NCBI GenBank assembly: GCA_949959185.1
Contig: CATLIX010000016.1
Coordinates: forward strand, 1-58,283
Direction: 5' to 3'
Length of the DNA: 58,283 nucleotides
DNA from: an uncultured Eubacterium sp.
GTDB taxonomy: Bacteria; Bacillota; Clostridia; Lachnospirales; Lachnospiraceae
Part shown: one piece after another, positions 1-58,283 of the stretch
Position numbering within the stretch: the stretch's first letter is position 1
Layout of the letters: each line of letters begins with the position of its first letter
The notes under the pieces: model-generated
The model's input: only the letters and a program-made list of their open reading frames with translations
What the model was told of the DNA's origin: nothing
Database searches by the model: none
Made by a program: the position numbers and the translations under genes

Positions 1-502
1 ACACCGGCACTCCGTCTCCCAGAAATACCACGGAGCGGTTCCTCTCGTTGACTTTTGCAATGATTTCCTCAATTCCCACTGCGCACTGAGGTTCCAGAAC
101 CTGCATACCTCCCTCTGTAAATTCATACAGTCCCGTATAGGTCTGATTTCTTCTGGCGTCCATCAGAGGGCATACCATGTCCCGGCTGCCATACATGTTA
201 TAAGCCAGTCCATCCAGAGTGGGTATGTGTATCACAGGCTTTTTCAGGGCAAGGCCCAGACCTTTTGCTGTGGCGGAACCAATGCGCAGACCAGTAAAGG
301 AACCTGGCCCTCCTGCCACTGCCAGGGCGTCCAGCGTATTTACATCCAGTTCTGTCATCCTGACGATTTCGTCCAGCATGGGAAGCAGTGTCTGGGAATG
401 AGTTTTCTTATAATTAACCGTATATTCTGCCAGCAGGTTATCATCTTCCACAACGGCCACTCCTGCCACCAGCCCGGAACTGTCCAGTCCTAATATTTTC
501 AT
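1..502 (-). CDS. tsaB: TsaB, t6A tRNA modification protein (3' end outside window)
   Basis: TsaB is the inactive-ASKHA-fold partner of TsaD in making N6-threonylcarbamoyladenosine at tRNA A37. The product starts MKILGLDSSGLVAGVAV, and the family hallmark GGPGSFTGLRIG is present about 65 residues in, followed by AKGLGLALKKP. The start at 502 is chosen because GAGGT lies just upstream of the ATG and the protein begins with the expected first beta strand. Only the N-terminal 167 codons are in the window. It follows tsaE on the same strand, the usual pairing. The family call rests on motif recognition and synteny. Confidence 0.93.
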   Translation of the reverse strand, partial: MKILGLDSSGLVAGVAVVEDDNLLAEYTVNYKKTHSQTLLPMLDEIVRMTELDVNTLDALAVAGGPGSFTGLRIGSATAKGLGLALKKPVIHIPTLDGLAYNMYGSRDMVCPLMDARRNQTYTGLYEFTEGGMQVLEPQCAVGIEEIIAKVNERNRSVVFLGDGVPV

Positions 503-562
503 TTTGTTACCTCACTTATTGTATCAGGAAATGTCATAAATTTTTTCCTTATGACGTTTTCT

Positions 563-668
563 GCGCCGATTTTTGCCGCGTGCAAACGCAGAATCTATCT
601 TACAAAAATCGTGCGCATCCCCCGGAGGGTTTACAGTAAAGGACAAATTTATTTGTCGTTTACTGTAA
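563..668 (-). repeat. Composite hairpin element, copy A (REP-like)
   Basis: A 17-bp hairpin (arms 631-647 and 652-668, one mismatch, 4-nt loop) overlaps the last codons and stop of tsaE. On the minus strand it is followed by CCCTCCGGGGGATGCGCA and a second structure that pairs CGATTTTTG with CAAAAATCG and contains GCGTGCAAACGC. A related block sits at 6631-6770 in the rib leader. There is no U tract, so it is a poor intrinsic terminator. It is interpreted as a dispersed intergenic repeat that supplies the end of tsaE. Confidence 0.6.
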
Positions 669-1077
669 TTCTGCGGTAATCAAAGCCTTTTTCCAGATCC
701 TTTTCAATTCGGATTTCCTTATAGTGTTCCGGAAGGATTTCCTGAATCAGTTCCGCCCATTCTATAATGGTCAGTCCCTGTCCGTAAAAGTAATCCTCAT
801 ATCCGATTTCTTCCATCTCCTCCACATCTCCAATCCGGTATACGTCAAAATGATAGAAAGGCATTCTGCCTTCTTCATATACCTGAACGATAGTAAAGGT
901 AGGGCTGCAGACCGCATCTTCCACACCCAGCCCCCTGGCAATTCCCTGGGTCAGCACCGTTTTCCCGACGCCCAGGTCTCCCGTCAGGGTATACACCTCT
1001 CCGGGCCTGGCCTGTTCTCCCAGCTTCTGTCCCAGCCGGAAAGTTTCTTCCGGTGAAAATGTTTCTGTTTCCTGCAT
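649..1077 (-). CDS. tsaE: TsaE, t6A synthesis ATPase
   Basis: TsaE is the P-loop ATPase that cycles the TsaB-TsaD complex during t6A37 tRNA modification. The Walker A motif GDLGVGKT is visible about 30 residues in, and SPTF and DVYR follow as expected; the product is about 142 aa, normal for the family. The ATG at 1077 has a GAGG five bases upstream; an ATG at 1095 (six extra residues, no clear ribosome binding site) is the alternative. It lies between the YcxB-like gene and tsaB on the same strand, probably one transcript. Its last codons and stop are formed by one arm of a strong hairpin (631-668), so the extreme C-terminus may have been altered by insertion of that element. Confidence 0.93.
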   Translation of the reverse strand: MQETETFSPEETFRLGQKLGEQARPGEVYTLTGDLGVGKTVLTQGIARGLGVEDAVCSPTFTIVQVYEEGRMPFYHFDVYRIGDVEEMEEIGYEDYFYGQGLTIIEWAELIQEILPEHYKEIRIEKDLEKGFDYRRITVNDK

Positions 1078-1145
1078 AAATTCCTCAATTCTCATATCTC
1101 ATACTATTTCTGAATCATTGCCTGCGTCACTGTTTTCCGGGTCTT

Positions 1146-1655
1146 TTACACCCGAAAGGGATTCAGCTTCAGCCGATAGCCTTCCATATGATTGATGGCA
1201 AGAGCCACCACGGTTTCATATTTCTCTCCCAGCGTTTCTCTGGGAATCACATAGGCATTTATTCTGTTGCTGTAAATCAGAAGATTATTTTTTGTGGAAA
1301 CCATTTTATAAATCTGCTTCCAGGTCAGGTCTCCGGTTTCCTCTCCCTGAGATACATGGACTCCTTTTTCATCAATCCGAAAGTGCAGGGCCTGTTGCAG
1401 CACTTCTGAACTCCTGACCTGTTTTTTCGAGCGCAGATACAGATTGGCCGGCACATAAATCAGAAATACAATTCCCAGCACCACATAAAACACTGTATAA
1501 AATGTGCTCACTTTTCCAAAGGTTATTACAGCGGTAATCAGCACCCATACTCCCACCAGCGTTGCCATAATCCCCTGCATTCCGTGGTAGGCGTGGTACA
1601 GGTTAAACCGGTACATATCTTTCTCCGTGATATTTGTATCAAATTCTACTGACAT
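1146..1655 (-). CDS. YcxB-like membrane protein
   Basis: A 169-aa protein with two membrane segments near residues 30-50 and 55-75. They are followed by a C-terminal soluble domain with the pattern FRIDEKGVHVSQ...GDLTWKQIYKMVST...LLIYSNRINAYVIPR, which is characteristic of the YcxB-like domain. No biochemical role is established for this family. The start is supported by AAGGAGCAGATAAA ahead of the ATG and by a good promoter at 1696-1724. It is the first gene of a probable transcript with tsaE and tsaB. Confidence 0.8.
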   Translation of the reverse strand: MSVEFDTNITEKDMYRFNLYHAYHGMQGIMATLVGVWVLITAVITFGKVSTFYTVFYVVLGIVFLIYVPANLYLRSKKQVRSSEVLQQALHFRIDEKGVHVSQGEETGDLTWKQIYKMVSTKNNLLIYSNRINAYVIPRETLGEKYETVVALAINHMEGYRLKLNPFRV

Positions 1656-1695
1656 TTTATCTGCTCCTTTTCTTCTGGCTTTTAACTTTCGTCAT

Positions 1696-1724
1696 ATTAT
1701 ACTCTTTTTGGAGAGGTATCACAA
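1696..1724 (-). promoter_or_regulatory. Sigma-A promoter for ycxB-like/tsaE/tsaB
   Basis: The minus strand shows TTGTGA, a 17-base spacer and TATAAT. The -10 is 41 bases upstream of the YcxB-like start codon at 1655. Confidence 0.7.
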
Positions 1725-1869
1725 GGGATTTTTCATAATCCCATTTTACAGAGGAAAGGGGAAACCGTCAATATGTTTCAGGATGAACGCCCATATAAAG
1801 CAGAGCGCCCCTGTCCTGATTCATGTGATATGCTAAAATACAGTTACTATTTGGAAGGGACGTGAAAAA

Positions 1870-2397
1870 ATGCCATCATTCGCACAGGACCGCAGAAAAC
1901 AGGAGAAAATGGACGGAATCATTTATGATATGCCGCCTTCTCCCAATTACAGACATGGCGTAATCAACGGCAATGTTTTTGCCATTTTAAAACAGGGATT
2001 AAAGAACAGTCTCTGTCAGGTCTTTATGGAAAATCTGGATTTCAAATACCATCCGGAAGAAAATGACGACTATGTAATTCCTGATATTATGGTGATTTGC
2101 GACAGAAAACATTTAAAAGGCGGCAGCTACAGCGGCGTTCCGAAATTTATTGCAGAAACATTAAGCCCCTCCACTGCTCTGAAAGATAAAACTGCCAAAA
2201 AAGAGGCTTATGAGAAAGCCGGCGTGGAGGAATACTGGATTATCTCCCGGCAGGGAGCCCTGGAAATCTATTATCTGGAAGACGGAGCTTACACGCTGAA
2301 GTACAGTTACATTTGTCAAAAGGGCCTGTGCTGCCAGAGGCGGCAGGCCCTTTTGGTACAAAATGAATCCCGATTTTTTATTTCATGTTCTGAATAA
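1870..2397 (+). CDS. Uma2-family (DUF820) endonuclease-like protein, C-terminus lost
   Basis: Residues 1-147 match the intact Uma2 protein of this window (27044-27601) closely, including [50 protein letters not shown] and GVEEYWI. These are PD-(D/E)XK-like core motifs. After the shared ...YSYI the reading frame leaves the family and runs through the rib-operon terminator hairpin and into antisense of ribH, ending in about 28 unrelated residues. About 40 C-terminal residues present in the other copy are missing. The start has GAAGGGACGTG upstream. Uma2 proteins are often associated with mobile DNA and their function is unclear. This copy is probably a remnant. Confidence 0.75.
2317..2355 (-). 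terminator. Intrinsic terminator after ribH
   Basis: 12-bp perfect arms (2317-2328 and 2344-2355) around a 15-base loop, with CCCTTTTG at the 3' end on both strands. The hairpin begins 22 bases after the ribH stop. It is nearly symmetric and could also stop transcripts from the truncated Uma2 gene whose frame crosses it. Confidence 0.75.
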
Positions 2398-2842
2398 GAT
2401 TTACCATTTCGATGGCAGCACATGCCGCATCATAACCTTTATTTCCGGCTTTGGTTCCGGAGCGTTCAATAGCCTGTTCTATATTGTCCGTAGTGACAAC
2501 GCCGAAAATAGTGGGGATTCCGGTCTTCAATCCTACCGTAGCCACACCTTTGCTGACTTCCGCACACACATGGTCGTAATGGCTTGTGGCGCCTTTAATT
2601 ACGGTTCCAAGGCAAACTACTGCGTCGTAATTTCCCGACTCTGCCATTTTCTGAGCGGTCAGGGGAATCTCAAAGGAACCCGGCACCCATGCCAGGGTAA
2701 TATCGTCATCTTTTACCCCGTGGCGAAGCAAAGCGTCCTGTGCGCCGCTTACCAGCTTTGACACGATAAATTCATTAAATCTGGATGCCACAATTCCCAC
2801 TCTGGTTCCGTTTGCTACTACATTTCCTTCCAATACTCTCAT
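2378..2842 (-). CDS. ribH: 6,7-dimethyl-8-ribityllumazine synthase
   Basis: Lumazine synthase joins 5-amino-6-ribitylaminouracil with 3,4-dihydroxy-2-butanone 4-phosphate, the penultimate riboflavin step. The 154-aa length is standard. Visible motifs are VASRFNEFI near the N-terminus, [23 protein letters not shown] with the catalytic His, and [13 protein letters not shown]. It is the last gene of the rib operon, downstream of ribBA by 42 bases, with an intrinsic terminator just after it. Confidence 0.97.
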
Positions 2843-2884
2843 TACTTTTCCTCTTTTCTTTTTGATATGATACTGATTCGGATT

Positions 2885-4087
2885 TTAATAATCCGTCATG
2901 TGCTGCATTTTGCTCTGTTTTGTTTTCAGATAAAAAACGTCTGTTTTTTTCGCCGGCATCTGGATGGGCACCCGTTCTTCGATGGAAATGCCATAACCGG
3001 AAAGCCCGGTGATTTTCTTCGGATTATTGGTGAGCAGCCGGAGTTTCTCCGCTCCAAGGTCATGGAGAATCTGGGCGCCAATCCCGTAGTCCCGCAAATC
3101 CGGGGCAAAGCCCAGTTCCACGTTGGCTTCCACCGTGTCGAGGCCCTTTTCCTGCAGCTCGTATGCTTTTAATTTATTAATCAGGCCGATTCCCCGGCCT
3201 TCCTGCCGCATGTACAGAAGAATCCCCCGGCCTTCTTCCGAAATGGCTTTCATGGCTGCGTCCAGCTGTTCGCCGCAGTCGCAGCGGTCGGAGCCAAACA
3301 CATCTCCGGTCAGGCACTCGGAATGTACCCGGCACAGCACGGGCTCCCCATTGGCAACATCTCCCATGGTCAGGGCCACATGATGTTCTCCGTTCAGTTT
3401 GTTGACATAACCGTATATTTCAAATTCTCCGTATCTGGTGGGCAGCTTTGCATGAGCTTCCTGATGTACCAGACTGTCCAGCTCCATACGGTAGCGCACC
3501 AGGTCTGCTATGGTAATCACCGTCATCTGAAATTTTTCCGCCAGTTCCAGAAGCTCTGTGGTGCGCATCATGGTTCCGTCTTCCCGCATGATTTCACAGC
3601 ACAGCCCGCTGGGTTTCAGGCCGGCCAGAATTGCCAGATCTACCGTAGCTTCCGTATGGCCGGTACGCTTCAGAACGCCTCCTTCTCTGGATTCCAGCGG
3701 AAACATATGGCCCGGTTTCCGGAAGTCTTCCGGCTTTGCATCATCTTTCATGGCTGCCATAGCTGTTTCCGAGCGTTCAAAAGCTGAAATTCCTGTCTCT
3801 GTATGTATCCCGTCAATAGATATGGTAAATGCGGTCTGATGGTTATCGGTATTCTGTTCCACCATCTGCTTTAATCCAAGTTTCTGGCAGAGTTCTTTAC
3901 TCATGGGCATACAGATTAAGCCTTTTCCGTGAGTTGCCATAAAATTAATATTTTCCGGTGTGGCAAATTCCGTAGCGCAGATAAAGTCTCCTTCGTTTTC
4001 CCGGTCCGGGTCGTCAATTACCATCACGATTTTCCCCTGTCTGATGTCCTCAATGGCCTGTTCGACCGTGTCAGTTTGCTTGCTCAT
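2885..4087 (-). CDS. ribBA: Bifunctional DHBP synthase / GTP cyclohydrolase II
   Basis: This 400-aa fusion starts both branches of riboflavin synthesis. The N-terminal RibB half makes 3,4-dihydroxy-2-butanone 4-phosphate from ribulose 5-phosphate; [10 protein letters not shown] and [12 protein letters not shown] are visible. The C-terminal RibA half opens GTP; the zinc ligands appear in [18 protein letters not shown], and RQEGRGIGL is the nucleotide site. The start at 4087 (MSKQTDTVE) is chosen because GGGAGG lies 9 bases upstream; in-frame ATGs farther upstream would run into ribE. It begins 32 bases after the ribE stop. Confidence 0.97.
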
Positions 4088-4119
4088 TTTCTTTTTCCTC
4101 CCTGTGTGTTGTTTCATAA

Positions 4120-4770
4120 TCAGAAAAATCCATGTTCCATCAGAAAGTTTTCTGTAATTCTGCTTTCCTGTTTTGTTTCTTTTGGAACGGATAAAAGTTT
4201 TTCCACGTATTTTCCAATTATATCGCACTCAATATTGATGGTACTGCCTGTTTTCTTTTCCGTCAGCGCTGTTTCCTGGCGGGTATGGGGAATCACCGAT
4301 ACCTGAAAATCCCCGTCCGTTACCTTCGCCACGGTCAGGCTGATTCCGTCCAGCGCCACGGAACCTTTCTCTACAATATACCGTAACAGTTCCGGCTCTG
4401 CTGCTATGGTATACCAGACTGCGTTTTCCTCCTGCCGGATTCCGGTTACCCTTCCGGTCCCGTCAATATGTCCGGCTACCATATGTCCGCCGAATCTCCC
4501 GTCCGCCGCCATGGCCCGCTCCAGATTTACTGTTCCGGGGACATTTATCTCCGACAGGCTGCTGCGGCGCATGGTTTCCGCCATCACATCTGCGGTAAAA
4601 CCGTCCGCTGCAAGGGAAGTCACGGTCAGACAGATTCCGTTGACTGCAATACTGTCCCCCACCTTCGTTCCTTCCAGTACTTTCCGGCACCGGACTTTGA
4701 TACGGGCAGAAAGAGTTCCTTTTTTTATTTCACAGATTTCTCCTGTTTCTTCTACAATTCCGGTAAACAT
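4120..4770 (-). CDS. ribE: Riboflavin synthase alpha subunit
   Basis: Riboflavin synthase dismutates two lumazine molecules to riboflavin. The 216-aa product begins [10 protein letters not shown], the invariant family start, with GGAGG upstream. It shows the internal duplication of two lumazine-binding barrels (for example ...[12 protein letters not shown] and ...[12 protein letters not shown]). The start codon lies inside the 3' end of ribD (19-base overlap), suggesting translational coupling. The C-terminal tail of about 20 residues after EKLLS is not conserved in my recollection of the family. Confidence 0.96.
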
Positions 4771-5918
4771 GCTGTTCCTCCAATCCTGCCTGTGATACAC
4801 AAATCTTTTCCATACTTCATCACCTCTGTCTGCTCAAGCTCCACCGCATCTTCCATTCTGGGAATACCTCTGCCTTCCACCGGAGATCTGGCTTCAGCTC
4901 CCGCCACCAGCTTCGGGGCAATAAAACCATAGACCCGCTGCACCAGCCCCGCCTGCAGGGCAGAGGCGTTCAGAGTTCCTCCCCCTTCCAGAAGAATACT
5001 GTCAATGCCGCGCTCCCCCAGTTTCTGCAGCAGCCAGGAAAGGTCTAACTGATTCTTCTGTTCTTTTTCCGGACTTATCGGAACTTCCAGCAGACGTACC
5101 CCCTGCTGCTCCAGTTTTTTTACCGTTTCTTCTGTCCGCCTTCCTTCTCCTGCGGCCGCTTTGGGATTCCAGGCAACAATTGTTTCTATTTCAGACGCTG
5201 TTCTCACAATCCGGCTGTCCAAAGGAATCCGCAGCCTGGAATCACAGATAATCCGCACCGGATTCCGGCCGCCTTCCATGCGGCAGTTCAGCATGGGATC
5301 ATCCGCCAGCACCGTGCCGATTCCGGCCATAATTCCCCGGTAACGGTTGCGCAGACACTGCACATATGCCCTGGCTTCCTCTCCGGTCACCCATTTGGAA
5401 TCCCCGGTTTCACAGGCAATTTTCCCGTCCAGCGTCATGGCATATTTCATGGCTACGAAGGGCATGTTCTGCTCCATATAGTGAAAGAACACTTCGTTCA
5501 GCGCCCGGCATTCCTGCTCCAGAATTCCGGTTTCCACCGCGATACCATGTTCCCGTAGTATCCGGACGCCCTTTCCCGCTACTTTGGGATTGGAATCCGG
5601 ACAGCCCACATATACCTTCCGAATCTTTTTTTCTATGATAATCTCCGTACAGGGAGGCGTTTTTCCATAATGGCAACATGGCTCCAGATTTACATAAAGC
5701 TCTGCCCCTTCCGGATTTTCCTGACAGTTATTTAAAGCGTTCCGCTCCGCATGAAATCCCCCATACTGCTCATGATAGCCTGCGGCAATTATTTTTCCGT
5801 TTTTCACCACCACACAGCCCACCATGGGATTGGGGGATACTTTCCCCTCTCCCTGTCTGGCCAGATTCAGCACCTGTCTCATATAGTCTTCCGGCGTTTT
5901 CATCCTGTTCTGCTGCAT
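4752..5918 (-). CDS. ribD: Bifunctional pyrimidine deaminase / reductase RibD
   Basis: RibD deaminates and then reduces the pyrimidine product of GTP cyclohydrolase II. The N-terminal deaminase has the zinc motif as FHAERNAL followed by LEPCCHYGKTPPC. The C-terminal reductase begins around PFVAMKYAMTLDGKIA and includes ILLEGGGTLNAS. At 388 aa it is a full-length fusion. AGGAG precedes the start at 5918; an internal ATG at 5903 is less well placed. It is 17 bases downstream of ribU. Confidence 0.97.
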   Translation of the reverse strand: MQQNRMKTPEDYMRQVLNLARQGEGKVSPNPMVGCVVVKNGKIIAAGYHEQYGGFHAERNALNNCQENPEGAELYVNLEPCCHYGKTPPCTEIIIEKKIRKVYVGCPDSNPKVAGKGVRILREHGIAVETGILEQECRALNEVFFHYMEQNMPFVAMKYAMTLDGKIACETGDSKWVTGEEARAYVQCLRNRYRGIMAGIGTVLADDPMLNCRMEGGRNPVRIICDSRLRIPLDSRIVRTASEIETIVAWNPKAAAGEGRRTEETVKKLEQQGVRLLEVPISPEKEQKNQLDLSWLLQKLGERGIDSILLEGGGTLNASALQAGLVQRVYGFIAPKLVAGAEARSPVEGRGIPRMEDAVELEQTEVMKYGKDLCITGRIGGTACLPEL

Positions 5919-5935
5919 TTCTTATTCTCCTGATT

Positions 5936-6565
5936 TTATTTTCTGTATGCTCCTTTTAAAAAGGGAGACAGAGGCTTGTAAATTAACATGGTAATTGCCA
6001 CGCTGAATATTCCCTTGACAAAGGTAAAGGGTGCGTTAAATACAATCAGGCACTGAAAAATATCTTTTACTCCCGGAAAAATCACCTGATATGCCGCCAG
6101 AATGGCTTCTTTGGGCATAAAATTATAGTACACCGGATATACGATGAAATAATTGGAAAAAATACTGATTACCGCCATCAGCACCGCACCTGCAACAGCT
6201 CCGGCAACAGCGCTTTTTCTGCCTTTCCATTTCCGGTAAACCAGTCCTGCAGGAACCACAAAGCTGGCGCCCAGAATAAAATTGGAAAGTTCCCCTACGC
6301 CTCCGGTGGTGGTCATAAACAGATGAAGCAGGTTCTTAATCAGGCAAATGAGCATTCCGCTCACGGGCCCCATGGCAAAAGCCCCCACCAGAGCCGGAAG
6401 CTCCGATAAATCCATTTTTATGAAAGAAGGCATAACCGGTACGGAAAATTCCAGAAACATCAGTATAAAAGCAATGGCCGACAGCATGGCTGTCATGGTC
6501 AGCTTCCAGATATCCCTCTGCTTTGTCTGCTTTCCTAAAGTTGCGGTATTCATGGTATTCATCAT
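5936..6565 (-). CDS. ribU: Riboflavin ECF transporter S component RibU
   Basis: RibU is the membrane substrate-binding subunit that imports riboflavin with a shared ECF module, which is not in this window. The 209-aa product has about six hydrophobic segments and the family signatures FIKMDLSELPALVGAFAMGP and a G-rich loop around TTTGGVGELSNFILG. The start at 6565 follows AAAGGAGAAATTA; upstream in-frame codons belong to the riboswitch leader. As the first gene after the FMN riboswitch terminator it should be repressed when FMN is plentiful, along with the ribD-E-BA-H genes behind it. Confidence 0.93.
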   Translation of the reverse strand: MMNTMNTATLGKQTKQRDIWKLTMTAMLSAIAFILMFLEFSVPVMPSFIKMDLSELPALVGAFAMGPVSGMLICLIKNLLHLFMTTTGGVGELSNFILGASFVVPAGLVYRKWKGRKSAVAGAVAGAVLMAVISIFSNYFIVYPVYYNFMPKEAILAAYQVIFPGVKDIFQCLIVFNAPFTFVKGIFSVAITMLIYKPLSPFLKGAYRK

Positions 6566-6630
6566 TAATTTCTCCTTTCTGCGACAGGTCCGCAGGGGCT
6601 CCCTGAATCCCTCATTCTTGAAGGAGCTGG

Positions 6631-6770
6631 GCGCTTTGCCGCGCGCGAGCGGACTGCCTGGCAATAAATTTCCTCTCCGCGAGCTGCGCATCCCGCCCGG
6701 AGGGCTTTCTCTTATAGGAAATCTATATACTTTAGCACTTCACAGTAACACGGTATTTCCTGTAAGAGAA
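6631..6770 (-). repeat. Composite hairpin element, copy B, in the rib leader
   Basis: Directly after the riboswitch terminator comes a 16-bp hairpin with one wobble (arms 6707-6722 and 6755-6770). On the minus strand it is followed by CCCTCCGGGCGGGATGCGCA and a GC-rich stretch ending CGCGGCAAAGCGC. Order and sequence blocks match copy A at 563-668 while the hairpin sequence itself differs. It lies between the terminator and the ribU ribosome binding site, so it is in the mRNA whenever the riboswitch is on. Confidence 0.55.
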
Positions 6771-6798
6771 AAAAGCCCTGAATCCAAAGATTCAGGGC
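6769..6798 (-). terminator. Expression-platform terminator of the FMN riboswitch
   Basis: A perfect 10-bp hairpin (6775-6784 and 6789-6798, loop of four) is followed by six U residues (6769-6774). It stands about 35 bases downstream of the FMN aptamer, in the right place for FMN-induced termination before ribU. Confidence 0.9.
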
Positions 6799-6831
6799 AC
6801 ATAAAAACCACATGCATAATAAAACACAATC

Positions 6832-6985
6832 TTCTTCTCCCATCCAGACTGTACTGTCGGTTTTGGATTCTCACCAAATCATGCCCTGCGGCTCACGGAC
6901 TTGCCCTCTGAGGGGTATCACCGTCGGTCGGGAATTCTTTCCGGAATTATCTGTAAACCTTCTGAAAGTCACCCTGCCCTGAAGA
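6832..6985 (-). promoter_or_regulatory. FMN riboswitch (RFN element)
   Basis: The minus strand carries the RFN consensus blocks in order: GGGCAGGGTGA, AATTCCCGACCGACGGT, GCAAGTCCGTGAGC, GATTTGGTGAGAATCCAAAA, CCGACAGTACAGTCTGGATG and GGGAGAAGA. This aptamer binds FMN. It sits between a consensus promoter (7008-7036) and a terminator (6769-6798), upstream of all five rib genes. Confidence 0.97.
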
Positions 6986-7007
6986 ACTTTATTTAATTTA
7001 CGGTCTT

Positions 7008-7036
7008 ATTCTACTCCTGGCTGAACATTCTGTCAA
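7008..7036 (-). promoter_or_regulatory. Promoter of the rib operon
   Basis: TTGACA, a 17-base spacer and TAGAAT on the minus strand, placed so that transcription starts just upstream of the FMN aptamer. Confidence 0.85.
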
Positions 7037-7066
7037 CTGACATATTTTAGTATGTGTCAGATTTTG

Positions 7067-7095
7067 TGACAGGGAAGCCTGAGGTTTCCCTGTCA
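7067..7095 (-). terminator. Hairpin directly after tex
   Basis: 10-bp perfect arms TGACAGGGAA/TTCCCTGTCA begin at the base after the tex stop codon. The following bases are CAAAATCTG rather than a U run, so termination is likely but inefficient, or the hairpin protects the 3' end. Confidence 0.5.
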
Positions 7096-9237
7096 TCAGA
7101 TTTTCATGGTGAGCTGGATTCTCTTTTTCTGCAAATCCACGCTCATAACTTTCACTTCCACGATATCTCCCACGCTGACTATTTCCAGCGGGTGTCTGAT
7201 ATAACGCTCCGTCATCTGGGAAATATGTACCAGTCCATCCTGATGAACGCCGATATCCACAAAGGCTCCGAAGTCAATCACATTCCGCACAGTTCCTTTG
7301 AGAATCATACCTGGAGCCAGGTCTTTCATCTCCAGCACATCATTGCGCAGAATGGGTTTGGGCATATCGTCTCTGGGGTCCCGCGCCGGCTTTTCCAGTT
7401 CTTTTACAATATCCTGCAATGTCATCTCACCCAGCTCCAGTTCTGCCGCCAGCTTTTTGTAATCTGTAATTTTTTTGGAAATTCCGGCCAGTTTCCCCTC
7501 CTGGATTTCTTCCGGCTTATAGCCCAGCCTGTCCAGCAGTTTTAATGTGGCGTCATAGCTTTCCGGATGGACGCTGGTGCCGTCCAGAGGGTTTTTCCCA
7601 TTGCTGATACGCATAAAACCTGCGCACTGTTCGTATGCTTTCGGCCCCAGTTTGGCCACCTTTAAAAGCTGTGCACGGGTCAGGAATCTGCCGTTTTCTT
7701 CCCGGTAGGCCACAATATTTCTGGCAATTACTTTTGAAATGCCGGAAATGTACTCCAGCAGGGAGGCTGAGGCGGTATTCAAATCCACGCCTACCTTATT
7801 GACGCAGTCCTCCACCACGCCCCCCAGGGCGTCGCTTAATTTTTTCTGATTCATATCATGCTGGTACTGTCCTACTCCAATGGATTTCGGGTCAATTTTC
7901 ACAAGCTCTGCCAGCGGGTCCTGGAGACGCCTTGCAATGGAGGCCGCACTTCGCTGCCCCACGTCAAAATTGGGGAATTCTTCTGTAGCCAGCTTGCTGG
8001 CGGAATATACGGAAGCTCCGGCTTCATTTACAATCACATACTGTACGGGAACCGGAAGTTCTTTTAACAAATCCACAATAATCATTTCCGATTCTCTGGA
8101 AGCAGTTCCATTGCCCACAGAAATCAGGGAAATTCCATATTTCTGAATGAGTTTTTTCAGAACTGCTTTGGATTCTTCCACTTTGTTCTGGGGGGCTGTG
8201 GGATAAATAACCGTTGTGTCCAGCACCTTTCCTGTGGAATCCACCACCGCCAGCTTACACCCGGTACGGAAGGCCGGGTCCCAGCCCAGCACTACTTTTC
8301 CCGCAATGGGCGGCTGCATCAGAAGCTGTTCCAGATTCTTTCCAAATACCCGGATAGCTCCGTCCTCCGCCCGTTCCGTCAGCTCATTGCGGATTTCCCG
8401 CTCAATGGCCGGAGCAATCAGCCGTTTGTAACTGTCTTCCGCCGCTGCTTTCAATGCAGGCGTGGTATTTGGGTTGTCTCTGGTAATTATCTTTTTCTCC
8501 AGATACTGTAAAATCCGTTCTGTGGGAGCCTCAATTTTTACAGTGAGTATTTTTTCCGATTCTCCCCGGTTCAGAGCCAGAATGCGATGGCCCGCCAGCT
8601 TTGCCAGACCCTCCTCAAATTCATAATACATCTCATAGACCGACTCTTTCTCCGGGTCTTTGGCTGTTGAGATAATTTTTCCGGTCTTCATGGTAATATC
8701 CCGGATGTATTTCCGGTAATCTGCCTCGTCGGAAATATTTTCCGCCAGAATATCCATGGCTCCGGCAATGGCATCAGCAGGAGTTTCCACCCCTTTTTCA
8801 CTGCTCACAAAAGGCTCTGCTTCCGTTTCCGGACTTTCTTTTGTCATCTGCAGCAGAATGATATTGGCCAGCGGCTCCAGTCCCTTTTCCTTTGCAATAG
8901 TCGCCCTGGTTCTCCGTTTCGGCCGGTACGGACGGTATAAATCTTCCACTGCCACCAGGGTTTCCGCAGAGAGAATCTGCTGCTTTAACTCTTCCGTCAG
9001 TTTTCCCTGTTCCTCAATGCCGGACAGTACCTGTTCTTTTTTATCCTCCAGATTGCGAAGATATGTCAGGCGTTCAAACAGATTGCGGAGCACTTCGTCA
9101 TTTAAGGCTCCGGTAGCTTCCTTCCGGTATCTGGAAATAAAAGGAATGGTATTTCCTTCGTCAATCAGTTTTACCGCAGCTTCTGCCTGCTGCCTGCGGA
9201 TGTTCAGCTCCTCCGCTAATTTTGCAATAATATCCAT
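7096..9237 (-). CDS. tex: Tex-family S1 RNA-binding protein
   Basis: Tex proteins bind nucleic acid and act in transcription or RNA processing; the exact role in Firmicutes is not settled. The 713-aa protein has the N-terminal helical region with ISRYRKEATGALND and LYRPYRPKRRTRATIAKEKGLEPLA split over residues 35-125. It then has a YqgF-like RNase H fold starting near GWDPAFRTGCKLAVVDS (about residue 320), a helix-hairpin-helix region (NTASASLLEYISGI, about 490-560) and a C-terminal S1 domain (GTVRNVIDFGAFVDIG, about 645-713). The start follows AAGGAGAG. It has its own strong promoter and a hairpin after the stop. Confidence 0.95.
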   Translation of the reverse strand: MDIIAKLAEELNIRRQQAEAAVKLIDEGNTIPFISRYRKEATGALNDEVLRNLFERLTYLRNLEDKKEQVLSGIEEQGKLTEELKQQILSAETLVAVEDLYRPYRPKRRTRATIAKEKGLEPLANIILLQMTKESPETEAEPFVSSEKGVETPADAIAGAMDILAENISDEADYRKYIRDITMKTGKIISTAKDPEKESVYEMYYEFEEGLAKLAGHRILALNRGESEKILTVKIEAPTERILQYLEKKIITRDNPNTTPALKAAAEDSYKRLIAPAIEREIRNELTERAEDGAIRVFGKNLEQLLMQPPIAGKVVLGWDPAFRTGCKLAVVDSTGKVLDTTVIYPTAPQNKVEESKAVLKKLIQKYGISLISVGNGTASRESEMIIVDLLKELPVPVQYVIVNEAGASVYSASKLATEEFPNFDVGQRSAASIARRLQDPLAELVKIDPKSIGVGQYQHDMNQKKLSDALGGVVEDCVNKVGVDLNTASASLLEYISGISKVIARNIVAYREENGRFLTRAQLLKVAKLGPKAYEQCAGFMRISNGKNPLDGTSVHPESYDATLKLLDRLGYKPEEIQEGKLAGISKKITDYKKLAAELELGEMTLQDIVKELEKPARDPRDDMPKPILRNDVLEMKDLAPGMILKGTVRNVIDFGAFVDIGVHQDGLVHISQMTERYIRHPLEIVSVGDIVEVKVMSVDLQKKRIQLTMKI

Positions 9238-9289
9238 GGGTAACTCTCCTTAATGTTTCATTCTTTATGTTTTATTCTTTTTGCTCTCC

Positions 9290-9318
9290 ATTATATCGAA
9301 TTTGCAGCAGCCTTTCAA
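9290..9318 (-). promoter_or_regulatory. Promoter of tex
   Basis: TTGAAA, a 17-base spacer and TATAAT on the minus strand, 53 bases upstream of the tex start. Confidence 0.85.
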
Positions 9319-9328
9319 GAAAATATAT

Positions 9329-9357
9329 TTGTGTTTTTCACCTGTCCATGCTACAAT
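9329..9357 (+). promoter_or_regulatory. Promoter of the DUF4190 gene
   Basis: TTGTGT, a 17-base spacer and TACAAT on the plus strand, 37 bases before the start at 9395. It is divergent from the tex promoter, with 10 bases between them. Confidence 0.65.
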
Positions 9358-9394
9358 AACAGAAGCATCCGAAAAATATGCAAGGAGGTCTGTT

Positions 9395-9769
9395 ATGGAT
9401 TACGAATCAAATAAATCTTACCTGGAGATGCGCTCCGCAGGCATGTCCGTAGCCTCTCTGGTCATGGGTATTCTGGGGCTGGTTATGAGCTGCTGCGTGT
9501 ATCCCGCCATTATTTTCGGTTCCCTTGCCATTATATTTGCCCTGCTTTCCAGAGGGGGAGAAATGCATACCAACAGTTACGCCAAAGCCGGGCTGGTCCT
9601 GGGCATTATCGGCATAATCTGCGGTTTTCTCATTTTAATGTATTCTTTCTTTACTTTAATGGTACAGTTCGGCGGTCTGGAAGGTTATTTCAATTATATC
9701 GAAGATATGATGCAGGAACTGGGATATCCCGATTCATCCAGTCCCTATGATTTTTATGATATGCTGTAA
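9395..9769 (+). CDS. DUF4190-like small membrane protein
   Basis: A 124-aa protein with two or three hydrophobic segments. The pattern MSVASLVMGILGLVMSCC, then FGSLAIIFALLSRG, then AKAGLVLGIIGIICGFL is typical of DUF4190 membrane proteins, whose function is unknown. The tail is acidic and aromatic (residues 95-124). The start at 9395 is fixed by AAGGAGGTC. The next gene begins 14 bases after the stop, so the pair is probably co-transcribed. Confidence 0.8.
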   Translation: MDYESNKSYLEMRSAGMSVASLVMGILGLVMSCCVYPAIIFGSLAIIFALLSRGGEMHTNSYAKAGLVLGIIGIICGFLILMYSFFTLMVQFGGLEGYFNYIEDMMQELGYPDSSSPYDFYDML

Positions 9770-9783
9770 AAGGAGGCAGGCAA

Positions 9784-10887
9784 ATGTTTCAGCCCACAGA
9801 ATTAATTCAGGAATATCAGAAACAGAATCCGGGAGAGGCCCGGCTGTCCGCCATCCGGCAGGCTATATGGCAGGCGGATCTGGCAAAAGACTATCCCTAT
9901 ATGCTGTATTTCCGCTGTGAATACGCCAATGCCAGCAGGGAAGCGGATACATATTTACTTCAGCTTTACCTGATTTTTCCGGAAATACTGAAAATTTTCG
10001 AAGAACAGCCGAACATTCGGATGCCGGACTGCAGTTTTATGGACGCAACGGATACGGTGCAGGACCTTTTTTCAGAAATGGTGGCCTGCGCTGACTTCTT
10101 CTATCAGATTCCGGTGGCCGATATGGAAAGATATCTGGAAAAATACAAAGAATTCTGTCTGAAATACGGTTATGCTCTGTTCTCTTATTACATGGCTTCC
10201 GCCAGGCTGTACCGGCAGATTGACGACAAAGAGCGCACCATGCAGAACCTGAAAGATTTTAAGACTCTCTGCCGGACTGAAAATCACAAAAATGCCAGCT
10301 GCCTGGATTTTATTGCAGAGCTGGCCTGCTGGTACGATGATTTGGACACGCTGCTTCGGGTGACCCGGATGCTGGAGAGAAAATTTCCGGAATCCAGCCA
10401 GCTTATCTATGAGTACGGCCGGCTTCTGTACTGTTATGCAGTACGCAGACAGGATCTGGAAGCAGCCGCGCCTTATTATGAGGGTTTGCAGCGTCTCTGC
10501 AAAAAATACCACATGAATAACCCCTACTTCGCAGATACCATGGTTTATCTGGCTATGACGGACCAGAATAAGGCCTGGAGCTTTTTTCAAAAGGAAGCGC
10601 CTGTTCAGATGCAGTCCACGGTACCGCTGGATAAAATGGAATTTTCCACCGGTGCGGAGATTATGATGCGCAGTCTGATGAAAAGCGGCAGGAAAACAGT
10701 GCGTATTTCCCTTCCGGGCAGTCAGCCCTGGCAGCGGGAAGACGACTGTTATGAGACGGAAATGCTGGCAGAATATTTCGGAAAAGAGGCCAGGGAAATT
10801 TCCGCCAGATTCGACGACCGCAACGGGAACAGTCATTCCATGGAAGAATATGACATGTTCCTCAGCGCGGCAAAAAACTGCATTTGA
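9784..10887 (+). CDS. Hypothetical helical-repeat protein
   Basis: I do not recognise a named family. The 367-aa product has no signal peptide or membrane segment. It is rich in paired amphipathic helices with aromatic and alanine spacing (for example YASARLYRQIDDKERTMQNL-like and LIYEYGRLLYCYAVRR), which resembles TPR-type scaffolds. The last 80 residues lose this pattern. AGGAGG is 7-8 bases ahead of the ATG. It is coupled to the DUF4190 gene and ends at a large hairpin shared with the convergent DUF975 gene. Confidence 0.7.
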   Translation: MFQPTELIQEYQKQNPGEARLSAIRQAIWQADLAKDYPYMLYFRCEYANASREADTYLLQLYLIFPEILKIFEEQPNIRMPDCSFMDATDTVQDLFSEMVACADFFYQIPVADMERYLEKYKEFCLKYGYALFSYYMASARLYRQIDDKERTMQNLKDFKTLCRTENHKNASCLDFIAELACWYDDLDTLLRVTRMLERKFPESSQLIYEYGRLLYCYAVRRQDLEAAAPYYEGLQRLCKKYHMNNPYFADTMVYLAMTDQNKAWSFFQKEAPVQMQSTVPLDKMEFSTGAEIMMRSLMKSGRKTVRISLPGSQPWQREDDCYETEMLAEYFGKEAREISARFDDRNGNSHSMEEYDMFLSAAKNCI

Positions 10888-10894
10888 AAAAGTA

Positions 10895-10944
10895 CAGGTG
10901 CTGTCGCAATATTGTATATAAGCTGCATTTTGCGACAGCACCTG
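10895..10944. terminator. Shared hairpin between convergent genes
   Basis: 14-bp perfect arms CAGGTGCTGTCGCA/TGCGACAGCACCTG separated by 22 bases, 7 bases after one stop codon and 3 bases before the other. No long U tract on either strand; it most likely separates the two transcripts. Confidence 0.6.
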
Positions 10945-10947
10945 ATT

Positions 10948-11703
10948 CTATTCGAAAAATTCGGCACCTGATTCTGATTTTTCCATCCGGTCCAGTTCTC
11001 CCGTTACATCCAGATAAAAATTGATCATGGTCTGATTCATATAAGGTGTAATCCAGAGCATTCCCAGCCCGCAGGAACACATGCCCAGCAGGCTCCATCC
11101 GATAAAGGTCAGATACAGATAAAACATCCGGCCTTTATTTCCATCCATCAGACGGCTGCTCTCCCGGAGAGCCTCCAATGCTCCCATCCGGGTGTTGTCC
11201 ACCAGCAGAAAGAACGTCAGATTAAAGCGCAGGACTATCGGTATCAGAATCACGGTCCCCGCCAGATACAGAACAAATCCAATGATATTTGCCAGTACAC
11301 TCCCCTGCAGAATTCCTACGGACCAGCAGATACTTCCCGGCAGAACGCAGAGCAAATCAATTCCGAATATCATCAGGGTGGCCAGAATATAGCGGTCCGG
11401 CCTTCTGGTAAATTCTCCAAACAGCATACCAAGCTCCGAATCCTGATTCCGCGCAAATCCCAGAAGCATTCTGGTAATTCCGCACTGCATAATCATGACA
11501 ATAACATGCACAAACAGCACTGCCAGCATATATGCGATAAACTGCACCGTTCCCCCTCCGCTGAACAGAAACAGCACATAAAAGGGTATCAGAACCGCCG
11601 TTGCAATCAGGCTCATCAACAGTGTCGCCCCAATGGCCAGCCCCCAGTGGCCTGTCAGTTTCTCCCTTGCCAGTCTTTTTAATTCCGCTGATGTTCGTTC
11701 CAT
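10948..11703 (-). CDS. DUF975 family membrane protein
   Basis: A 251-aa polytopic protein with about five or six hydrophobic segments. It opens with the family signature RTSAELKRLAREKLTGHWGLA and contains RFNLTFFLLVDN and MGALEALRESSRLMDGNKGRMF, as DUF975 proteins do. No function is established. AGGAAGAT precedes the start. It lies 83 bases downstream of the LRR surface protein gene on the same strand and may be read with it. Confidence 0.85.
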   Translation of the reverse strand: MERTSAELKRLAREKLTGHWGLAIGATLLMSLIATAVLIPFYVLFLFSGGGTVQFIAYMLAVLFVHVIVMIMQCGITRMLLGFARNQDSELGMLFGEFTRRPDRYILATLMIFGIDLLCVLPGSICWSVGILQGSVLANIIGFVLYLAGTVILIPIVLRFNLTFFLLVDNTRMGALEALRESSRLMDGNKGRMFYLYLTFIGWSLLGMCSCGLGMLWITPYMNQTMINFYLDVTGELDRMEKSESGAEFFE

Positions 11704-11786
11704 ATCTTCCTACGCTCCATTTCTGTTTTCTTATCACTGTGATTTCATTATTTACCCGTTTCTGCCGGGTACGTCGTTAATTTCTG

Positions 11787-14468
11787 CTATTTTCTGCCCT
11801 TTTTCCACTGAGCATATAAAGTAACTGTTTTTCCGTTTTTACTGGTCAGATTCTTCACAGAGCCTTTGTTTTTATAAGAAGTTCCCTTTCCGTTCTTTCT
11901 GGTATTCCATCCCTGAAAAACGTATCCCTTTCTTACATATTTATTCTTTCTCAGAGTGTATTTCACTCCCATACCGCAAAGCATTGGCTCCATACTTCCG
12001 GATGTGGCCCCATTGCCTTTAAATTTAATCCGGTACGACTTTTTACAAATATCTACCTGACGCCCGTACCACCTGAACTTCCCGTCTTCTTTCAGGCCGA
12101 TTTTTCCGGCGGAAAGGGGCGTAATTACAACGGTCTTTTTCAGTTTTTTCGGATTGTATATGATAAAGGCCCGCTCTCCCACCTTTTTCAGCGCAGACGG
12201 CAGTGCAACGGTTTGCAGGGACGTACAGTCACTGAATGCATGGCTTCCCAGAGCAGATACTTTTGTTTTGGACAAATCCACTTCCCGCAGGGCTTTACAA
12301 TCGCCGAAAGCTGAGGTTTCTATCCGTTTCAGGGTTTTGGGCATATACACGGTTTGCAGGGACGTACATCCGTAAAAGGCGTTTTTCCCAATCTTTGACA
12401 GCTTTGTCTTCGACAGGGATACCTTTTGCAACGCGGTACATTCTCCAAACGCAAACTCCTCTATCTTTTTGAGATGTTCCGGCATGGTGATATTTTTTAA
12501 CGAAGGGCAACTGTAAAATGCGCATTCTCCCAGGGTTTCCACCGTAGAGGGTAACTTTATTGTTTTTAACCTGGGAAGCCATCCAAAAGTTCTGTCATCC
12601 ACCTTTGTCAGTACGGATTCGGACAAATCCACCTCCGACAATTTTTTACATCCGGAAAACACATTTTTATGCAGCTTTGTCAGCGTAGCCGGCGTTTTCA
12701 CAGACCGCAGGCCGCTGCAGCCATTCAGGGTCCCCTCTTTCAGTTCCGTTATCCGGGTAGCGGATAAATCCAGCTTTTTCAGGGAACTGCAGCCTGCAAA
12801 TACGCTGTCCTCTATTTCTTTCAGCGTTCCCGGAAACTTTACTGTCTGCAGCTTTTCACACTCATAAAAAGTATGCATTTCCAGTTTTTCCAGGGAAAGG
12901 GCAGACAAATCCAGCTCCTCCAACACAGAATTTTCCCATAATTTATAATGGGAAACTTTCGTCACTTCAAAGCCGGCAAAGCTGCTCACACATTTTACCT
13001 TTGGCACCCTGGCTCCTGAAAAAGAATAATACCAGTTACAGTTTTTCCACAGCACCTCATCCTGTTCTGTCTCCAGGGTATAATAAGCTGAATTCTCCAC
13101 TCCGTCCAGCAGTCCGTCTACTCCATATACTTCGTGGTTAGATAATTCTGCGATTTCCTCCGGTGTTAAATCAAAGCGGCTGAAACCGTAGCCGCCATAT
13201 TCCCAGATTCCGTCTACCGTATAGCGGTTCCAGCTGCACCAGGTAGTATCCAGAAAAATCCACTTTTTCTGATTGCTGTCGTAAGCGGCATTATAGGCGT
13301 GATCTTCCCCTCCTATATACATACATGGAATCCCCGCCGCATTCATAAGCGTCCGGGTCAGAAGGGCGTAACCGCTGCAAACCGTCCGTCTCTGTATATA
13401 TACATCATAAGGCCTGATGTAGAGTATGTCACTGACTTTTTCATACCAGGGATAGTCATAGTAAGTCCTGTCCGATACAAAAGCAGTGATTGCTCTGATT
13501 TTCTCATAATCGCTGACACAGCCTGCGACAGCCCCTGCAGCCGCCTGCTGCAGCTCCAGGTACTGAGCTTCTGTCATATCCTTTCTCTCCGGGTCTTCCA
13601 GAAAATACGCCGGGTCTGCATGGGTATTGATGATATCCCAGGCCTTTTTCTCAGCAGTAATCATGGCCTCGTCCGCCACCGCCCGGTAACTTACAACTGC
13701 AACGCCATAAGAGGAAAAATGTTCCGCCTGAAAAACAATCCTGTTTTCTTCTGTCACAACATGGTCTGATATAAGTTCTGTGCCCTGTGTTTCTGACTCA
13801 GAATTCCTCCCTCTTATGTTTGGGGAAGTCCGTTCCGGGGCTTCTGATTCGCCGGAGAGATGAAACAGGCCCACAGCCTTCATTTCATCTTCCAGCGCAG
13901 GCTGTAAATCTATATTTTCGATGGCCATCTGAACGGTCTGGTTTTCTCCCGGTTCAAAAATTTGCGGATTTCCCTCTGAATCCGTATATGTAATAGTCAC
14001 ATCAAAGAAATATTGCTGTTCCAGGGAAGGCTGCAGCTTTGCATACATGTCAAAAACGGAACGCTCCTTTTTCTGACGCTCCCGCTCCTCCAGTTTCCGG
14101 AACATAACATCTTCCATCTGTCTGACGTCTTCTTCCGGCACAGGCGTAATCTGAATCTGGGCGTCTTTTGGAACAACACCTGCCTCTGCAGACAGGGTGA
14201 CTCTGACTCCCTGCTGAGGAAATTCCTGCGTACAGGAAAAAGCAGGGTTTTCCAGGAGACTTTTTTCAGTATATTTTTCTTTCTGCTGCAATTTATCCTG
14301 TTCCTGAAGGGGCATTTCCGCCTCTGTTTTATCTGCCTGCTTACGGTTCACATCCTGCTGCAGTTCTTCCTGAATTTTCTGTTCCCCTTCATCGGCCAGT
14401 ACCTGAAGGGGCATTCCTGCCAGAAGCAGGCAGAGACACAGGAACCATACCGTAATTCTTTTTTTCAT
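11787..14468 (-). CDS. Secreted BspA-type LRR protein with transglutaminase-like domain
   Basis: An 893-aa surface protein. A signal peptide (residues 1-25, ending LQVLADE) is followed by a Q/E/K-rich stretch. About residues 360-420 form a transglutaminase-like core with the Cys in RRTVCSGYALL, the His in GGEDHAYNA and the Asp in WIFLDTTW. From about 500 to 790 there are BspA-type leucine-rich repeats (LKEIEDSVFAGCSSLKKLDL and kin). The C-terminus is an InlB-like repeat (GYVFQGWNTRKNGKGTSY, then TLYAQW). No sortase motif is seen. It is the third gene after the SprA-like and PepSY genes. The enzyme substrate is unknown; peptide cleavage or crosslinking at the surface is possible. Confidence 0.88.
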   Translation of the reverse strand: MKKRITVWFLCLCLLLAGMPLQVLADEGEQKIQEELQQDVNRKQADKTEAEMPLQEQDKLQQKEKYTEKSLLENPAFSCTQEFPQQGVRVTLSAEAGVVPKDAQIQITPVPEEDVRQMEDVMFRKLEERERQKKERSVFDMYAKLQPSLEQQYFFDVTITYTDSEGNPQIFEPGENQTVQMAIENIDLQPALEDEMKAVGLFHLSGESEAPERTSPNIRGRNSESETQGTELISDHVVTEENRIVFQAEHFSSYGVAVVSYRAVADEAMITAEKKAWDIINTHADPAYFLEDPERKDMTEAQYLELQQAAAGAVAGCVSDYEKIRAITAFVSDRTYYDYPWYEKVSDILYIRPYDVYIQRRTVCSGYALLTRTLMNAAGIPCMYIGGEDHAYNAAYDSNQKKWIFLDTTWCSWNRYTVDGIWEYGGYGFSRFDLTPEEIAELSNHEVYGVDGLLDGVENSAYYTLETEQDEVLWKNCNWYYSFSGARVPKVKCVSSFAGFEVTKVSHYKLWENSVLEELDLSALSLEKLEMHTFYECEKLQTVKFPGTLKEIEDSVFAGCSSLKKLDLSATRITELKEGTLNGCSGLRSVKTPATLTKLHKNVFSGCKKLSEVDLSESVLTKVDDRTFGWLPRLKTIKLPSTVETLGECAFYSCPSLKNITMPEHLKKIEEFAFGECTALQKVSLSKTKLSKIGKNAFYGCTSLQTVYMPKTLKRIETSAFGDCKALREVDLSKTKVSALGSHAFSDCTSLQTVALPSALKKVGERAFIIYNPKKLKKTVVITPLSAGKIGLKEDGKFRWYGRQVDICKKSYRIKFKGNGATSGSMEPMLCGMGVKYTLRKNKYVRKGYVFQGWNTRKNGKGTSYKNKGSVKNLTSKNGKTVTLYAQWKKGRK

Positions 14469-14504
14469 ATTTCCCCACCCCCTGATATTTCCTTATTTAT
14501 ACAA

Positions 14505-14571
14505 TTTCGCACCTGCACGGAAGCAGTCGTACATGCTCTGCATTACAACTTACTTCCGCACCAGTGCGAAA
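14505..14571. repeat. Imperfect 67-bp palindrome between PepSY and LRR genes
   Basis: 19-base terminal arms (14505-14523 and 14553-14571) match at 15 positions, beginning TTTCGCAC. It sits in the 124-base gap between two same-strand genes and lacks a U tract. It may be a small mobile hairpin or a processing site. Confidence 0.45.
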
Positions 14572-14591
14572 CACGTCTTTCATGGTAATAT

Positions 14592-15326
14592 TTAATCTCT
14601 GTAATCCTGATCAAAATCCAGTATTTCCCCTGTTACTGCATGAATTTCAATGTCATATTCAAATTCATCTTTGATCAGTTCCACGTCATAAAGGGGTACT
14701 CCGTCGTCTTTGTCAAATTCCACCTTGATTACCGTTGCGCCGGGTACCTTCGACAGGGCGATCTGTTTTGCCTTTTCAGCCCCAATATAGTTATTGTTAC
14801 TCTGTTTGGGCTTGATTTCCTCTTTCCATTCATACCCAATCAGTTCACGGGTTCTTGCATGATATTCCAGTTCATACTTCTTATTCCCTTTTTTCATCTT
14901 AACCTTATACTGGTCAATCCCATCGTCATATTTCAGACGGATACTGGTGATGGATGCGCCGGGAACTTTCTTCTGTGCAAGGCTCCTGCATTTGCTCTCG
15001 CTCATTTTTTTCTTCCTGCTGGAACGGTCGAGCTTATGCTGTTCCCATCCATACTCAATCAGCTTTCCGTCGGAAGCCCGGTAAGTAAGATTATATTCCT
15101 TGGTGCCTTTTACCATTTCAATTTCATAAATCAGCACTCCCTTTTCATAATCTTTGTCTGATTCTACTATGGTTGCATTTTTCACTTTTTTCCTGGCCAG
15201 CTTCTCCGCCTCTTTCATACTGTTGATTTTCTTCGCATATACACTATGCGGAGTTGCCAGAACCCCCACGGAAACAAAACAGAACATCAGAAGAAGCATA
15301 GCTGCCATTTTACGTTTCTTCGCCAT
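14592..15326 (-). CDS. Secreted protein with three PepSY domains
   Basis: A 244-aa product: signal peptide (residues 1-31) and three consecutive PepSY-type units at about 33-95, 105-170 and 180-240. Each has the pattern A...A..KVPGA followed by Y.V...K...Y.LEY.A.TGE, for example KAKQIALSKVPGATVIKVEF and IEIHAVTGEILDFD. PepSY domains are thought to inhibit or chaperone peptidases. The neighbour upstream is a putative metalloprotease, which fits that idea but does not prove it. The start at 15326 has AAAGGAGG 8 bases upstream, favouring it over an ATG at 15353. Confidence 0.87.
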   Translation of the reverse strand: MAKKRKMAAMLLLMFCFVSVGVLATPHSVYAKKINSMKEAEKLARKKVKNATIVESDKDYEKGVLIYEIEMVKGTKEYNLTYRASDGKLIEYGWEQHKLDRSSRKKKMSESKCRSLAQKKVPGASITSIRLKYDDGIDQYKVKMKKGNKKYELEYHARTRELIGYEWKEEIKPKQSNNNYIGAEKAKQIALSKVPGATVIKVEFDKDDGVPLYDVELIKDEFEYDIEIHAVTGEILDFDQDYRD

Positions 15327-15359
15327 AATGAAAACCTCCTTTGTCATCTTCACACTGGT

Positions 15360-15920
15360 TTATGCTGCATAATCAATATTTTTCCCTTTTGCGTCCTCTC
15401 CTCCCAGTATTTTCCGGCTCTTTTCATAGGGATCTGCCGGATATTTGATACTGGTGGAGGTTGTTCCCCCGGACACATAGGTCTTCCCGCATTCCGGACA
15501 GACCGATGTATGAATACTCACAGAAGCCCTGACCACTTTCCCGTCATTCTGGGCCGCCTTTGTATATGCATTGGAAACATGCTCTCCCTCGTGAGCCCGC
15601 ACTGCACTGCCTGCCGCCTCAGGAGAAATATGAGCTGCCGCCTTAAAGGAAACATTTTCATTGGAGCCGTCCTGATACCTGCGCTTTGCACAGGTCTGGC
15701 ATTTCTCTCCGTTTTTTTTCACGGAATCGTCTTCGCTTTCCCGATCCCAGTATACACCGTCCGCTTCATAATTTCTTCCGGTTCTGCCCGCTCCGGACAT
15801 TCCGGTGTTCCCCATATTTTCACTGCTTTTCTGAATTCCGTTCCTTCCATCCCGGTTACTGTCATAATTTCCATAATTATTATAACCGTAACCGCCGATT
15901 CCTCCGATTGCTCCTGCCAT
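15360..15920 (-). CDS. Putative SprA-related metalloprotease
   Basis: A 186-aa protein without a signal peptide. Residues 1-70 are Gly/Asn/Tyr-rich and probably disordered. Residues 74-115 contain CQTCAKRRYQDGSNE, then AHISPEAAGSAVRAHEGEHV, where HEGEH (110-114) fits the HExxH zinc-protease motif. A later CPEC (141-144) suggests a second metal site. This matches the SprA-related putative metalloprotease family as I recall it; activity has not been shown to my knowledge. It is the first gene of an operon with the PepSY and LRR genes, behind a long repeat-bearing leader. Substrate unknown. Confidence 0.75.
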   Translation of the reverse strand: MAGAIGGIGGYGYNNYGNYDSNRDGRNGIQKSSENMGNTGMSGAGRTGRNYEADGVYWDRESEDDSVKKNGEKCQTCAKRRYQDGSNENVSFKAAAHISPEAAGSAVRAHEGEHVSNAYTKAAQNDGKVVRASVSIHTSVCPECGKTYVSGGTTSTSIKYPADPYEKSRKILGGEDAKGKNIDYAA

Positions 15921-16000
15921 ATAAACACCTCTCTTTCACTCCGTTTTTGTAAACCGCTGCGCGGTACATAACTTTTTCGTACTCAGGAGCCCTCCTGGCT

Positions 16001-16110
16001 GCCTTCAGGTCTCTTCCCAACTGCCTTCAGGTCTCCTCCCAACTGCCTTCAGGTCTCCTCCCAACTGCCTTCAGGTCTCCTCCCAACTTCGTTGGGTCCC
16101 TCCTCAAGGC
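16001..16110 (-). repeat. Tandem 22-bp array with closing arm (purine-rich element, expanded copy)
   Basis: Four 22-bp units (16001-16022, 16023-16044, 16045-16066, 16067-16088) follow one another without spacers; the first differs by one base. They are closed by a related 22-base arm at 16089-16110. On the minus strand each unit reads AGTTGGGAGGAGACCTGAAG plus GC, and the closing arm starts GCCTTGAGGAGGGACCC. Arm and adjacent unit form the same 44-nt two-stem element as at 34828-34871. The array lies in the 5' leader of the SprA-like gene. Confidence 0.85.
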
Positions 16111-16112
16111 AT

Positions 16113-16141
16113 ATTATACCATACTCTTTACTTTTTGACAA
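16113..16141 (-). promoter_or_regulatory. Promoter of the SprA-like/PepSY/LRR operon
   Basis: TTGTCA, a 17-base spacer and TATAAT on the minus strand. Its -35 hexamer overlaps the -35 of the opposite promoter (16135-16163). The predicted transcript enters the tandem array directly and has a leader of roughly 185 bases. Confidence 0.8.
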
Positions 16142-16163
16142 ACGGGAAAAAAGAGATTATACT
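16135..16163 (+). promoter_or_regulatory. Promoter of the DUF2752 gene
   Basis: TTGACA, a 17-base spacer and TATACT on the plus strand, 83 bases upstream of the start at 16247. It shares the 7-bp TTGACAA with the divergent promoter. Confidence 0.85.
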
Positions 16164-16246
16164 AAGGTTTCATAACAAAGGCGCTGTCTGAACTGTCGCA
16201 GGCTTTATAAGAAACATACAATACATGATTTATAAGGATAATATTT

Positions 16247-16687
16247 ATGAGACAACGGGAAAAAGAAGAAACTGCCCTGTTTTATACGGGCTGGGCATTA
16301 CTTGCCATATCGTGTTTGCTGTGGATGTTTTACCGGCTGTTCCCCGGCCTTTTTACCAGCCTGCTGGTACCATGTCTGGTGAAAAGCACGCTGGGAATCT
16401 ACTGTCCCGGCTGCGGCGGAACCAGAGCTGTCATCAGCCTTCTGCGAGGTGAATTTCTCACCTCTTTTATCTGTCATCCTCTGGTTCTTTACACTGCTGT
16501 TGTGGGCGGCTGGTTTTTAATCAGTCAGACCATTGCACGGGTTTCGGGACGCCGGCTGAATATCGGTATGAAATATCGGGACGGATACGTGTGGGCTGCC
16601 CTCGTCATTGTAATTGTAAACTTTATCGTCAAAAATCTGCTGTTACTGCTGTTTCACGTGGACTTATTAAAAGATTTTCATCTGTAA
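16247..16687 (+). CDS. DUF2752 membrane protein
   Basis: A 146-aa protein with three to four hydrophobic segments and the family hallmark CPGCGGTR (residues 53-60) between the first and second segments. DUF2752 proteins are small membrane proteins of unknown function. The ribosome binding site is weak (AAGGATAATATTT), but the promoter and conserved motif support the gene. It converges on lysC with 7 bases between the stops. Confidence 0.87.
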   Translation: MRQREKEETALFYTGWALLAISCLLWMFYRLFPGLFTSLLVPCLVKSTLGIYCPGCGGTRAVISLLRGEFLTSFICHPLVLYTAVVGGWFLISQTIARVSGRRLNIGMKYRDGYVWAALVIVIVNFIVKNLLLLLFHVDLLKDFHL

Positions 16688-16694
16688 CAGCAGA

Positions 16695-17900
16695 TTACTC
16701 CTCAATAAACTGGTCATGCACCGCCCGCATGGCCTTATCCACATCTTCTTCATTAATCAGCACCGTTATGCGGATTTCTGATGTGGCAATCATGCGGATA
16801 TTAATGCCGGCATTGTAGAGGGCCTCAAACATCCGGGAGGCCACGCCGGGATTGGACTGCATACCGGCTCCCACAATGGATACCTTTGCTACGGTGTCAT
16901 TTACTCTGATTTCCCTGGCGGTTATCCGGTTCTTATGTTCTTCCAGTATGGCAACGGTTTCGGCAGCGTCGTCCCTGGCCACCGTAAAAGAAATATCTTT
17001 CGTGCCTTCCCGTCCGATGGACTGCAGAATAATATCTACATTGATATTATGTCTGGCCAGCAAATCAAATATTTTAAAGGCAATTCCCGGCACGTCCTTT
17101 ACTCCGAAAACTGCGATTCTGGCTGTATTTTTATCTACCGCAACTCCGCTGACAAGCATACTTTCCATGTCTGTCTCCTCCTTTACAATGGTTCCTTCGG
17201 CATTATTCAGACTGGAACGAACCACCAGCTGTACACCATATTTTTTTGCCATTTCCACGGAACGGTTGTGGAGCACTTTGGCCCCCAGCGTTGCCAGCTC
17301 CAGCATTTCATCATAGGTAATTTCCGGAATTTTTCTGGCACTGGGCACAATCCGCGGGTCAGCAGTATATACCCCTTCCACATCCGTATAGATTTCACAG
17401 GCGTCCGCGTGAAGCACCGCCGCCAGGGCCACTGCGGTAGTATCGGAACCACCCCGGCCCAGCGTGGTAACATCCTCGTATTTATTCACTCCCTGGAAGC
17501 CTGTGACAATCACAATTTTCCGGTTTTCCAGTTCGTGGCGGATACGCCGGGTATCTATTTTCTTAAAACGGGCATTTCCATATCTGGAAGATGTATGCAT
17601 TCCCACCTGAAAGGCGTTCAGAGAAACAGAGGGCGCGCCAAGGGCTCCCATGGCCATGGCCATCAGGGCAGCGGACGTCTGCTCTCCTGTTGTCAGAAGC
17701 ATATCAAGTTCCCGCCGGGATGGATTGGGATTGATATCCCTGGCCATCTCCAGCAGGCGGTCCGTAGTCTTTCCCATGGCAGACAGTACCACCACCACGT
17801 CATTTCCCTTCTGATAATCTTCCATGCAGCGCCGGGCCACATGATAAATCCGTTCTTTATCTGCTACGGAGCTTCCTCCGAATTTTTTTACTATTAACAT
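16695..17900 (-). CDS. lysC: Aspartate kinase
   Basis: Aspartate kinase phosphorylates aspartate, the first step to lysine, threonine and methionine. The 401-aa protein has KKFGGSS at residues 5-11, TTGEQTSAALMA, and GRGGSDTTAVALA. Two C-terminal ACT domains (about 265-400; GIAFKIFDLLARHNINVDIILQS and ASRMFEALYNAGINIRMIATS, each split by the fold) imply feedback control by an amino acid, most likely lysine and/or threonine. AGGAG lies 6 bases before the start. It is the fourth gene of the UPF0735-hom-apgM-lysC transcript. Confidence 0.97.
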   Translation of the reverse strand: MLIVKKFGGSSVADKERIYHVARRCMEDYQKGNDVVVVLSAMGKTTDRLLEMARDINPNPSRRELDMLLTTGEQTSAALMAMAMGALGAPSVSLNAFQVGMHTSSRYGNARFKKIDTRRIRHELENRKIVIVTGFQGVNKYEDVTTLGRGGSDTTAVALAAVLHADACEIYTDVEGVYTADPRIVPSARKIPEITYDEMLELATLGAKVLHNRSVEMAKKYGVQLVVRSSLNNAEGTIVKEETDMESMLVSGVAVDKNTARIAVFGVKDVPGIAFKIFDLLARHNINVDIILQSIGREGTKDISFTVARDDAAETVAILEEHKNRITAREIRVNDTVAKVSIVGAGMQSNPGVASRMFEALYNAGINIRMIATSEIRITVLINEEDVDKAMRAVHDQFIEE

Positions 17901-17924
17901 AGGGTTCTCCTGAAACTTTTTTCA

Positions 17925-19130
17925 TCATTTTCCGGAAATCAGATAATCTGTCATTTCGCATCCTCTGGAAACATGATGGCCGCTTTCTGCCGCCTCTTTT
18001 TCGTTATATTTCCAGGTATTTTTCTGAGGCGCGGTGCTGTCATACAACAGATAGGGCACGTCGTCGCCGGTATGGGTACGGATGCGGATGGGGGTGGGAT
18101 GGTCCGGAAGAATCAGCAGCCGGAATTCTTTCCCTGCCTGCTCCAGCCCTTCTTTTATGGGAGCAATCACCTGTTCATCCAGATACTGAATGGCCTGTAT
18201 CTTTTTTTCCACACTGCCCTGATGGCCCATTTCATCCGGTGCTTCCACGTGCACATATACAAAATCATAATTGTCTTTTGTCAGCACATCCACAGCAGCC
18301 TGGGCTTTTCCCCGGTAATTGGTGTGAAGGCCGCCGTTAGCCCCTTCCACCTGAATTATCTTCATGGAGGCTCCCGCTGCAATTCCCTTCAGCAAATCCA
18401 CTGCTGACACCATAGCGCCCTTAAGCCCTGTTTTCTCTTCGAAAGACGAGAGGGAAGGCCTTGTGCCGGCGCCCCAGAACCAGCAGGAATTCGCCGGATT
18501 CAGCCCCTGTTTCTTCCGCTCCAGGTTGATGGGATGGTTCACCAGAATATCATAGCTTTTCTTCATCATGTTCCGCAGCATTTCATCCTGAGGCAGGTAC
18601 TGTCCAATGGTCTGGCCCAGTACATCATGGGGCTGAGTCAGTTCCATCACCTGGCCCTGCTGCCAGATGAGCAGATGGCGGTAACTGGTTCCCGCATAAA
18701 ACTGATATGTCTCTGTTTCCAGTTCTTTTCTGACCGCTTCCAGCAAAATAGCTGCGTCCTCCGTGGAAATCTCCCCGGAGCTGTGGTCCAGAATCTTTTT
18801 GTCTTCAAAATGTTCTTCTTCCTCGGTCAGGGTCACCAGATTGCAGCGCAGGGACACGTCCGTGGGCTTCATGTCCACGCCGATACTCAAAGCCTCCAGA
18901 GGAGAACGTCCGGAATAATAGATTTTCGGGTCGTATCCCAGCACAGACAGGTTGGCCGTATCGCTGCCGGGAGCCATTCCGTCCGGTATGGTATGGACAG
19001 TTCCGATTTCTCCTGCTGCCGCAAGGCAGTCCATACAGGGTGTTTTGGCATATTGAAGGGGCGTCATGCCCTGAAGTTCTTCGATTGGGAGGTCTGCCAT
19101 TCCATCCCCCAGCACAATCACATATTTCAT
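17925..19130 (-). CDS. ApgM-family protein, probable homoserine kinase
   Basis: The 401-aa protein belongs to the cofactor-independent phosphoglycerate mutase (ApgM) branch of the alkaline phosphatase superfamily. Signs are LGDGMADLPI at the N-terminus, MAPGSDTANLSVLGYDP, HVEAPDEMGHQG and LPDHPTP. Homologues found next to hom have been proposed, and in some bacteria reported, to act as homoserine kinases replacing ThrB. Here it lies between hom (23 bases downstream of its stop) and lysC, and no GHMP-type thrB is visible. Homoserine phosphorylation is therefore the better guess than glycolysis. AAAGGATT precedes the start. Confidence 0.85.
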   Translation of the reverse strand: MKYVIVLGDGMADLPIEELQGMTPLQYAKTPCMDCLAAAGEIGTVHTIPDGMAPGSDTANLSVLGYDPKIYYSGRSPLEALSIGVDMKPTDVSLRCNLVTLTEEEEHFEDKKILDHSSGEISTEDAAILLEAVRKELETETYQFYAGTSYRHLLIWQQGQVMELTQPHDVLGQTIGQYLPQDEMLRNMMKKSYDILVNHPINLERKKQGLNPANSCWFWGAGTRPSLSSFEEKTGLKGAMVSAVDLLKGIAAGASMKIIQVEGANGGLHTNYRGKAQAAVDVLTKDNYDFVYVHVEAPDEMGHQGSVEKKIQAIQYLDEQVIAPIKEGLEQAGKEFRLLILPDHPTPIRIRTHTGDDVPYLLYDSTAPQKNTWKYNEKEAAESGHHVSRGCEMTDYLISGK

Positions 19131-19153
19131 AATGAATCCTTTCTGTCTCTGCT

Positions 19154-20356
19154 TTACACTACGCGGATTCTCTGCAAAATGTGCTTCAATCCCGCAGCTT
19201 TCTGCTCATATTCTTCTTCTGTCATCTGTTCTGTCAGAAATCCTGTCTCACCGGATATGCCTTCTGCCTTCACAAATTCCACATCTCCGAACTGATTTCG
19301 AATCTCTGCTTCACTGTCGCTGCTTCGCACAAAAAAGCGGCTTTTGGCTTTCCTGCTGTCCACCAGCTCCATTTTCCGGGAACTCCAGGAAATCAGGATA
19401 TTCTTGTGGAGATGCTTTGCAATATCCACAATATCGGCAGCCACCGCGCTGGCGGTAGGAAGTTTTCCTGCGCCGCTTCCATAGAACATGGCGTCTCCCA
19501 GCACGTTACCATGGACAAAAATTGCATTGAACACATCATTTACATTGTAGAGGGGGTGTTCCTGGGACAACAGAAAAGGCGCAACCATGGCGCAGTATCC
19601 TTCTTCTGTTTTCCTGCTGGTGGCCAGAAGTTTGATTACCCGGCCCATGGCTTTTGCATAACGGATATCTGCTGCTGTAATTTTTGTAATTCCTTCCGTA
19701 TATATTTCCTCAAAATCCACCTGCTGCCCGCATACCAGAGAAGTCAGAATTGCAATTTTCCGGCAGGCGTCATAGCCTTCGATATCGGCAGTGGGGTCTG
19801 CTTCCGCATAGCCTCTGGACTGGGCGTCTTTTAACACATCGTCAAATTCCAGCCCTTCAAAGGTCATCTTGCTCAGCATGTAATTGGTGGTTCCGTTTAA
19901 AATTCCGGTGATTTCCTCAATTTCATCTGCAGTCAGGGAAGAATTCAGAGGACGTATAATGGGTATTCCGCCGCCCACGCTTGCCTCAAACAGAAAATTG
20001 ATACTCTGTTCTCTGGCAATGGAAATCAGTTCCGCTCCGTGTTTTGCCACCAGCGCCTTATTGGAAGTGGTAACGCTTTTTCCTGCCAGAAGAGCCTGCT
20101 TTACAAAGGTGTAAGCCGGTTCCACGCCGCCCATGGCTTCCACTACTACCTGGATTTCCGGGTCCTTTGCAATGATATCATAGTCATGTACTACTTTTCT
20201 CTCCATGGGATCTCCCGGAAAATCCCGCAAATCCAGAATATATTTTACCTCAATTTCATCTCCTGCACGTTTTGCAATGCTTTCCCGGTTGGTGTTAAGC
20301 ACCTCCACCACCCCGGAGCCTATGGTTCCGTATCCTAAAATTGCAATCTTTATCAT
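19154..20356 (-). CDS. hom: Homoserine dehydrogenase
   Basis: Reduces aspartate semialdehyde to homoserine with NAD(P)H. The 400-aa protein begins MIKIAILGYGTIGSGVVEVL, a Rossmann motif. It carries ASVGGGIPIIRPL and GILNGTTNYMLSKM, then AEADPTADIEGYDACRK with catalytic residues, and a C-terminal ACT-like region from about 320. The start at 20356 is set by GGAGG 5 bases upstream; an ATG 12 bases earlier lacks a site. It is the second gene of the aspartate-family operon, after the UPF0735 regulator. Confidence 0.97.
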   Translation of the reverse strand: MIKIAILGYGTIGSGVVEVLNTNRESIAKRAGDEIEVKYILDLRDFPGDPMERKVVHDYDIIAKDPEIQVVVEAMGGVEPAYTFVKQALLAGKSVTTSNKALVAKHGAELISIAREQSINFLFEASVGGGIPIIRPLNSSLTADEIEEITGILNGTTNYMLSKMTFEGLEFDDVLKDAQSRGYAEADPTADIEGYDACRKIAILTSLVCGQQVDFEEIYTEGITKITAADIRYAKAMGRVIKLLATSRKTEEGYCAMVAPFLLSQEHPLYNVNDVFNAIFVHGNVLGDAMFYGSGAGKLPTASAVAADIVDIAKHLHKNILISWSSRKMELVDSRKAKSRFFVRSSDSEAEIRNQFGDVEFVKAEGISGETGFLTEQMTEEEYEQKAAGLKHILQRIRVV

Positions 20357-20419
20357 AGTTTCCTCCATTCTGCATATTCATAATCCGCAACAGTTCTGAG
20401 ACTCTCACTGTCCCATCCT

Positions 20420-20863
20420 TCACTCTCTTGCCAGTATTTTTACATAGTGAACCCCGTTTTGCTGCTCAATATTTTCTATCATCTGGGACACATTTTTCGT
20501 ATCCGGGAGCACGTCCACACTTAAAGTCAGAGACGCCACTCCATTTACCGGAATACTCTGATGAATGGTCAGGATATTGGCATGGAAATCTGCCACAATC
20601 CCAAGAACCAGGGAGAGCAGTCCCGGCTCATCATCCATCTGAATGACCATTGTGATGGTTTTCCCTTTTGCGTTGTCATGAAAGGGAAAAATATCATCTT
20701 TGTATTTGTAAAAAGAACTGCGGCTGATTCCCACAAGTTCTGTGGCCTCCTGCACGGATTCCGCCCGGTCCGATTCCAGCAGACGCTTTGCCTCCACCAC
20801 TTTCAGAAGCACTTCCGGAACCGCCTTTTTCTTTAACACAAAATATTTCGTCTTTTCCTCCAT
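20420..20863 (-). CDS. UPF0735 ACT-domain protein (PheB-like regulator)
   Basis: A 147-aa protein. The N-terminal half has a helix-turn-helix-like region (VQEATELVGISRSSFYKYKD, about residues 39-58). The C-terminal half is an ACT domain starting near ITMVIQMDDEPGLLSLVLGI. UPF0735 members often precede hom or pheA, and an amino-acid-sensing regulator is the usual guess. The start at 20863 has GGAGGG upstream; longer in-frame extensions are not supported. First gene of the hom operon with a good promoter at 20962-20990. Confidence 0.9.
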   Translation of the reverse strand: MEEKTKYFVLKKKAVPEVLLKVVEAKRLLESDRAESVQEATELVGISRSSFYKYKDDIFPFHDNAKGKTITMVIQMDDEPGLLSLVLGIVADFHANILTIHQSIPVNGVASLTLSVDVLPDTKNVSQMIENIEQQNGVHYVKILARE

Positions 20864-20961
20864 GGTGCCCTCCGGCCTTCTCCACATGCAGCAGTTCAGA
20901 AAATCTCTCTGCCGCACCGTTGTCTGTATTTCTGTGAAATACATTTGTTTTTACAGGAAAG

Positions 20962-20990
20962 ATATTAGCACATTTGTTTTGGGAATGCAA
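20962..20990 (-). promoter_or_regulatory. Promoter of the UPF0735-hom-apgM-lysC operon
   Basis: TTGCAT, a 17-base spacer and TAATAT on the minus strand. No T-box or lysine riboswitch is recognisable in the roughly 90-base leader. Confidence 0.75.
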
Positions 20991-21021
20991 CCGGTTTTTA
21001 AAATTTCCTGCTGCCGGAATT

Positions 21022-21477
21022 TCATTTGGATATATCCCGTTTCCTGACAAACTGGTTCACCAGCCTATCCTCCCGGATACGGAGTTTTAAACTGCCGTTC
21101 TTTTCCACGGGATACCGGTAACCCCCAAATCGCAGCCGGTATTTTATTATAATATTACATGCGGTAATGCCTCCGGCTATCAGCGCCGCCACTGCTGCAA
21201 TCTTCAGCTCTGTGTCTGTAATGCTCCGTTGATCCCCCTGTCCATCTGCCGCTCTCCCGGTATCTTCCTGAGGTCCTGATTCATATGCCTCTACCTCTTC
21301 TTCCGTCAGAATTCCCGCCTGGTCCGTGACTGCCGGCTCCGTTGCCTGCACTTTTACAGGCAGCATCAGACAGAGTACCAGACACATCCATGACAGTATC
21401 TGTATTTTTCCGTGCCTCCTCTTAAAATATCCTGTTCTTCCCGTCTTCTGACCGGGACATAAGCTGTATTGATTCAT
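21022..21477 (-). CDS. YdjH-like membrane protein lacking the TPM domain
   Basis: A 151-aa protein. Residues about 27-45 form a signal or anchor segment. AVTDQAGILTEEEVEAYE (about 49-66) looks like the opening of a TPM domain. Residues about 90-112 are a membrane helix. The tail YRYPVEKNGSLKLRIREDRL to NQFVRKRDI resembles the tail of YdjH-type TPM proteins as I recall them. The roughly 100-plus residues of the TPM fold expected between the opening and the helix are absent. Start and stop of the preceding YdjG-like gene overlap by 4 bases (ATGA), with GGAGG 9 bases upstream. Synteny with YdjG and YdjI supports the assignment. Confidence 0.6.
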   Translation of the reverse strand: MNQYSLCPGQKTGRTGYFKRRHGKIQILSWMCLVLCLMLPVKVQATEPAVTDQAGILTEEEVEAYESGPQEDTGRAADGQGDQRSITDTELKIAAVAALIAGGITACNIIIKYRLRFGGYRYPVEKNGSLKLRIREDRLVNQFVRKRDISK

Positions 21478-22526
21478 AAGAAATACCCTCCTGCCAGTCC
21501 AAGCAGAAATACAATCAGGGCAATCATGCCGCTGAACAGAAACACTTTTTTATAGTCAACAGGGAGTTCTCCGCATACTTTTCCATTCTGCCCGTTCATG
21601 GAATAATAGTAAACCTTTCCGTCTCTGCCTTCATAGGTGACTGTCCAGACGGGAAGGAACACATATTCCCAGTTCTGCCGCCGACAGTCCAGATTTATTT
21701 TTTTTACAGACAGAGAATCGTATCCGTGAACCGTATCACGAAGCATTTTCCCTCCATATTCTTCGGCCTCCTTCCTCACGCTTATTTCCAGATCTCTCTG
21801 CTCTATATCACGCTTTTCTGCCAGAAATCCCGACAGATACCCCATATGAAAGTCCTGCGCTTCTCTCACATCGTAGGGCAGAACCCCCAGAGAAAGTTTA
21901 TTGTTTGCTTTTGTCAGTGCATTTCTTGTGATATCCTCCAGATGGATGTCCCCTCTCCGTTCCACCCAATACAGTTTTGTCTCGGTGTACTCTGTATCAT
22001 CTTCGCGCCATTCCCGAACCTTTTTTCCTTCCGCCTGCAATGTTCCTTCCAAATCCAGATCCACCAGCCAGTAAGGAAAATAGACACCGGTTATTTTGTC
22101 CATCTGGCATTTTTTAAAAAATGCTCTCGGAACAAATTTTTTACTGTGCACATATTCCAGAAATTTTTCCGTAGCCTGTTCCTTATCAATGGCAAAAGGG
22201 ATAATTTTATGGGGCATAAATTCCCCGGATACCCTTCCGGACAACACCACCGGATTATGACAATAGTAACAGAATGACGCCGCGGTGGTTTCATCCGTCA
22301 CAACCTGAGCCCCGCAGCTGGGACAGCTGTAAACGCTGCCTTCCTGGCTCCCGGTCCCACCGGATGAATCATTTTTCTGCTTTTCTTTCCCTGTTTCAGG
22401 CTGCATCTGATTTAATTCTTCCTGCGAAAACGCAGAAGTACAGTATTCACACCTGTACTTCTGCGTTCCCGGATGGAATACCAGTTCGCCGTCGCAGTTC
22501 GGACATTTATAACTGATTACTGACAT
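21474..22526 (-). CDS. YdjG-like zinc-ribbon membrane protein
   Basis: A 350-aa protein. An N-terminal TFIIB-type zinc ribbon (C8xxC11, C26xxC29) is followed by a second CPSC/CYYC ribbon near residues 68-90. A long conserved middle includes FMPHKIIPFAIDKEQA and GVYFPYWLVDLD. A single membrane helix lies at the C-terminus (about 325-348). In Bacillus subtilis the corresponding gene is part of the pspA-ydjGHI operon involved in membrane stress. The function of YdjG itself is not established. It overlaps the YdjH-like gene by 4 bases and follows the SPFH gene by 28 bases. Confidence 0.8.
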   Translation of the reverse strand: MSVISYKCPNCDGELVFHPGTQKYRCEYCTSAFSQEELNQMQPETGKEKQKNDSSGGTGSQEGSVYSCPSCGAQVVTDETTAASFCYYCHNPVVLSGRVSGEFMPHKIIPFAIDKEQATEKFLEYVHSKKFVPRAFFKKCQMDKITGVYFPYWLVDLDLEGTLQAEGKKVREWREDDTEYTETKLYWVERRGDIHLEDITRNALTKANNKLSLGVLPYDVREAQDFHMGYLSGFLAEKRDIEQRDLEISVRKEAEEYGGKMLRDTVHGYDSLSVKKINLDCRRQNWEYVFLPVWTVTYEGRDGKVYYYSMNGQNGKVCGELPVDYKKVFLFSGMIALIVFLLGLAGGYFL

Positions 22527-22554
22527 TTGTATTCTCCCTGTATCTTCTGTTTCT

Positions 22555-23850
22555 CTACCGTACCGGTTTTCCGCACTCAGAACAGAACTTTCCGCTGTTT
22601 ACCGCTCCGCACTGGCAGCTCCATGTGCCAGGCTGTTCTGCCTTGGGCGCTCCGCACTCGGAGCAGAATTTTCCCTGGTTCACATGGCCGCATTTGCAGG
22701 TCCATTCTTCCGGCTTTTTCGGCTGAGGCTTTCCGCACTCGGAGCAGAACTTTCCGCTGTTTACCGCTCCGCACTCACAGCTCCAGCCAGCTTTATTTTG
22801 GGCAGGCTGTGACTGAAACTGCTGTCCGTTCCGGCTCTTTTGCATGTTCTGAGCATTCTGCATCTGCATTTGCTGCATATTGGCTGCGGAAGCCGCCCCC
22901 ATGGCGTTTCCTCCGGCCTGCATACCAACGCCCATTCCCATAAATCCGGCCATGGCTCCGTTGGCATTCGAACCTGCCGCTTCCAGTCCACGGGCCATAT
23001 GCCCCTGCAGATATCCTTCCCGTACCGTGGGATCGCCCAGCATGGCTCCTTCGTTTCGCATATTAATCAGTTCTGTGGATTTTTCATCATAGGAAACACT
23101 GGCAATTCCCACTGCCTGAACTTCCATTCCGCGCATCCGGTTCCAGTCTTCATCCAGGGTATCTGCCATATATTTTCCCAGTTCCCGTCCTTTGGAGGCT
23201 ACATGGGAAATACGGATTCCGTCGGCTGACATCTGATTGATGGCAGACTGCATGGCTTCCAGAAATTCTGAAAGGTACTGCTCGTTGATATCTTCAATTT
23301 CCACCTGCTCCTCATTTTTGGGAATTGCTTCCCCGTAAAATCGTATGGGGTCTGTGATTTTAATGGAATAAGTCCCATGGGCCCGCAGAAACAGCTCCGC
23401 ATTGTAAAAATTATCAAAATAATTAATAGGATTTCTGGTGCCGAATTTTATCCCTTTGATTTCCTGCAGATTAATATAAAATACCTTCTGTACGGTGGAC
23501 GTCTGTCCGCCGAATTTTACCCGTTGAAAAGATTCCTTCACCGTATCCTTTAACTGACCGTTAAACAGGGAAGGCAGCGACGAATCGTCTACCTTATAGT
23601 AACCTGGTTCCGCTGTATAATCTACGATTTTCCCTCCGTCCACCAGCATCATAAACTGATTGTCATATACATGGATTACAGATCCGTTACTTACCGTATC
23701 ATCGGTTCCTTTTACATTTTCGCCCTTCCTGGTTCTGACGCCTCTGGTAAATACCGTTCGGTCTCCCATGTCTCCCGGTTCATATACTTCCAGCCACTGG
23801 TCTGCCAGTCCTCCGGACACTGACTGCACTGCCGCTCTGATAATTCCCAT
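22555..23850 (-). CDS. YdjI-like SPFH protein with three zinc ribbons
   Basis: A 431-aa protein. Residues 1-300 form an SPFH-type domain (LEVYEPGDMGDRTVFTRG, FYNAELFLRAHGTYSIKI, GMEVQAVGIASVSYDE). It is followed by a Gly/Ala/Met/Gln-rich linker and three near-identical zinc ribbons of the form W-C-C-G-VN-GKFCSECG (about 355-431). The first and third ribbons are encoded by almost identical DNA of about 60 bp. In B. subtilis YdjI links PspA and YdjGH to the membrane (established for that species); no pspA is visible here. No clear promoter lies upstream, so read-through from prfB is possible. Confidence 0.85.
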   Translation of the reverse strand: MGIIRAAVQSVSGGLADQWLEVYEPGDMGDRTVFTRGVRTRKGENVKGTDDTVSNGSVIHVYDNQFMMLVDGGKIVDYTAEPGYYKVDDSSLPSLFNGQLKDTVKESFQRVKFGGQTSTVQKVFYINLQEIKGIKFGTRNPINYFDNFYNAELFLRAHGTYSIKITDPIRFYGEAIPKNEEQVEIEDINEQYLSEFLEAMQSAINQMSADGIRISHVASKGRELGKYMADTLDEDWNRMRGMEVQAVGIASVSYDEKSTELINMRNEGAMLGDPTVREGYLQGHMARGLEAAGSNANGAMAGFMGMGVGMQAGGNAMGAASAANMQQMQMQNAQNMQKSRNGQQFQSQPAQNKAGWSCECGAVNSGKFCSECGKPQPKKPEEWTCKCGHVNQGKFCSECGAPKAEQPGTWSCQCGAVNSGKFCSECGKPVR

Positions 23851-23973
23851 TTTTCTTCCTCCTGTACTCTGTCACAGACTGGCAGGAAAGGTTTCTTCTC
23901 CTGCCTGCTGTACCCGGGGCACATACTGCGTAAACAGCCAGTTTCCTTATGCGCCCCTGTGCATAAACAGCCG

Positions 23974-23997
23974 CAGGCCCGCAAGGCGGCGGGCCTG
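23974..23997 (-). terminator. GC-rich hairpin after prfB
   Basis: 9-bp perfect arms CAGGCCCGC/GCGGGCCTG with a 6-base loop, 9 bases after the prfB stop on the minus strand. It is followed by CGGCTGTTTATG, not a strong U tract, so it may be leaky and allow transcription into the YdjI-like gene. Confidence 0.5.
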
Positions 23998-24006
23998 ATA
24001 CAACCG

Positions 24007-25123
24007 TTACTGTGTTTTTCCCAGACTTTTCCACTTCAGGTAAGCATTGATAAACACATCAATCTTCCCGTCCATCACACTGTCCACATTTCCTGTTTCC
24101 GCATTGGTACGGTGATCTTTTACCATGGTATAGGGCTGCATGACGTAAGAACGAATCTGGTTTCCCCAGCCAATTTCCGTTACTTCTCCCCGGATATCCG
24201 CTGCTTTTTTCTCGTTTTCTTCCTGTTTTAACAGATAGAGTTTCGCTTTCAGCATCTGCATGGCCTTATCTTTATTCATATGCTGAGAACGCTCGTTCTG
24301 ACACTGCACCACTATTCCTGTGGGAAGATGGGTAATACGAATCGCAGAGGAGGTCTTGTTGATATGCTGCCCGCCGGCCCCGCTGGAGCGGTAGGTGTCA
24401 ATCCGAAGTTCGTCGTCTTTTACTTCAATGTCCAGATCCTTTTCAATATCCGGCATTACATCACAGGAAGCAAAAGAGGTCTGCCTCTTGCCTGCTGCAT
24501 TAAACGGCGAAATCCGCACCAGACGGTGCACGCCTTTTTCGGATTTCAGGTACCCATAGGCATTTTCTCCCCGCACCTCAAAGGTAATGGATTTGATCCC
24601 TGCTTCCTCTCCGTCCAGGGAATCCAGCACTTCCACCTCATATCCCCGGTCTTCCGCCCACCGTTTATACATCCGGTACAGCATGGAATTCCAGTCACAG
24701 GATTCCGTTCCTCCCGCTCCCGCATGGAGAGAGACAATGGCGTTTTCCCCGTCGTATTCCCCGGAAAGCAATGTCTTAATCCTGATAGTTTCAAATGTAC
24801 TTTCAAACTCCTGCAGGGACTCCTCAATTTCCGGTATCAGAGAAGCATCATTCTCTTCATAGCCCATTTCCAGCAGGGTCTCAATATCTTCGTACTGGCC
24901 GGAAAGCTGTGCATAGGTCTCCACATCATCTTTCAGACTTTTCAGCTCTTTCATTTTTATCTGGGAAAGCTCCGTATTATCCCAAAAATCCGGGGCTTCC
25001 ATTTCCCGTTCCAGTTCCTGGATTTTCTTTTCTTTATCTGCCAGGTTAAAGTGAATCCCTCACTTCCACTAATGGTTTTTTGTAGGTGTTCAAAGTTGTT
25101 TTGAACTGGTCTAATTCTACCAT
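24007..25123 (-). CDS. prfB: Peptide chain release factor 2, made by +1 programmed frameshift
   Basis: RF2 ends translation at UGA and UAA. The zero frame starts at 25123 (MVELDQFKTTLNTY, AAGGTG upstream) and meets a stop at codon 26 (25046-25048). A +1 shift at the preceding CTT (25049-25051) continues as ...NLADKEKKIQELEREMEAPD to give 371 residues. The SPF stop-codon motif (RISPFNAAG) and GGQ (SSGAGGQHINKTS) are intact. The stop at the shift site is TAA, not the usual TGA. The internal Shine-Dalgarno-like GAGGG is about 5 bases from CTT, whereas the typical spacing is 3. The promoter is consensus-like. The same transcript may extend to the YdjI-like gene. Confidence 0.96.
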
Positions 25124-25178
25124 TGTGTCACCTTCTTTCTTTCATAATATAACTGACTGTATAACTGCCTCAGGGCTT

Positions 25179-25207
25179 ATTATAAAGTTTTACGGCCTTA
25201 TCGTCAA
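25179..25207 (-). promoter_or_regulatory. Promoter of prfB
   Basis: TTGACG, a 17-base spacer and TATAAT on the minus strand, 56 bases upstream of the prfB start. Confidence 0.85.
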
Positions 25208-25268
25208 TGGAATCGGGCGAATATGAAAAACAAATATCTTATCAGAGCAGAGAACCGTAAAATCAGAT

Positions 25269-25985
25269 TTACTGCCGTCTCAGGGTTTTCACCAGCTCTT
25301 TCTTCTCCCCGGACACTTTCAGAGACTCTGTAATCTTCTGAATGGCCTTGTTATGGGTAAAATCATTCAGAGTATTTTTCTTAAGAACCGGCAGTGTTGC
25401 TTCCGGAAACTCCCGGTAGCAGATGGATATTACCCAGGCCTGTGCCATGTTGACATAATAAGCCTCCTGCTGCACCTGCTGCACCGCTTCCAGCACTCTT
25501 TCAAGATACTTTTCATTTACATAATAGTCCAGAAGCTGTACCAGCCCAAAACGAATCTGAAATTCCTCCCTGCTGTTTAAGTACTGCTGCAGAAATTCCC
25601 AGAATTCCTCCGGCTGGCTTTTGGCCAGTTTGATGGTGGAACATGCGCTGTCACAGACCGACCAGTTATTTATTTTGGGAATAAATGTTTCCAGAAACTC
25701 CCTCTTTTCCTGCAAATCTCCTCTGGCATATCCCACAACCATGCCCTGCAGCATTACTTCCTCATAACTGTCATCCGAAGCATGGCAGAAATATGTCTTC
25801 CAGTCTCCCTTTGCAATCTGCCGGGCCATTCTGCGCAGCAGGGGCAAACGCACCCCCAGAATATGCTCCACCCCCGGCAGCAGTTTCGAAGTAAACTGCT
25901 GAAATTCCGGCTCCGCAAGCTGTTCCATCTGTTTTCTGATTTGGATATTGCATTCTTCCGGATTTCCGGAAAACAGGACTGTCAT
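25269..25985 (-). CDS. AlkD-like DNA alkylation repair protein
   Basis: A 238-aa HEAT-like repeat protein of the DNA alkylation repair family. AlkD enzymes excise N3- and N7-alkylated bases without base flipping. Supporting stretches are ILGVRLPLLRRMARQIAKGD, EEVMLQGMVVGYAR, NNWSVCDSACSTIKLAKSQP and NMAQAWVISICYREFP. The catalytic Asp of the family is probably the one in WSVCD. The start follows AAAAGGAGAA. It is divergent from ogt across an 80-base gap, giving a compact alkylation-repair pair. Confidence 0.88.
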   Translation of the reverse strand: MTVLFSGNPEECNIQIRKQMEQLAEPEFQQFTSKLLPGVEHILGVRLPLLRRMARQIAKGDWKTYFCHASDDSYEEVMLQGMVVGYARGDLQEKREFLETFIPKINNWSVCDSACSTIKLAKSQPEEFWEFLQQYLNSREEFQIRFGLVQLLDYYVNEKYLERVLEAVQQVQQEAYYVNMAQAWVISICYREFPEATLPVLKKNTLNDFTHNKAIQKITESLKVSGEKKELVKTLRRQ

Positions 25986-26065
25986 TTGTATGTTCTCCTT
26001 TTGTTTTTCTTAATTTTATTGTATACTGATTACACATTACATCTGAAAAAAGAAAGGCTGCAATC

Positions 26066-26566
26066 ATGAAATATCTGGATTACTATTCCTCCCCTCTGGG
26101 CACCATGCTGATTCTGGAGGAACACGGGTACCTGACACGCCTGTGTCTGTCTGACCGGGAAAAACTTCCGGCTGATTTTCCTGCCAGGCAGAAAGATACT
26201 GTTCTTATCCGCTCTGTCAGAACCCAGCTTACCGAATACTTTCAAGGCAGTCGGAAGGCTTTCGACCTTCCTCTGAACCCCTGTGGAACCTTATTTCAGC
26301 AAAAAGCCTGGAAGGCTTTATGTACCATTCCCTATGGGGAAACACGCAGCTATAAAGAAATTGCTGTACAGATCGAAAATCCCAGGGGCTGCCGGGCAGT
26401 GGGTATGGCAAATAACCGCAACCCCATCATGATTATCATTCCCTGTCACCGGGTCATAGGAAGCAACGGTTCCCTTGTGGGTTATGCCGGCGGACTGGAT
26501 ATCAAAGAATGGCTGCTGGAACATGAATACAAAAATTCACATCTGTTTGTTGAAAGAACAGACTGA
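26066..26566 (+). CDS. ogt: Methylated-DNA-protein-cysteine methyltransferase
   Basis: Directly reverses O6-alkylguanine by moving the alkyl group to its own cysteine. The 166-aa protein has the active-site block IIIPCHRVIGSNGSLVGYAGG and the upstream helix-turn-helix region with IPYGETRSYKEIA and RGCRAVGMANNRNP. AAAGG lies 8 bases before the start. A -10-like TATACT in the gap with alkD is preceded by a weak -35 (TTGTTT, 15 bases). A small membrane-protein gene begins 31 bases after the stop. Confidence 0.95.
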   Translation: MKYLDYYSSPLGTMLILEEHGYLTRLCLSDREKLPADFPARQKDTVLIRSVRTQLTEYFQGSRKAFDLPLNPCGTLFQQKAWKALCTIPYGETRSYKEIAVQIENPRGCRAVGMANNRNPIMIIIPCHRVIGSNGSLVGYAGGLDIKEWLLEHEYKNSHLFVERTD

Positions 26567-26597
26567 TTTTACATTTTCAAAACCAGGAGATTAAGAT

Positions 26598-26993
26598 ATG
26601 ATTTTCAGAATATTAAGACTGGTATTGTGTATAGCAGGCGTTTACGTTGCTCTGGCCGCAGGCTGTGAATACCGAAGTTTCCGGGGCGGCCACAGATATA
26701 TCCGGGCTTTTCGGGCAAAAACCTTGTATCAGCATTTTTTTACCCTGCTGCAATGTGAAAAGGATATTCATGGAGCAGATATGGGAAAACTGACTTATCT
26801 GGGATACACAGGCGTTTTACTGGCCACAGCAGCCGGCCTTCTGCTTCTGCTGCTGGTCCCGTATCTGTTTCTCACAGGAAACTGGCTTTTTATGGAACTG
26901 GCTTTCTATCTGTGGGCCATGTTCAGCATGGGATGGGGATTTTTATCTGTTTTACTTCAGGTTCTGGATGGACTGCTGAACCGGTTTTTCTGA
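26598..26993 (+). CDS. Small hypothetical membrane protein
   Basis: 131 aa with three hydrophobic segments (about 5-20, 73-95, 98-122) and a basic/aromatic loop between the first two. No family recognised. AGGAG is 8 bases ahead of the ATG. It is probably co-transcribed with ogt. The C-terminus ends in FFL-type aromatic residues without a tail. Confidence 0.7.
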   Translation: MIFRILRLVLCIAGVYVALAAGCEYRSFRGGHRYIRAFRAKTLYQHFFTLLQCEKDIHGADMGKLTYLGYTGVLLATAAGLLLLLLVPYLFLTGNWLFMELAFYLWAMFSMGWGFLSVLLQVLDGLLNRFF

Positions 26994-27043
26994 ATTTCCG
27001 GTGCTTTTCCGGATATCTTCTGAAAAAACACCGGAGTGTTACA

Positions 27044-27601
27044 CTAGGCTTCCACACCTTCAAAAATCTCCCCCAGCGTCATTTTGATATGGGGAAATGT
27101 TTTTAATGTTATCTCCGTATCTGCATTATAATATGGCATTTCCCTGTCGCTCTGCAGCATATGACTTTGTTCCAGAATATATGTTCCATTTTCCAGACAG
27201 TATATTTCCAGGAATCCCTGCGGTGAAACAATCCAGTATTCTTCCACACCTGCTTTTTCATAAATTTCTTTTTTTTCTGTTTTATCTCTTTTTGCTGTGG
27301 AAGGACTCAGTGTTTCTGCAATAAATCTGGGAACTCCGCTGTAACTCCCGCCTTTTAAATGACTGCGGTCGCAGATTACCATAATATCCGGACATACATA
27401 ATCATCATTTTCATCCGGATGATATTTGAAATCCAAATTCTCCATAAATACAAGACACAGGCTGTTCTGTAAACCATTTCCTATTTTTCTGTTAATATTG
27501 TTATTTACAATTCCATGCCGAAAATCCGGAGAAGGTGACATATCATAAATTACACCGTTTATTTTCTCATCTTTTTTTCGTTCCTCTCCTGCCAGTCCCA
27601 T
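27044..27601 (-). CDS. Uma2-family (DUF820) endonuclease-like protein, full length
   Basis: A 185-aa Uma2-family protein with a PD-(D/E)XK-type core: [56 protein letters not shown] and [12 protein letters not shown]. The C-terminus (FPHIKMTLGEIFEG) is the family's normal end. Cellular role unknown. The close paralogue at 1870-2397 has lost this end. It begins 17 bases after the amidase stop and may ride on that transcript. Confidence 0.88.
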   Translation of the reverse strand: MGLAGEERKKDEKINGVIYDMSPSPDFRHGIVNNNINRKIGNGLQNSLCLVFMENLDFKYHPDENDDYVCPDIMVICDRSHLKGGSYSGVPRFIAETLSPSTAKRDKTEKKEIYEKAGVEEYWIVSPQGFLEIYCLENGTYILEQSHMLQSDREMPYYNADTEITLKTFPHIKMTLGEIFEGVEA

Positions 27602-27618
27602 ATCCCCGTATCCTTTCT

Positions 27619-28752
27619 CTAATTCCCAAAATATGCGTCCACCCCGTCCGCAATGCCTGCGGCAAGCTGGCTCTGATATCCCTCATCCGCCATATTCAAA
27701 TCCTCTGTGGGATTGGTCATAAATCCCATCTCCACAATGGTGACGGGAACGGTACACCAGTTAATGCCGCTCATGGTATCCGTCTCCCAGATATATTTCT
27801 TATTGGCTCCGGTGGCATTCACCGCTCCGTCCAGCACACATTCGGACAGGCTCCGGCACTGGCTGTAAAGACTGCCCATATAGGGATTGCCGGAGGTGGG
27901 ACAGATAGTCAGAATTCCGTGTTCGCTGCTGTCGTCTGAACCGTTGGCATGTACCCGGATAAATGCGTCCGCTCCTGCATTGTTGGCCACCGCCGCCCGT
28001 TCGCTGTTGCTGATATTCACATCATGGCTGGTACGGACCATAAGAACCTGATATCCTCTGGCTTCCAGTTCCGCCTGCAGCTTCAGTGATACCGCAAGGG
28101 TCAGCTCGTATTCATTCAGGCCGCTGGCACAGCCGGAAGTACCGCTGGCTACTTTTGCCTTGGTTTCGGAAGCTCCGGGGCCAATGGGCTCCTGCTCGCT
28201 GTTCCCTTTGCCCTGATGCCCTGCGTCAATCACCACCAGATATCCGTTATCTGTCATTTCTGATTTCAGTTTCAGATATTCGGAAGCAATGTAGTATTCC
28301 TTTCCTTCCAGCTCCACCGCACTCCAGGTTCCGTCGTCCGCTGTCCGTACAAATTCACTTCTGCGGGCCGCCGTCTGATACACTTCGCTGTCCGTAGAAG
28401 GCGCTGTCCGCACATTGACGGAGGAAGTTGTCACCACTTCTTCCCTGGCATATACCGTAGTTTCTTTATTTAATGCAGGACCGTCAGGCTCTGCATCCAG
28501 GTTTTCTTCCGTATTCGGATTTTTTCCCTCATCCGGATTTTCTTTCGGAGCAGATTCTGCTGTTTCCTCTGTATCGGACTGTTCCGGATTATCCGCTGTC
28601 TCCGTTCCGGAAGATTCCTGTTTCTCTGTCTGCTGCTCCAAAGCCTGTGAATTCTGTCCGGCAGATTTCCCGACGTTTCCGCATCCGCCGCACAGTATGG
28701 CTGCTACCATCAAAAATGCCATCCACACCGTACGTTTCCTGTATTTTTTCAT
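27619..28752 (-). CDS. Lipoprotein N-acetylmuramoyl-L-alanine amidase with SH3 domain
   Basis: A 377-aa wall hydrolase. The signal sequence ends in a lipobox-like ILCGGC (about residues 19-24). A Glu/Asp/Pro-rich linker is followed by an SH3-like domain (about 110-165, SSVNVRTAPSTDSEVYQ). The Amidase_3 catalytic domain occupies about 170-377: zinc ligands are seen in VIDAGHQG, GLNEYELTL and RVHANGSDDS, and the catalytic Glu in VTIVEMGFMTNPTED. GAGGATT precedes the start, 22 bases after pyk. A cell-separation or wall-turnover role is inferred. Confidence 0.92.
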   Translation of the reverse strand: MKKYRKRTVWMAFLMVAAILCGGCGNVGKSAGQNSQALEQQTEKQESSGTETADNPEQSDTEETAESAPKENPDEGKNPNTEENLDAEPDGPALNKETTVYAREEVVTTSSVNVRTAPSTDSEVYQTAARRSEFVRTADDGTWSAVELEGKEYYIASEYLKLKSEMTDNGYLVVIDAGHQGKGNSEQEPIGPGASETKAKVASGTSGCASGLNEYELTLAVSLKLQAELEARGYQVLMVRTSHDVNISNSERAAVANNAGADAFIRVHANGSDDSSEHGILTICPTSGNPYMGSLYSQCRSLSECVLDGAVNATGANKKYIWETDTMSGINWCTVPVTIVEMGFMTNPTEDLNMADEGYQSQLAAGIADGVDAYFGN

Positions 28753-28774
28753 CTGAATCCTCTTTTCTTCCTGG

Positions 28775-30526
28775 CTAACGATTGCAGCTTACAATTCCTT
28801 CTTTTGCGTCCAGAGTGACGTATGCCCCTGTTTTTAAAATATCGGTGGCATATTCTGCTCGAATCAGCACCGGAATATCAAGGCTCAGACCTGCAATCAC
28901 CGCGTGGGAACCAGCCCCGCCTTCTTCCACAATCAGGCCGGAGGCCTCCCGAATCTGTTCCATCATCTCATTGCTGGTTTCCTTTGCCACAATAATATCT
29001 CCTGCTTTAAAATTCCGCCGCAGCTCGGACACATTTTTGCAGACGCAAAGGCTGGCGGATACGGATTTATCACTGATTCCTTCTCCGGTAAGGAGAATAT
29101 GGCCTGCCACATGGACTTTCAGAATATTGGTTGTTCCAGATACGCCCAGGGGCACTCCGCCGGTAATCACCGTAATATCTCCCATGGAAATCAGGCCGGC
29201 CCGTTCTACCACATCCACCGCATGCTCAAACAGTTCGTCCGCATCTTCCTTGGGCTCCATAATCAGGGGCGTCACACCCCAGGAAAGGTTTAACTGACGG
29301 CATACCTTGGGGTACATGCTTCCTCCGATAATGGTACAGTCAGGCCTGTATTTGGAAATCATACGGGCTGTCCTTCCCGACTGGGTAACGGTAATTATCG
29401 CTGCAGCATTCAGATCATTTGCAGTGGTACAGGTAGCATGGGAAATGGCGTTGGTAATGTCGGGATTATCCAGGTTCTGCCTTGCCTTAAACCGGGCGGT
29501 ATAGTTGATATCCTGCTCGGTGCGGATGGCGATTTTTACCATGGTTTTTAAGGCTTCCACCGGATAGAGGCCTGCTGCTGTTTCTCCGGAAAGCATAATC
29601 GCGCTGGTTCCGTCATAAATGGCATTGGCCACGTCAGTAGCCTCTGCACGGGTGGGTCTTGGATTCTTCATCATGGAATCCAGCATCTGGGTGGCGGTAA
29701 TTACCTGTTTCCCGGCCTCGATTACCTTCTTAATCATCATTTTCTGAATGACCGGCACATCCTCCAGAGGAATTTCCACGCCCATATCTCCTCTGGCCAC
29801 CATAATTCCGTCAGATACCCGGATAATCTCATCAATATTTTCCACGCCCTGCATATTTTCAATTTTGGAAATTATATTGATGTTATTGCAGTTCTTTTCC
29901 TCAAAAATTTTCCTTATCTGCAGCACGTCGTCGGCTGTCCGCACAAAAGATGCCGCCACAAAGTCAAAGTCATTTTCAATGCCGAATACGATATCCTCAT
30001 AATCCTTTTCACTGATATAAGGCATGGTCAGTTCCACATTGGGCACATTGACTCCCTTCTTATTGGAAATCATGCCCCCGTTTATCACATGACAGACGAT
30101 CTCTGTGTCGGTTACCTCATCCACAATAAGTTCAATCAGTCCGTCGTCAATGAGAATCCTGCATCCTGGCTCCACATCTTTTACCAGATCTTTGTAGGTT
30201 ATGGAAACCCGGCTGGCATCCCCCAGGATTTCTTCCGTTGTGAGAGTGAATTTCTGCCCTGCTTCCAGCATGGCTTTTCCGTCTTTCAGCTCCCGGAGAC
30301 GGATTTCCGGCCCTTTGGTATCCAGCAGAGAGGCCACCGGCAAATCCAGTTCCTCACGCAGACGTTTCACTTTTTTCAGCCGTTCTCCCTGTTCCTCGTG
30401 GGTGCCATGGGAAAAATTAAATCGGGCAACATTCATTCCCTCTATCATAAGCTGCTTTAATACGTCCTCTTTATCCGTTGCCGGTCCTAAGGTACAGATA
30501 ATCTTGGTTTTTCTTAAATTTTTCAT
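28775..30526 (-). CDS. pyk: Pyruvate kinase with C-terminal phosphohistidine-like domain
   Basis: Makes ATP and pyruvate from phosphoenolpyruvate. The 583-aa protein has KTKIICTLGPAT, MNVARFNFSHGTHEE, MVARGDMGVEIPLEDVPVIQ and ITATQMLDSM. It has the extra C-terminal domain of Bacillus-type pyruvate kinases (about 480-583) with VEEGGAGSHAVIAGLSLDIP, related to PEP-utilising mobile domains. The ATG at 30526 is preferred over an upstream GTG that would sit one base from the AAGGAG. It follows arcC by 17 bases, coupling two substrate-level phosphorylation kinases in one transcript. Confidence 0.97.
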   Translation of the reverse strand: MKNLRKTKIICTLGPATDKEDVLKQLMIEGMNVARFNFSHGTHEEQGERLKKVKRLREELDLPVASLLDTKGPEIRLRELKDGKAMLEAGQKFTLTTEEILGDASRVSITYKDLVKDVEPGCRILIDDGLIELIVDEVTDTEIVCHVINGGMISNKKGVNVPNVELTMPYISEKDYEDIVFGIENDFDFVAASFVRTADDVLQIRKIFEEKNCNNINIISKIENMQGVENIDEIIRVSDGIMVARGDMGVEIPLEDVPVIQKMMIKKVIEAGKQVITATQMLDSMMKNPRPTRAEATDVANAIYDGTSAIMLSGETAAGLYPVEALKTMVKIAIRTEQDINYTARFKARQNLDNPDITNAISHATCTTANDLNAAAIITVTQSGRTARMISKYRPDCTIIGGSMYPKVCRQLNLSWGVTPLIMEPKEDADELFEHAVDVVERAGLISMGDITVITGGVPLGVSGTTNILKVHVAGHILLTGEGISDKSVSASLCVCKNVSELRRNFKAGDIIVAKETSNEMMEQIREASGLIVEEGGAGSHAVIAGLSLDIPVLIRAEYATDILKTGAYVTLDAKEGIVSCNR

Positions 30527-30543
30527 TTTACTCTTCACTCTCC

Positions 30544-31476
30544 TTATTTGTGTATCAGTGTTCCGGGGGCTTTTTTCACCCCATCCCGTGAAACTTCCAG
30601 TCTGGTAATCAGCGCGCTGCGCACTGCGGAATTGCCGATAAATTCAATGGCGGCTTCAATTTTTGGCAGCATGGTACCCGCTTCAAACTGCCCCTCTTCC
30701 ATATAACTTCTGGCCTGTTCTGTGGTCATTTCATCTATGGGCGTCTCCTGATCCGTGCCGAAATTCAGACAGACCTGCTCCACACCTGTTAAAATTACAA
30801 GACGTTCCGCGTCAACCAGATCCGCCAGTTTTCCCGCTGCGGAATCTTTTTCAATCACAGCGCTGGCTCCTTTCAGCCTGTGTCCCTGAGCAAGTACAGG
30901 GATTCCGCCGCCTCCGCAGGCAATTACGATCTGGTCTGCGTCCAGAAGGGCACGGATGGCGTCAATCTCCACAATATCCACAGGCCGGGGTGCTGCCACA
31001 ATTCTGCGGTATCCCCGGTCTGTTTTCACCACGTGATTACCCTTTTTCTCCTCTGCCTCTGCTTCCTCCTCCGTCATAAAACGTCCGATTTCCTTGGAAG
31101 GACGGTAAAACGCTTCGTCATAGGGGTCCACACATACCTGGGTCAGAATCGTGGAAACCGGTTTGTAAATTCCCCGGTTCAGAAGTTCGGTCCGGATGGC
31201 ATTCTGCAGGTCATATCCAATATACCCCTGGCTCATGGCAGAACAGACTGACATGGGTGTAGCGGTATACTCCGGATAGATTCTGCAGAATTCTGCCATT
31301 GCAGTGTGAATCATTCCCACCTGAGGTCCGTTGCTATGGGAAATGACCACCTGGTAATCGTCCTTTATAAAATCCACCACTGCTCCGGCCGTTTTCTTCG
31401 TGGCGCTTTTCTGCTCCGGCAATGTGGTTCCAAGGGCGTCATGGCCAAGCGCAATTACGATTTTTTTCTTTCTCAT
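30544..31476 (-). CDS. arcC: Carbamate kinase
   Basis: Transfers phosphate from carbamoyl phosphate to ADP. The 310-aa protein has the amino-acid-kinase fold: IVIALGHDALG at the N-terminus (classical members read GGNA), ISHSNGPQVG, CVDPYDEAF, IACGGGGIPV and EKDSAAGKLA. Length is normal. GGGAGG lies 5 bases before the start. No arginine deiminase or ornithine carbamoyltransferase gene is nearby, so the source of carbamoyl phosphate is not shown. A weak promoter (TAGAAT -10) and a hairpin at 31509-31535 lie upstream. Confidence 0.95.
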   Translation of the reverse strand: MRKKKIVIALGHDALGTTLPEQKSATKKTAGAVVDFIKDDYQVVISHSNGPQVGMIHTAMAEFCRIYPEYTATPMSVCSAMSQGYIGYDLQNAIRTELLNRGIYKPVSTILTQVCVDPYDEAFYRPSKEIGRFMTEEEAEAEEKKGNHVVKTDRGYRRIVAAPRPVDIVEIDAIRALLDADQIVIACGGGGIPVLAQGHRLKGASAVIEKDSAAGKLADLVDAERLVILTGVEQVCLNFGTDQETPIDEMTTEQARSYMEEGQFEAGTMLPKIEAAIEFIGNSAVRSALITRLEVSRDGVKKAPGTLIHK

Positions 31477-31508
31477 AAAAACCTCCCGTCTTTCCTGTAT
31501 GATGAAAC

Positions 31509-31535
31509 GCCAATCCGGACAGATTCCGGATTGGC
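31509..31535 (-). promoter_or_regulatory. Perfect hairpin in the arcC leader
   Basis: 11-bp perfect arms GCCAATCCGGA/TCCGGATTGGC with a 5-base loop, 33 bases upstream of the arcC start and downstream of a weak -10 (TAGAAT). On the minus strand it is followed by GTTTCATCAT, not a U tract. An operator or RNA-stability hairpin is more likely than a terminator. Confidence 0.45.
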
Positions 31536-31647
31536 ATTTTCGTTTTCTGCGGTACATTCTGCAAAAAGAATTCTTTTTTATTCTACCACATTTTCTGTAA
31601 TTTTAAAAGAAAAAAATCGGCCCTTTCTTTCTGTCAGCAACAGATTC

Positions 31648-31793
31648 GTTACTGTTCACACGGCACCGTGCACTACGCTGCACGGTGTCCGGCCAAAGAA
31701 GTAGTGGCTGCCGGGCATCCGGCCCCTCACCGAAGGATGACTTTAAATGGCCGGATGCCGTTACCGGAACACCCGTAGGGTGTGAACAGTAAC
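31648..31793. repeat. 146-bp multi-hairpin palindromic element
   Basis: Terminal 13-bp perfect inverted repeats (31648-31660 GTTACTGTTCACA and 31781-31793) enclose two further hairpins: 31664-31687 (CACCGTGCA/TGCACGGTG) and a GCATCCGGCC/GGCCGGATGC pair. It lies between htrA and arcC and carries no credible gene. The form resembles a MITE or a large REP/BIME-like unit. Confidence 0.7.
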
Positions 31794-31804
31794 ACAGACT
31801 CCAT

Positions 31805-33385
31805 CTACTGCTCCTGGATATTCTTTTTCCCAAGTTTTGCCGTTATTTTCTGTTCCTGCCATTCTCCGTTCTCATTGGTCTGAATGGTAATCTCCACTTC
31901 ACTGCCTGCTGCATAATACTGTATGATATCCGATAAGCCTTCCATGGATTTGATTTTTCTTCCGTCAAATTCTGTGATTACATCGCCCTTTTTAATTCCC
32001 GCCTGCTCTGCAGCGCTGTTTTCCTGTACAAATGTAATATACAACCCTTCCGGCATACCGAAATTTTTTGCCAGATCTTCTGTTACATCCTGCCCGGATA
32101 CACCCAGATATGCGGAGTTGGATTCATCCACTACTTCTCTTGTAATCAAATCATTGATAATCGGTTCCGCTGCGGAAACCGGAATGGAAAATCCCATACC
32201 TTCCACCTGAGTATCTGCATATTTTACGGAATTGATTCCGATTACTTCACCGTTCATATTCAGCAGGGCGCCGCCGCTGTTTCCGGGGTTAATTGCCGCA
32301 CTGGTCTGAATCAGGTCATTGGTAATGGAGGTTCCGGTGTTTTCATCCTGTACGGTCACTTCCCGGTCCACTGCGCTGATTACGCCTGTGGTAACAGACT
32401 GACCGTAACCCAGTGCATTTCCAATGGCCACTACTGCCTGGCCCACACGCACGTTTTCCGAATTGCCCAGAGTTGCCACTTTTATCTTTTCCATGGTTTC
32501 CGCAGGAACAGATTTAATGGGAACGGACAGTACCGCCAGATCTGTGCTGGGGTCCGTACCCTTAATTTCAGCAGTCACGGTCTGGTCATCATGGAAATTT
32601 ACCGTAAGCTGGGTGGCATTCGCAACCACATGGTTATTTGTAGCAACATAGAGTTCTTCTTCCGTCTGGCCAATAATAATGCCGCTTCCTGCACTTTCCG
32701 TATCCTGTACAAAGGAACGTCCGAAGAAATCTCTGCCAAGCTCTGTCTGACCCATATTGGTAATGGACACGATGGAAGGCATTACATTTTCCACAATATC
32801 CGATACATCATTGATGGTGGTAGCTGTACTCACGCCTGTGGCAGGTACATTTTTGCTGTTGGAAGTGGTTCCGTCTTTTTTATTGCTGCCTCCTGCGGTA
32901 GTCTCCAGCGCTGCGCTGCCGGAATTTCCTCTGGTAAGTTCAAAAGCAAGCCCTGTTCCATAAAATACCGTACCTGAAACCAGTCCGAACACCAGGGCAA
33001 GAGCCGCGCATTTTGCCACTGTCATACCAAAACCATGCTGCTTTTTCTCTTTGGATTTTTTCGGCTTCTTTTTCTTTCCTGCCGCCGGATTCCACTGGCT
33101 TCCATTCTGTCCTCCGCTCTGACTCTCTCCTGCAGTGTAAGTCTGTCCTCCGTTCTGACTCTCTCCCGTGGTATAGAACTGCCGGTCATTTCGGGGCTGA
33201 GGCTCTCCTGCAGTATAGACTCTCTCACCGCTGTCCGTTGTAACCGCCCCCGAAACCGGCTGGCTGTTTTCTTCTCTTCTCTCATAATAGTTAGGATTCC
33301 GGTCCTGATTTTCCTCATTGAGGTAACTGTATGAATATAAAGAATCAGAATGCTGACTGTTGTTATTGTTATTATTATTTTCCAT
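31805..33385 (-). CDS. HtrA/DegP-type membrane serine protease
   Basis: A 526-aa quality-control protease. Residues 1-110 are a low-complexity cytoplasmic region with imperfect YTAGES-type repeats. A membrane helix follows (about 125-150), then a trypsin-like domain with the catalytic triad visible in YVATNNHVV (His), STDLAVLSV (Asp) and INPGNSGGALL (Ser). The C-terminal PDZ domain covers about 425-520 (YLGVSGQDVTEDLAKNFGMP). AAAGGAG precedes the start. It is divergent from the recombinase gene. Degradation of misfolded proteins outside the membrane is the expected role. Confidence 0.95.
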   Translation of the reverse strand: MENNNNNNNSQHSDSLYSYSYLNEENQDRNPNYYERREENSQPVSGAVTTDSGERVYTAGEPQPRNDRQFYTTGESQNGGQTYTAGESQSGGQNGSQWNPAAGKKKKPKKSKEKKQHGFGMTVAKCAALALVFGLVSGTVFYGTGLAFELTRGNSGSAALETTAGGSNKKDGTTSNSKNVPATGVSTATTINDVSDIVENVMPSIVSITNMGQTELGRDFFGRSFVQDTESAGSGIIIGQTEEELYVATNNHVVANATQLTVNFHDDQTVTAEIKGTDPSTDLAVLSVPIKSVPAETMEKIKVATLGNSENVRVGQAVVAIGNALGYGQSVTTGVISAVDREVTVQDENTGTSITNDLIQTSAAINPGNSGGALLNMNGEVIGINSVKYADTQVEGMGFSIPVSAAEPIINDLITREVVDESNSAYLGVSGQDVTEDLAKNFGMPEGLYITFVQENSAAEQAGIKKGDVITEFDGRKIKSMEGLSDIIQYYAAGSEVEITIQTNENGEWQEQKITAKLGKKNIQEQ

Positions 33386-33588
33386 AACAGATTCTCCTTT
33401 CGCGGCTGTTTCCTTTGCTTTGTTTTATCTATTAAGCAGTTTACGGAATATTTGTGATAAAAATGTGACAAATATTTTAAAAATACGTGATATTGTTCCG
33501 ATACTTTTTCATTTATGATAGAGAGCGGCGGCTTAACATTTTTATGAACCGGATTTTGAACCGTGAAAAAGCAGAAACGGAGGTATCT

Positions 33589-34203
33589 ATGAACACACAA
33601 AAGATATTCGGATACATAAGGGTATCCACCAGAGAACAGAACGAAGACAGACAGCGCATTGCCCTCCTTGAAATGGGCGTGCCAAAACATCAGATTTACA
33701 TGGACAAGATGTCCGGTAAAAATTTTGAAAGGCCTCAATACCGGAAACTGCTGAGAAAACTGGACAGCAACTCCATTCTCTTTATCAAATCCATCGACCG
33801 TCTTGGGCGAAACTACGCGGATCTCAACGAACAGTGGCGGATTATTACCAAAGAAAAGAAAGCTGATATTGTAGTCATTGATATGCCCCTTCTGGACACA
33901 AGGCGGGAGAAAAACCTTCTGGGCACCTTTATCAACGACCTGGTGCTGGCTCTGCTCAGCTATGTGGCTGAAAATGAGCGTATCAACATTCGCCAGAGAC
34001 AGGCGGAGGGCATTGCCGCCGCAAAGGCCAGAGGAGTAAAATTCGGCCGGCCGCCTCTGCCGCTGCCGGACAATTTTCAGGAAGTGTATGAGAACTGGTC
34101 CATGAAAAAAATAACATTAAAGCAGGCCGCCAAAGCCTGCAATTTACCGGAAAGCACGTTTTTCTATAAAGCGAAAGCCATTGAAAAGACCAGCTCCATC
34201 TGA
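33589..34203 (+). CDS. Small serine recombinase (resolvase/invertase family)
   Basis: A 204-aa serine recombinase. The nucleophile region is FGYIRVSTREQNEDRQ with Ser at about residue 12. The catalytic core includes KMSGKNFERPQYRKLL and FIKSIDRLGRNYAD, and the E helix is followed by KARGVKFGRPP and a C-terminal helix-turn-helix (LKQAAKACNLPESTFFYKAK). The start at 33589 has ACGGAGG 5-6 bases upstream. No transposase, att-site or invertible repeats are obvious next to it, so its target is unknown; lone resolvases of this type are common in Clostridia. Confidence 0.92.
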   Translation: MNTQKIFGYIRVSTREQNEDRQRIALLEMGVPKHQIYMDKMSGKNFERPQYRKLLRKLDSNSILFIKSIDRLGRNYADLNEQWRIITKEKKADIVVIDMPLLDTRREKNLLGTFINDLVLALLSYVAENERINIRQRQAEGIAAAKARGVKFGRPPLPLPDNFQEVYENWSMKKITLKQAAKACNLPESTFFYKAKAIEKTSSI

Positions 34204-34210
34204 GTATGGT

Positions 34211-34259
34211 CCCTGCAGGCGGAGGCGCGGAACATTTTGCGGCGCCTCTGCCTGCAGGG
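34211..34259 (+). terminator. Long GC-rich hairpin after the recombinase gene
   Basis: 18-bp arms (34211-34228 and 34242-34259) with one wobble, beginning CCCTGCAGGC, 7 bases after the stop. No U tract follows, so it may act as a recombination or protein site as well as, or instead of, a terminator. Confidence 0.5.
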
Positions 34260-34289
34260 GAACGGGGGAGCCTCTGCCCTCCATCCTTT

Positions 34290-34724
34290 CTACCCTCTCT
34301 GAAACAGTTCCTTTCTCTTCCCTGCAATCCTCTGCCTTACCCCATCCTCCAGAAACACCTTCCTGGAGATAAAATTCCAAAAAGACACCAACAGCGCCGT
34401 ACAGATTTTGGCCAGCATATAATACAGCTCCAGATGTTCCACAAGCATTTTCATAATTATAGAATTCAGCAGAAGTCCGCAACCACTTAGCAGGAGAAAA
34501 ATACTGAACCTCCCTTTCTTTCTGTGCTCCACGTTACAATCAAATACATATTTTGTACTGTATATATAATTAAAGACTGTTGCTGCCGAAAAAGACAGCA
34601 TGGAAGACAGCAGATAATGCATGTGAAATGTTTCCGTAAATGTAAACAGCAGCGCATAATCCACCAGGAAAGACACCACTCCAACCAGGCTGAACCTGCA
34701 AAATTGTCTCATAATCTTTTTCAT
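34290..34724 (-). CDS. GtrA-family membrane protein
   Basis: A 144-aa protein with four hydrophobic segments; FSLVGVVSFLVDYALLF at the start and FNYIYSTKYVF in the middle are GtrA hallmarks. GtrA proteins are thought to help flip or present polyprenyl-linked sugars. The start has GAGGATATT upstream. It has a candidate promoter at 34788-34816 and lies at the edge of the polysaccharide locus. Confidence 0.88.
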   Translation of the reverse strand: MKKIMRQFCRFSLVGVVSFLVDYALLFTFTETFHMHYLLSSMLSFSAATVFNYIYSTKYVFDCNVEHRKKGRFSIFLLLSGCGLLLNSIIMKMLVEHLELYYMLAKICTALLVSFWNFISRKVFLEDGVRQRIAGKRKELFQRG

Positions 34725-34755
34725 AATATCCTCATTTCAAATAATCGTTCTCAAC

Positions 34756-34781
34756 AAAAACCGGCGGCATACTGCCACCGG
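34756..34781 (-). terminator. Intrinsic terminator after glmS
   Basis: 9-bp arms (34761-34769 and 34773-34781, one wobble, 3-base loop) followed by five U residues on the minus strand. About 100 bases after the glmS stop and only about 7 bases downstream of the GtrA promoter -10. Confidence 0.75.
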
Positions 34782-34787
34782 CTTCTC

Positions 34788-34816
34788 ATTTTATCCTATT
34801 TTCAATAATTTTGCAA
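34788..34816 (-). promoter_or_regulatory. Candidate promoter for the GtrA gene
   Basis: TTGCAA, a 17-base spacer and TAAAAT on the minus strand. Transcription would begin at or within the glmS terminator hairpin. Confidence 0.65.
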
Positions 34817-34827
34817 GGGTAAATAAT

Positions 34828-34871
34828 ACCATCAGGTCTCCTCCCGGCAGCGCCGGGTTCCTCCTCATGGC
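34828..34871 (-). repeat. 44-nt purine-rich two-stem element, single copy
   Basis: On the minus strand it runs GCCATGAGGAGGAACCC, GGCGCTGCC, GGGAGGAGACCTGATGG plus T. The central stem pairs CCCGGC with GCCGGG and the outer stem GCCATGAGG with CCTGATGGT. It starts 11 bases after the glmS stop. It matches the closing arm plus last unit at 16067-16110 except at stem positions that change in pairs. Confidence 0.75.
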
Positions 34872-34881
34872 AAACATCAAA

Positions 34882-36708
34882 TCACTCTACAGTGACAGAT
34901 TTTGCCAGATTCCTGGGCTTATCCACATCGCAGCCCTTGCCTACTGCAACGTAATAGCTGAAAAGCTGCAGGGGAATAATTGCCAGAGAATTGGTAAAAT
35001 ACCGGTTGGTCTGGGGAATGTAAATGACATAATCGGCTGCTTTCTCAATGTCTCGGTTGCCCGCATTGGTTACTGCAAGGACAAAAGCGCCCCGGCTGCT
35101 CAGTTCCACAATATTGCTGATGGTCTTTTTGTACAGGTCTTCCTGAGTCACCACAGCGGCCACCAGCGTCCCTTCCTCAATCAGAGAAATGGTGCCATGC
35201 TTTAATTCGCCCGCCGCATAGGCTTCCGAGTGAATATAGGAAATTTCCTTTAATTTCAGGGAACCTTCCAGCGAAATGGCGTAATCAATGCCCCGGCCCA
35301 CAAAGAACACATCTTTCGCCGCAATATAGCGATTAGCAAAATGCTGTATTTTTTCTTTGTTGCTCAGAAGCATTTCGATTTGCTCCGGCAGTTTCTGCAA
35401 ATCCCTCCGAAATCCTGCCACTTCATTTTCTGTAATTTCTCCGCGCACCTGGGCAAATTTTATGGCCAGCAGGTACTCTGCAATCAGCTGGGCGCTGTAA
35501 GCCTTTGTAGTTGCCACCGCAATCTCCGGCCCTGCCCAGGTATACATCACCCGATCGGCTTCCCGTGCAATGGAACTTCCCACCACATTGACAATTCCCA
35601 GTGTCTTGACGCCGCGTGTTTTTGCTTCCCGCAGTGCGGCCAGAGAATCTGCTGTTTCTCCGGACTGACTGATAATAATCACAAGATCTTCCGAATCCAG
35701 AATGGGATTGCGATAACGGAACTCGGAAGCCAGATCCACTTCCACGGGAATTCTGGCCAGGCCTTCAAAAATATATTTGGCGGTAACGCCGGTATGGTAC
35801 GCGGAACCGCAGGCAACGATATGGATTCTGCGGACAGAGCAGATTTCCTCGTCGCTCATACCCAGTTCCTCAATCACAATCGCACCGTCTTTTATTCTGG
35901 GGTTCAGGGTATCTCTTACGGTCTGGGGCTGCTCGTACATTTCCTTTAACATAAAATGCTCATAGCCGCCTTTTTCCGCCGCATTGATATCCCAGTCTAT
36001 GGTAGTGGATTCTTTCTGAATTTCCTCACCGTCCACATTGTAAAAGTCAATACTCTCTCCTGTTAAAACCGCGATTTCTTCATTCTGTATAAAATAAACA
36101 TTTCTGGTGTATTTCAGTACGGCAGGAACGTCGGACGCAATCAGATTTCCGTCCTTTCCATGGCCCACAATAAGAGGGCTGTCTTTCCGTACTGCATATA
36201 TTTTATCCGGATGCTCCTTAAAAATAATTCCCAGCGCATAGGAACCTTCCACCCGATGCATAACCTTGGTGATGGCTTCCACCGGATCTCCTTTATAATA
36301 ACGATCAAGAAGATGGGCCACAACCTCCGTATCCGTCTCGGACAGAAACTGATAACCCTTCTGCTCCAGCCGCTTTCGCAGCTTCAGATAATTCTCTATG
36401 ATTCCATTGTGCACCACCGCAATGGTCTCTGTCTGATTATAATGAGGGTGCGCATTGTCCTGGGAAGGAGCCCCGTGGGTAGCCCAGCGTGTATGCCCGA
36501 TTCCCGACGTTCCCGGCATGGCAGCGCCGTCATGGGTCAGCTCACTGAGCACTTTCAGACGCCCCACCGCTTTCCTGACCTGAATGTTTTCTCCGTCGTA
36601 CACTGCAATTCCCGCCGAATCATATCCTCTGTATTCCAGTTTTGACAAACCGTCCAGTAAAACAGGCGCCGCCTGAGATTCTCCGATATACCCTACAATT
36701 CCACACAT
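34882..36708 (-). CDS. glmS: Glutamine-fructose-6-phosphate aminotransferase
   Basis: Makes glucosamine 6-phosphate for peptidoglycan and other amino sugars. The 608-aa protein begins MCGIVGYIG with the Cys2 glutaminase nucleophile and contains GIGHTRWATHG. Two SIS isomerase domains follow (ACGSAYHTGV, SQSGETADSLAALREAK, VGRGIDYAISLEGSLKLKEI), ending in the family tail KPRNLAKSVTVE. AGGAGG precedes the start. The LCP gene ends 14 bases upstream, so there is no room for a glmS ribozyme; regulation must differ from that of Bacillus. Confidence 0.97.
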   Translation of the reverse strand: MCGIVGYIGESQAAPVLLDGLSKLEYRGYDSAGIAVYDGENIQVRKAVGRLKVLSELTHDGAAMPGTSGIGHTRWATHGAPSQDNAHPHYNQTETIAVVHNGIIENYLKLRKRLEQKGYQFLSETDTEVVAHLLDRYYKGDPVEAITKVMHRVEGSYALGIIFKEHPDKIYAVRKDSPLIVGHGKDGNLIASDVPAVLKYTRNVYFIQNEEIAVLTGESIDFYNVDGEEIQKESTTIDWDINAAEKGGYEHFMLKEMYEQPQTVRDTLNPRIKDGAIVIEELGMSDEEICSVRRIHIVACGSAYHTGVTAKYIFEGLARIPVEVDLASEFRYRNPILDSEDLVIIISQSGETADSLAALREAKTRGVKTLGIVNVVGSSIAREADRVMYTWAGPEIAVATTKAYSAQLIAEYLLAIKFAQVRGEITENEVAGFRRDLQKLPEQIEMLLSNKEKIQHFANRYIAAKDVFFVGRGIDYAISLEGSLKLKEISYIHSEAYAAGELKHGTISLIEEGTLVAAVVTQEDLYKKTISNIVELSSRGAFVLAVTNAGNRDIEKAADYVIYIPQTNRYFTNSLAIIPLQLFSYYVAVGKGCDVDKPRNLAKSVTVE

Positions 36709-36722
36709 ATGATGTCCTCCTG

Positions 36723-37838
36723 TTATTCGCCCTTGTCCGCCCTCACGCCTGTGCGGTACACAATTTCATCACTGATACTCTGCACGCTCTCTGTCACCTG
36801 ATAATCGTCTGTTCCATACAGGAAATCATGGAGCTGTTTCACATTGGCAGACAAATCCGCAGGTATGACACAGTCCTGACTGCCTTTCTGATAGGAAATG
36901 CTTACCACTGCGCTGCCTTTATCAAAGGGAAATCCCGCTGTCTCTCCCATTTTATAACTAAAAGCATCTGCTGCAAGAGCCAGAATTTCTGTTTTGGACA
37001 GACTGGTCTTTACCTCAGGAAATACGGTATCAATCAGTTCGTTGATTGTAGCCATGTCTGATGCCAGAGCTTTATCCACCATTTTCTCCAGAACTTCTCT
37101 CTGACGCTCCGTTCTTTTGAAATCATCTCCTGCCGTATACCGGATTCTACCATAGGAAACTGCCTGTACCCCATTCAGATTATAGGTGCCGGCTCCTGGC
37201 AGAGGGCTGTAACTTTTTCCGGTTACTTTAGAGGTCTCTATACAGTAATTGTTCAGATGGCCTGCTTCCTCATCTGTTATTTCCACTTCCACGCCGCCCA
37301 GAATATCCACTGCTTCCGCCACTGCTGAAAAATCAAAAGAAACATACTCCTGGATATCCAGATCCAGATTGGTATTCAGCATACGGACCGCCTGTTTGGG
37401 CCCGCCTTTTGCATAAGCTGCATTTGCCTTACTGTAAGCCTCCGTATTATCCAGATCCGCCATTTTCAGAAAAGTGTCACGATACACGGAAACCAGCCTT
37501 ACCTCCTTGGTATCCTTATCAATTCTGGCCACCATAATAACGTCTGAATTTCCCCGCTCATAAGAACCCTCGTCCCGGTTATCCAGACCAAACAGCGCAA
37601 TGGTTGTGTATTCTCCCAGTACATCCTGTGTCTCTTCGGGCAGTTCCACCCTTACGTCCTTCCCTTTAAAGGAAACGTCCGTATCCAGCTTATCCATCTT
37701 CCCGTTTACCCAGATCCAGCCCACTGCCACCAGCAGAATCATCAGCTCAATTGCCACTATCAGCAGCTTTCGCCTCTTCCTTTTCTTACTCTTCTTCGTG
37801 GGCTGTTTTGCCCCCTGTGCTTTACTTTGTTTTGCCAT
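36723..37838 (-). CDS. LytR-CpsA-Psr (LCP) family ligase, copy 1
   Basis: LCP proteins transfer polyprenyl-linked glycopolymers to peptidoglycan. The 371-aa protein has a Lys/Arg-rich cytoplasmic N-terminus, one membrane helix (about 25-45) and the LCP domain: IALFGLDNRDEGSYERGNSD, VYRDTFLKMAD, ANAAYAKGGPKQAVRMLN and YGRIRYTAGDDFKRTERQRE with the conserved Arg residues. It is paralogous to the protein at 50962-52041. GGGTGAAGG precedes the start. It is transcribed with glmS and lies behind a leader with a CAGG-loop hairpin. Confidence 0.94.
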   Translation of the reverse strand: MAKQSKAQGAKQPTKKSKKRKRRKLLIVAIELMILLVAVGWIWVNGKMDKLDTDVSFKGKDVRVELPEETQDVLGEYTTIALFGLDNRDEGSYERGNSDVIMVARIDKDTKEVRLVSVYRDTFLKMADLDNTEAYSKANAAYAKGGPKQAVRMLNTNLDLDIQEYVSFDFSAVAEAVDILGGVEVEITDEEAGHLNNYCIETSKVTGKSYSPLPGAGTYNLNGVQAVSYGRIRYTAGDDFKRTERQREVLEKMVDKALASDMATINELIDTVFPEVKTSLSKTEILALAADAFSYKMGETAGFPFDKGSAVVSISYQKGSQDCVIPADLSANVKQLHDFLYGTDDYQVTESVQSISDEIVYRTGVRADKGE

Positions 37839-37878
37839 ACCTTCACCCTATCTGTTCTGATTCCCGGAAAATCCGAAA

Positions 37879-37894
37879 CCGCCGCCTGCGGCGG
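37879..37894 (-). promoter_or_regulatory. CAGG-loop hairpin in LCP copy 1 leader
   Basis: Minus-strand stem CCGCCG/CGGCGG closed by the tetraloop CAGG, 40 bases upstream of the start codon. A hairpin with the same loop is at 52071-52090 before LCP copy 2. Confidence 0.4.
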
Positions 37895-37991
37895 GATTTG
37901 CAGCTTCCCGGTCTTTTATCCGTACTGCTCATTCACGCCTGATAAATACTTATGTTCCTTATAACACACATTTTTATCACGATTAATACAT

Positions 37992-38020
37992 ATGGTCTAT
38001 ATTATAATATTTCAGACCAT
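37992..38020. repeat. AT-rich palindrome after the GT2 gene
   Basis: Outer arms ATGGTCT/AGACCAT with inner ATATTA/TAATAT, starting 3 bases after the glycosyltransferase stop. It could end that transcript or bind a regulator; the TATAAT inside it could also be a -10 for LCP copy 1, but no good -35 is spaced for it. Confidence 0.4.
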
Positions 38021-38023
38021 TTA

Positions 38024-38803
38024 TCAACCGTCATTTTTCTTGAATTTTCCAGAAATGACATGTATTTTCTGGTAATATTGTATAATTCTTACAAAAAAAT
38101 AACTGAAAAACCAGAGACGGTTTCGTAACATTTTACCAAAACCATAATGTTTCATACTGGAATTATTATCTCCATGACGCCGGTATAATAGCAGCGGCTC
38201 CTGCAAAAAGAAGGATTTTCCAGCCGTATAGTCCCCCAGAATGCCAATCCACTGGTCATGCATTTCAATTTTCTCCGGAATGGGCAGAATAATCCCTTTC
38301 AGTTCCCGCCGAAACGCCATACAACAGCCAATGTAGCTGTTTTTCAGCATATTTTTCCAGACTCCGGGGCCGGAACGCCGGTATCGGAAAAAAGATTCCG
38401 TCACAATCTGTTCCGGATTCTCTCCCCCAAATACCCTGGCGTCATGAATCACCACCATGGCATGTTGCTGTTCAAAAGCCTCCAGTACCTTTTCCACTTT
38501 ATGCTCCATCCAGATATCGTCCTGATCCGCCAGAAAAATATACCTGCCTCTGGTATGGCGGATGGCATACTCCACATTCTTTTTAATCCCCTGGCCAGGC
38601 CCTTTTAACAGGCGGATTCTGGCGTCTGCCTTCCGGTATTCTTTTATAATGGCAATGGTATCGTCAACGGAGCCATCGTCAGAAATTACCAGTTCATCCT
38701 GTTCCTGAAGCTGGCTCATCACAGAAGATATCTGTTCCCGAATGTAACGTTCCCCATTATAAGTCACCATGGCCACGGAAACGCGGATTTCCTGTGTCAC
38801 CAT
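38024..38803 (-). CDS. Family 2 glycosyltransferase
   Basis: A 259-aa GT-A enzyme: VSVAMVTYNGERYIREQISS at the N-terminus, ELVISDDGSVDDT with the first Asp pair, FLADQDDIW (the DXD-like metal site) and EKIEMHDQWIGILG. It resembles rhamnosyl- or galactosyl-type transferases of surface glycans; donor and acceptor are not shown. The start at 38803 has GGTGG 5 bases upstream; an ATG at 38818 is the alternative. It overlaps the upstream GT2 gene by 7 bases. Confidence 0.93.
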   Translation of the reverse strand: MVTQEIRVSVAMVTYNGERYIREQISSVMSQLQEQDELVISDDGSVDDTIAIIKEYRKADARIRLLKGPGQGIKKNVEYAIRHTRGRYIFLADQDDIWMEHKVEKVLEAFEQQHAMVVIHDARVFGGENPEQIVTESFFRYRRSGPGVWKNMLKNSYIGCCMAFRRELKGIILPIPEKIEMHDQWIGILGDYTAGKSFFLQEPLLLYRRHGDNNSSMKHYGFGKMLRNRLWFFSYFFVRIIQYYQKIHVISGKFKKNDG

Positions 38804-39561
38804 AATTTCCACCCCCATTTCTGAAAATACCGTACCATGGAAATCAGGTGCATTTTCAGTAAGGCCGGATTTTTATGGGAGCCCCGCTCCCATTTATGAA
38901 TCACCGTGGTATCGGGACAATACCAGAGGCTGCTCCTCCCATTGACCCGCCTGCATAAATCTGCATCCTCCATATACATAAAATAGCGCCTGTCAAATCC
39001 CCCAAGCCGACGAAACAGTTCCGTACGGATAAACAGGAAACTGCCCTGAGCAAAGGGCACCCGAAAAGGTTTCCCGTAATCCATCTCCTGCATGGTATGA
39101 TATGAACGGCGCTTTTTAAAACAGCATCCGGGAAAGTACCGGATGAGCAAATCCCCAACCGTCAGTTTCCGCCGGTAAACAGGCTGCAGTTTCCCATCCT
39201 CATCCGTCATACGGGGAACGGCCATACCGACAGAGTTCTGCTCCATAAATTTCAGCAAAACAGAAAAACTGTCTTCTGTCAGAATGATATCGGGATTTAC
39301 AATGGCATGAAACCTGGAATCCAGCCGGGGCAGCACGTAATTGTGCCCTCCTCCGAATCCCAGATTTTTACCGGGACGCAGATATGTGACTTCCGGATAC
39401 TTCCGCTCCAGCCGGGACAGACGGTTTTTTTTACTGCTGTTGTCCACCAGAAACAGTTCTTTTGAAACAGCGACAGCGGTACATTCCATAATGGAACGTA
39501 CCGCATTCCTTACATCTTTTTCATTATTATATGCTACAATAGTGATTGAAATATCTTTCAT
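38797..39561 (-). CDS. Family 2 glycosyltransferase (WbbL-like)
   Basis: A 254-aa GT2 protein: ISITIVAYNNEKDVRNAVRS, LFLVDNSSKKN, RPGKNLGFGGGHNYVL, HAIVNPDIIL, FAQGSFLFIRTELFRRLGGF and YMEDADLCRRV. This set is typical of the WbbL/rhamnosyltransferase-like branch. It overlaps the initiating transferase gene by 4 bases (ATGA) and the next GT2 gene by 7, so the three should be made in fixed proportion. Confidence 0.93.
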   Translation of the reverse strand: MKDISITIVAYNNEKDVRNAVRSIMECTAVAVSKELFLVDNSSKKNRLSRLERKYPEVTYLRPGKNLGFGGGHNYVLPRLDSRFHAIVNPDIILTEDSFSVLLKFMEQNSVGMAVPRMTDEDGKLQPVYRRKLTVGDLLIRYFPGCCFKKRRSYHTMQEMDYGKPFRVPFAQGSFLFIRTELFRRLGGFDRRYFMYMEDADLCRRVNGRSSLWYCPDTTVIHKWERGSHKNPALLKMHLISMVRYFQKWGWKLW

Positions 39562-40973
39562 GATGATCCTTTGCCTGTGAGCACCACTCCAATGGTCCGA
39601 AACAGAATCCGCACATCCATTCCCAGGGACCAGTTGGAAATATACTGGGTATCCAGTGCCACAATCTCCTCAAAATTCTTAATATCGCTTCTTCCGCTGA
39701 CCTGCCACATACCGGTAAGCCCCGGCCGGATGCCCAGCCTTGCCTTGTGATGAAGCTCATACTGTTCAAATTCTTCCTCCGTAGGAGGCCTTGTCCCAAC
39801 CAGGCTCATATCCCCTTTCAGCACGTTCCAGAACTGGGGCAGCTCGTCAATGGAAAATTTCCGCATAAATCTTCCTACCCCAAAAATCCTGGGATCATGC
39901 TCCATTTTGAACATCAGCCCTTCCATCTCATTCTGAGCCATCAGGTCCTGCTTCATTTTATCCGCTCCCACCACCATGGTGCGGAATTTGTAGAATTTAA
40001 AACGCCTGCCGTTTCTTCCGATTCGGGTCTGAGCGTAAAATATCGGCCCCGGAGACTGTATTTTAATGATGGGTGCGAAAATCAGAAAGGCGATTCCGGT
40101 CAGAAGCAGCCCCACCAGACTTCCCAGAATATCCATACACCGCTTAATCAGCACCTGCCTTGTGGTGGCAATCTTCATACTGGTGGTCAGAACCATGTAT
40201 TTTCCGCATTTTTCCACCATTTTGTTGGGCATCAGTCTGGACTCCCGCACCAGATTGAAATGTACCGTCAGGCCCAGTTCCAGCAGTTCGTTGGCCAGCG
40301 CCTCGCTGCTCTCCCTGGTATTTCCGTTGATAAATATTTCATCCACCACATTGATGCGCACATATTCCAGAAAGCTGTCTGCACAGGCCACCACCGGCAC
40401 CCCGCAGATTTCATCTCCGATTCTGTTTTTGTCCACAATCACTACGCCGGTTACTTCAAATTCCTTATATCGGTCATGCTGGAAATCTCCCACGCATTCT
40501 TCCGCATAACGCTCCTCCGTCACCACAATCAGCTGGGAAAACTTTTTCCCCCGTATCATGCGCTGGCGGATATATATTTTCCACAGGCATCTGGAGAAAT
40601 ATTCTATTACGATAGCAAATCCCCAGAACACAAAAATAATCTGTCTGGAATAAATTTCCGACTGTTTGGTAGCCCAGACATATATGGTAATGGTGGCAAA
40701 TATAATACTGCAGTGTACAATCACTGCTTTCAGTTCCTGAATTTTATTACGTCTCAGGATTCCGGTATATGCTTCAAAGAAAAATACAATGCAGATATCT
40801 ACCAGAAGCAGAACCACCGCCAGACGGTTATAGTAATCCATCAGGAACGGAAGCCTTTTGATATTTCCCAGTCGAATCAGACAGGAACTGTAAAAAGCTG
40901 TCTCCAGACACAGTAAATCCAGTATCAGGAAATCCAGATGTTTTACCCAGCTTTTTTTCTGTTTTTTATACAT
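39558..40973 (-). CDS. Polyprenyl glycosylphosphotransferase initiating surface polysaccharide
   Basis: A 471-aa enzyme that loads the first sugar phosphate on undecaprenyl phosphate. It has four N-terminal membrane helices (about 15-125), a CoA-binding-like middle domain, a fifth helix (DILGSLVGLLLTGIAFLIFA, about 290) and the catalytic bacterial sugar transferase domain: PIFYAQTRIGRNGRRFKFYK, MRKFSIDELPQFWNVLKGDM, SLVGTRPPTEEE and RPGLTGMWQVSGRS. It is the first gene of the transcript with two GT2 genes. GGATGAAAGG precedes the start. Which sugar is loaded cannot be read from the sequence. Confidence 0.95.
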   Translation of the reverse strand: MYKKQKKSWVKHLDFLILDLLCLETAFYSSCLIRLGNIKRLPFLMDYYNRLAVVLLLVDICIVFFFEAYTGILRRNKIQELKAVIVHCSIIFATITIYVWATKQSEIYSRQIIFVFWGFAIVIEYFSRCLWKIYIRQRMIRGKKFSQLIVVTEERYAEECVGDFQHDRYKEFEVTGVVIVDKNRIGDEICGVPVVACADSFLEYVRINVVDEIFINGNTRESSEALANELLELGLTVHFNLVRESRLMPNKMVEKCGKYMVLTTSMKIATTRQVLIKRCMDILGSLVGLLLTGIAFLIFAPIIKIQSPGPIFYAQTRIGRNGRRFKFYKFRTMVVGADKMKQDLMAQNEMEGLMFKMEHDPRIFGVGRFMRKFSIDELPQFWNVLKGDMSLVGTRPPTEEEFEQYELHHKARLGIRPGLTGMWQVSGRSDIKNFEEIVALDTQYISNWSLGMDVRILFRTIGVVLTGKGSS

Positions 40974-41043
40974 AGTCCTTTCATCCTTAACGTAATTTTC
41001 GTCTCTTCCTCAGACAGCCGTTCAGCTATCCCTGCTGTGAATT

Positions 41044-41073
41044 ATCATACACGATTTGCCTATAAATAAGCAA
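41044..41073 (-). promoter_or_regulatory. Promoter of the glycosylphosphotransferase operon
   Basis: TTGCTT, an 18-base spacer and TATGAT on the minus strand, 71 bases upstream of the start at 40973. Confidence 0.6.
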
Positions 41074-41146
41074 CAAAATTTCTCTTAAAGTTTCCTTAAT
41101 TTTGTGCATTTTTCTGCACATACAGGGATACCCGGAGGGTGATTCC

Positions 41147-41347
41147 TTAATTTTGGGTTTTATTCCTTATGTAGAGCCAGCTCTCCGAATAATCTTTCCT
41201 CTGCTGCTCGTCCATTTCACTGTACTGGGAAAAGGTCAGTCTGGAGGGAATCATTCTGGTTCCCCCGCATTTATGGCAGTAAATCTCTTTCCTTCTGGAT
41301 ACTGTTGTAATGCTTCCGCATTCCGGGCAGATAAACACTTTCATCAT
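41147..41347 (-). CDS. Small zinc-ribbon protein
   Basis: A 66-aa protein with two CxxC knuckles (C7xxC10 and C24xxC27) and an acidic, aromatic tail. The family is not recognised. A promoter at 41396-41424 stands 49 bases upstream and supports the gene; the ribosome binding site is weak (GAGAAGTGACGT). It sits alone between two glycosyltransferase transcription units. Confidence 0.7.
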   Translation of the reverse strand: MMKVFICPECGSITTVSRRKEIYCHKCGGTRMIPSRLTFSQYSEMDEQQRKDYSESWLYIRNKTQN

Positions 41348-41395
41348 ACGTCACTTCTCACATTCAACTCTGTATTTCGGCTTCGCTTTCTCTCT

Positions 41396-41424
41396 ATTGT
41401 AGCATTGAATTGGAAAAAGGGCAA
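41396..41424 (-). promoter_or_regulatory. Promoter of the small zinc-ribbon gene
   Basis: TTGCCC, a 17-base spacer and TACAAT on the minus strand. The -35 hexamer is part of the 3' arm of the terminator at 41414-41441. Confidence 0.65.
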
Positions 41425-41441
41425 GTTCAAAGAACCTGCCC
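41414..41441 (-). terminator. Intrinsic terminator of the GT2 gene at 41499
   Basis: 9-bp arms GGGCAGGTT/AACTTGCCC (one wobble) and a U5 tract (41414-41418) on the minus strand, 57 bases after the stop. A second, perfect 9-bp inverted repeat GTAACAGTT/AACTGTTAC (41466-41490) lies between the stop and this terminator. Confidence 0.8.
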
Positions 41442-41498
41442 TTGAATTAATCCTGTTGTTCTGCTGTAACAGTTATGGCTGAACTGTTACGTTCTGTT

Positions 41499-43295
41499 TC
41501 ATGGCTTCAGCGCATAATTGCATTTTTTCAGAGAAAAATTCGGGTTATAACAGGGGTCTCCCTTTTTCAGCAGCTCTATCCAGCGGGTGCGGAAAAATTC
41601 GATTTCTTCCCCGAACCGCCGCACCTTTTCCTGGGTATCTTCCGCTCCGCGGGTTTTGGATTCATAATGGTATGCTTCCACAAAGGGGTCATACACCACA
41701 AGATATCCTGCCTGTCCCACCCGCAGGCAGAAATCCACGTCGTTAAAGGCCACTGCCAGCTTTTCTTCCAGCCCATGAACTTTTTCAAAGACTTCCCTGG
41801 ACACCATCAGGCAGGCCGCTGTCACCGCGCTGTAATTGAGCTGCAGAGCCGCCTTATGATAATAACCTTCCTGCCCCCTTCTGAGTCCCGGAAACATATT
41901 TGCAGCGATTCCGTCAATGCCCACAACAATTCCGGCATGTTGCACCGTGTTATCCGGATAATACAGACGGGCGCCCACAATGCCCACCTCCGGCCGCTGG
42001 CAGTTCCCCAGCAGTTCCTCTATCCAGTCTTCCGTAATAATCTCTATATCATTATTCAGCAGAATAAAATAGCTGCCTTTTGCATGGGCCGCGCCGAAAT
42101 TATTGATAGCCGAGTAATTAAATCCTTCCTCCCATACCACTACACGGGCCTGCTGTCTGTCCTGGAGTTCCTGATAATAAGCAAATGTCTCCGAATCCGT
42201 ACTGCTATTTTCAATCACGATAATTTCATAATTCTGATAGGTGGATTTCCGAATGGACTCCACACAGCGGCGAAGCATGGCAGACTGGTCTTTGCTGGGA
42301 ATTAAAATGGAAACCAGAGGTTCTCCTTCCACCTCGTATTTTACACGGTAAAAGCCAAAATGAGGAAGTTGTGATACCCGGCCCTTTTTCCCTGTCCGTG
42401 TCAGATGTTCCTGTATCGCTCTCTGCCCCGCCTCATAGGCATAGGTTTTACTGAGGGGATTATCTGCTGTGGAATTACTGTGAACTCTCCAGTGGTACAG
42501 CACTTTTGCCACATGCCCGGTCTTCCTGGCAAGTTCCGTACAGCGCAGGATGAAATCATAATCCTGTGCTCCGTCAAATGCTTCCCGGAACCCTCCCGCC
42601 TGCTTTATCACGGAATTCTTTACACACAGGAAATGGGTGATGTAATTGTTGGAACACAGCAAATCGGGGCTGAATTCCGGTTTGAAGTGGGGATTCTGAT
42701 GTCTCAGGCCCTGTCTGGTTTCCTCCACCTGGTCTTCATCCGAATAAATCACTTCCACTTCCGAATCCTGATTAATCAGAGAAACGATCTCATAAAATGC
42801 TTCCGGAGCCAGCAAATCGTCATGGTCCAGAAATCCAGTCCAGGAACCTGTGGCTGCTTCCAGTCCCTGGTTGGTATTTCCGGCAATTCCCAGGTTTTCT
42901 TCCAGACGATGGTAGTGAATCCGGTTTTCCTGATATTCGCTGCAGTACCGGCGGACTGCTGTTTCCACCTCATCTGAAGGCGTTGCATCCATCAGGCACA
43001 GCTCCCAGTTCTCATAGGACTGCTCCCGCACGGAATCCAGCATTTCCACCAGATATTTTTCCGGAGTCTGATAACAGGGAACCACCACACTGAGCAAAGG
43101 GCGGCAGGCAAATTTTCTGCTCTGCCGCCTCTGGCGTTCCAGTTCTTCCTGACCGGCCCTGTGTCTCTCTAACCAGGGCTGATATGGCACCTCATCCGGC
43201 TCCATTTTGTCACGCAGACGGTTCCAGAAAGCCTTCGGCCCATAATGCCTGAAATACCGTATGCCTTTTTTTATTTTGTAAGGTGTGATTTTCAT
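41499..43295 (-). CDS. Two-domain family 2 glycosyltransferase
   Basis: A 598-aa cytoplasmic protein with two tandem GT2 domains. The first (about 65-290) has LSVVVPCYQTPEKYLVEMLD, GFLDHDDLLAPEAF and FDGAQDYDFILRC. The second (about 325-575) has LVSILIPSKDQSAMLRRCVE, FILLNNDIEIITEDWI and VAFNDVDFCLRVGQAGY. The layout matches rhamnan-synthesis-type polymerising transferases, so it may lengthen or decorate the same polymer (inference). GGAGG 5-6 bases before the start abuts a strong hairpin (43307-43341). Confidence 0.93.
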   Translation of the reverse strand: MKITPYKIKKGIRYFRHYGPKAFWNRLRDKMEPDEVPYQPWLERHRAGQEELERQRRQSRKFACRPLLSVVVPCYQTPEKYLVEMLDSVREQSYENWELCLMDATPSDEVETAVRRYCSEYQENRIHYHRLEENLGIAGNTNQGLEAATGSWTGFLDHDDLLAPEAFYEIVSLINQDSEVEVIYSDEDQVEETRQGLRHQNPHFKPEFSPDLLCSNNYITHFLCVKNSVIKQAGGFREAFDGAQDYDFILRCTELARKTGHVAKVLYHWRVHSNSTADNPLSKTYAYEAGQRAIQEHLTRTGKKGRVSQLPHFGFYRVKYEVEGEPLVSILIPSKDQSAMLRRCVESIRKSTYQNYEIIVIENSSTDSETFAYYQELQDRQQARVVVWEEGFNYSAINNFGAAHAKGSYFILLNNDIEIITEDWIEELLGNCQRPEVGIVGARLYYPDNTVQHAGIVVGIDGIAANMFPGLRRGQEGYYHKAALQLNYSAVTAACLMVSREVFEKVHGLEEKLAVAFNDVDFCLRVGQAGYLVVYDPFVEAYHYESKTRGAEDTQEKVRRFGEEIEFFRTRWIELLKKGDPCYNPNFSLKKCNYALKP

Positions 43296-43306
43296 AAGAA
43301 TCCTCC

Positions 43307-43341
43307 GTCATGACAGCCCGTCGTAAGACGGGCTTCATGAC
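43307..43341 (-). promoter_or_regulatory. Strong hairpin abutting the GT2 ribosome binding site
   Basis: 15-bp stem (GTCATGA and AGCCCGTC blocks) with a 4-base loop and one bulged base, ending at the base next to the GGAGG of the downstream GT2 gene (43302-43306). It follows the glucosaminidase stop by 19 bases and has no U tract. Confidence 0.65.
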
Positions 43342-43360
43342 TGCCTGTTTCGGTATCCGG

Positions 43361-46186
43361 TTATTTTGCCCGGACATATTTCTGCGCAGAACAGGCGGAA
43401 TATTTTACTTTCTTTCCATTGTTTGCATAAGATCTCACTTTGTAGTAATAGTTTTTTCCGGCTTTGGCGGTTTTATCCGTCCAGGAAACTGTCGTATTTT
43501 TGGTAATTTTCTTTATTTCCTGGTATTTCCCCTTTTTGGAAGTGGCACGGTAAATTTTATAGCCTGTGGCCTTACTGTCTTTCTTCCATTTTAATTTTAC
43601 CTTTCCCTGAGAAACGGTAACAGAAGTTACCGTCTGCTTGCTCAGGGCAGTTTTTACCGTGCTGACTTTGGAATAGCTGGAATATTTCGTCCCACCGGAC
43701 GAGCCTTTCGCATAGGAACGTATCTTATAATAATAGGTCTTTCCTGTGGTAATATTTTTGTCAGACCAGGATACGGTTTTATTCTTCGTAATGGTGGCAA
43801 CTTTCGTATATTTGCCTTTCTGAGAAGTAGCGCGGTAGATATAATAGCCGTCTGCTTTGGAATCCCGTTTCCAGGTCAGTTTAATTTTGCTTCCTTTGGA
43901 CACGGTGGCTTTTTTCAGCTGAGGTTTTGCCATTTTCAAATCTGCCTTTTTCGTACCGGTATATTTGGAATAATAGCGCTTTCCGTTTACCATCACGTAA
44001 CCGCGGATTCGGTAAGTATATTTGTTTTTCGGTACTACTTTGGTATCTTTGTAGCTGATGGTGGAGTTCCCCTGTATGGTTGCAATACAGGAATAACTGC
44101 CCGTACCTTTTTTCCGGTAAATCCGATAACCGTCCACAGCTGTCTTTTTCCAGGACAGTTCCACCGTCCTGTAATTTTTGATTTTAAATTTCGTCCAGGA
44201 AGTTGCCGGAACTCTGCAGTCAATGGTCTGCGCGTCGGAATACGGGGAATATTTGTTGCCTCCGCTCAGCTTCATGTAAGCACGCATTCTGTAATTATAT
44301 ATTTTTCCCGGTACCGCTGTGGTGTCTTCCCAGGTAAGGATGTCGCCCCTGCTGACCGTTGCCAGGCTGGACCAGGAACCGTCTGTTCCCACGGAACGGT
44401 AAATCCGGTATCCCTGGGCCGCCGCCACTTCATCCCAGGACAGCCTTATGGAGGCAGCTCCTGTTTTTTCTGCCCGCAGCACAGGTTTGCTCAGATTTTC
44501 TCCCGGTTTGGGACATGGGGAAGCAGGCATATTCTGATACACCGGAACCTTAAACACAAAATTATTGTTCAATGCTCCCATAGCAGCGTAACTTTTCTGA
44601 ACGCTCTTTCCTTCACTTTCCGCCGCCAGAAGATTCTGCATGTACTGATGCCAGTACAGACCGTCATAAGAGGCGTCCACGTCAAATTTCTGCAGATAAA
44701 AGGTATCCTGCCCCCGCCTGATATATTTGGAGGATACCTTGTCCGCTCCTCCTCTCAGGGCCTTGTAACGGGTATTCCAGCCTGCGTTTTTCGCCTCATT
44801 CAGACCGCTGATAATAACTTCCTGGCCGATTCCCGTTGCACTCATGTTAAAATAATTGTAATATCCCTCGTATCCGGGATAGGTGCCGGATATCAGAGAA
44901 GATGTTCCGTTCACTCCCTGTTCCTGGCGTACACGGCTGGCCAGAAAATAAGGGCTGACCTTTAACTCTTTTCCAATTTCAATAAAAGCCTGAGCATAGG
45001 TCATTCCGTCGCCGGAACCGTCCTCCAGCTTCTTATGAGACATAAAAGTACCGCTCAGTATTCTTTCCACGCCGGATTCCGTATGGTAGGATGCATTATA
45101 GGTAAGCTGTTCAAACTGGAACACCGCTTCTTCATTCAGAAAATTCCGGGGGTCCAGATAATATTTTACAATGGCCTCGGAGGCCTGTACCCAGTTGGTT
45201 CCGTTTTTAATCACCCATTTTCCCGTCTCCATATTATAGTCTTTGGGCTCTGTGGATTTCCAGGTGTCCGGCTGGTAAGTCTCCACCAGATTCCGGGCGT
45301 CCGCCATTTCATTTTTCAGCACCACAGACCACTCCAGTCCGGTATTCATGGGTACAAAACTCCAGTTGGGATGTACCTGTACCAGCTTCTGAATCAGCGT
45401 CCGGTAACTCTGGGGAAATGCGGACAAATCCGTACCTCTTGCGCTTCCTCTGGTAAACGTATGTACTTCCATGCCTCTGTTCAGATACTGCGTCTTCCAT
45501 GCGTCCAGCCTTTCATCCTGGGTGAGCACATATTCGCTCTCAATATAACCGCCGGACACCACGTCGTTCACTGCAAATTCAATCTGAAACCAGAGTCCTG
45601 TTTCTGTCAGGGCAGCGCCTGTCAGCCTTACCTGGTAACCGCTGGTAAGCACCTGCACCACTGCCCCTTCCCTGGAAGGCTCCTGCCGAACCGGAAATTC
45701 CGCATCATTGGCCAGAACGCCGTACATATCATATTCTTTTAACAGCTCTGCAAAGGCTTCCTCCGGGGAAATTTCATTCCCGCCGTCCTCCGCTGCCTTC
45801 AGGAGTTCTTCCGGAAATCCCGGCAGTTCTTCCATTTCCCGCTGTTCTGTTGTATCTTCAGACTCAGATCCTTCCATTTCCTCTTTCTGTATCATATCCT
45901 GGGAATCCTGTACATTTTCTACCGGATTCTGCTCCGGTTCTTCTTCCTGTATCTCGTCCCGGCCTTCTTCCTCTGATTCAGGCTGAGATTCCCGGAGGGT
46001 TTCCGGCTCCTCTGACACCGGCTGACTTTCCGTTTCTTCCGCCTGTGCCTGCTGTTCCTCCGGAACTGCTTCCTGCTCTGTCTGCTGTGCCGCCTGAACC
46101 AGGCTGCTTCCTCCGCAGACATCTGTGGAAAGTACAACTGCAGCTAACAAAATGGCTGTCAGCTTCATACTTTTTCTCGGTTTCAT
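43361..46186 (-). CDS. Secreted glucosaminidase-like wall hydrolase with SH3 and Fn3-like repeats
   Basis: A 941-aa exported protein: signal peptide (about 1-32), a 120-residue Glu/Gln-rich linker, an SH3-like domain (about 155-215), then a glucosaminidase-like domain (about 240-560). The latter contains YLDPRNFLNEEAVFQFEQL, ELKVSPYFLASRVRQEQGVN and GYYNYFNMSATG. About four Fn3-like repeats follow (585-941), rich in Lys/Tyr (VKLKWKKDSKATGYKIYRAT). Expected role: cutting peptidoglycan glycan strands at the surface. The start at 46186 is chosen because the likely promoter (46231-46259) lies downstream of the ATG at 46252. Confidence 0.88.
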   Translation of the reverse strand: MKPRKSMKLTAILLAAVVLSTDVCGGSSLVQAAQQTEQEAVPEEQQAQAEETESQPVSEEPETLRESQPESEEEGRDEIQEEEPEQNPVENVQDSQDMIQKEEMEGSESEDTTEQREMEELPGFPEELLKAAEDGGNEISPEEAFAELLKEYDMYGVLANDAEFPVRQEPSREGAVVQVLTSGYQVRLTGAALTETGLWFQIEFAVNDVVSGGYIESEYVLTQDERLDAWKTQYLNRGMEVHTFTRGSARGTDLSAFPQSYRTLIQKLVQVHPNWSFVPMNTGLEWSVVLKNEMADARNLVETYQPDTWKSTEPKDYNMETGKWVIKNGTNWVQASEAIVKYYLDPRNFLNEEAVFQFEQLTYNASYHTESGVERILSGTFMSHKKLEDGSGDGMTYAQAFIEIGKELKVSPYFLASRVRQEQGVNGTSSLISGTYPGYEGYYNYFNMSATGIGQEVIISGLNEAKNAGWNTRYKALRGGADKVSSKYIRRGQDTFYLQKFDVDASYDGLYWHQYMQNLLAAESEGKSVQKSYAAMGALNNNFVFKVPVYQNMPASPCPKPGENLSKPVLRAEKTGAASIRLSWDEVAAAQGYRIYRSVGTDGSWSSLATVSRGDILTWEDTTAVPGKIYNYRMRAYMKLSGGNKYSPYSDAQTIDCRVPATSWTKFKIKNYRTVELSWKKTAVDGYRIYRKKGTGSYSCIATIQGNSTISYKDTKVVPKNKYTYRIRGYVMVNGKRYYSKYTGTKKADLKMAKPQLKKATVSKGSKIKLTWKRDSKADGYYIYRATSQKGKYTKVATITKNKTVSWSDKNITTGKTYYYKIRSYAKGSSGGTKYSSYSKVSTVKTALSKQTVTSVTVSQGKVKLKWKKDSKATGYKIYRATSKKGKYQEIKKITKNTTVSWTDKTAKAGKNYYYKVRSYANNGKKVKYSACSAQKYVRAK

Positions 46187-46230
46187 GGCTGTTTTCTTCC
46201 TTTCTTTTTCTTTTTCACTCTCCTCCTGTG

Positions 46231-46259
46231 ATTGTAGCACGTTTTTTCTCAACTTTCCA
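46231..46259 (-). promoter_or_regulatory. Candidate promoter of the glucosaminidase gene
   Basis: TGGAAA, a 17-base spacer and TACAAT on the minus strand, in the 76-base gap after the amidase gene. The -35 matches consensus at four of six positions. Confidence 0.4.
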
Positions 46260-46262
46260 TCC

Positions 46263-48548
46263 TTATTTCGTAACTCCCGCCGCCGGTTTGCAGTAACCGC
46301 TGTAACCGGTTTTTCTGTTCACCCGGTTCAGCACCTGTATTTTATAGTAATATTTCTGTCCTCTTTTCAGGTTTCTGTCCGTATAGGAGGTTGTATTTTT
46401 TGACTTAATGGTTGCAACTGTCTTATATCCTCTGTTTTGAGAGGTGCTTCTCTGGATACGGTAAGCATATGCTTTGGGGTTCCGTTTCCAGGTAATCCGC
46501 AACGCCCCTTTGCCTTTGGCCGTTACGCTGTAAATTTTTGTTTTTTTCACTGCCCAGCCGGAATATATATTGGAAAAACTGCTGAAACCGTTCTGTTCTC
46601 CGCCTCTGACCCGGACTTTGTACAGATAAGTCTGATGGGCCTCTACTTCCCGGTCCATATAGGTGGTCTGTCCGGCTTTGAGGGTGGCAATTTTCTCGTA
46701 ACCTTCCTCCTCCGACTGGCTGCGGAAAATTTCATACTTTTTTGCGTCCTTTATGCTGGTCCAGGTAAGGTTAATCTGTTCGTTCGTTTTGGAAATCACC
46801 TTTGTAAGGGTGGGCTGGGCAAGGGTTTTTCCGGACATGGGTTCTGACAGCTCTGATTCCGTCCCGTCTGCATACACAGCGCACAGTTTGTAATAATATG
46901 TTTTACCGGCTGTCAGGCCGCCGTTGTCATAACTGGTTCCTGGCACCCTGGCAATCTCCGCATAACTGCCGTTTTCAGAAGTGCTTCGGTATACACGGTA
47001 AGAATCAGCCTCCGGAATGTCTTCCCATCTCACCCGGAGTTTTGAGCTGTTTCTGGACTGTACATAGGAAATTTCCGGAATTTCTCCTCCTCGTTCCTTA
47101 TCGTCGTCCTCATCATCCTCCCCGGCTCCTTTCAGTGTAAGGCCGTAATAGGAAGCGATTCCCTGGGCGTCTGCCACACCCAGTTTCTTCAATTTTGCGT
47201 CTGTATTCAGAAATTTATTTACATCTCCTGTGTTGCTTATAAATGCGTGTTCAATCAGAACTGCCGGAAATCCGGCCAGCTTGCTTCTCCTGATAATCGC
47301 CAGATAATCCGCCAGGGAACCGTCCGGATACTGAGTATTATCCTGAGAATTGCGGATTAAAATTCCTCCTGCCCAGGTTGCAAGGCCCAGAGCCGCCAGC
47401 TTCCGGTAAATTTCTGTAGCAAGGCCCTTTCCTTCCGCTCCTATGGCCGGTCTGTAATTGCTGTTGGGGTAATATACGCCGATTCCGTTGGCGCTGCTGC
47501 TGGCGCTGGCATTCAGGTGAAAACTCACATAGACATCTGCCTTTTTACCGGCCGCAAATTCCACTCTTCTGGCATTGCAGGTGGATGCATTTACACTCTT
47601 TCCGCCATTGGCACAGCTCTGGGTTTCTCTCGTCATGTAAACGGTAACCCCGCTGTATTTCTGCAATTCTGTTCTGCAGTACTGGGCAATTTTCAGCACC
47701 AGGTTTTCTTCTTTAAATCCGTTATAACCTGCCCCGGAATGGGTGCTGTCATGACCGGGATCCAGTACAATCACCATTTTTTTTGCGCCCCGCGTCATAT
47801 TATGGAGAGAAAATCCTGTTCCGGTTCCTGATGCAGCCTTATCCAGCGCACGTTCCACCGTATATCCGGAACTGGCCCTGCCGTTTTCATCCATGGTTAC
47901 TATATTTGCTTCCACTTCATCCAGCAGTTCCTGATTCAGCAGCACTTCATCCGGTTCTGCTTCTACTGCCTGATTCACTCCGTACACGACCTGCATACCG
48001 GTATCTCTTATAAGTACACGGCAGGCATTTTTTTCCGTTTTCCAGGTAATTCCGGTCAGCTCATAAATCCCTTTCTGTTCTTCCCTGTTGTATTCCATGG
48101 AAAACCGCACCATATTATCAGCAATTCCCGCAGCATCTGCGGTAAATTCCTGTCCTGTGGCAGTATTTTTGTACTGAAGCTGCGCCTGCCTTATGACATC
48201 TCCTTCCACTCCAAGACCTGCTACCACATTCTGCACACCCGGTACCTGAATCTGCTCGGATTCCTGCATAATAAAATTCAGAACGCCCGTTTCCCATCCT
48301 TCCGGCTGATTCTGTTCCGTTGCTTTCTCCGGCTTCTGTTCTGTCCCGTTTTCCGGCAGTCTCTCCTCTGTTCTGCTCTCCGGCAGACGCTCTTCCATTT
48401 TGTTTGCCGGCAGCTTCTCCTCTGTCCTGCTTTCTATCTGCCCGGAATCAGACCACATCTTATCATTGGCCTCCGCCTGCATACTGCCGGAAGAAGCAAT
48501 CATACATACCGATAAGAAAGCTGCCAGAATTCTTTTCGACAATTTCAT
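46263..48548 (-). CDS. Secreted N-acetylmuramoyl-L-alanine amidase with Fn3-like repeats
   Basis: A 761-aa exported protein: signal peptide (1-27), a charged low-complexity stretch with ERLPES-like repeats (about 38-80), a roughly 180-residue uncharacterised domain, then Amidase_3 (about 265-480). The amidase zinc ligands are in VLDPGHDSTHSG, FKEENLVLKIA and SFHLNASASS, and the catalytic Glu is in VLIEHAFISN. About three Fn3-like repeats follow (500-761). Expected role: cutting the amide bond between muramic acid and the stem peptide. A promoter lies at 48599-48627. The adjacent glucosaminidase gene gives a matched pair of hydrolases. Confidence 0.92.
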   Translation of the reverse strand: MKLSKRILAAFLSVCMIASSGSMQAEANDKMWSDSGQIESRTEEKLPANKMEERLPESRTEERLPENGTEQKPEKATEQNQPEGWETGVLNFIMQESEQIQVPGVQNVVAGLGVEGDVIRQAQLQYKNTATGQEFTADAAGIADNMVRFSMEYNREEQKGIYELTGITWKTEKNACRVLIRDTGMQVVYGVNQAVEAEPDEVLLNQELLDEVEANIVTMDENGRASSGYTVERALDKAASGTGTGFSLHNMTRGAKKMVIVLDPGHDSTHSGAGYNGFKEENLVLKIAQYCRTELQKYSGVTVYMTRETQSCANGGKSVNASTCNARRVEFAAGKKADVYVSFHLNASASSSANGIGVYYPNSNYRPAIGAEGKGLATEIYRKLAALGLATWAGGILIRNSQDNTQYPDGSLADYLAIIRRSKLAGFPAVLIEHAFISNTGDVNKFLNTDAKLKKLGVADAQGIASYYGLTLKGAGEDDEDDDKERGGEIPEISYVQSRNSSKLRVRWEDIPEADSYRVYRSTSENGSYAEIARVPGTSYDNGGLTAGKTYYYKLCAVYADGTESELSEPMSGKTLAQPTLTKVISKTNEQINLTWTSIKDAKKYEIFRSQSEEEGYEKIATLKAGQTTYMDREVEAHQTYLYKVRVRGGEQNGFSSFSNIYSGWAVKKTKIYSVTAKGKGALRITWKRNPKAYAYRIQRSTSQNRGYKTVATIKSKNTTSYTDRNLKRGQKYYYKIQVLNRVNRKTGYSGYCKPAAGVTK

Positions 48549-48598
48549 TCCTTCTGCACTCCATTTCTTTCTCGTTTTGTCATTTTGTGTCGCTTTTT

Positions 48599-48627
48599 AT
48601 CCTATCACAAATTTTTTTCCAGTACAA
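48599..48627 (-). promoter_or_regulatory. Promoter of the Fn3 amidase gene
   Basis: TTGTAC, a 17-base spacer and TAGGAT on the minus strand, 51 bases before the start at 48548. Confidence 0.6.
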
Positions 48628-48708
48628 CTACCTGCCAGAAACTTACAGAAACTTTACAATTTTCTGTTATCGCTCATTCTTTTCATGCCGGAATCACAGT
48701 AACAAAAA

Positions 48709-48804
48709 AGATTGCTGTAAAACAGCCGCTATATACAGGAAATGGTATTCAGACCTCATAAATTTCATCCATATATGTATATAAACTGTATTTTACTGCA
48801 ATCT
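48709..48804. repeat. Inverted repeat in the amidase/GGDEF gap
   Basis: 14-base arms AGATTGCTGTAAAA and TTTTACTGCAATCT (one mismatch) separated by 68 AT-rich bases. Possibly the footprint of a small element near the GGDEF pseudogene; no coding content. Confidence 0.35.
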
Positions 48805-48838
48805 CTTTTATCTGTCGCTATATTATCTGAGTTGCTCT

Positions 48839-49531
48839 CTATTCATCCTTAATTTTAATGCAGTTCTTTCCTCTGTTCTTTCCGATATAGAGTCTCCGGT
48901 CAGCCCGCCGAATCAGCTCATCCACATCCTGGCCGGGAACCTCACCGCATTCCGAGATTCCAAAAGTCATGATTACCGGAATCTGCCTTCCGTCCACTGA
49001 CAAATCTGCCTGTTTCAGTTCCGCTGTACCTTATCAATAACCTTTAATGCATAGGCCACGCTGCCAAACACAATCATCAGAAACTCTTCACCGCCCCAGC
49101 GGCTGACAAAATCTTCCCGGTCCACTGCTTCCTTCATACTGAAAGATACCAGTTTCAGAACCTCGTCTCCCGTCTCATGGCCATAAGTATCATTAATTTT
49201 CTTAAAATCATCAATGTCCCCCATTACCACACAGTAATCGCTGCGTGTGATGTCTTTCCAGCAGTCCAGCATACTTCTCCGGTTTCTGAGTCTGGTGAGT
49301 TCATCATAACTGGCCAGACGTTTCAGCTCTCTGTTCTGCTGATTCAGTTCTTCCCGGTTTGCTGTCAGCTCCAGAATAAACGGAAGCCAGCGCATGGATG
49401 CATGTTACAAAATAAATCACACTGATACCCGGAAAATAATTTCCGCCTTTTTCCGTCACATGCAGCATCAGAAATTCCATTGCTGCTGCAAGGCCGCTGA
49501 TAAAAATAAACGGCAGACATTTTCCGTACCG
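48839..49531 (-). pseudogene. Broken diguanylate cyclase (GGDEF) gene
   Basis: The minus strand encodes most of a GGDEF domain: SYDELTRLRNRRSML, GDIDDFKKINDTYGHETGD and RWGGEEFLMIVFG with the catalytic GGEEF. The frame stops at ...KVQRN (49015). The next frame continues with ELKQADLSVDGRQIPVIMTF and ADRRLYIGKNRGKN to a stop at 48839, so a one-base shift has split the domain. Upstream, another frame reads membrane-like sequence (LPFIFISGLAAAMEFLMLHV) and joins near 49390 by a second shift. The N-terminus is missing and abuts the Fn3 gene. A dead membrane-anchored diguanylate cyclase is the best reading. Confidence 0.8.
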
Positions 49532-50779
49532 CTACTTTTTCTTATACGTAATATACCAGGCGTCCATTTTGCCTCCTGTCATACCGGAGTACATTTTCTT
49601 TCCGACTTTGTTATATGCAGTCACGTAAAAATAATATTTTTTTCCGCTTTTAAAGGCTGATTTTCCAAACTTCTTCACAGTTATGGAGGTTTTATTTGTG
49701 GTAGCACATTTTTTATATCCTGACTTTTGCTTATCGGACACATACACCTGGTACCGGTCCGCACCTTTAATGGTGTTCCATTTTACACTGATTCCTGATT
49801 TTACGGATTTCAGTTTGATAATGTCCGGCTGGGGACAGAAATACGTCCAGTCGGACCATTTTCCTTCCAGTTTCGTCCCATCGCTGTTAGTGCAGTACCC
49901 CCGGACTCTCATTTTATAAAAATTATATTTTTTGAATCCGCTATAGCTGATAAAAGCCGCTTCTGAATTCTGTGTGTGTGTTTTTAATTTCTTATCCTTT
50001 TTCTGATAAGCAGACCAGATTTCCCATTTGTACCCATCTGCTGATTTCATGGAACTGACATCGGAACGAATCTGCCCCAGGCTCTGCCAGTAGGCCACAC
50101 AGGAAGGCTTTTTCCCTTTTCCCGGAATCACCGGAACACTGTAAAGATTAGCACCCGATTTGCCCACAGCGCTGAATCCGGCTGAACCTTTCCTTACCGG
50201 ATAAACTTCCACATAATATTCCTCATCAGGGGCAAGCTGGCCTAACACCGCCTGATTCTGCTCTCCATAAGTTTCCAGATACTCACTGGCCGCACCGGCT
50301 TTGTAGCGTATCTGATAACCGGTGGCCCCTGGCACCGGATTCCAGCTCAGGCTGATACTGGTCTCAGTAGAACCGGTGTGCTTCAGATTCTCAGGTTTGG
50401 CGCCGGGCGCTGTTACTACTTCAATTGTCTCAGACGCAGGCCCATATTCCCGCTGAAGCCCGTTTCTGGTAAAAGGAACCACCTGCAGATAATAGGAACT
50501 TCCTGCATTGGGAAGATTGTAAAGGTAATCTTCCCCTCCCGTACAGGTAGACCATTCCTCAAAAATACCGGCGGGACTGTCGCTCAGACGGATTTCATAC
50601 CTTACACTATTATCCACCAGCGCCTGAAACGCAATATTCACCGAATTGGTTCCCGCATTTGTCTGCTTTACCCCGGTTACAGGTCCCGGAGCTGCCTCCA
50701 CCCTGATTCCCATGCCCAGAAATACCGCAAACATCAGCACTATGGCATATTTGCCGGCCCGGTTCCACATTTTCCTCAT
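49532..50779 (-). CDS. Secreted Fn3-repeat protein
   Basis: A 415-aa exported protein with a signal peptide (about 1-29, ending RVEAA) and about four fibronectin-III-like modules. The third is unusual (long, Lys-rich) and the last (about 320-405) resembles those of the two hydrolases at 43361 and 46263 (GADRYQVYVSDKQKSGYKKC). No catalytic domain is visible; adhesion or wall binding is inferred. AGGGAAGAAT precedes the start, and a consensus-like promoter lies at 50891-50920. Confidence 0.87.
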   Translation of the reverse strand: MRKMWNRAGKYAIVLMFAVFLGMGIRVEAAPGPVTGVKQTNAGTNSVNIAFQALVDNSVRYEIRLSDSPAGIFEEWSTCTGGEDYLYNLPNAGSSYYLQVVPFTRNGLQREYGPASETIEVVTAPGAKPENLKHTGSTETSISLSWNPVPGATGYQIRYKAGAASEYLETYGEQNQAVLGQLAPDEEYYVEVYPVRKGSAGFSAVGKSGANLYSVPVIPGKGKKPSCVAYWQSLGQIRSDVSSMKSADGYKWEIWSAYQKKDKKLKTHTQNSEAAFISYSGFKKYNFYKMRVRGYCTNSDGTKLEGKWSDWTYFCPQPDIIKLKSVKSGISVKWNTIKGADRYQVYVSDKQKSGYKKCATTNKTSITVKKFGKSAFKSGKKYYFYVTAYNKVGKKMYSGMTGGKMDAWYITYKKK

Positions 50780-50890
50780 ATTCTTCCCTTTCCTTCCCGG
50801 TATGCTTCTTCCCGGCCGCCGTCATGAGAATTTTTCTTACATACAGCTGCCCGGAACATCTCCCAATACACTTCCGCTGTTACTGCTTTC

Positions 50891-50920
50891 ATCATACCAG
50901 TATCTGACATCCGGTGTCAA
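50891..50920 (-). promoter_or_regulatory. Promoter of the secreted Fn3 gene
   Basis: TTGACA, an 18-base spacer and TATGAT on the minus strand, 112 bases before the start at 50779. Confidence 0.75.
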
Positions 50921-50961
50921 TGTTTCCGGGCACTTTTCACATTTATATCCAAATATCCCCT

Positions 50962-52041
50962 TTAATATCCTGTATTTGCCTTTATGGTGGCACTGATGCT
51001 TTTTACCGTTTCAGAAGGAGTATAATTATCACTGTTGTACAGGAACTGGTGAAGCTGAGCCACGTTATTTTCCAGGTTCACCGGTACCACAGCATCCCCG
51101 GCACTTCCCACATTGCCCGGCGTCTCCTTGTCAAAGGGAAATCCCGTATTCTCTCCCATATGATATTTGGGCAGATTTGTTGCAAGTCCCAGCATTTCCG
51201 TAAAACTTAAGCTGGTGGAAATCTGAGGCAGCATTTCATCCAGCAGATTATTTAACGTCATCAGATCACATTGTTTTGCTTTTTCAAACATTTTGGTAAT
51301 CACCGTACGCTGTCGCTCGGTACGCTGGTAATCCAGGCCCACATACCGGATTCTCGCATAGGAAGTGGCCTGCACTCCGTCCACGTGAACCCCCTGTCCC
51401 GGTGATACGGGGCCGCTGTTGTGGCCGGTTACTTCATTGGTCTCCACCACATATCCATTCAGCCATTCGGCTTCTTCCGGAGAAATATCCAGTTCTATGC
51501 CGCCCAGCAGGTCGATAGCATCCACCAGAGCGCTGAAATCCACGCTGACATAATCGGTAATATCCAGATCCAGATTCTTATTCAGCATTTCCATGGCCTG
51601 TTTCGGCCCTCCGTTGGCATATGCCGCATTTGCCTTGCGATAGGTATTATCGCTGATATCCAGATAGGTATCCCGGTATACGGACGCCATTTTGATTTCT
51701 CCGGATTTCCGGTTAATGCTTACCACTATAATCGTATCACTGTTTCCTCTTTCAAAATTACCGGTAGAACGGTTGTCCAGTCCAAACAGTGCAATACTCT
51801 CATAACCGTCCAGGTTCTTCTGAGTATCCTTTGACAGATCGTTCACCTTAACATCTTTATCTTTAATGGAAATTCTTCCCAGCTTTCCGTATTTACTCCA
51901 GACGTAGGCGAAAACCAGTCCCACCAGAGCCAGTATCACAGCCAGAATTACCAGAATAATCTTCCGCTGCTGGCGTTTTTTCCGTCTGGTCTTCTTTTTT
52001 TTCTTCCCGGTGCTGCTGTAATTACGCGTGTCTTTTGCCAT
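50962..52041 (-). CDS. LytR-CpsA-Psr (LCP) family ligase, copy 2
   Basis: A 359-aa LCP protein: basic N-terminus, membrane helix (about 27-47) and the LCP domain with IALFGLDNRSTGNFERGNSD, VYRDTYLDISD, ANAAYANGGPKQAMEMLN and YARIRYVGLDYQRTERQR. It parallels copy 1 (36723-37838) along its whole length, including the Phe-Pro-Phe-Asp-Lys block near the end. Attachment of glycopolymer to peptidoglycan is the family role. AAGGAGG precedes the start. Its leader holds a hairpin and a short upstream frame starting at 52160. Confidence 0.94.
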   Translation of the reverse strand: MAKDTRNYSSTGKKKKKTRRKKRQQRKIILVILAVILALVGLVFAYVWSKYGKLGRISIKDKDVKVNDLSKDTQKNLDGYESIALFGLDNRSTGNFERGNSDTIIVVSINRKSGEIKMASVYRDTYLDISDNTYRKANAAYANGGPKQAMEMLNKNLDLDITDYVSVDFSALVDAIDLLGGIELDISPEEAEWLNGYVVETNEVTGHNSGPVSPGQGVHVDGVQATSYARIRYVGLDYQRTERQRTVITKMFEKAKQCDLMTLNNLLDEMLPQISTSLSFTEMLGLATNLPKYHMGENTGFPFDKETPGNVGSAGDAVVPVNLENNVAQLHQFLYNSDNYTPSETVKSISATIKANTGY

Positions 52042-52421
52042 CTCTGTGTCCTCCTTATCCGTTTTTGATACCCCGTTGCCTGCAGCGGGGTTTTTGACTT
52101 CTCAGGAAGCGCTTTCATCAGCGTTTCCTTTATATTTTGCAGGTTCTGTGCTGTTTTCATACTAACTCCGTGAGTATATCACAAAACAGGGGACTTTTCT
52201 ATATATAATTTCCATTTCTTCTATTGCTTTCCTGCAAAATGTCATGTAAACTATCCATGATAATAATAATGATAATGATGCTGGTAATAATAAAAAAGAA
52301 TCCTGTAACTTAACATTTCAAAGTAAAACTTTTTCCTGTCAGGGCCTCAGGCGGCAACAGGGTTTCTGGCATTTTAATTACATCAGATAAAAACTTTTAC
52401 TGACAGATACGAGGTGGAAAC
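52042..52421. other. Intergenic leader region between LCP copy 2 and the membrane trio
   Basis: 380 bases between divergent genes. On the minus side: a -10-like TATACT with a weak -35, then an upstream reading frame from 52160 (GGAG ahead of its ATG) that overlaps the LCP start, and a hairpin with stem CCCCG.TG, loop CAGG (52071-52090). On the plus side: a possible promoter TTGCTT-17-TAAACT (52224-52252) and A/T-rich ATAAT/ATGAT repeats at about 52258-52300. No full gene seen. Confidence 0.55.
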
Positions 52422-53660
52422 ATGGAATCTCATTTTCGTAAAATACATGCTTTTGGCAGACTGCACTTTTTTCTGACCGCACTTTTTCTTTTTCTGGTTT
52501 TTGCGTCTCACTGCATTCCGGACGAAAAAATTATGGGGCACAGAGAACTGTCTCTGCAGCTGCTGTCTGAATTTCCCCGGAACGGCTGTCTGCCGGGAGA
52601 CACCCCTTCCCTGAAACCGGAAACGGAATTTCTGACTTCTCTGAATCAGAATCCGGAATATTCCACACTGTGGAACACGCTCACAGGACAGGACCAGGGA
52701 TTTCGCTGGAACGGAATGCAGGCACCGGGCCGGTTTTTGCTGTGCTTTTTTCATATCGGCCAGATTCGTTATCTCTGCATGATTGCTTTTTTCATGCTTC
52801 TGTTCGGCGCCGCCTGGAAAATCAGCAGAACGTATTCCGCTCCATACGGATTTTTTTTCCTCTTTTTCTTTTTATGGGCAGACATTCTTCCCGTTTCCTG
52901 GACACTGCCTCAGACCGGATGTTTCTTTACCGCATTCTGTTCCATTCTGTTCCTGTGCGGAAAAAAAGAATTATTCCGGGAAGAAAACCTGCACCGGCTT
53001 CTTTTTTCCTTTTACGGAATCGGAGCAGTCACTGCTTTCCTGGATACGGGAACTGTTCCGGTTATTGCCCTGAGCCTTCCTCTTACCATTGCCTTTCTTT
53101 CTTTCCGTGACTATGGGCCAAAACAGAAAGGCAGCGCTGTGTGGAAATCTCTGACGGGCTGTACCCTTTTCTGGTTCCTGGGTTATCTGCTTCTGACCAT
53201 AACCAAATGGGTACTGACTGTATTACTCACCGGAAGCAACCTGTTTCCTGCATATATGGCCCGGATCAGAGAATACTGTTTCGGTTCGTCTTTCTCAGCC
53301 GGCTCACTTAAAACCATGCTTTTTGAAAATCTGAACGGATTTCTTTCTCATGTGGGTTTTGGAAAGAAAACCCTTCTGATTCTGATACTGGCAGTTTTTG
53401 CAATATACATGATTCTGTTTTTTACGGGGCATAAAACCCGGCAGACCTGTGTGAGAAACCTGCCTCTTATTTTTATCGGCATGCTGCCTTTCCTGAGCTA
53501 TGTGCTGGCGCCTGCCCACGGACTTATGGAAACAGCCGTTACCTTTCGGGCTCTGACTGCGGCCTTCTGGCCCTGGATGCTGTTTTTCTATTCCATGCTG
53601 GATTTACCGCAAATCCGCCGGTCACTACACACCATATGGAACTCAGCAGGGAGGAATTAA
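52422..53660 (+). CDS. Polytopic membrane protein, first of three
   Basis: A 412-aa protein with roughly nine to ten membrane helices and an extracytoplasmic loop after the first (about 40-105) containing GFRWNGMQAPGRFLLCFFH. The loop-after-first-helix layout recalls membrane glycosyltransferases of the GT-C type, but I cannot name a family. GAGGTGG precedes the start. The next gene starts one base after its stop codon, so the two are tightly coupled. The position beside LCP copy 2 suggests a part in surface glycan assembly (inference). Confidence 0.75.
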   Translation: MESHFRKIHAFGRLHFFLTALFLFLVFASHCIPDEKIMGHRELSLQLLSEFPRNGCLPGDTPSLKPETEFLTSLNQNPEYSTLWNTLTGQDQGFRWNGMQAPGRFLLCFFHIGQIRYLCMIAFFMLLFGAAWKISRTYSAPYGFFFLFFFLWADILPVSWTLPQTGCFFTAFCSILFLCGKKELFREENLHRLLFSFYGIGAVTAFLDTGTVPVIALSLPLTIAFLSFRDYGPKQKGSAVWKSLTGCTLFWFLGYLLLTITKWVLTVLLTGSNLFPAYMARIREYCFGSSFSAGSLKTMLFENLNGFLSHVGFGKKTLLILILAVFAIYMILFFTGHKTRQTCVRNLPLIFIGMLPFLSYVLAPAHGLMETAVTFRALTAAFWPWMLFFYSMLDLPQIRRSLHTIWNSAGRN

Positions 53661-53661
53661 G

Positions 53662-54804
53662 ATGACAAACATTTATTTATTGTGCATGGTTATTATTCTG
53701 CTGTATCTGATTTTCAGCTATATGTTAGGAGACCTGTTCCTGAGCTTTACAAAATCTCAGGAGACTTCCTTATCTTACCGGATAATCCTTGGGTTTTTCC
53801 TCTTCTTTCTTCTGTTTCAGGCAGCTGCCCTTCCGCTGAAATTCACACTGCAGCCCCTGTCACTGTTAGCAAAGCTCTGGTGTTTCCTGCTGGCTGTTAC
53901 TGCCCTCCTGTATTTTCTGCGAAATCGGAAGATTTTAAAAGAAAAATGGAACCAGCGAAAAGAATTGCTGTCAGAATATAAATGGATATTCCTGTTTCTG
54001 ATTTTCCTTGTGCTGATTCAGATTTGTCTGACCAATTACAATGGAGAGACTTACGCCCTGTGGGATCAGTCCTATTATATCGGAGACGTGAGTTCCTCGG
54101 TATACACTGATACCATCAGCCAGTACAGCCCCTATACCGGCCACCTGCTGGACAGGCTGGATGCGGAGTATCTGCTGGAAACCTACCAGAATCACAGCGC
54201 AGTTATCTGCACTCTGACCGGCCTTGCACCCCTGATTGAAACCAGAACCGTGGAAACCACTCTGATGGTGATTATGGCCAATCTGATTTACTATCAGCTG
54301 GGGCGTCAGCTTTTTCCCCTCTCCAGAAAAAAAAGCGCGCTCCTGGTATTTTGTCTGTTCTGGCTGAATCTGTTCAGTTTTAACTTATATACCAGTGCAG
54401 AATTTTTATTCTTCCGTGCATTTGAGGGAAAAACCATTCTGGCCTGTATTATCATGCCGGCTGTGTTTCTGCTGTTCCTGAAAATTGCCAGGGAATACCG
54501 GAATCACCACCACTGGATGGAGCTGTTCCTGATTATCTGGGCCAGCTTCGGCCTGAACATGTCAGCAATTTACATGCTGCCTTTTGAACTGAGCATTTGC
54601 CTGATTCCTCTGGGATTCTGTAAGAAAGATACTTCTGTGCTCTGGGAATCCGGGAAAGGCAAAAGCCGCTTCCGCCTGATGCAGGCCTCGGCAAAACCTT
54701 TGCTGTATATCTGGATACGATATGCTGTCTGCCTGTTTCCCTGTATATTGTATGGAGCGGCTTACCTGCTGACGAAACATCATCTGTTTATTTATACCGG
54801 TTAG
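53662..54804 (+). CDS. Polytopic membrane protein, second of three (DUF6077-like)
   Basis: A 380-aa protein with about ten hydrophobic segments. An extracytoplasmic loop (about 125-185) contains YALWDQSYYIGDVSSSVYTD and SPYTGHLLDRLDAEYLLETY. This resembles DUF6077 membrane proteins as I recall them, with low certainty. GGAGG is 7 bases before the ATG. It ends abruptly in a membrane segment, and the next gene starts 10 bases later in the +1 frame. The two may be parts of one larger ancestral protein. Confidence 0.72.
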   Translation: MTNIYLLCMVIILLYLIFSYMLGDLFLSFTKSQETSLSYRIILGFFLFFLLFQAAALPLKFTLQPLSLLAKLWCFLLAVTALLYFLRNRKILKEKWNQRKELLSEYKWIFLFLIFLVLIQICLTNYNGETYALWDQSYYIGDVSSSVYTDTISQYSPYTGHLLDRLDAEYLLETYQNHSAVICTLTGLAPLIETRTVETTLMVIMANLIYYQLGRQLFPLSRKKSALLVFCLFWLNLFSFNLYTSAEFLFFRAFEGKTILACIIMPAVFLLFLKIAREYRNHHHWMELFLIIWASFGLNMSAIYMLPFELSICLIPLGFCKKDTSVLWESGKGKSRFRLMQASAKPLLYIWIRYAVCLFPCILYGAAYLLTKHHLFIYTG

Positions 54805-54814
54805 GAGGATTGTT

Positions 54815-55639
54815 ATGCAGAATTTGTATAAACCAGGCATGGACTTTCTGAACAAAGCCTTTGACGATGCATTTTCCAATATTGTAATTTTTTTCCTGGC
54901 TTATGTGCTGGCCCTGGCCGTATTCTGGCTCCTAAAAAAAAGAGATTTAAAAACCATCTTCGTCTATCCGGTGCTGTTTGCCTTACTTACCGTATTCAAT
55001 CCTTATCTGATGATTCCTGTTGCAGATAAAATCGGCCTTTCCTCCCGGATTCGCCGGATTTTCTGGCTTCTGCCCGTGAATCTGGTGCTGGCCTTTGCCA
55101 TCGTCTGCCTGGTTTACCGATTTACCAGACGGTGGAAACAGGCTGCTGCTCTGGCTCTTTTCCTTATCCTGGCAGCTGCAGCGGGAGAATGTCAGCTGCC
55201 CCATATGGTTCCTGCGGAAAATATCTACAAAATCAGTGATGAGTCCATTGCCATTGCAGATATGATTGAGGAAGACGCCCAAACTTCTGAACCGAAACGC
55301 TGCCTTTTTGCAGATATACAGCTTCTGGAACTGCGCCAGTATAACCCTTCCATTTACAATACCATTCGGCGGAAGGACATCCTGAACTGGTCCATGAATC
55401 CTGCAGATCCGTCTTCTGTGGAACAGGTTCTGAATGAACGGAGCAGCCATCATATTCTTACCATGCTGCTTTACTACGGAGTGCCGGTGGAATCGGATAT
55501 TCTGAAACGTTATGTCAGGAGATTTCATATCCGGTATATCATTCCCAATAAGGAGAAAGGGCTTGACGGATATTTTGAAGAGATGGGATATGATGAGATA
55601 GGAGAGACGGAGCATTTTACAGTGTGGCGGGTGGGGTAA
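54815..55639 (+). CDS. Membrane protein with C-terminal soluble domain, third of three
   Basis: A 274-aa protein: about four membrane helices (25-45, 48-70, 85-105, 112-130) and a soluble extracytoplasmic domain (about 135-274) with ISDESIAIADMIEEDA and YIIPNKEKGLDGYFEEMGYD. The domain ending in ...EHFTVWRVG resembles the end of large membrane glycosyltransferases. TAGGAGG overlaps the preceding stop codon, so translation is probably coupled. Function unknown. Confidence 0.72.
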   Translation: MQNLYKPGMDFLNKAFDDAFSNIVIFFLAYVLALAVFWLLKKRDLKTIFVYPVLFALLTVFNPYLMIPVADKIGLSSRIRRIFWLLPVNLVLAFAIVCLVYRFTRRWKQAAALALFLILAAAAGECQLPHMVPAENIYKISDESIAIADMIEEDAQTSEPKRCLFADIQLLELRQYNPSIYNTIRRKDILNWSMNPADPSSVEQVLNERSSHHILTMLLYYGVPVESDILKRYVRRFHIRYIIPNKEKGLDGYFEEMGYDEIGETEHFTVWRVG

Positions 55640-55841
55640 AGAGGAATTCTAGCAAAAAAATATAGCCATTAAAGAAGTTTCAAAATAAACGGTATTAAGT
55701 GTTAACAAAATTCATAACTGCTTTAAGCATTGCACAAAACTCTAAAAAGATGGCACCAGAATTTTAATCTCTGAGTTAAAATAATTAAAAAACAAAAAGC
55801 AACTAATTATACAAACCCAATAAAAGAAAGTGAGGAAACAA
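55640..55841. other. AT-rich intergenic segment
   Basis: About 200 bases, strongly A/T rich compared with everything to the left. No hairpin terminator for the membrane-protein trio is evident and no convincing -35/-10 pair is seen. It marks the change in base usage that continues through the mutase gene. Confidence 0.5.
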
Positions 55842-57566
55842 ATGGACTACAAAAAAGTGTACAAACAGTGGTGCGAGGATTCATATTTTGATAAAAATAC
55901 CAGAGAAGAACTACTGTCCCTAACTGATGAAAAAGAAATAGAAGACCGCTTTTACCGCCAACTTGAATTTGGAACAGGTGGACTCCGAGGTGTGATTGGA
56001 GCAGGAACCAATCGCATGAACGTATATACTGTTCGTCTGGCCACCCAAGGTCTTGCCAACTATATTATCAATTGCAACAGTCAGGAAAAAGGCGTGGCAA
56101 TTGCTTATGATTCCAGAAGAATGTCACCGGAATTCGCAGACGAGGCAGCGCTGTGTCTAAACGCCAATGGAATCAGGAGTTGGATTTTTCCATCCTTACG
56201 TCCCACTCCGGAATTATCGTTTGCAGTGAGAAAACTTGGCTGCATTTCTGGTATTGTAATTACAGCCAGTCATAACCCACGTGAATATAATGGCTATAAA
56301 GTATACTGGGAAGATGGAGCTCAAATTACTCCTCCTCACGACAAAAATATTCTGGCGGAAGTAGCAAAAGTAACTGATTTTGCTCAGGTAAAAACCATAG
56401 AAAAGCAAAAGGCCAAAGAGCAGGGGCTGTATCGGGTGATTAGCTCTGAGGTGGATGATGCCTATATGGAAGAATTAAAAAAACAGAGTATTCATCCTGA
56501 AATCATTAAAAAAGTGGCAAATGAATTTAAGATTGTCTATACGCCTCTTCATGGCACTGGAAATCTTCCGGTACGCCGGGTTCTGAAGGAGTTAGGATTT
56601 GAACAGGTTTTTGTGGTAAAAGAGCAGGAGTTTCCAGATGGAAATTTTCCCACTGTCAGCTATCCTAACCCTGAATCAGATGAATCTTGGGAATTGGCTC
56701 TCAAGTTGGCAGCAAAAGTGGATGCGGACATTGTGCTTGCTACTGACCCTGATGCAGATCGTTTAGGAGTATACTGTAAAGATACTGAGAGCGGTGAATA
56801 TGTAAGTTTTACAGGAAACATGTCTGGAATGCTTATTGCCGAATATATTCTACGGGAGCGGACAGCTACCGGAACTATGCCTGAGCATCCCGCATTGGTT
56901 GAAACCATTGTGACTACTGATATGGCCAAAGCTGTTGCAGCAGATTACGGGGTAAAACTAATCGAGGTGTTGACTGGATTTAAGTACATTGGAGAGCAGA
57001 TTAAGTTATTTGAAGAACAGAACAACTATCATTATGTATTCGGACTGGAGGAAAGTTATGGCTGTCTGGCTGGCACTTACGCCAGAGACAAAGACGCCTG
57101 CGTGGCAGTAATGATGCTCTGCGAAGTGGCCGCTTATTATAAAATGCAAGGAAAAACCCTGTGGAATGCCATGGCAGACATGTATAAGAAATACGGTTAC
57201 TACAAAGAAGGCCTTGCCACCATAACTTTTAAGGGTATTGACGGTGTGACCCAAATTCAGGAAATTATTAGAACAATGCGGGAACAACCAAAAAGCTCCC
57301 TGGGAGGATTTGAGATACTGGCAGTACGGGATTATCAAACAGATACCAGAAAAGACATGAAAACTGAAGAAATAACTTCTACGGGACTTCCCATCTCTAA
57401 CGTGCTGTATTATGAACTGAATGAGAATGCCTGGTGCTGTGTTCGTCCCTCTGGCACAGAACCCAAAATTAAATTTTATTTTGGAGTAAAAGGAACTTCT
57501 CTGAAAGACGCCGAACAGAAACTGGAGAGATTAAGAACAGATCTGCTACAATCGTGGGAAAGATGA
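55842..57566 (+). CDS. Phosphosugar mutase (phosphoglucomutase type)
   Basis: A 574-aa alpha-D-phosphohexomutase, which interconverts sugar 1- and 6-phosphates and so links glycolysis to nucleotide-sugar supply. The active-site Ser is in ITASHNPREYNGYKVYW, metal ligands in ATDPDADRLG, the sugar-binding loop in FGLEESYGCLAG, and the phosphate-binding loop in CVRPSGTEPKIKFYFG. The start at 55842 follows GTGAGGAAACA; an upstream GTG is rejected. Codons end in A/T more often than in neighbouring genes, suggesting a different origin. Substrate (glucose or mannose) is not decided by the motifs. Confidence 0.95.
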   Translation: MDYKKVYKQWCEDSYFDKNTREELLSLTDEKEIEDRFYRQLEFGTGGLRGVIGAGTNRMNVYTVRLATQGLANYIINCNSQEKGVAIAYDSRRMSPEFADEAALCLNANGIRSWIFPSLRPTPELSFAVRKLGCISGIVITASHNPREYNGYKVYWEDGAQITPPHDKNILAEVAKVTDFAQVKTIEKQKAKEQGLYRVISSEVDDAYMEELKKQSIHPEIIKKVANEFKIVYTPLHGTGNLPVRRVLKELGFEQVFVVKEQEFPDGNFPTVSYPNPESDESWELALKLAAKVDADIVLATDPDADRLGVYCKDTESGEYVSFTGNMSGMLIAEYILRERTATGTMPEHPALVETIVTTDMAKAVAADYGVKLIEVLTGFKYIGEQIKLFEEQNNYHYVFGLEESYGCLAGTYARDKDACVAVMMLCEVAAYYKMQGKTLWNAMADMYKKYGYYKEGLATITFKGIDGVTQIQEIIRTMREQPKSSLGGFEILAVRDYQTDTRKDMKTEEITSTGLPISNVLYYELNENAWCCVRPSGTEPKIKFYFGVKGTSLKDAEQKLERLRTDLLQSWER

Positions 57567-57709
57567 AAATGCACACTCCATTCCTATAGAGAGAGTTTCA
57601 AGTTTACACAAAACTTATTTGTGGTCTAAACTAATTCCAAAAACTGACATAAGATTTATGAATAGTTTTAAGCGGGCAGAGCCGGTTTTCTGGTTCTGCC
57701 CTCGTCTGT

Positions 57710-57738
57710 ATTATACAGGGGAATTTTATCTCTGTCAA
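57710..57738 (-). promoter_or_regulatory. Perfect-consensus promoter facing the mutase gene 3' end
   Basis: TTGACA, a 17-base spacer and TATAAT on the minus strand. Transcription would begin at about 57703 and at once enter the 10-bp hairpin at 57674-57701, then run antisense to the phosphosugar mutase gene. No downstream gene on that strand is seen. Confidence 0.75.
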
Positions 57739-58134
57739 TGCATTCCCTTAAAATCATCTTTACAGCTTCCTGCCAGATAAGCGCTCCTCAAAATAAGTCT
57801 CCAGCCGGGAATGGATCTGCCCCTATCCTGTCGGTGCCCGTCCGCAGCCGGCGATTGAAGCCCTCGATAATCCTGTCACAGTTCCTGCCACGGAAAAATA
57901 CAGAACGCTGTAGCAGGGATATTCATGATGAGTTTCTCCTGCACGATCCTCCACGCTCCATCAATGGATTACCTCATGTCTATGTAACTGCAAAAAAGGC
58001 AGATCTCATTCACAGCTAAAATATCCCCTAACGTAACTCTCTTCAGCGTAAGCGCATAGTTTTAGGGCGTACCCTATAAATGAAATCTGACACCCTGCGC
58101 TAGGCTGCCAGACATGCGAGTATTTCACTACATT

Positions 58135-58283
58135 TTATTTACAAGTTTCCTGAGCCAATTCACTCCATGGGGCAAATTGTTCCAATTCCTCGTTTGACAT
58201 TTCAGCACTAGTATAGCGAATATTAAATTGTTGATAGTTTAAATAGTTGCTGCTTCATCGGGATTAATTTCATCCATTTTATA
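58135..58283 (-). pseudogene. Possible 3' remnant of an unknown gene (runs off the window)
   Basis: Minus-strand frames give YKMDEINPDEAAT then a stop. A neighbouring frame has an uninterrupted protein-like stretch NYLNYQQFNIRYTSAEM, SNEELEQFAPWSELAQE, ending TCK and a stop at 58135. A one-base shift would join them. The family is not recognised, and the upstream part lies outside the window. Confidence 0.3.

Follow-up and report, generated by a model that had tools for sequence, protein, structure and literature searches.

A dispersed family of covarying hairpins in Lachnospiraceae that may combine mobility with a role in mRNA leaders

The window analyzed here, a stretch of 58,283 nucleotides from an uncultured Eubacterium sp. 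of the Lachnospiraceae (contig CATLIX010000016.1, assembly GCA_949959185.1), carries two copies of a 44-nt hairpin on its minus strand. The first one (16067..16110), which is the top covariance-model match in the genome (69.9 bits), has the sequence GCCTT-G-AGG-AGGGA-CCCAAC-GAA-GTTGGG-AGGAGA-CCT-G-AAGGC, i.e., an outer stem GCCTT/AAGGC (5 bp), a G.G position, AGG/CCT, a purine internal loop AGGGA/AGGAGA, a stem CCCAAC/GTTGGG and a GAA loop. Its outer stem is preceded, with a gap of 2 nt, by a −10 box TATAAT (16113..16118) that follows a TGG, a register that recurs across copies, and a −35-like TTGTCA (16136..16141) was recognized by eye 17 nt ahead of this box. The hairpin is followed by four more 3′ arms on the same strand: the second (16045..16066) and the third (16023..16044) are the same unit (AGTTGGGAGGAGACCTGAAGGC), the fourth (16001..16022) shows a single change (GGGAAGAG) and the fifth (15979..16000), uncounted in the initial annotation and identified by eye by comparison with another assembly of the species, is degenerate (AGCCAGGAGGGCTCCTGAGTAC). 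In the assembly containing the window, this tandem array has a period of 22, 4.1 copies and 98% matches. The downstream ORF (P0001; 15360..15920, minus strand; 186 aa), in whose leader this array is located, has its start codon 58 nt past the last arm. The "SprA-like" label previously given to this ORF is not supported, neither Pfam nor NCBIfam giving a match to the product at 1e-5.

The second hairpin is single (34828..34871) and is located 10 nt past the stop codon of a 608-aa ORF (34882..36708, minus strand; labeled glmS in the initial annotation), ahead of the next same-strand ORF. Its sequence is GCCAT-G-AGG-AGGAA-CCCGGC-GCT-GCCGGG-AGGAGA-CCT-G-ATGGT. Both 44-mers were found where they had been reported and align without gaps. 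They share the predicted RNA fold (((((.(((.....((((((...))))))......))).))))), with folding energies of −19.0 (z −3.9) and −21.7 kcal/mol (z −4.0) for the first and the second copy, respectively. Their stem differences had been described as paired, which is true for AAC/GTT versus GGC/GCC and for T-A versus A-T but not for the outermost G-C, which is G-T in the second copy. Two other features were observed in the window: an FMN riboswitch (6828-6990, minus strand), which is above its gathering score, and an 81-nt tandem repeat of 2.7 copies (22570-22785) within a 431-aa ORF (22555-23850).

The genome containing the window (G000; 3.4 Mb in 114 contigs) harbors seven occurrences of the strict full pattern compared to none for the reversed control, and the pattern is therefore not attributable to chance. 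A search with a covariance model, as had been suggested, retrieved further copies both in this genome (36 matches of model R1 at E ≤ 0.1) and in related ones. The model gave 35 matches at E ≤ 0.001 in a second assembly of the same species (G061; five contigs), and R1 matches were found in 17 of the 61 genomes searched (own genome included), all 17 belonging to the genus of the window (28 genomes searched). A search of the whole family Lachnospiraceae with stricter filters (E ≤ 1e-6) found R1 matches in 21 of 397 genomes, own genome included, and in 19 of 334 genera. A scan of one genome per species returned 104 stretches; among the 80 listed, 79 have titles of Clostridia, mostly Lachnospiraceae, Roseburia or Eubacterium, and one comes from a metagenome bin titled Bacteroides sp. 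The presence of the hairpin is patchy, even inside the genus of the window. A phage origin was rejected, the strict pattern having no match among viral contigs. In Rfam 15, the only match of the window at gathering scores is the FMN riboswitch, and nine element loci searched at E ≤ 10 gave seven matches, all far under their gathering scores; this rules out a known RNA family and agrees with the initial annotation, which had recognized none. A literature search, whose coverage was mostly outside subscription journals, retrieved no description of this hairpin. These searches point to small structured hairpins that form a dispersed family in Lachnospiraceae, absent from Rfam 15 and from the literature searched.

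The two window copies had suggested a selected structure with compensatory changes, and the larger set supports this suggestion. Neither the outer stem nor the variable inner pairs were part of the search pattern. Among 136 unique instances (of 142), pairs one to four of the outer stem pair at 99% and the fifth at 92%, compared to 56, 77, 40 and 82% for pairs two to five in shuffles, the first pair (T-A) hardly varying. The next position pairs at only 37.5%, the outer stem being exactly 5 bp long, and the base directly 5′ of the stem is a T in at least 120 of the 136 instances. Alignment A1, made of exact pattern matches with a 9-nt middle (66 distinct of the 142 instances) whose fixed columns are invariant by construction, has 98.3% of its cells paired and 142 double-change cells versus 42.6 in shuffles. 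Alignment A2 comprises 48 matches fitted to the covariance model (45 of them distinct; they come from 32 chosen loci, of which 26 belong to other genera) and is the fairer test; it has 98.2% of its cells paired and 92 double-change cells versus 24.1 in shuffles. Five of its rows equal A1 rows, and without them 523 of 531 cells pair, with 81 double changes. Shuffles ignore the relatedness of the rows; controls with slid partners, which keep this relatedness, also fall far below the real pairing in both alignments. Between the covarying stems, the purine internal loop is nearly fixed in several genera (AGGRR opposite AGGAGN or AGGATN), and every column of the A7-G12 tract of A2 deviates in at most two of the 48 rows. 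A2 reveals a second subfamily, in which A-T replaces G.G and the 3′ internal loop reads AGGATN. The terminal loop is C-GNA-G in 43 of 66 aligned loops; such loops are very stable in DNA. Taken as a whole, the covariation indicates that both stems are maintained by base pairing.

Paired changes were also found in place, by comparison of orthologous promoters. The NAPRTase gene is present in all 29 genomes of the genus that were searched, and both hairpin arms were found upstream of it only in G000, G061 and G024, the other 26 of the 29, checked from the gene start, being devoid of them; G001 has a lone weak 5′-arm-like match. Among the 29 upstream views inspected by eye, L228 and L230 are misplaced and L226 is truncated at a contig end; many of the regions devoid of hairpin keep a recognizable −10 box. 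The NAPRTase hairpin is therefore probably a gain at an older promoter. Its outer stem is GCCTT/AAGGC in G000 and GGCAT/ATGCC in G024, which corresponds to two inverted pairs, the inner CGCCTCTGGCG being shared and the purine loop being partly degenerate in G024. At the promoter of a beta-CASP gene, the outer stem is ATCAT/ATGAT in five genomes (G000, G061, G015, G022 and G025) and ACCAT/ATGGT, with a long loop, in G020. Only TTTATCATGA remains in G024, the G023 copy looks degenerate, and the remaining upstream views, some of which are without the usual upstream gene, show no hairpin by eye. G024 thus appears to have lost this hairpin and yet kept the promoter, which suggests that the hairpin is dispensable there. 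A third promoter shows GCCCT/AGGGC versus ATCAT/ATGAT. According to these alignments, the hairpin has changed by pairs in place at two orthologous promoters, those of the NAPRTase and beta-CASP genes.

The position of the hairpin relative to transcription is not random either. A hexamer with at least five of six matches to TATAAT ends exactly 2 nt ahead of the stem in 29 of 135 unique instances, compared to a mean of 1.30 and a maximum of 4 for the 44 other gaps, and 22 of these 29 boxes have a TGn extension. Among 49 clusters with a TATAAT-like box at 1–4 nt, which cover many stem types and include G000 and some orthologous loci, this box is at 2 nt in 42. Relative to genes, 86 of 98 clusters were counted (12 overlapping ORF calls were left out; the ORF caller was crude and species were pooled): 69 clusters have their next gene in sense within 400 nt, nine have it in antisense, and eight have no gene that near. 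The context is tandem-sense for 51 of these clusters, tandem-antisense for five, divergent for 19, convergent for five and undetermined for six. No −10 box is found beside 52 of the 86 clusters, intercistronic ones among them. None of the outcomes against which the initial annotation had set its own proposal (no further copies, uncompensated variation, random placement) was observed. This sense bias is confounded with replication, since 21 of the 24 clusters on the largest contig of G061 (dnaA at 3.51 Mb) are on the leading strand as judged by their position from dnaA, with the terminus placed at the skew change near 1.2 Mb and three weaker matches without loci (one leading and two lagging) left out. 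Two of the three lagging-strand exceptions, those of the NAPRTase and DinB-type genes, are promoter copies that follow their gene.

The 2-nt gap and the 5-nt half-stem place the G of GAGG 8 nt past the −10 box, and a position 8 nt after a −10 box is a plausible transcription start. If transcription starts at this G, the outer stem of the promoter copies would be a DNA feature; its 5′ half nevertheless still covaries in these copies and, by eye, pairs about as well as elsewhere. The resemblance of the GGAGGAG tracts to a ribosome-binding sequence, also proposed initially, is real in its letters (AGGAGG), whereas the corresponding function is putative. At three loci (L154, L160 and L153), the next gene seems, by eye, to take its ribosome-binding sequence from the hairpin copy.

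Comparison of the two assemblies of the species sheds light on the tandem arms. At the window locus, G061 and G000 are identical over the compared stretch, apart from 96 inserted columns in G061 that correspond to four extra 5′ arms of 24 nt each. The G061 array therefore has five arms on each side, with a degenerate last 3′ arm. Another array has 4:4 arms in G061 and 5:2 in G000. In the 4:4 array, a matched outermost pair GCACT/AGTGC surrounds three inner GCCTT/AAGGC pairs, which shows that the arms nest. Both G061 arrays are predicted to fold, as RNA, into one rod (−103.1 and −91.2 kcal/mol, z −6.0 and −6.9). Unbalanced arrays also exist in G061 (one 3:3 with a degenerate arm and one 3:4), and 18 composites carrying an entire hairpin within another were listed, 12 of them of 110–114 nt, some overlapping one another. 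The initial annotation had proposed that a single 5′ arm could pair with any of four 3′ arms; this alternative pairing is ruled out by the five:five nested rod of G061. The four-fold 3′ arm itself is real in the G000 assembly, but its 1:4 arm ratio is specific to this draft or strain; the four-fold arm would correspond to one side of such a nested rod, or else to a rod that has collapsed or been altered. The arm number thus differs between two assemblies of the same species: G061 has more units than G000 at the window locus and at L151, L153 and L170, and G000 carries, compared to G061, an extra 5′ unit with its own substitution at L152. This extra unit makes part of the difference genuine; the low number of 5′ arms in G000 may be either genuine or due to short-read collapse, this assembly being split into 114 contigs.

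In another genome, G209, the covariance model gave twelve matches of equal score, at least four of which are within 150 nt of a contig end. There, a fold-back repeat carries the hairpin between its two arms, and the motif of these arms has 163 occurrences (≤3 mismatches) compared to three for the reversed control. Among the 30 fold-back copies with loci, ten have the hairpin at their tip, 19 have a short empty tip and one has a different tip. When three empty copies were folded with RNA parameters, the entry point fell within the apical loop or a single base away from it. Junctions are nearly identical among the filled copies (one of which is cut by a contig end), and these copies may stem from a single entry followed by amplification of the filled repeat. 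The arms of this fold-back repeat (loci L303-L332) also appear to vary in pairs. Other repeats were observed around hairpin copies. At L165, L166, L167 and L174 in G000, the hairpin lies inside a larger repeat, apparently another fold-back host, the ends of which resemble CAGTTCAGCC and GGCTGAACTG; a comparison of L167 and L256 reveals a repeat near the hairpin, with 28 inserted columns between genomes of the same species. At L005, L040 and L143, the hairpin is surrounded by a second palindromic repeat that resembles GGTATAATATCGANAGATATTATACC and continues, at two of these loci, with GCCCGAATGGGC; this repeat is also near promoters. Several copies from several assemblies (for example L060, L066, L067 and L078) have a tail of about 24 nt past the hairpin, ending like CCAAAGAAGTAAA, that may mark a longer form of the element.

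We also searched for the gene responsible for a possible mobility. G000, which is 98% complete, has no match to PF01797 (Y1-family tyrosine transposase), a control search being positive in five of 14 known genomes, and this rules out a RAYT-type mover in G000. A scan for a transposase recurring beside the copies, which covered one representative of each of the ten protein clusters present at most loci, found none. These representatives are a histidine kinase, an ABC transporter, a response regulator, a sigma factor, and proteins of beta-CASP, AraC, SpoIIGA, MCP, diacylglycerol kinase and FAD/NAD oxidoreductase types. No target duplication is visible at the compared promoters or fold-back tips, among which there was no clean recent empty promoter site.

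Overall, we lean towards a mobile hairpin family that doubles as an mRNA-leader or intercistronic element. At the DNA level, the hairpin would behave like a small non-autonomous mobile element, probably moved by transposition, because it is dispersed, patchy, tandem-duplicated, nested in its own copies and present at a fold-back tip. At the RNA level, transcripts would carry it as a leader or intercistronic hairpin. As it begins 2 nt past the −10 box, the message would start in the hairpin or at its edge, and additional nested units would lengthen the rod. Its likeliest effect on message life or translation would be that the hairpin and its AGGAGG tracts shield the 5′ end of the message and/or provide a docking site for ribosomes. 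Leader stabilization by 5′-end occlusion or strong Shine-Dalgarno sequences would thus be the likeliest mechanism by inference, possible rather than probable.

The same data can be read differently. The hairpin could be a purely selfish REP-like DNA palindrome serving as the recognition structure of a single-strand DNA transposase, its paired changes resulting from template switching in hairpins or from selection for mobility and its effects on messages being accidental. We regard this as unlikely, although it accounts for the patchy presence, the nested and tandem copies, the fold-back-tip copies with empty counterparts, an orientation that mostly tracks replication and the frequent C-GNA-G loops, which would be stable in DNA. 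The exact −10 register and the sense or leader bias (51 versus five tandem clusters; 19 divergent versus five convergent) are unexpected for a neutral parasite, no Y1 transposase was found in G000, and the mismatched purine loop persists, although template switching would be expected to erase it as well. Furthermore, according to the available part of the source, the BOX, RUP and SPRITE repeats of pneumococcus show the opposite bias, being over-represented between convergent genes, with only 61–63% on the leading strand (PMC3049150). A related idea, to which we give a somewhat lower chance still, is that the hairpin inserts into DNA exposed as single strand, i.e., the loop of a palindrome (its own or that of a fold-back repeat) and the melted promoter just past the −10 box; it is retained because a start near GAGG would make the outer stem a DNA feature. 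If true, each entry at a promoter would cap the message with a structure, each insertion into the hairpin's own loop would extend the nested rod by one unit, and transcription itself would pick the landing site and the orientation.

A dedicated regulatory leader RNA, in which a protein or a small molecule would bind the purine internal loop and control a set of genes, would explain why this loop is near-constant between covarying stems in several genera, and it fits the leader position of the copies. However, the 12 downstream products assigned to a family (of 17 scanned) are unrelated and suggest no obvious common pathway (HD domain, cytidylate kinase-like, beta-galactosidase, MCP, HI0933-like, DinB-type polymerase, beta-CASP nuclease, M3 and M18 peptidases, SCIFF peptide, HPr and NAPRTase). 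This disfavors a pathway-specific riboswitch and, together with the patchiness even within a genus and the copies at fold-back tips, makes regulation of this kind improbable. It is very doubtful that the hairpin is a promoter DNA element acting in the non-template strand of the open promoter or as a cruciform and altering initiation: the strict 2-nt gap does bring the outer stem's 5′ half into the discriminator, where it would be untranscribed from a typical start and yet, by eye, pairs, but 52 of the 86 clusters are without an adjacent −10 box. Integron attC sites and CsrA sites were set aside on background knowledge alone.

The preferred reading, a mobile family doubling as a leader or intercistronic element, concerns a covarying, widespread but patchy element of gut bacteria that has no match in Rfam 15. 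The −10 register, the nested growth and the differences within a species make testable both the spread of tiny hairpins with no apparent enzyme and their retention for an effect on the 5′ end of messages.

Among known systems, the REP/REPIN sequences moved by RAYT (TnpA-REP) are also short, dispersed and strand-specific imperfect palindromes with an irregular stem; the available text on E. coli REP indicates that a mismatched bulge is required for TnpA-REP action (PMC8266576). The hairpin is likewise a dispersed, multi-copy imperfect palindrome (36 in G000 and 35 in G061). In contrast, its aligned copies end without the GTAG or CGTC tags described for REPs in the accessible part of PMC3733652, G000 has no PF01797 gene, and the hairpin displays a gene-sense bias, a promoter register and self-nesting. 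BOX elements of Streptococcus pneumoniae resemble it by their modularity, their variable number of internal units and their predicted folding in transcripts, and some of them form 5′ extensions of operons, as far as the consulted sections of PMC3049150 describe them. Compared by description only, they differ since the units of the hairpin are the arms of one hairpin, on both sides, and since it is biased towards gene starts. Bacterial MITEs and fold-back repeats are also small and dispersed and fold upon transcription, according to the portion available of PMC10969869, and the hairpin rides on a fold-back tip in G209. Unlike MITEs, the bare 44-nt unit shows neither a terminal inverted repeat other than its own stem nor a visible target duplication.

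The stabilizing leaders of Bacillus (the 5′ stem-loop of aprE and the STAB-SD of cryIIIA) share with the hairpin a 5′-proximal stem-loop and strong Shine-Dalgarno-like tracts, and 5′-end occlusion and strong Shine-Dalgarno sequences are named as stabilizing features in the accessible text of a review (PMC3997798). Likened to the hairpin by sequence features alone, they are leaders of single genes, whereas the hairpin forms a dispersed, covarying family. The double-hairpin elements of fungal mitochondria nest in one another, and we know of no promoter register for them. They are described as small mobile hairpins, like the present element, but they inhabit organelle DNA and have a different sequence and architecture.
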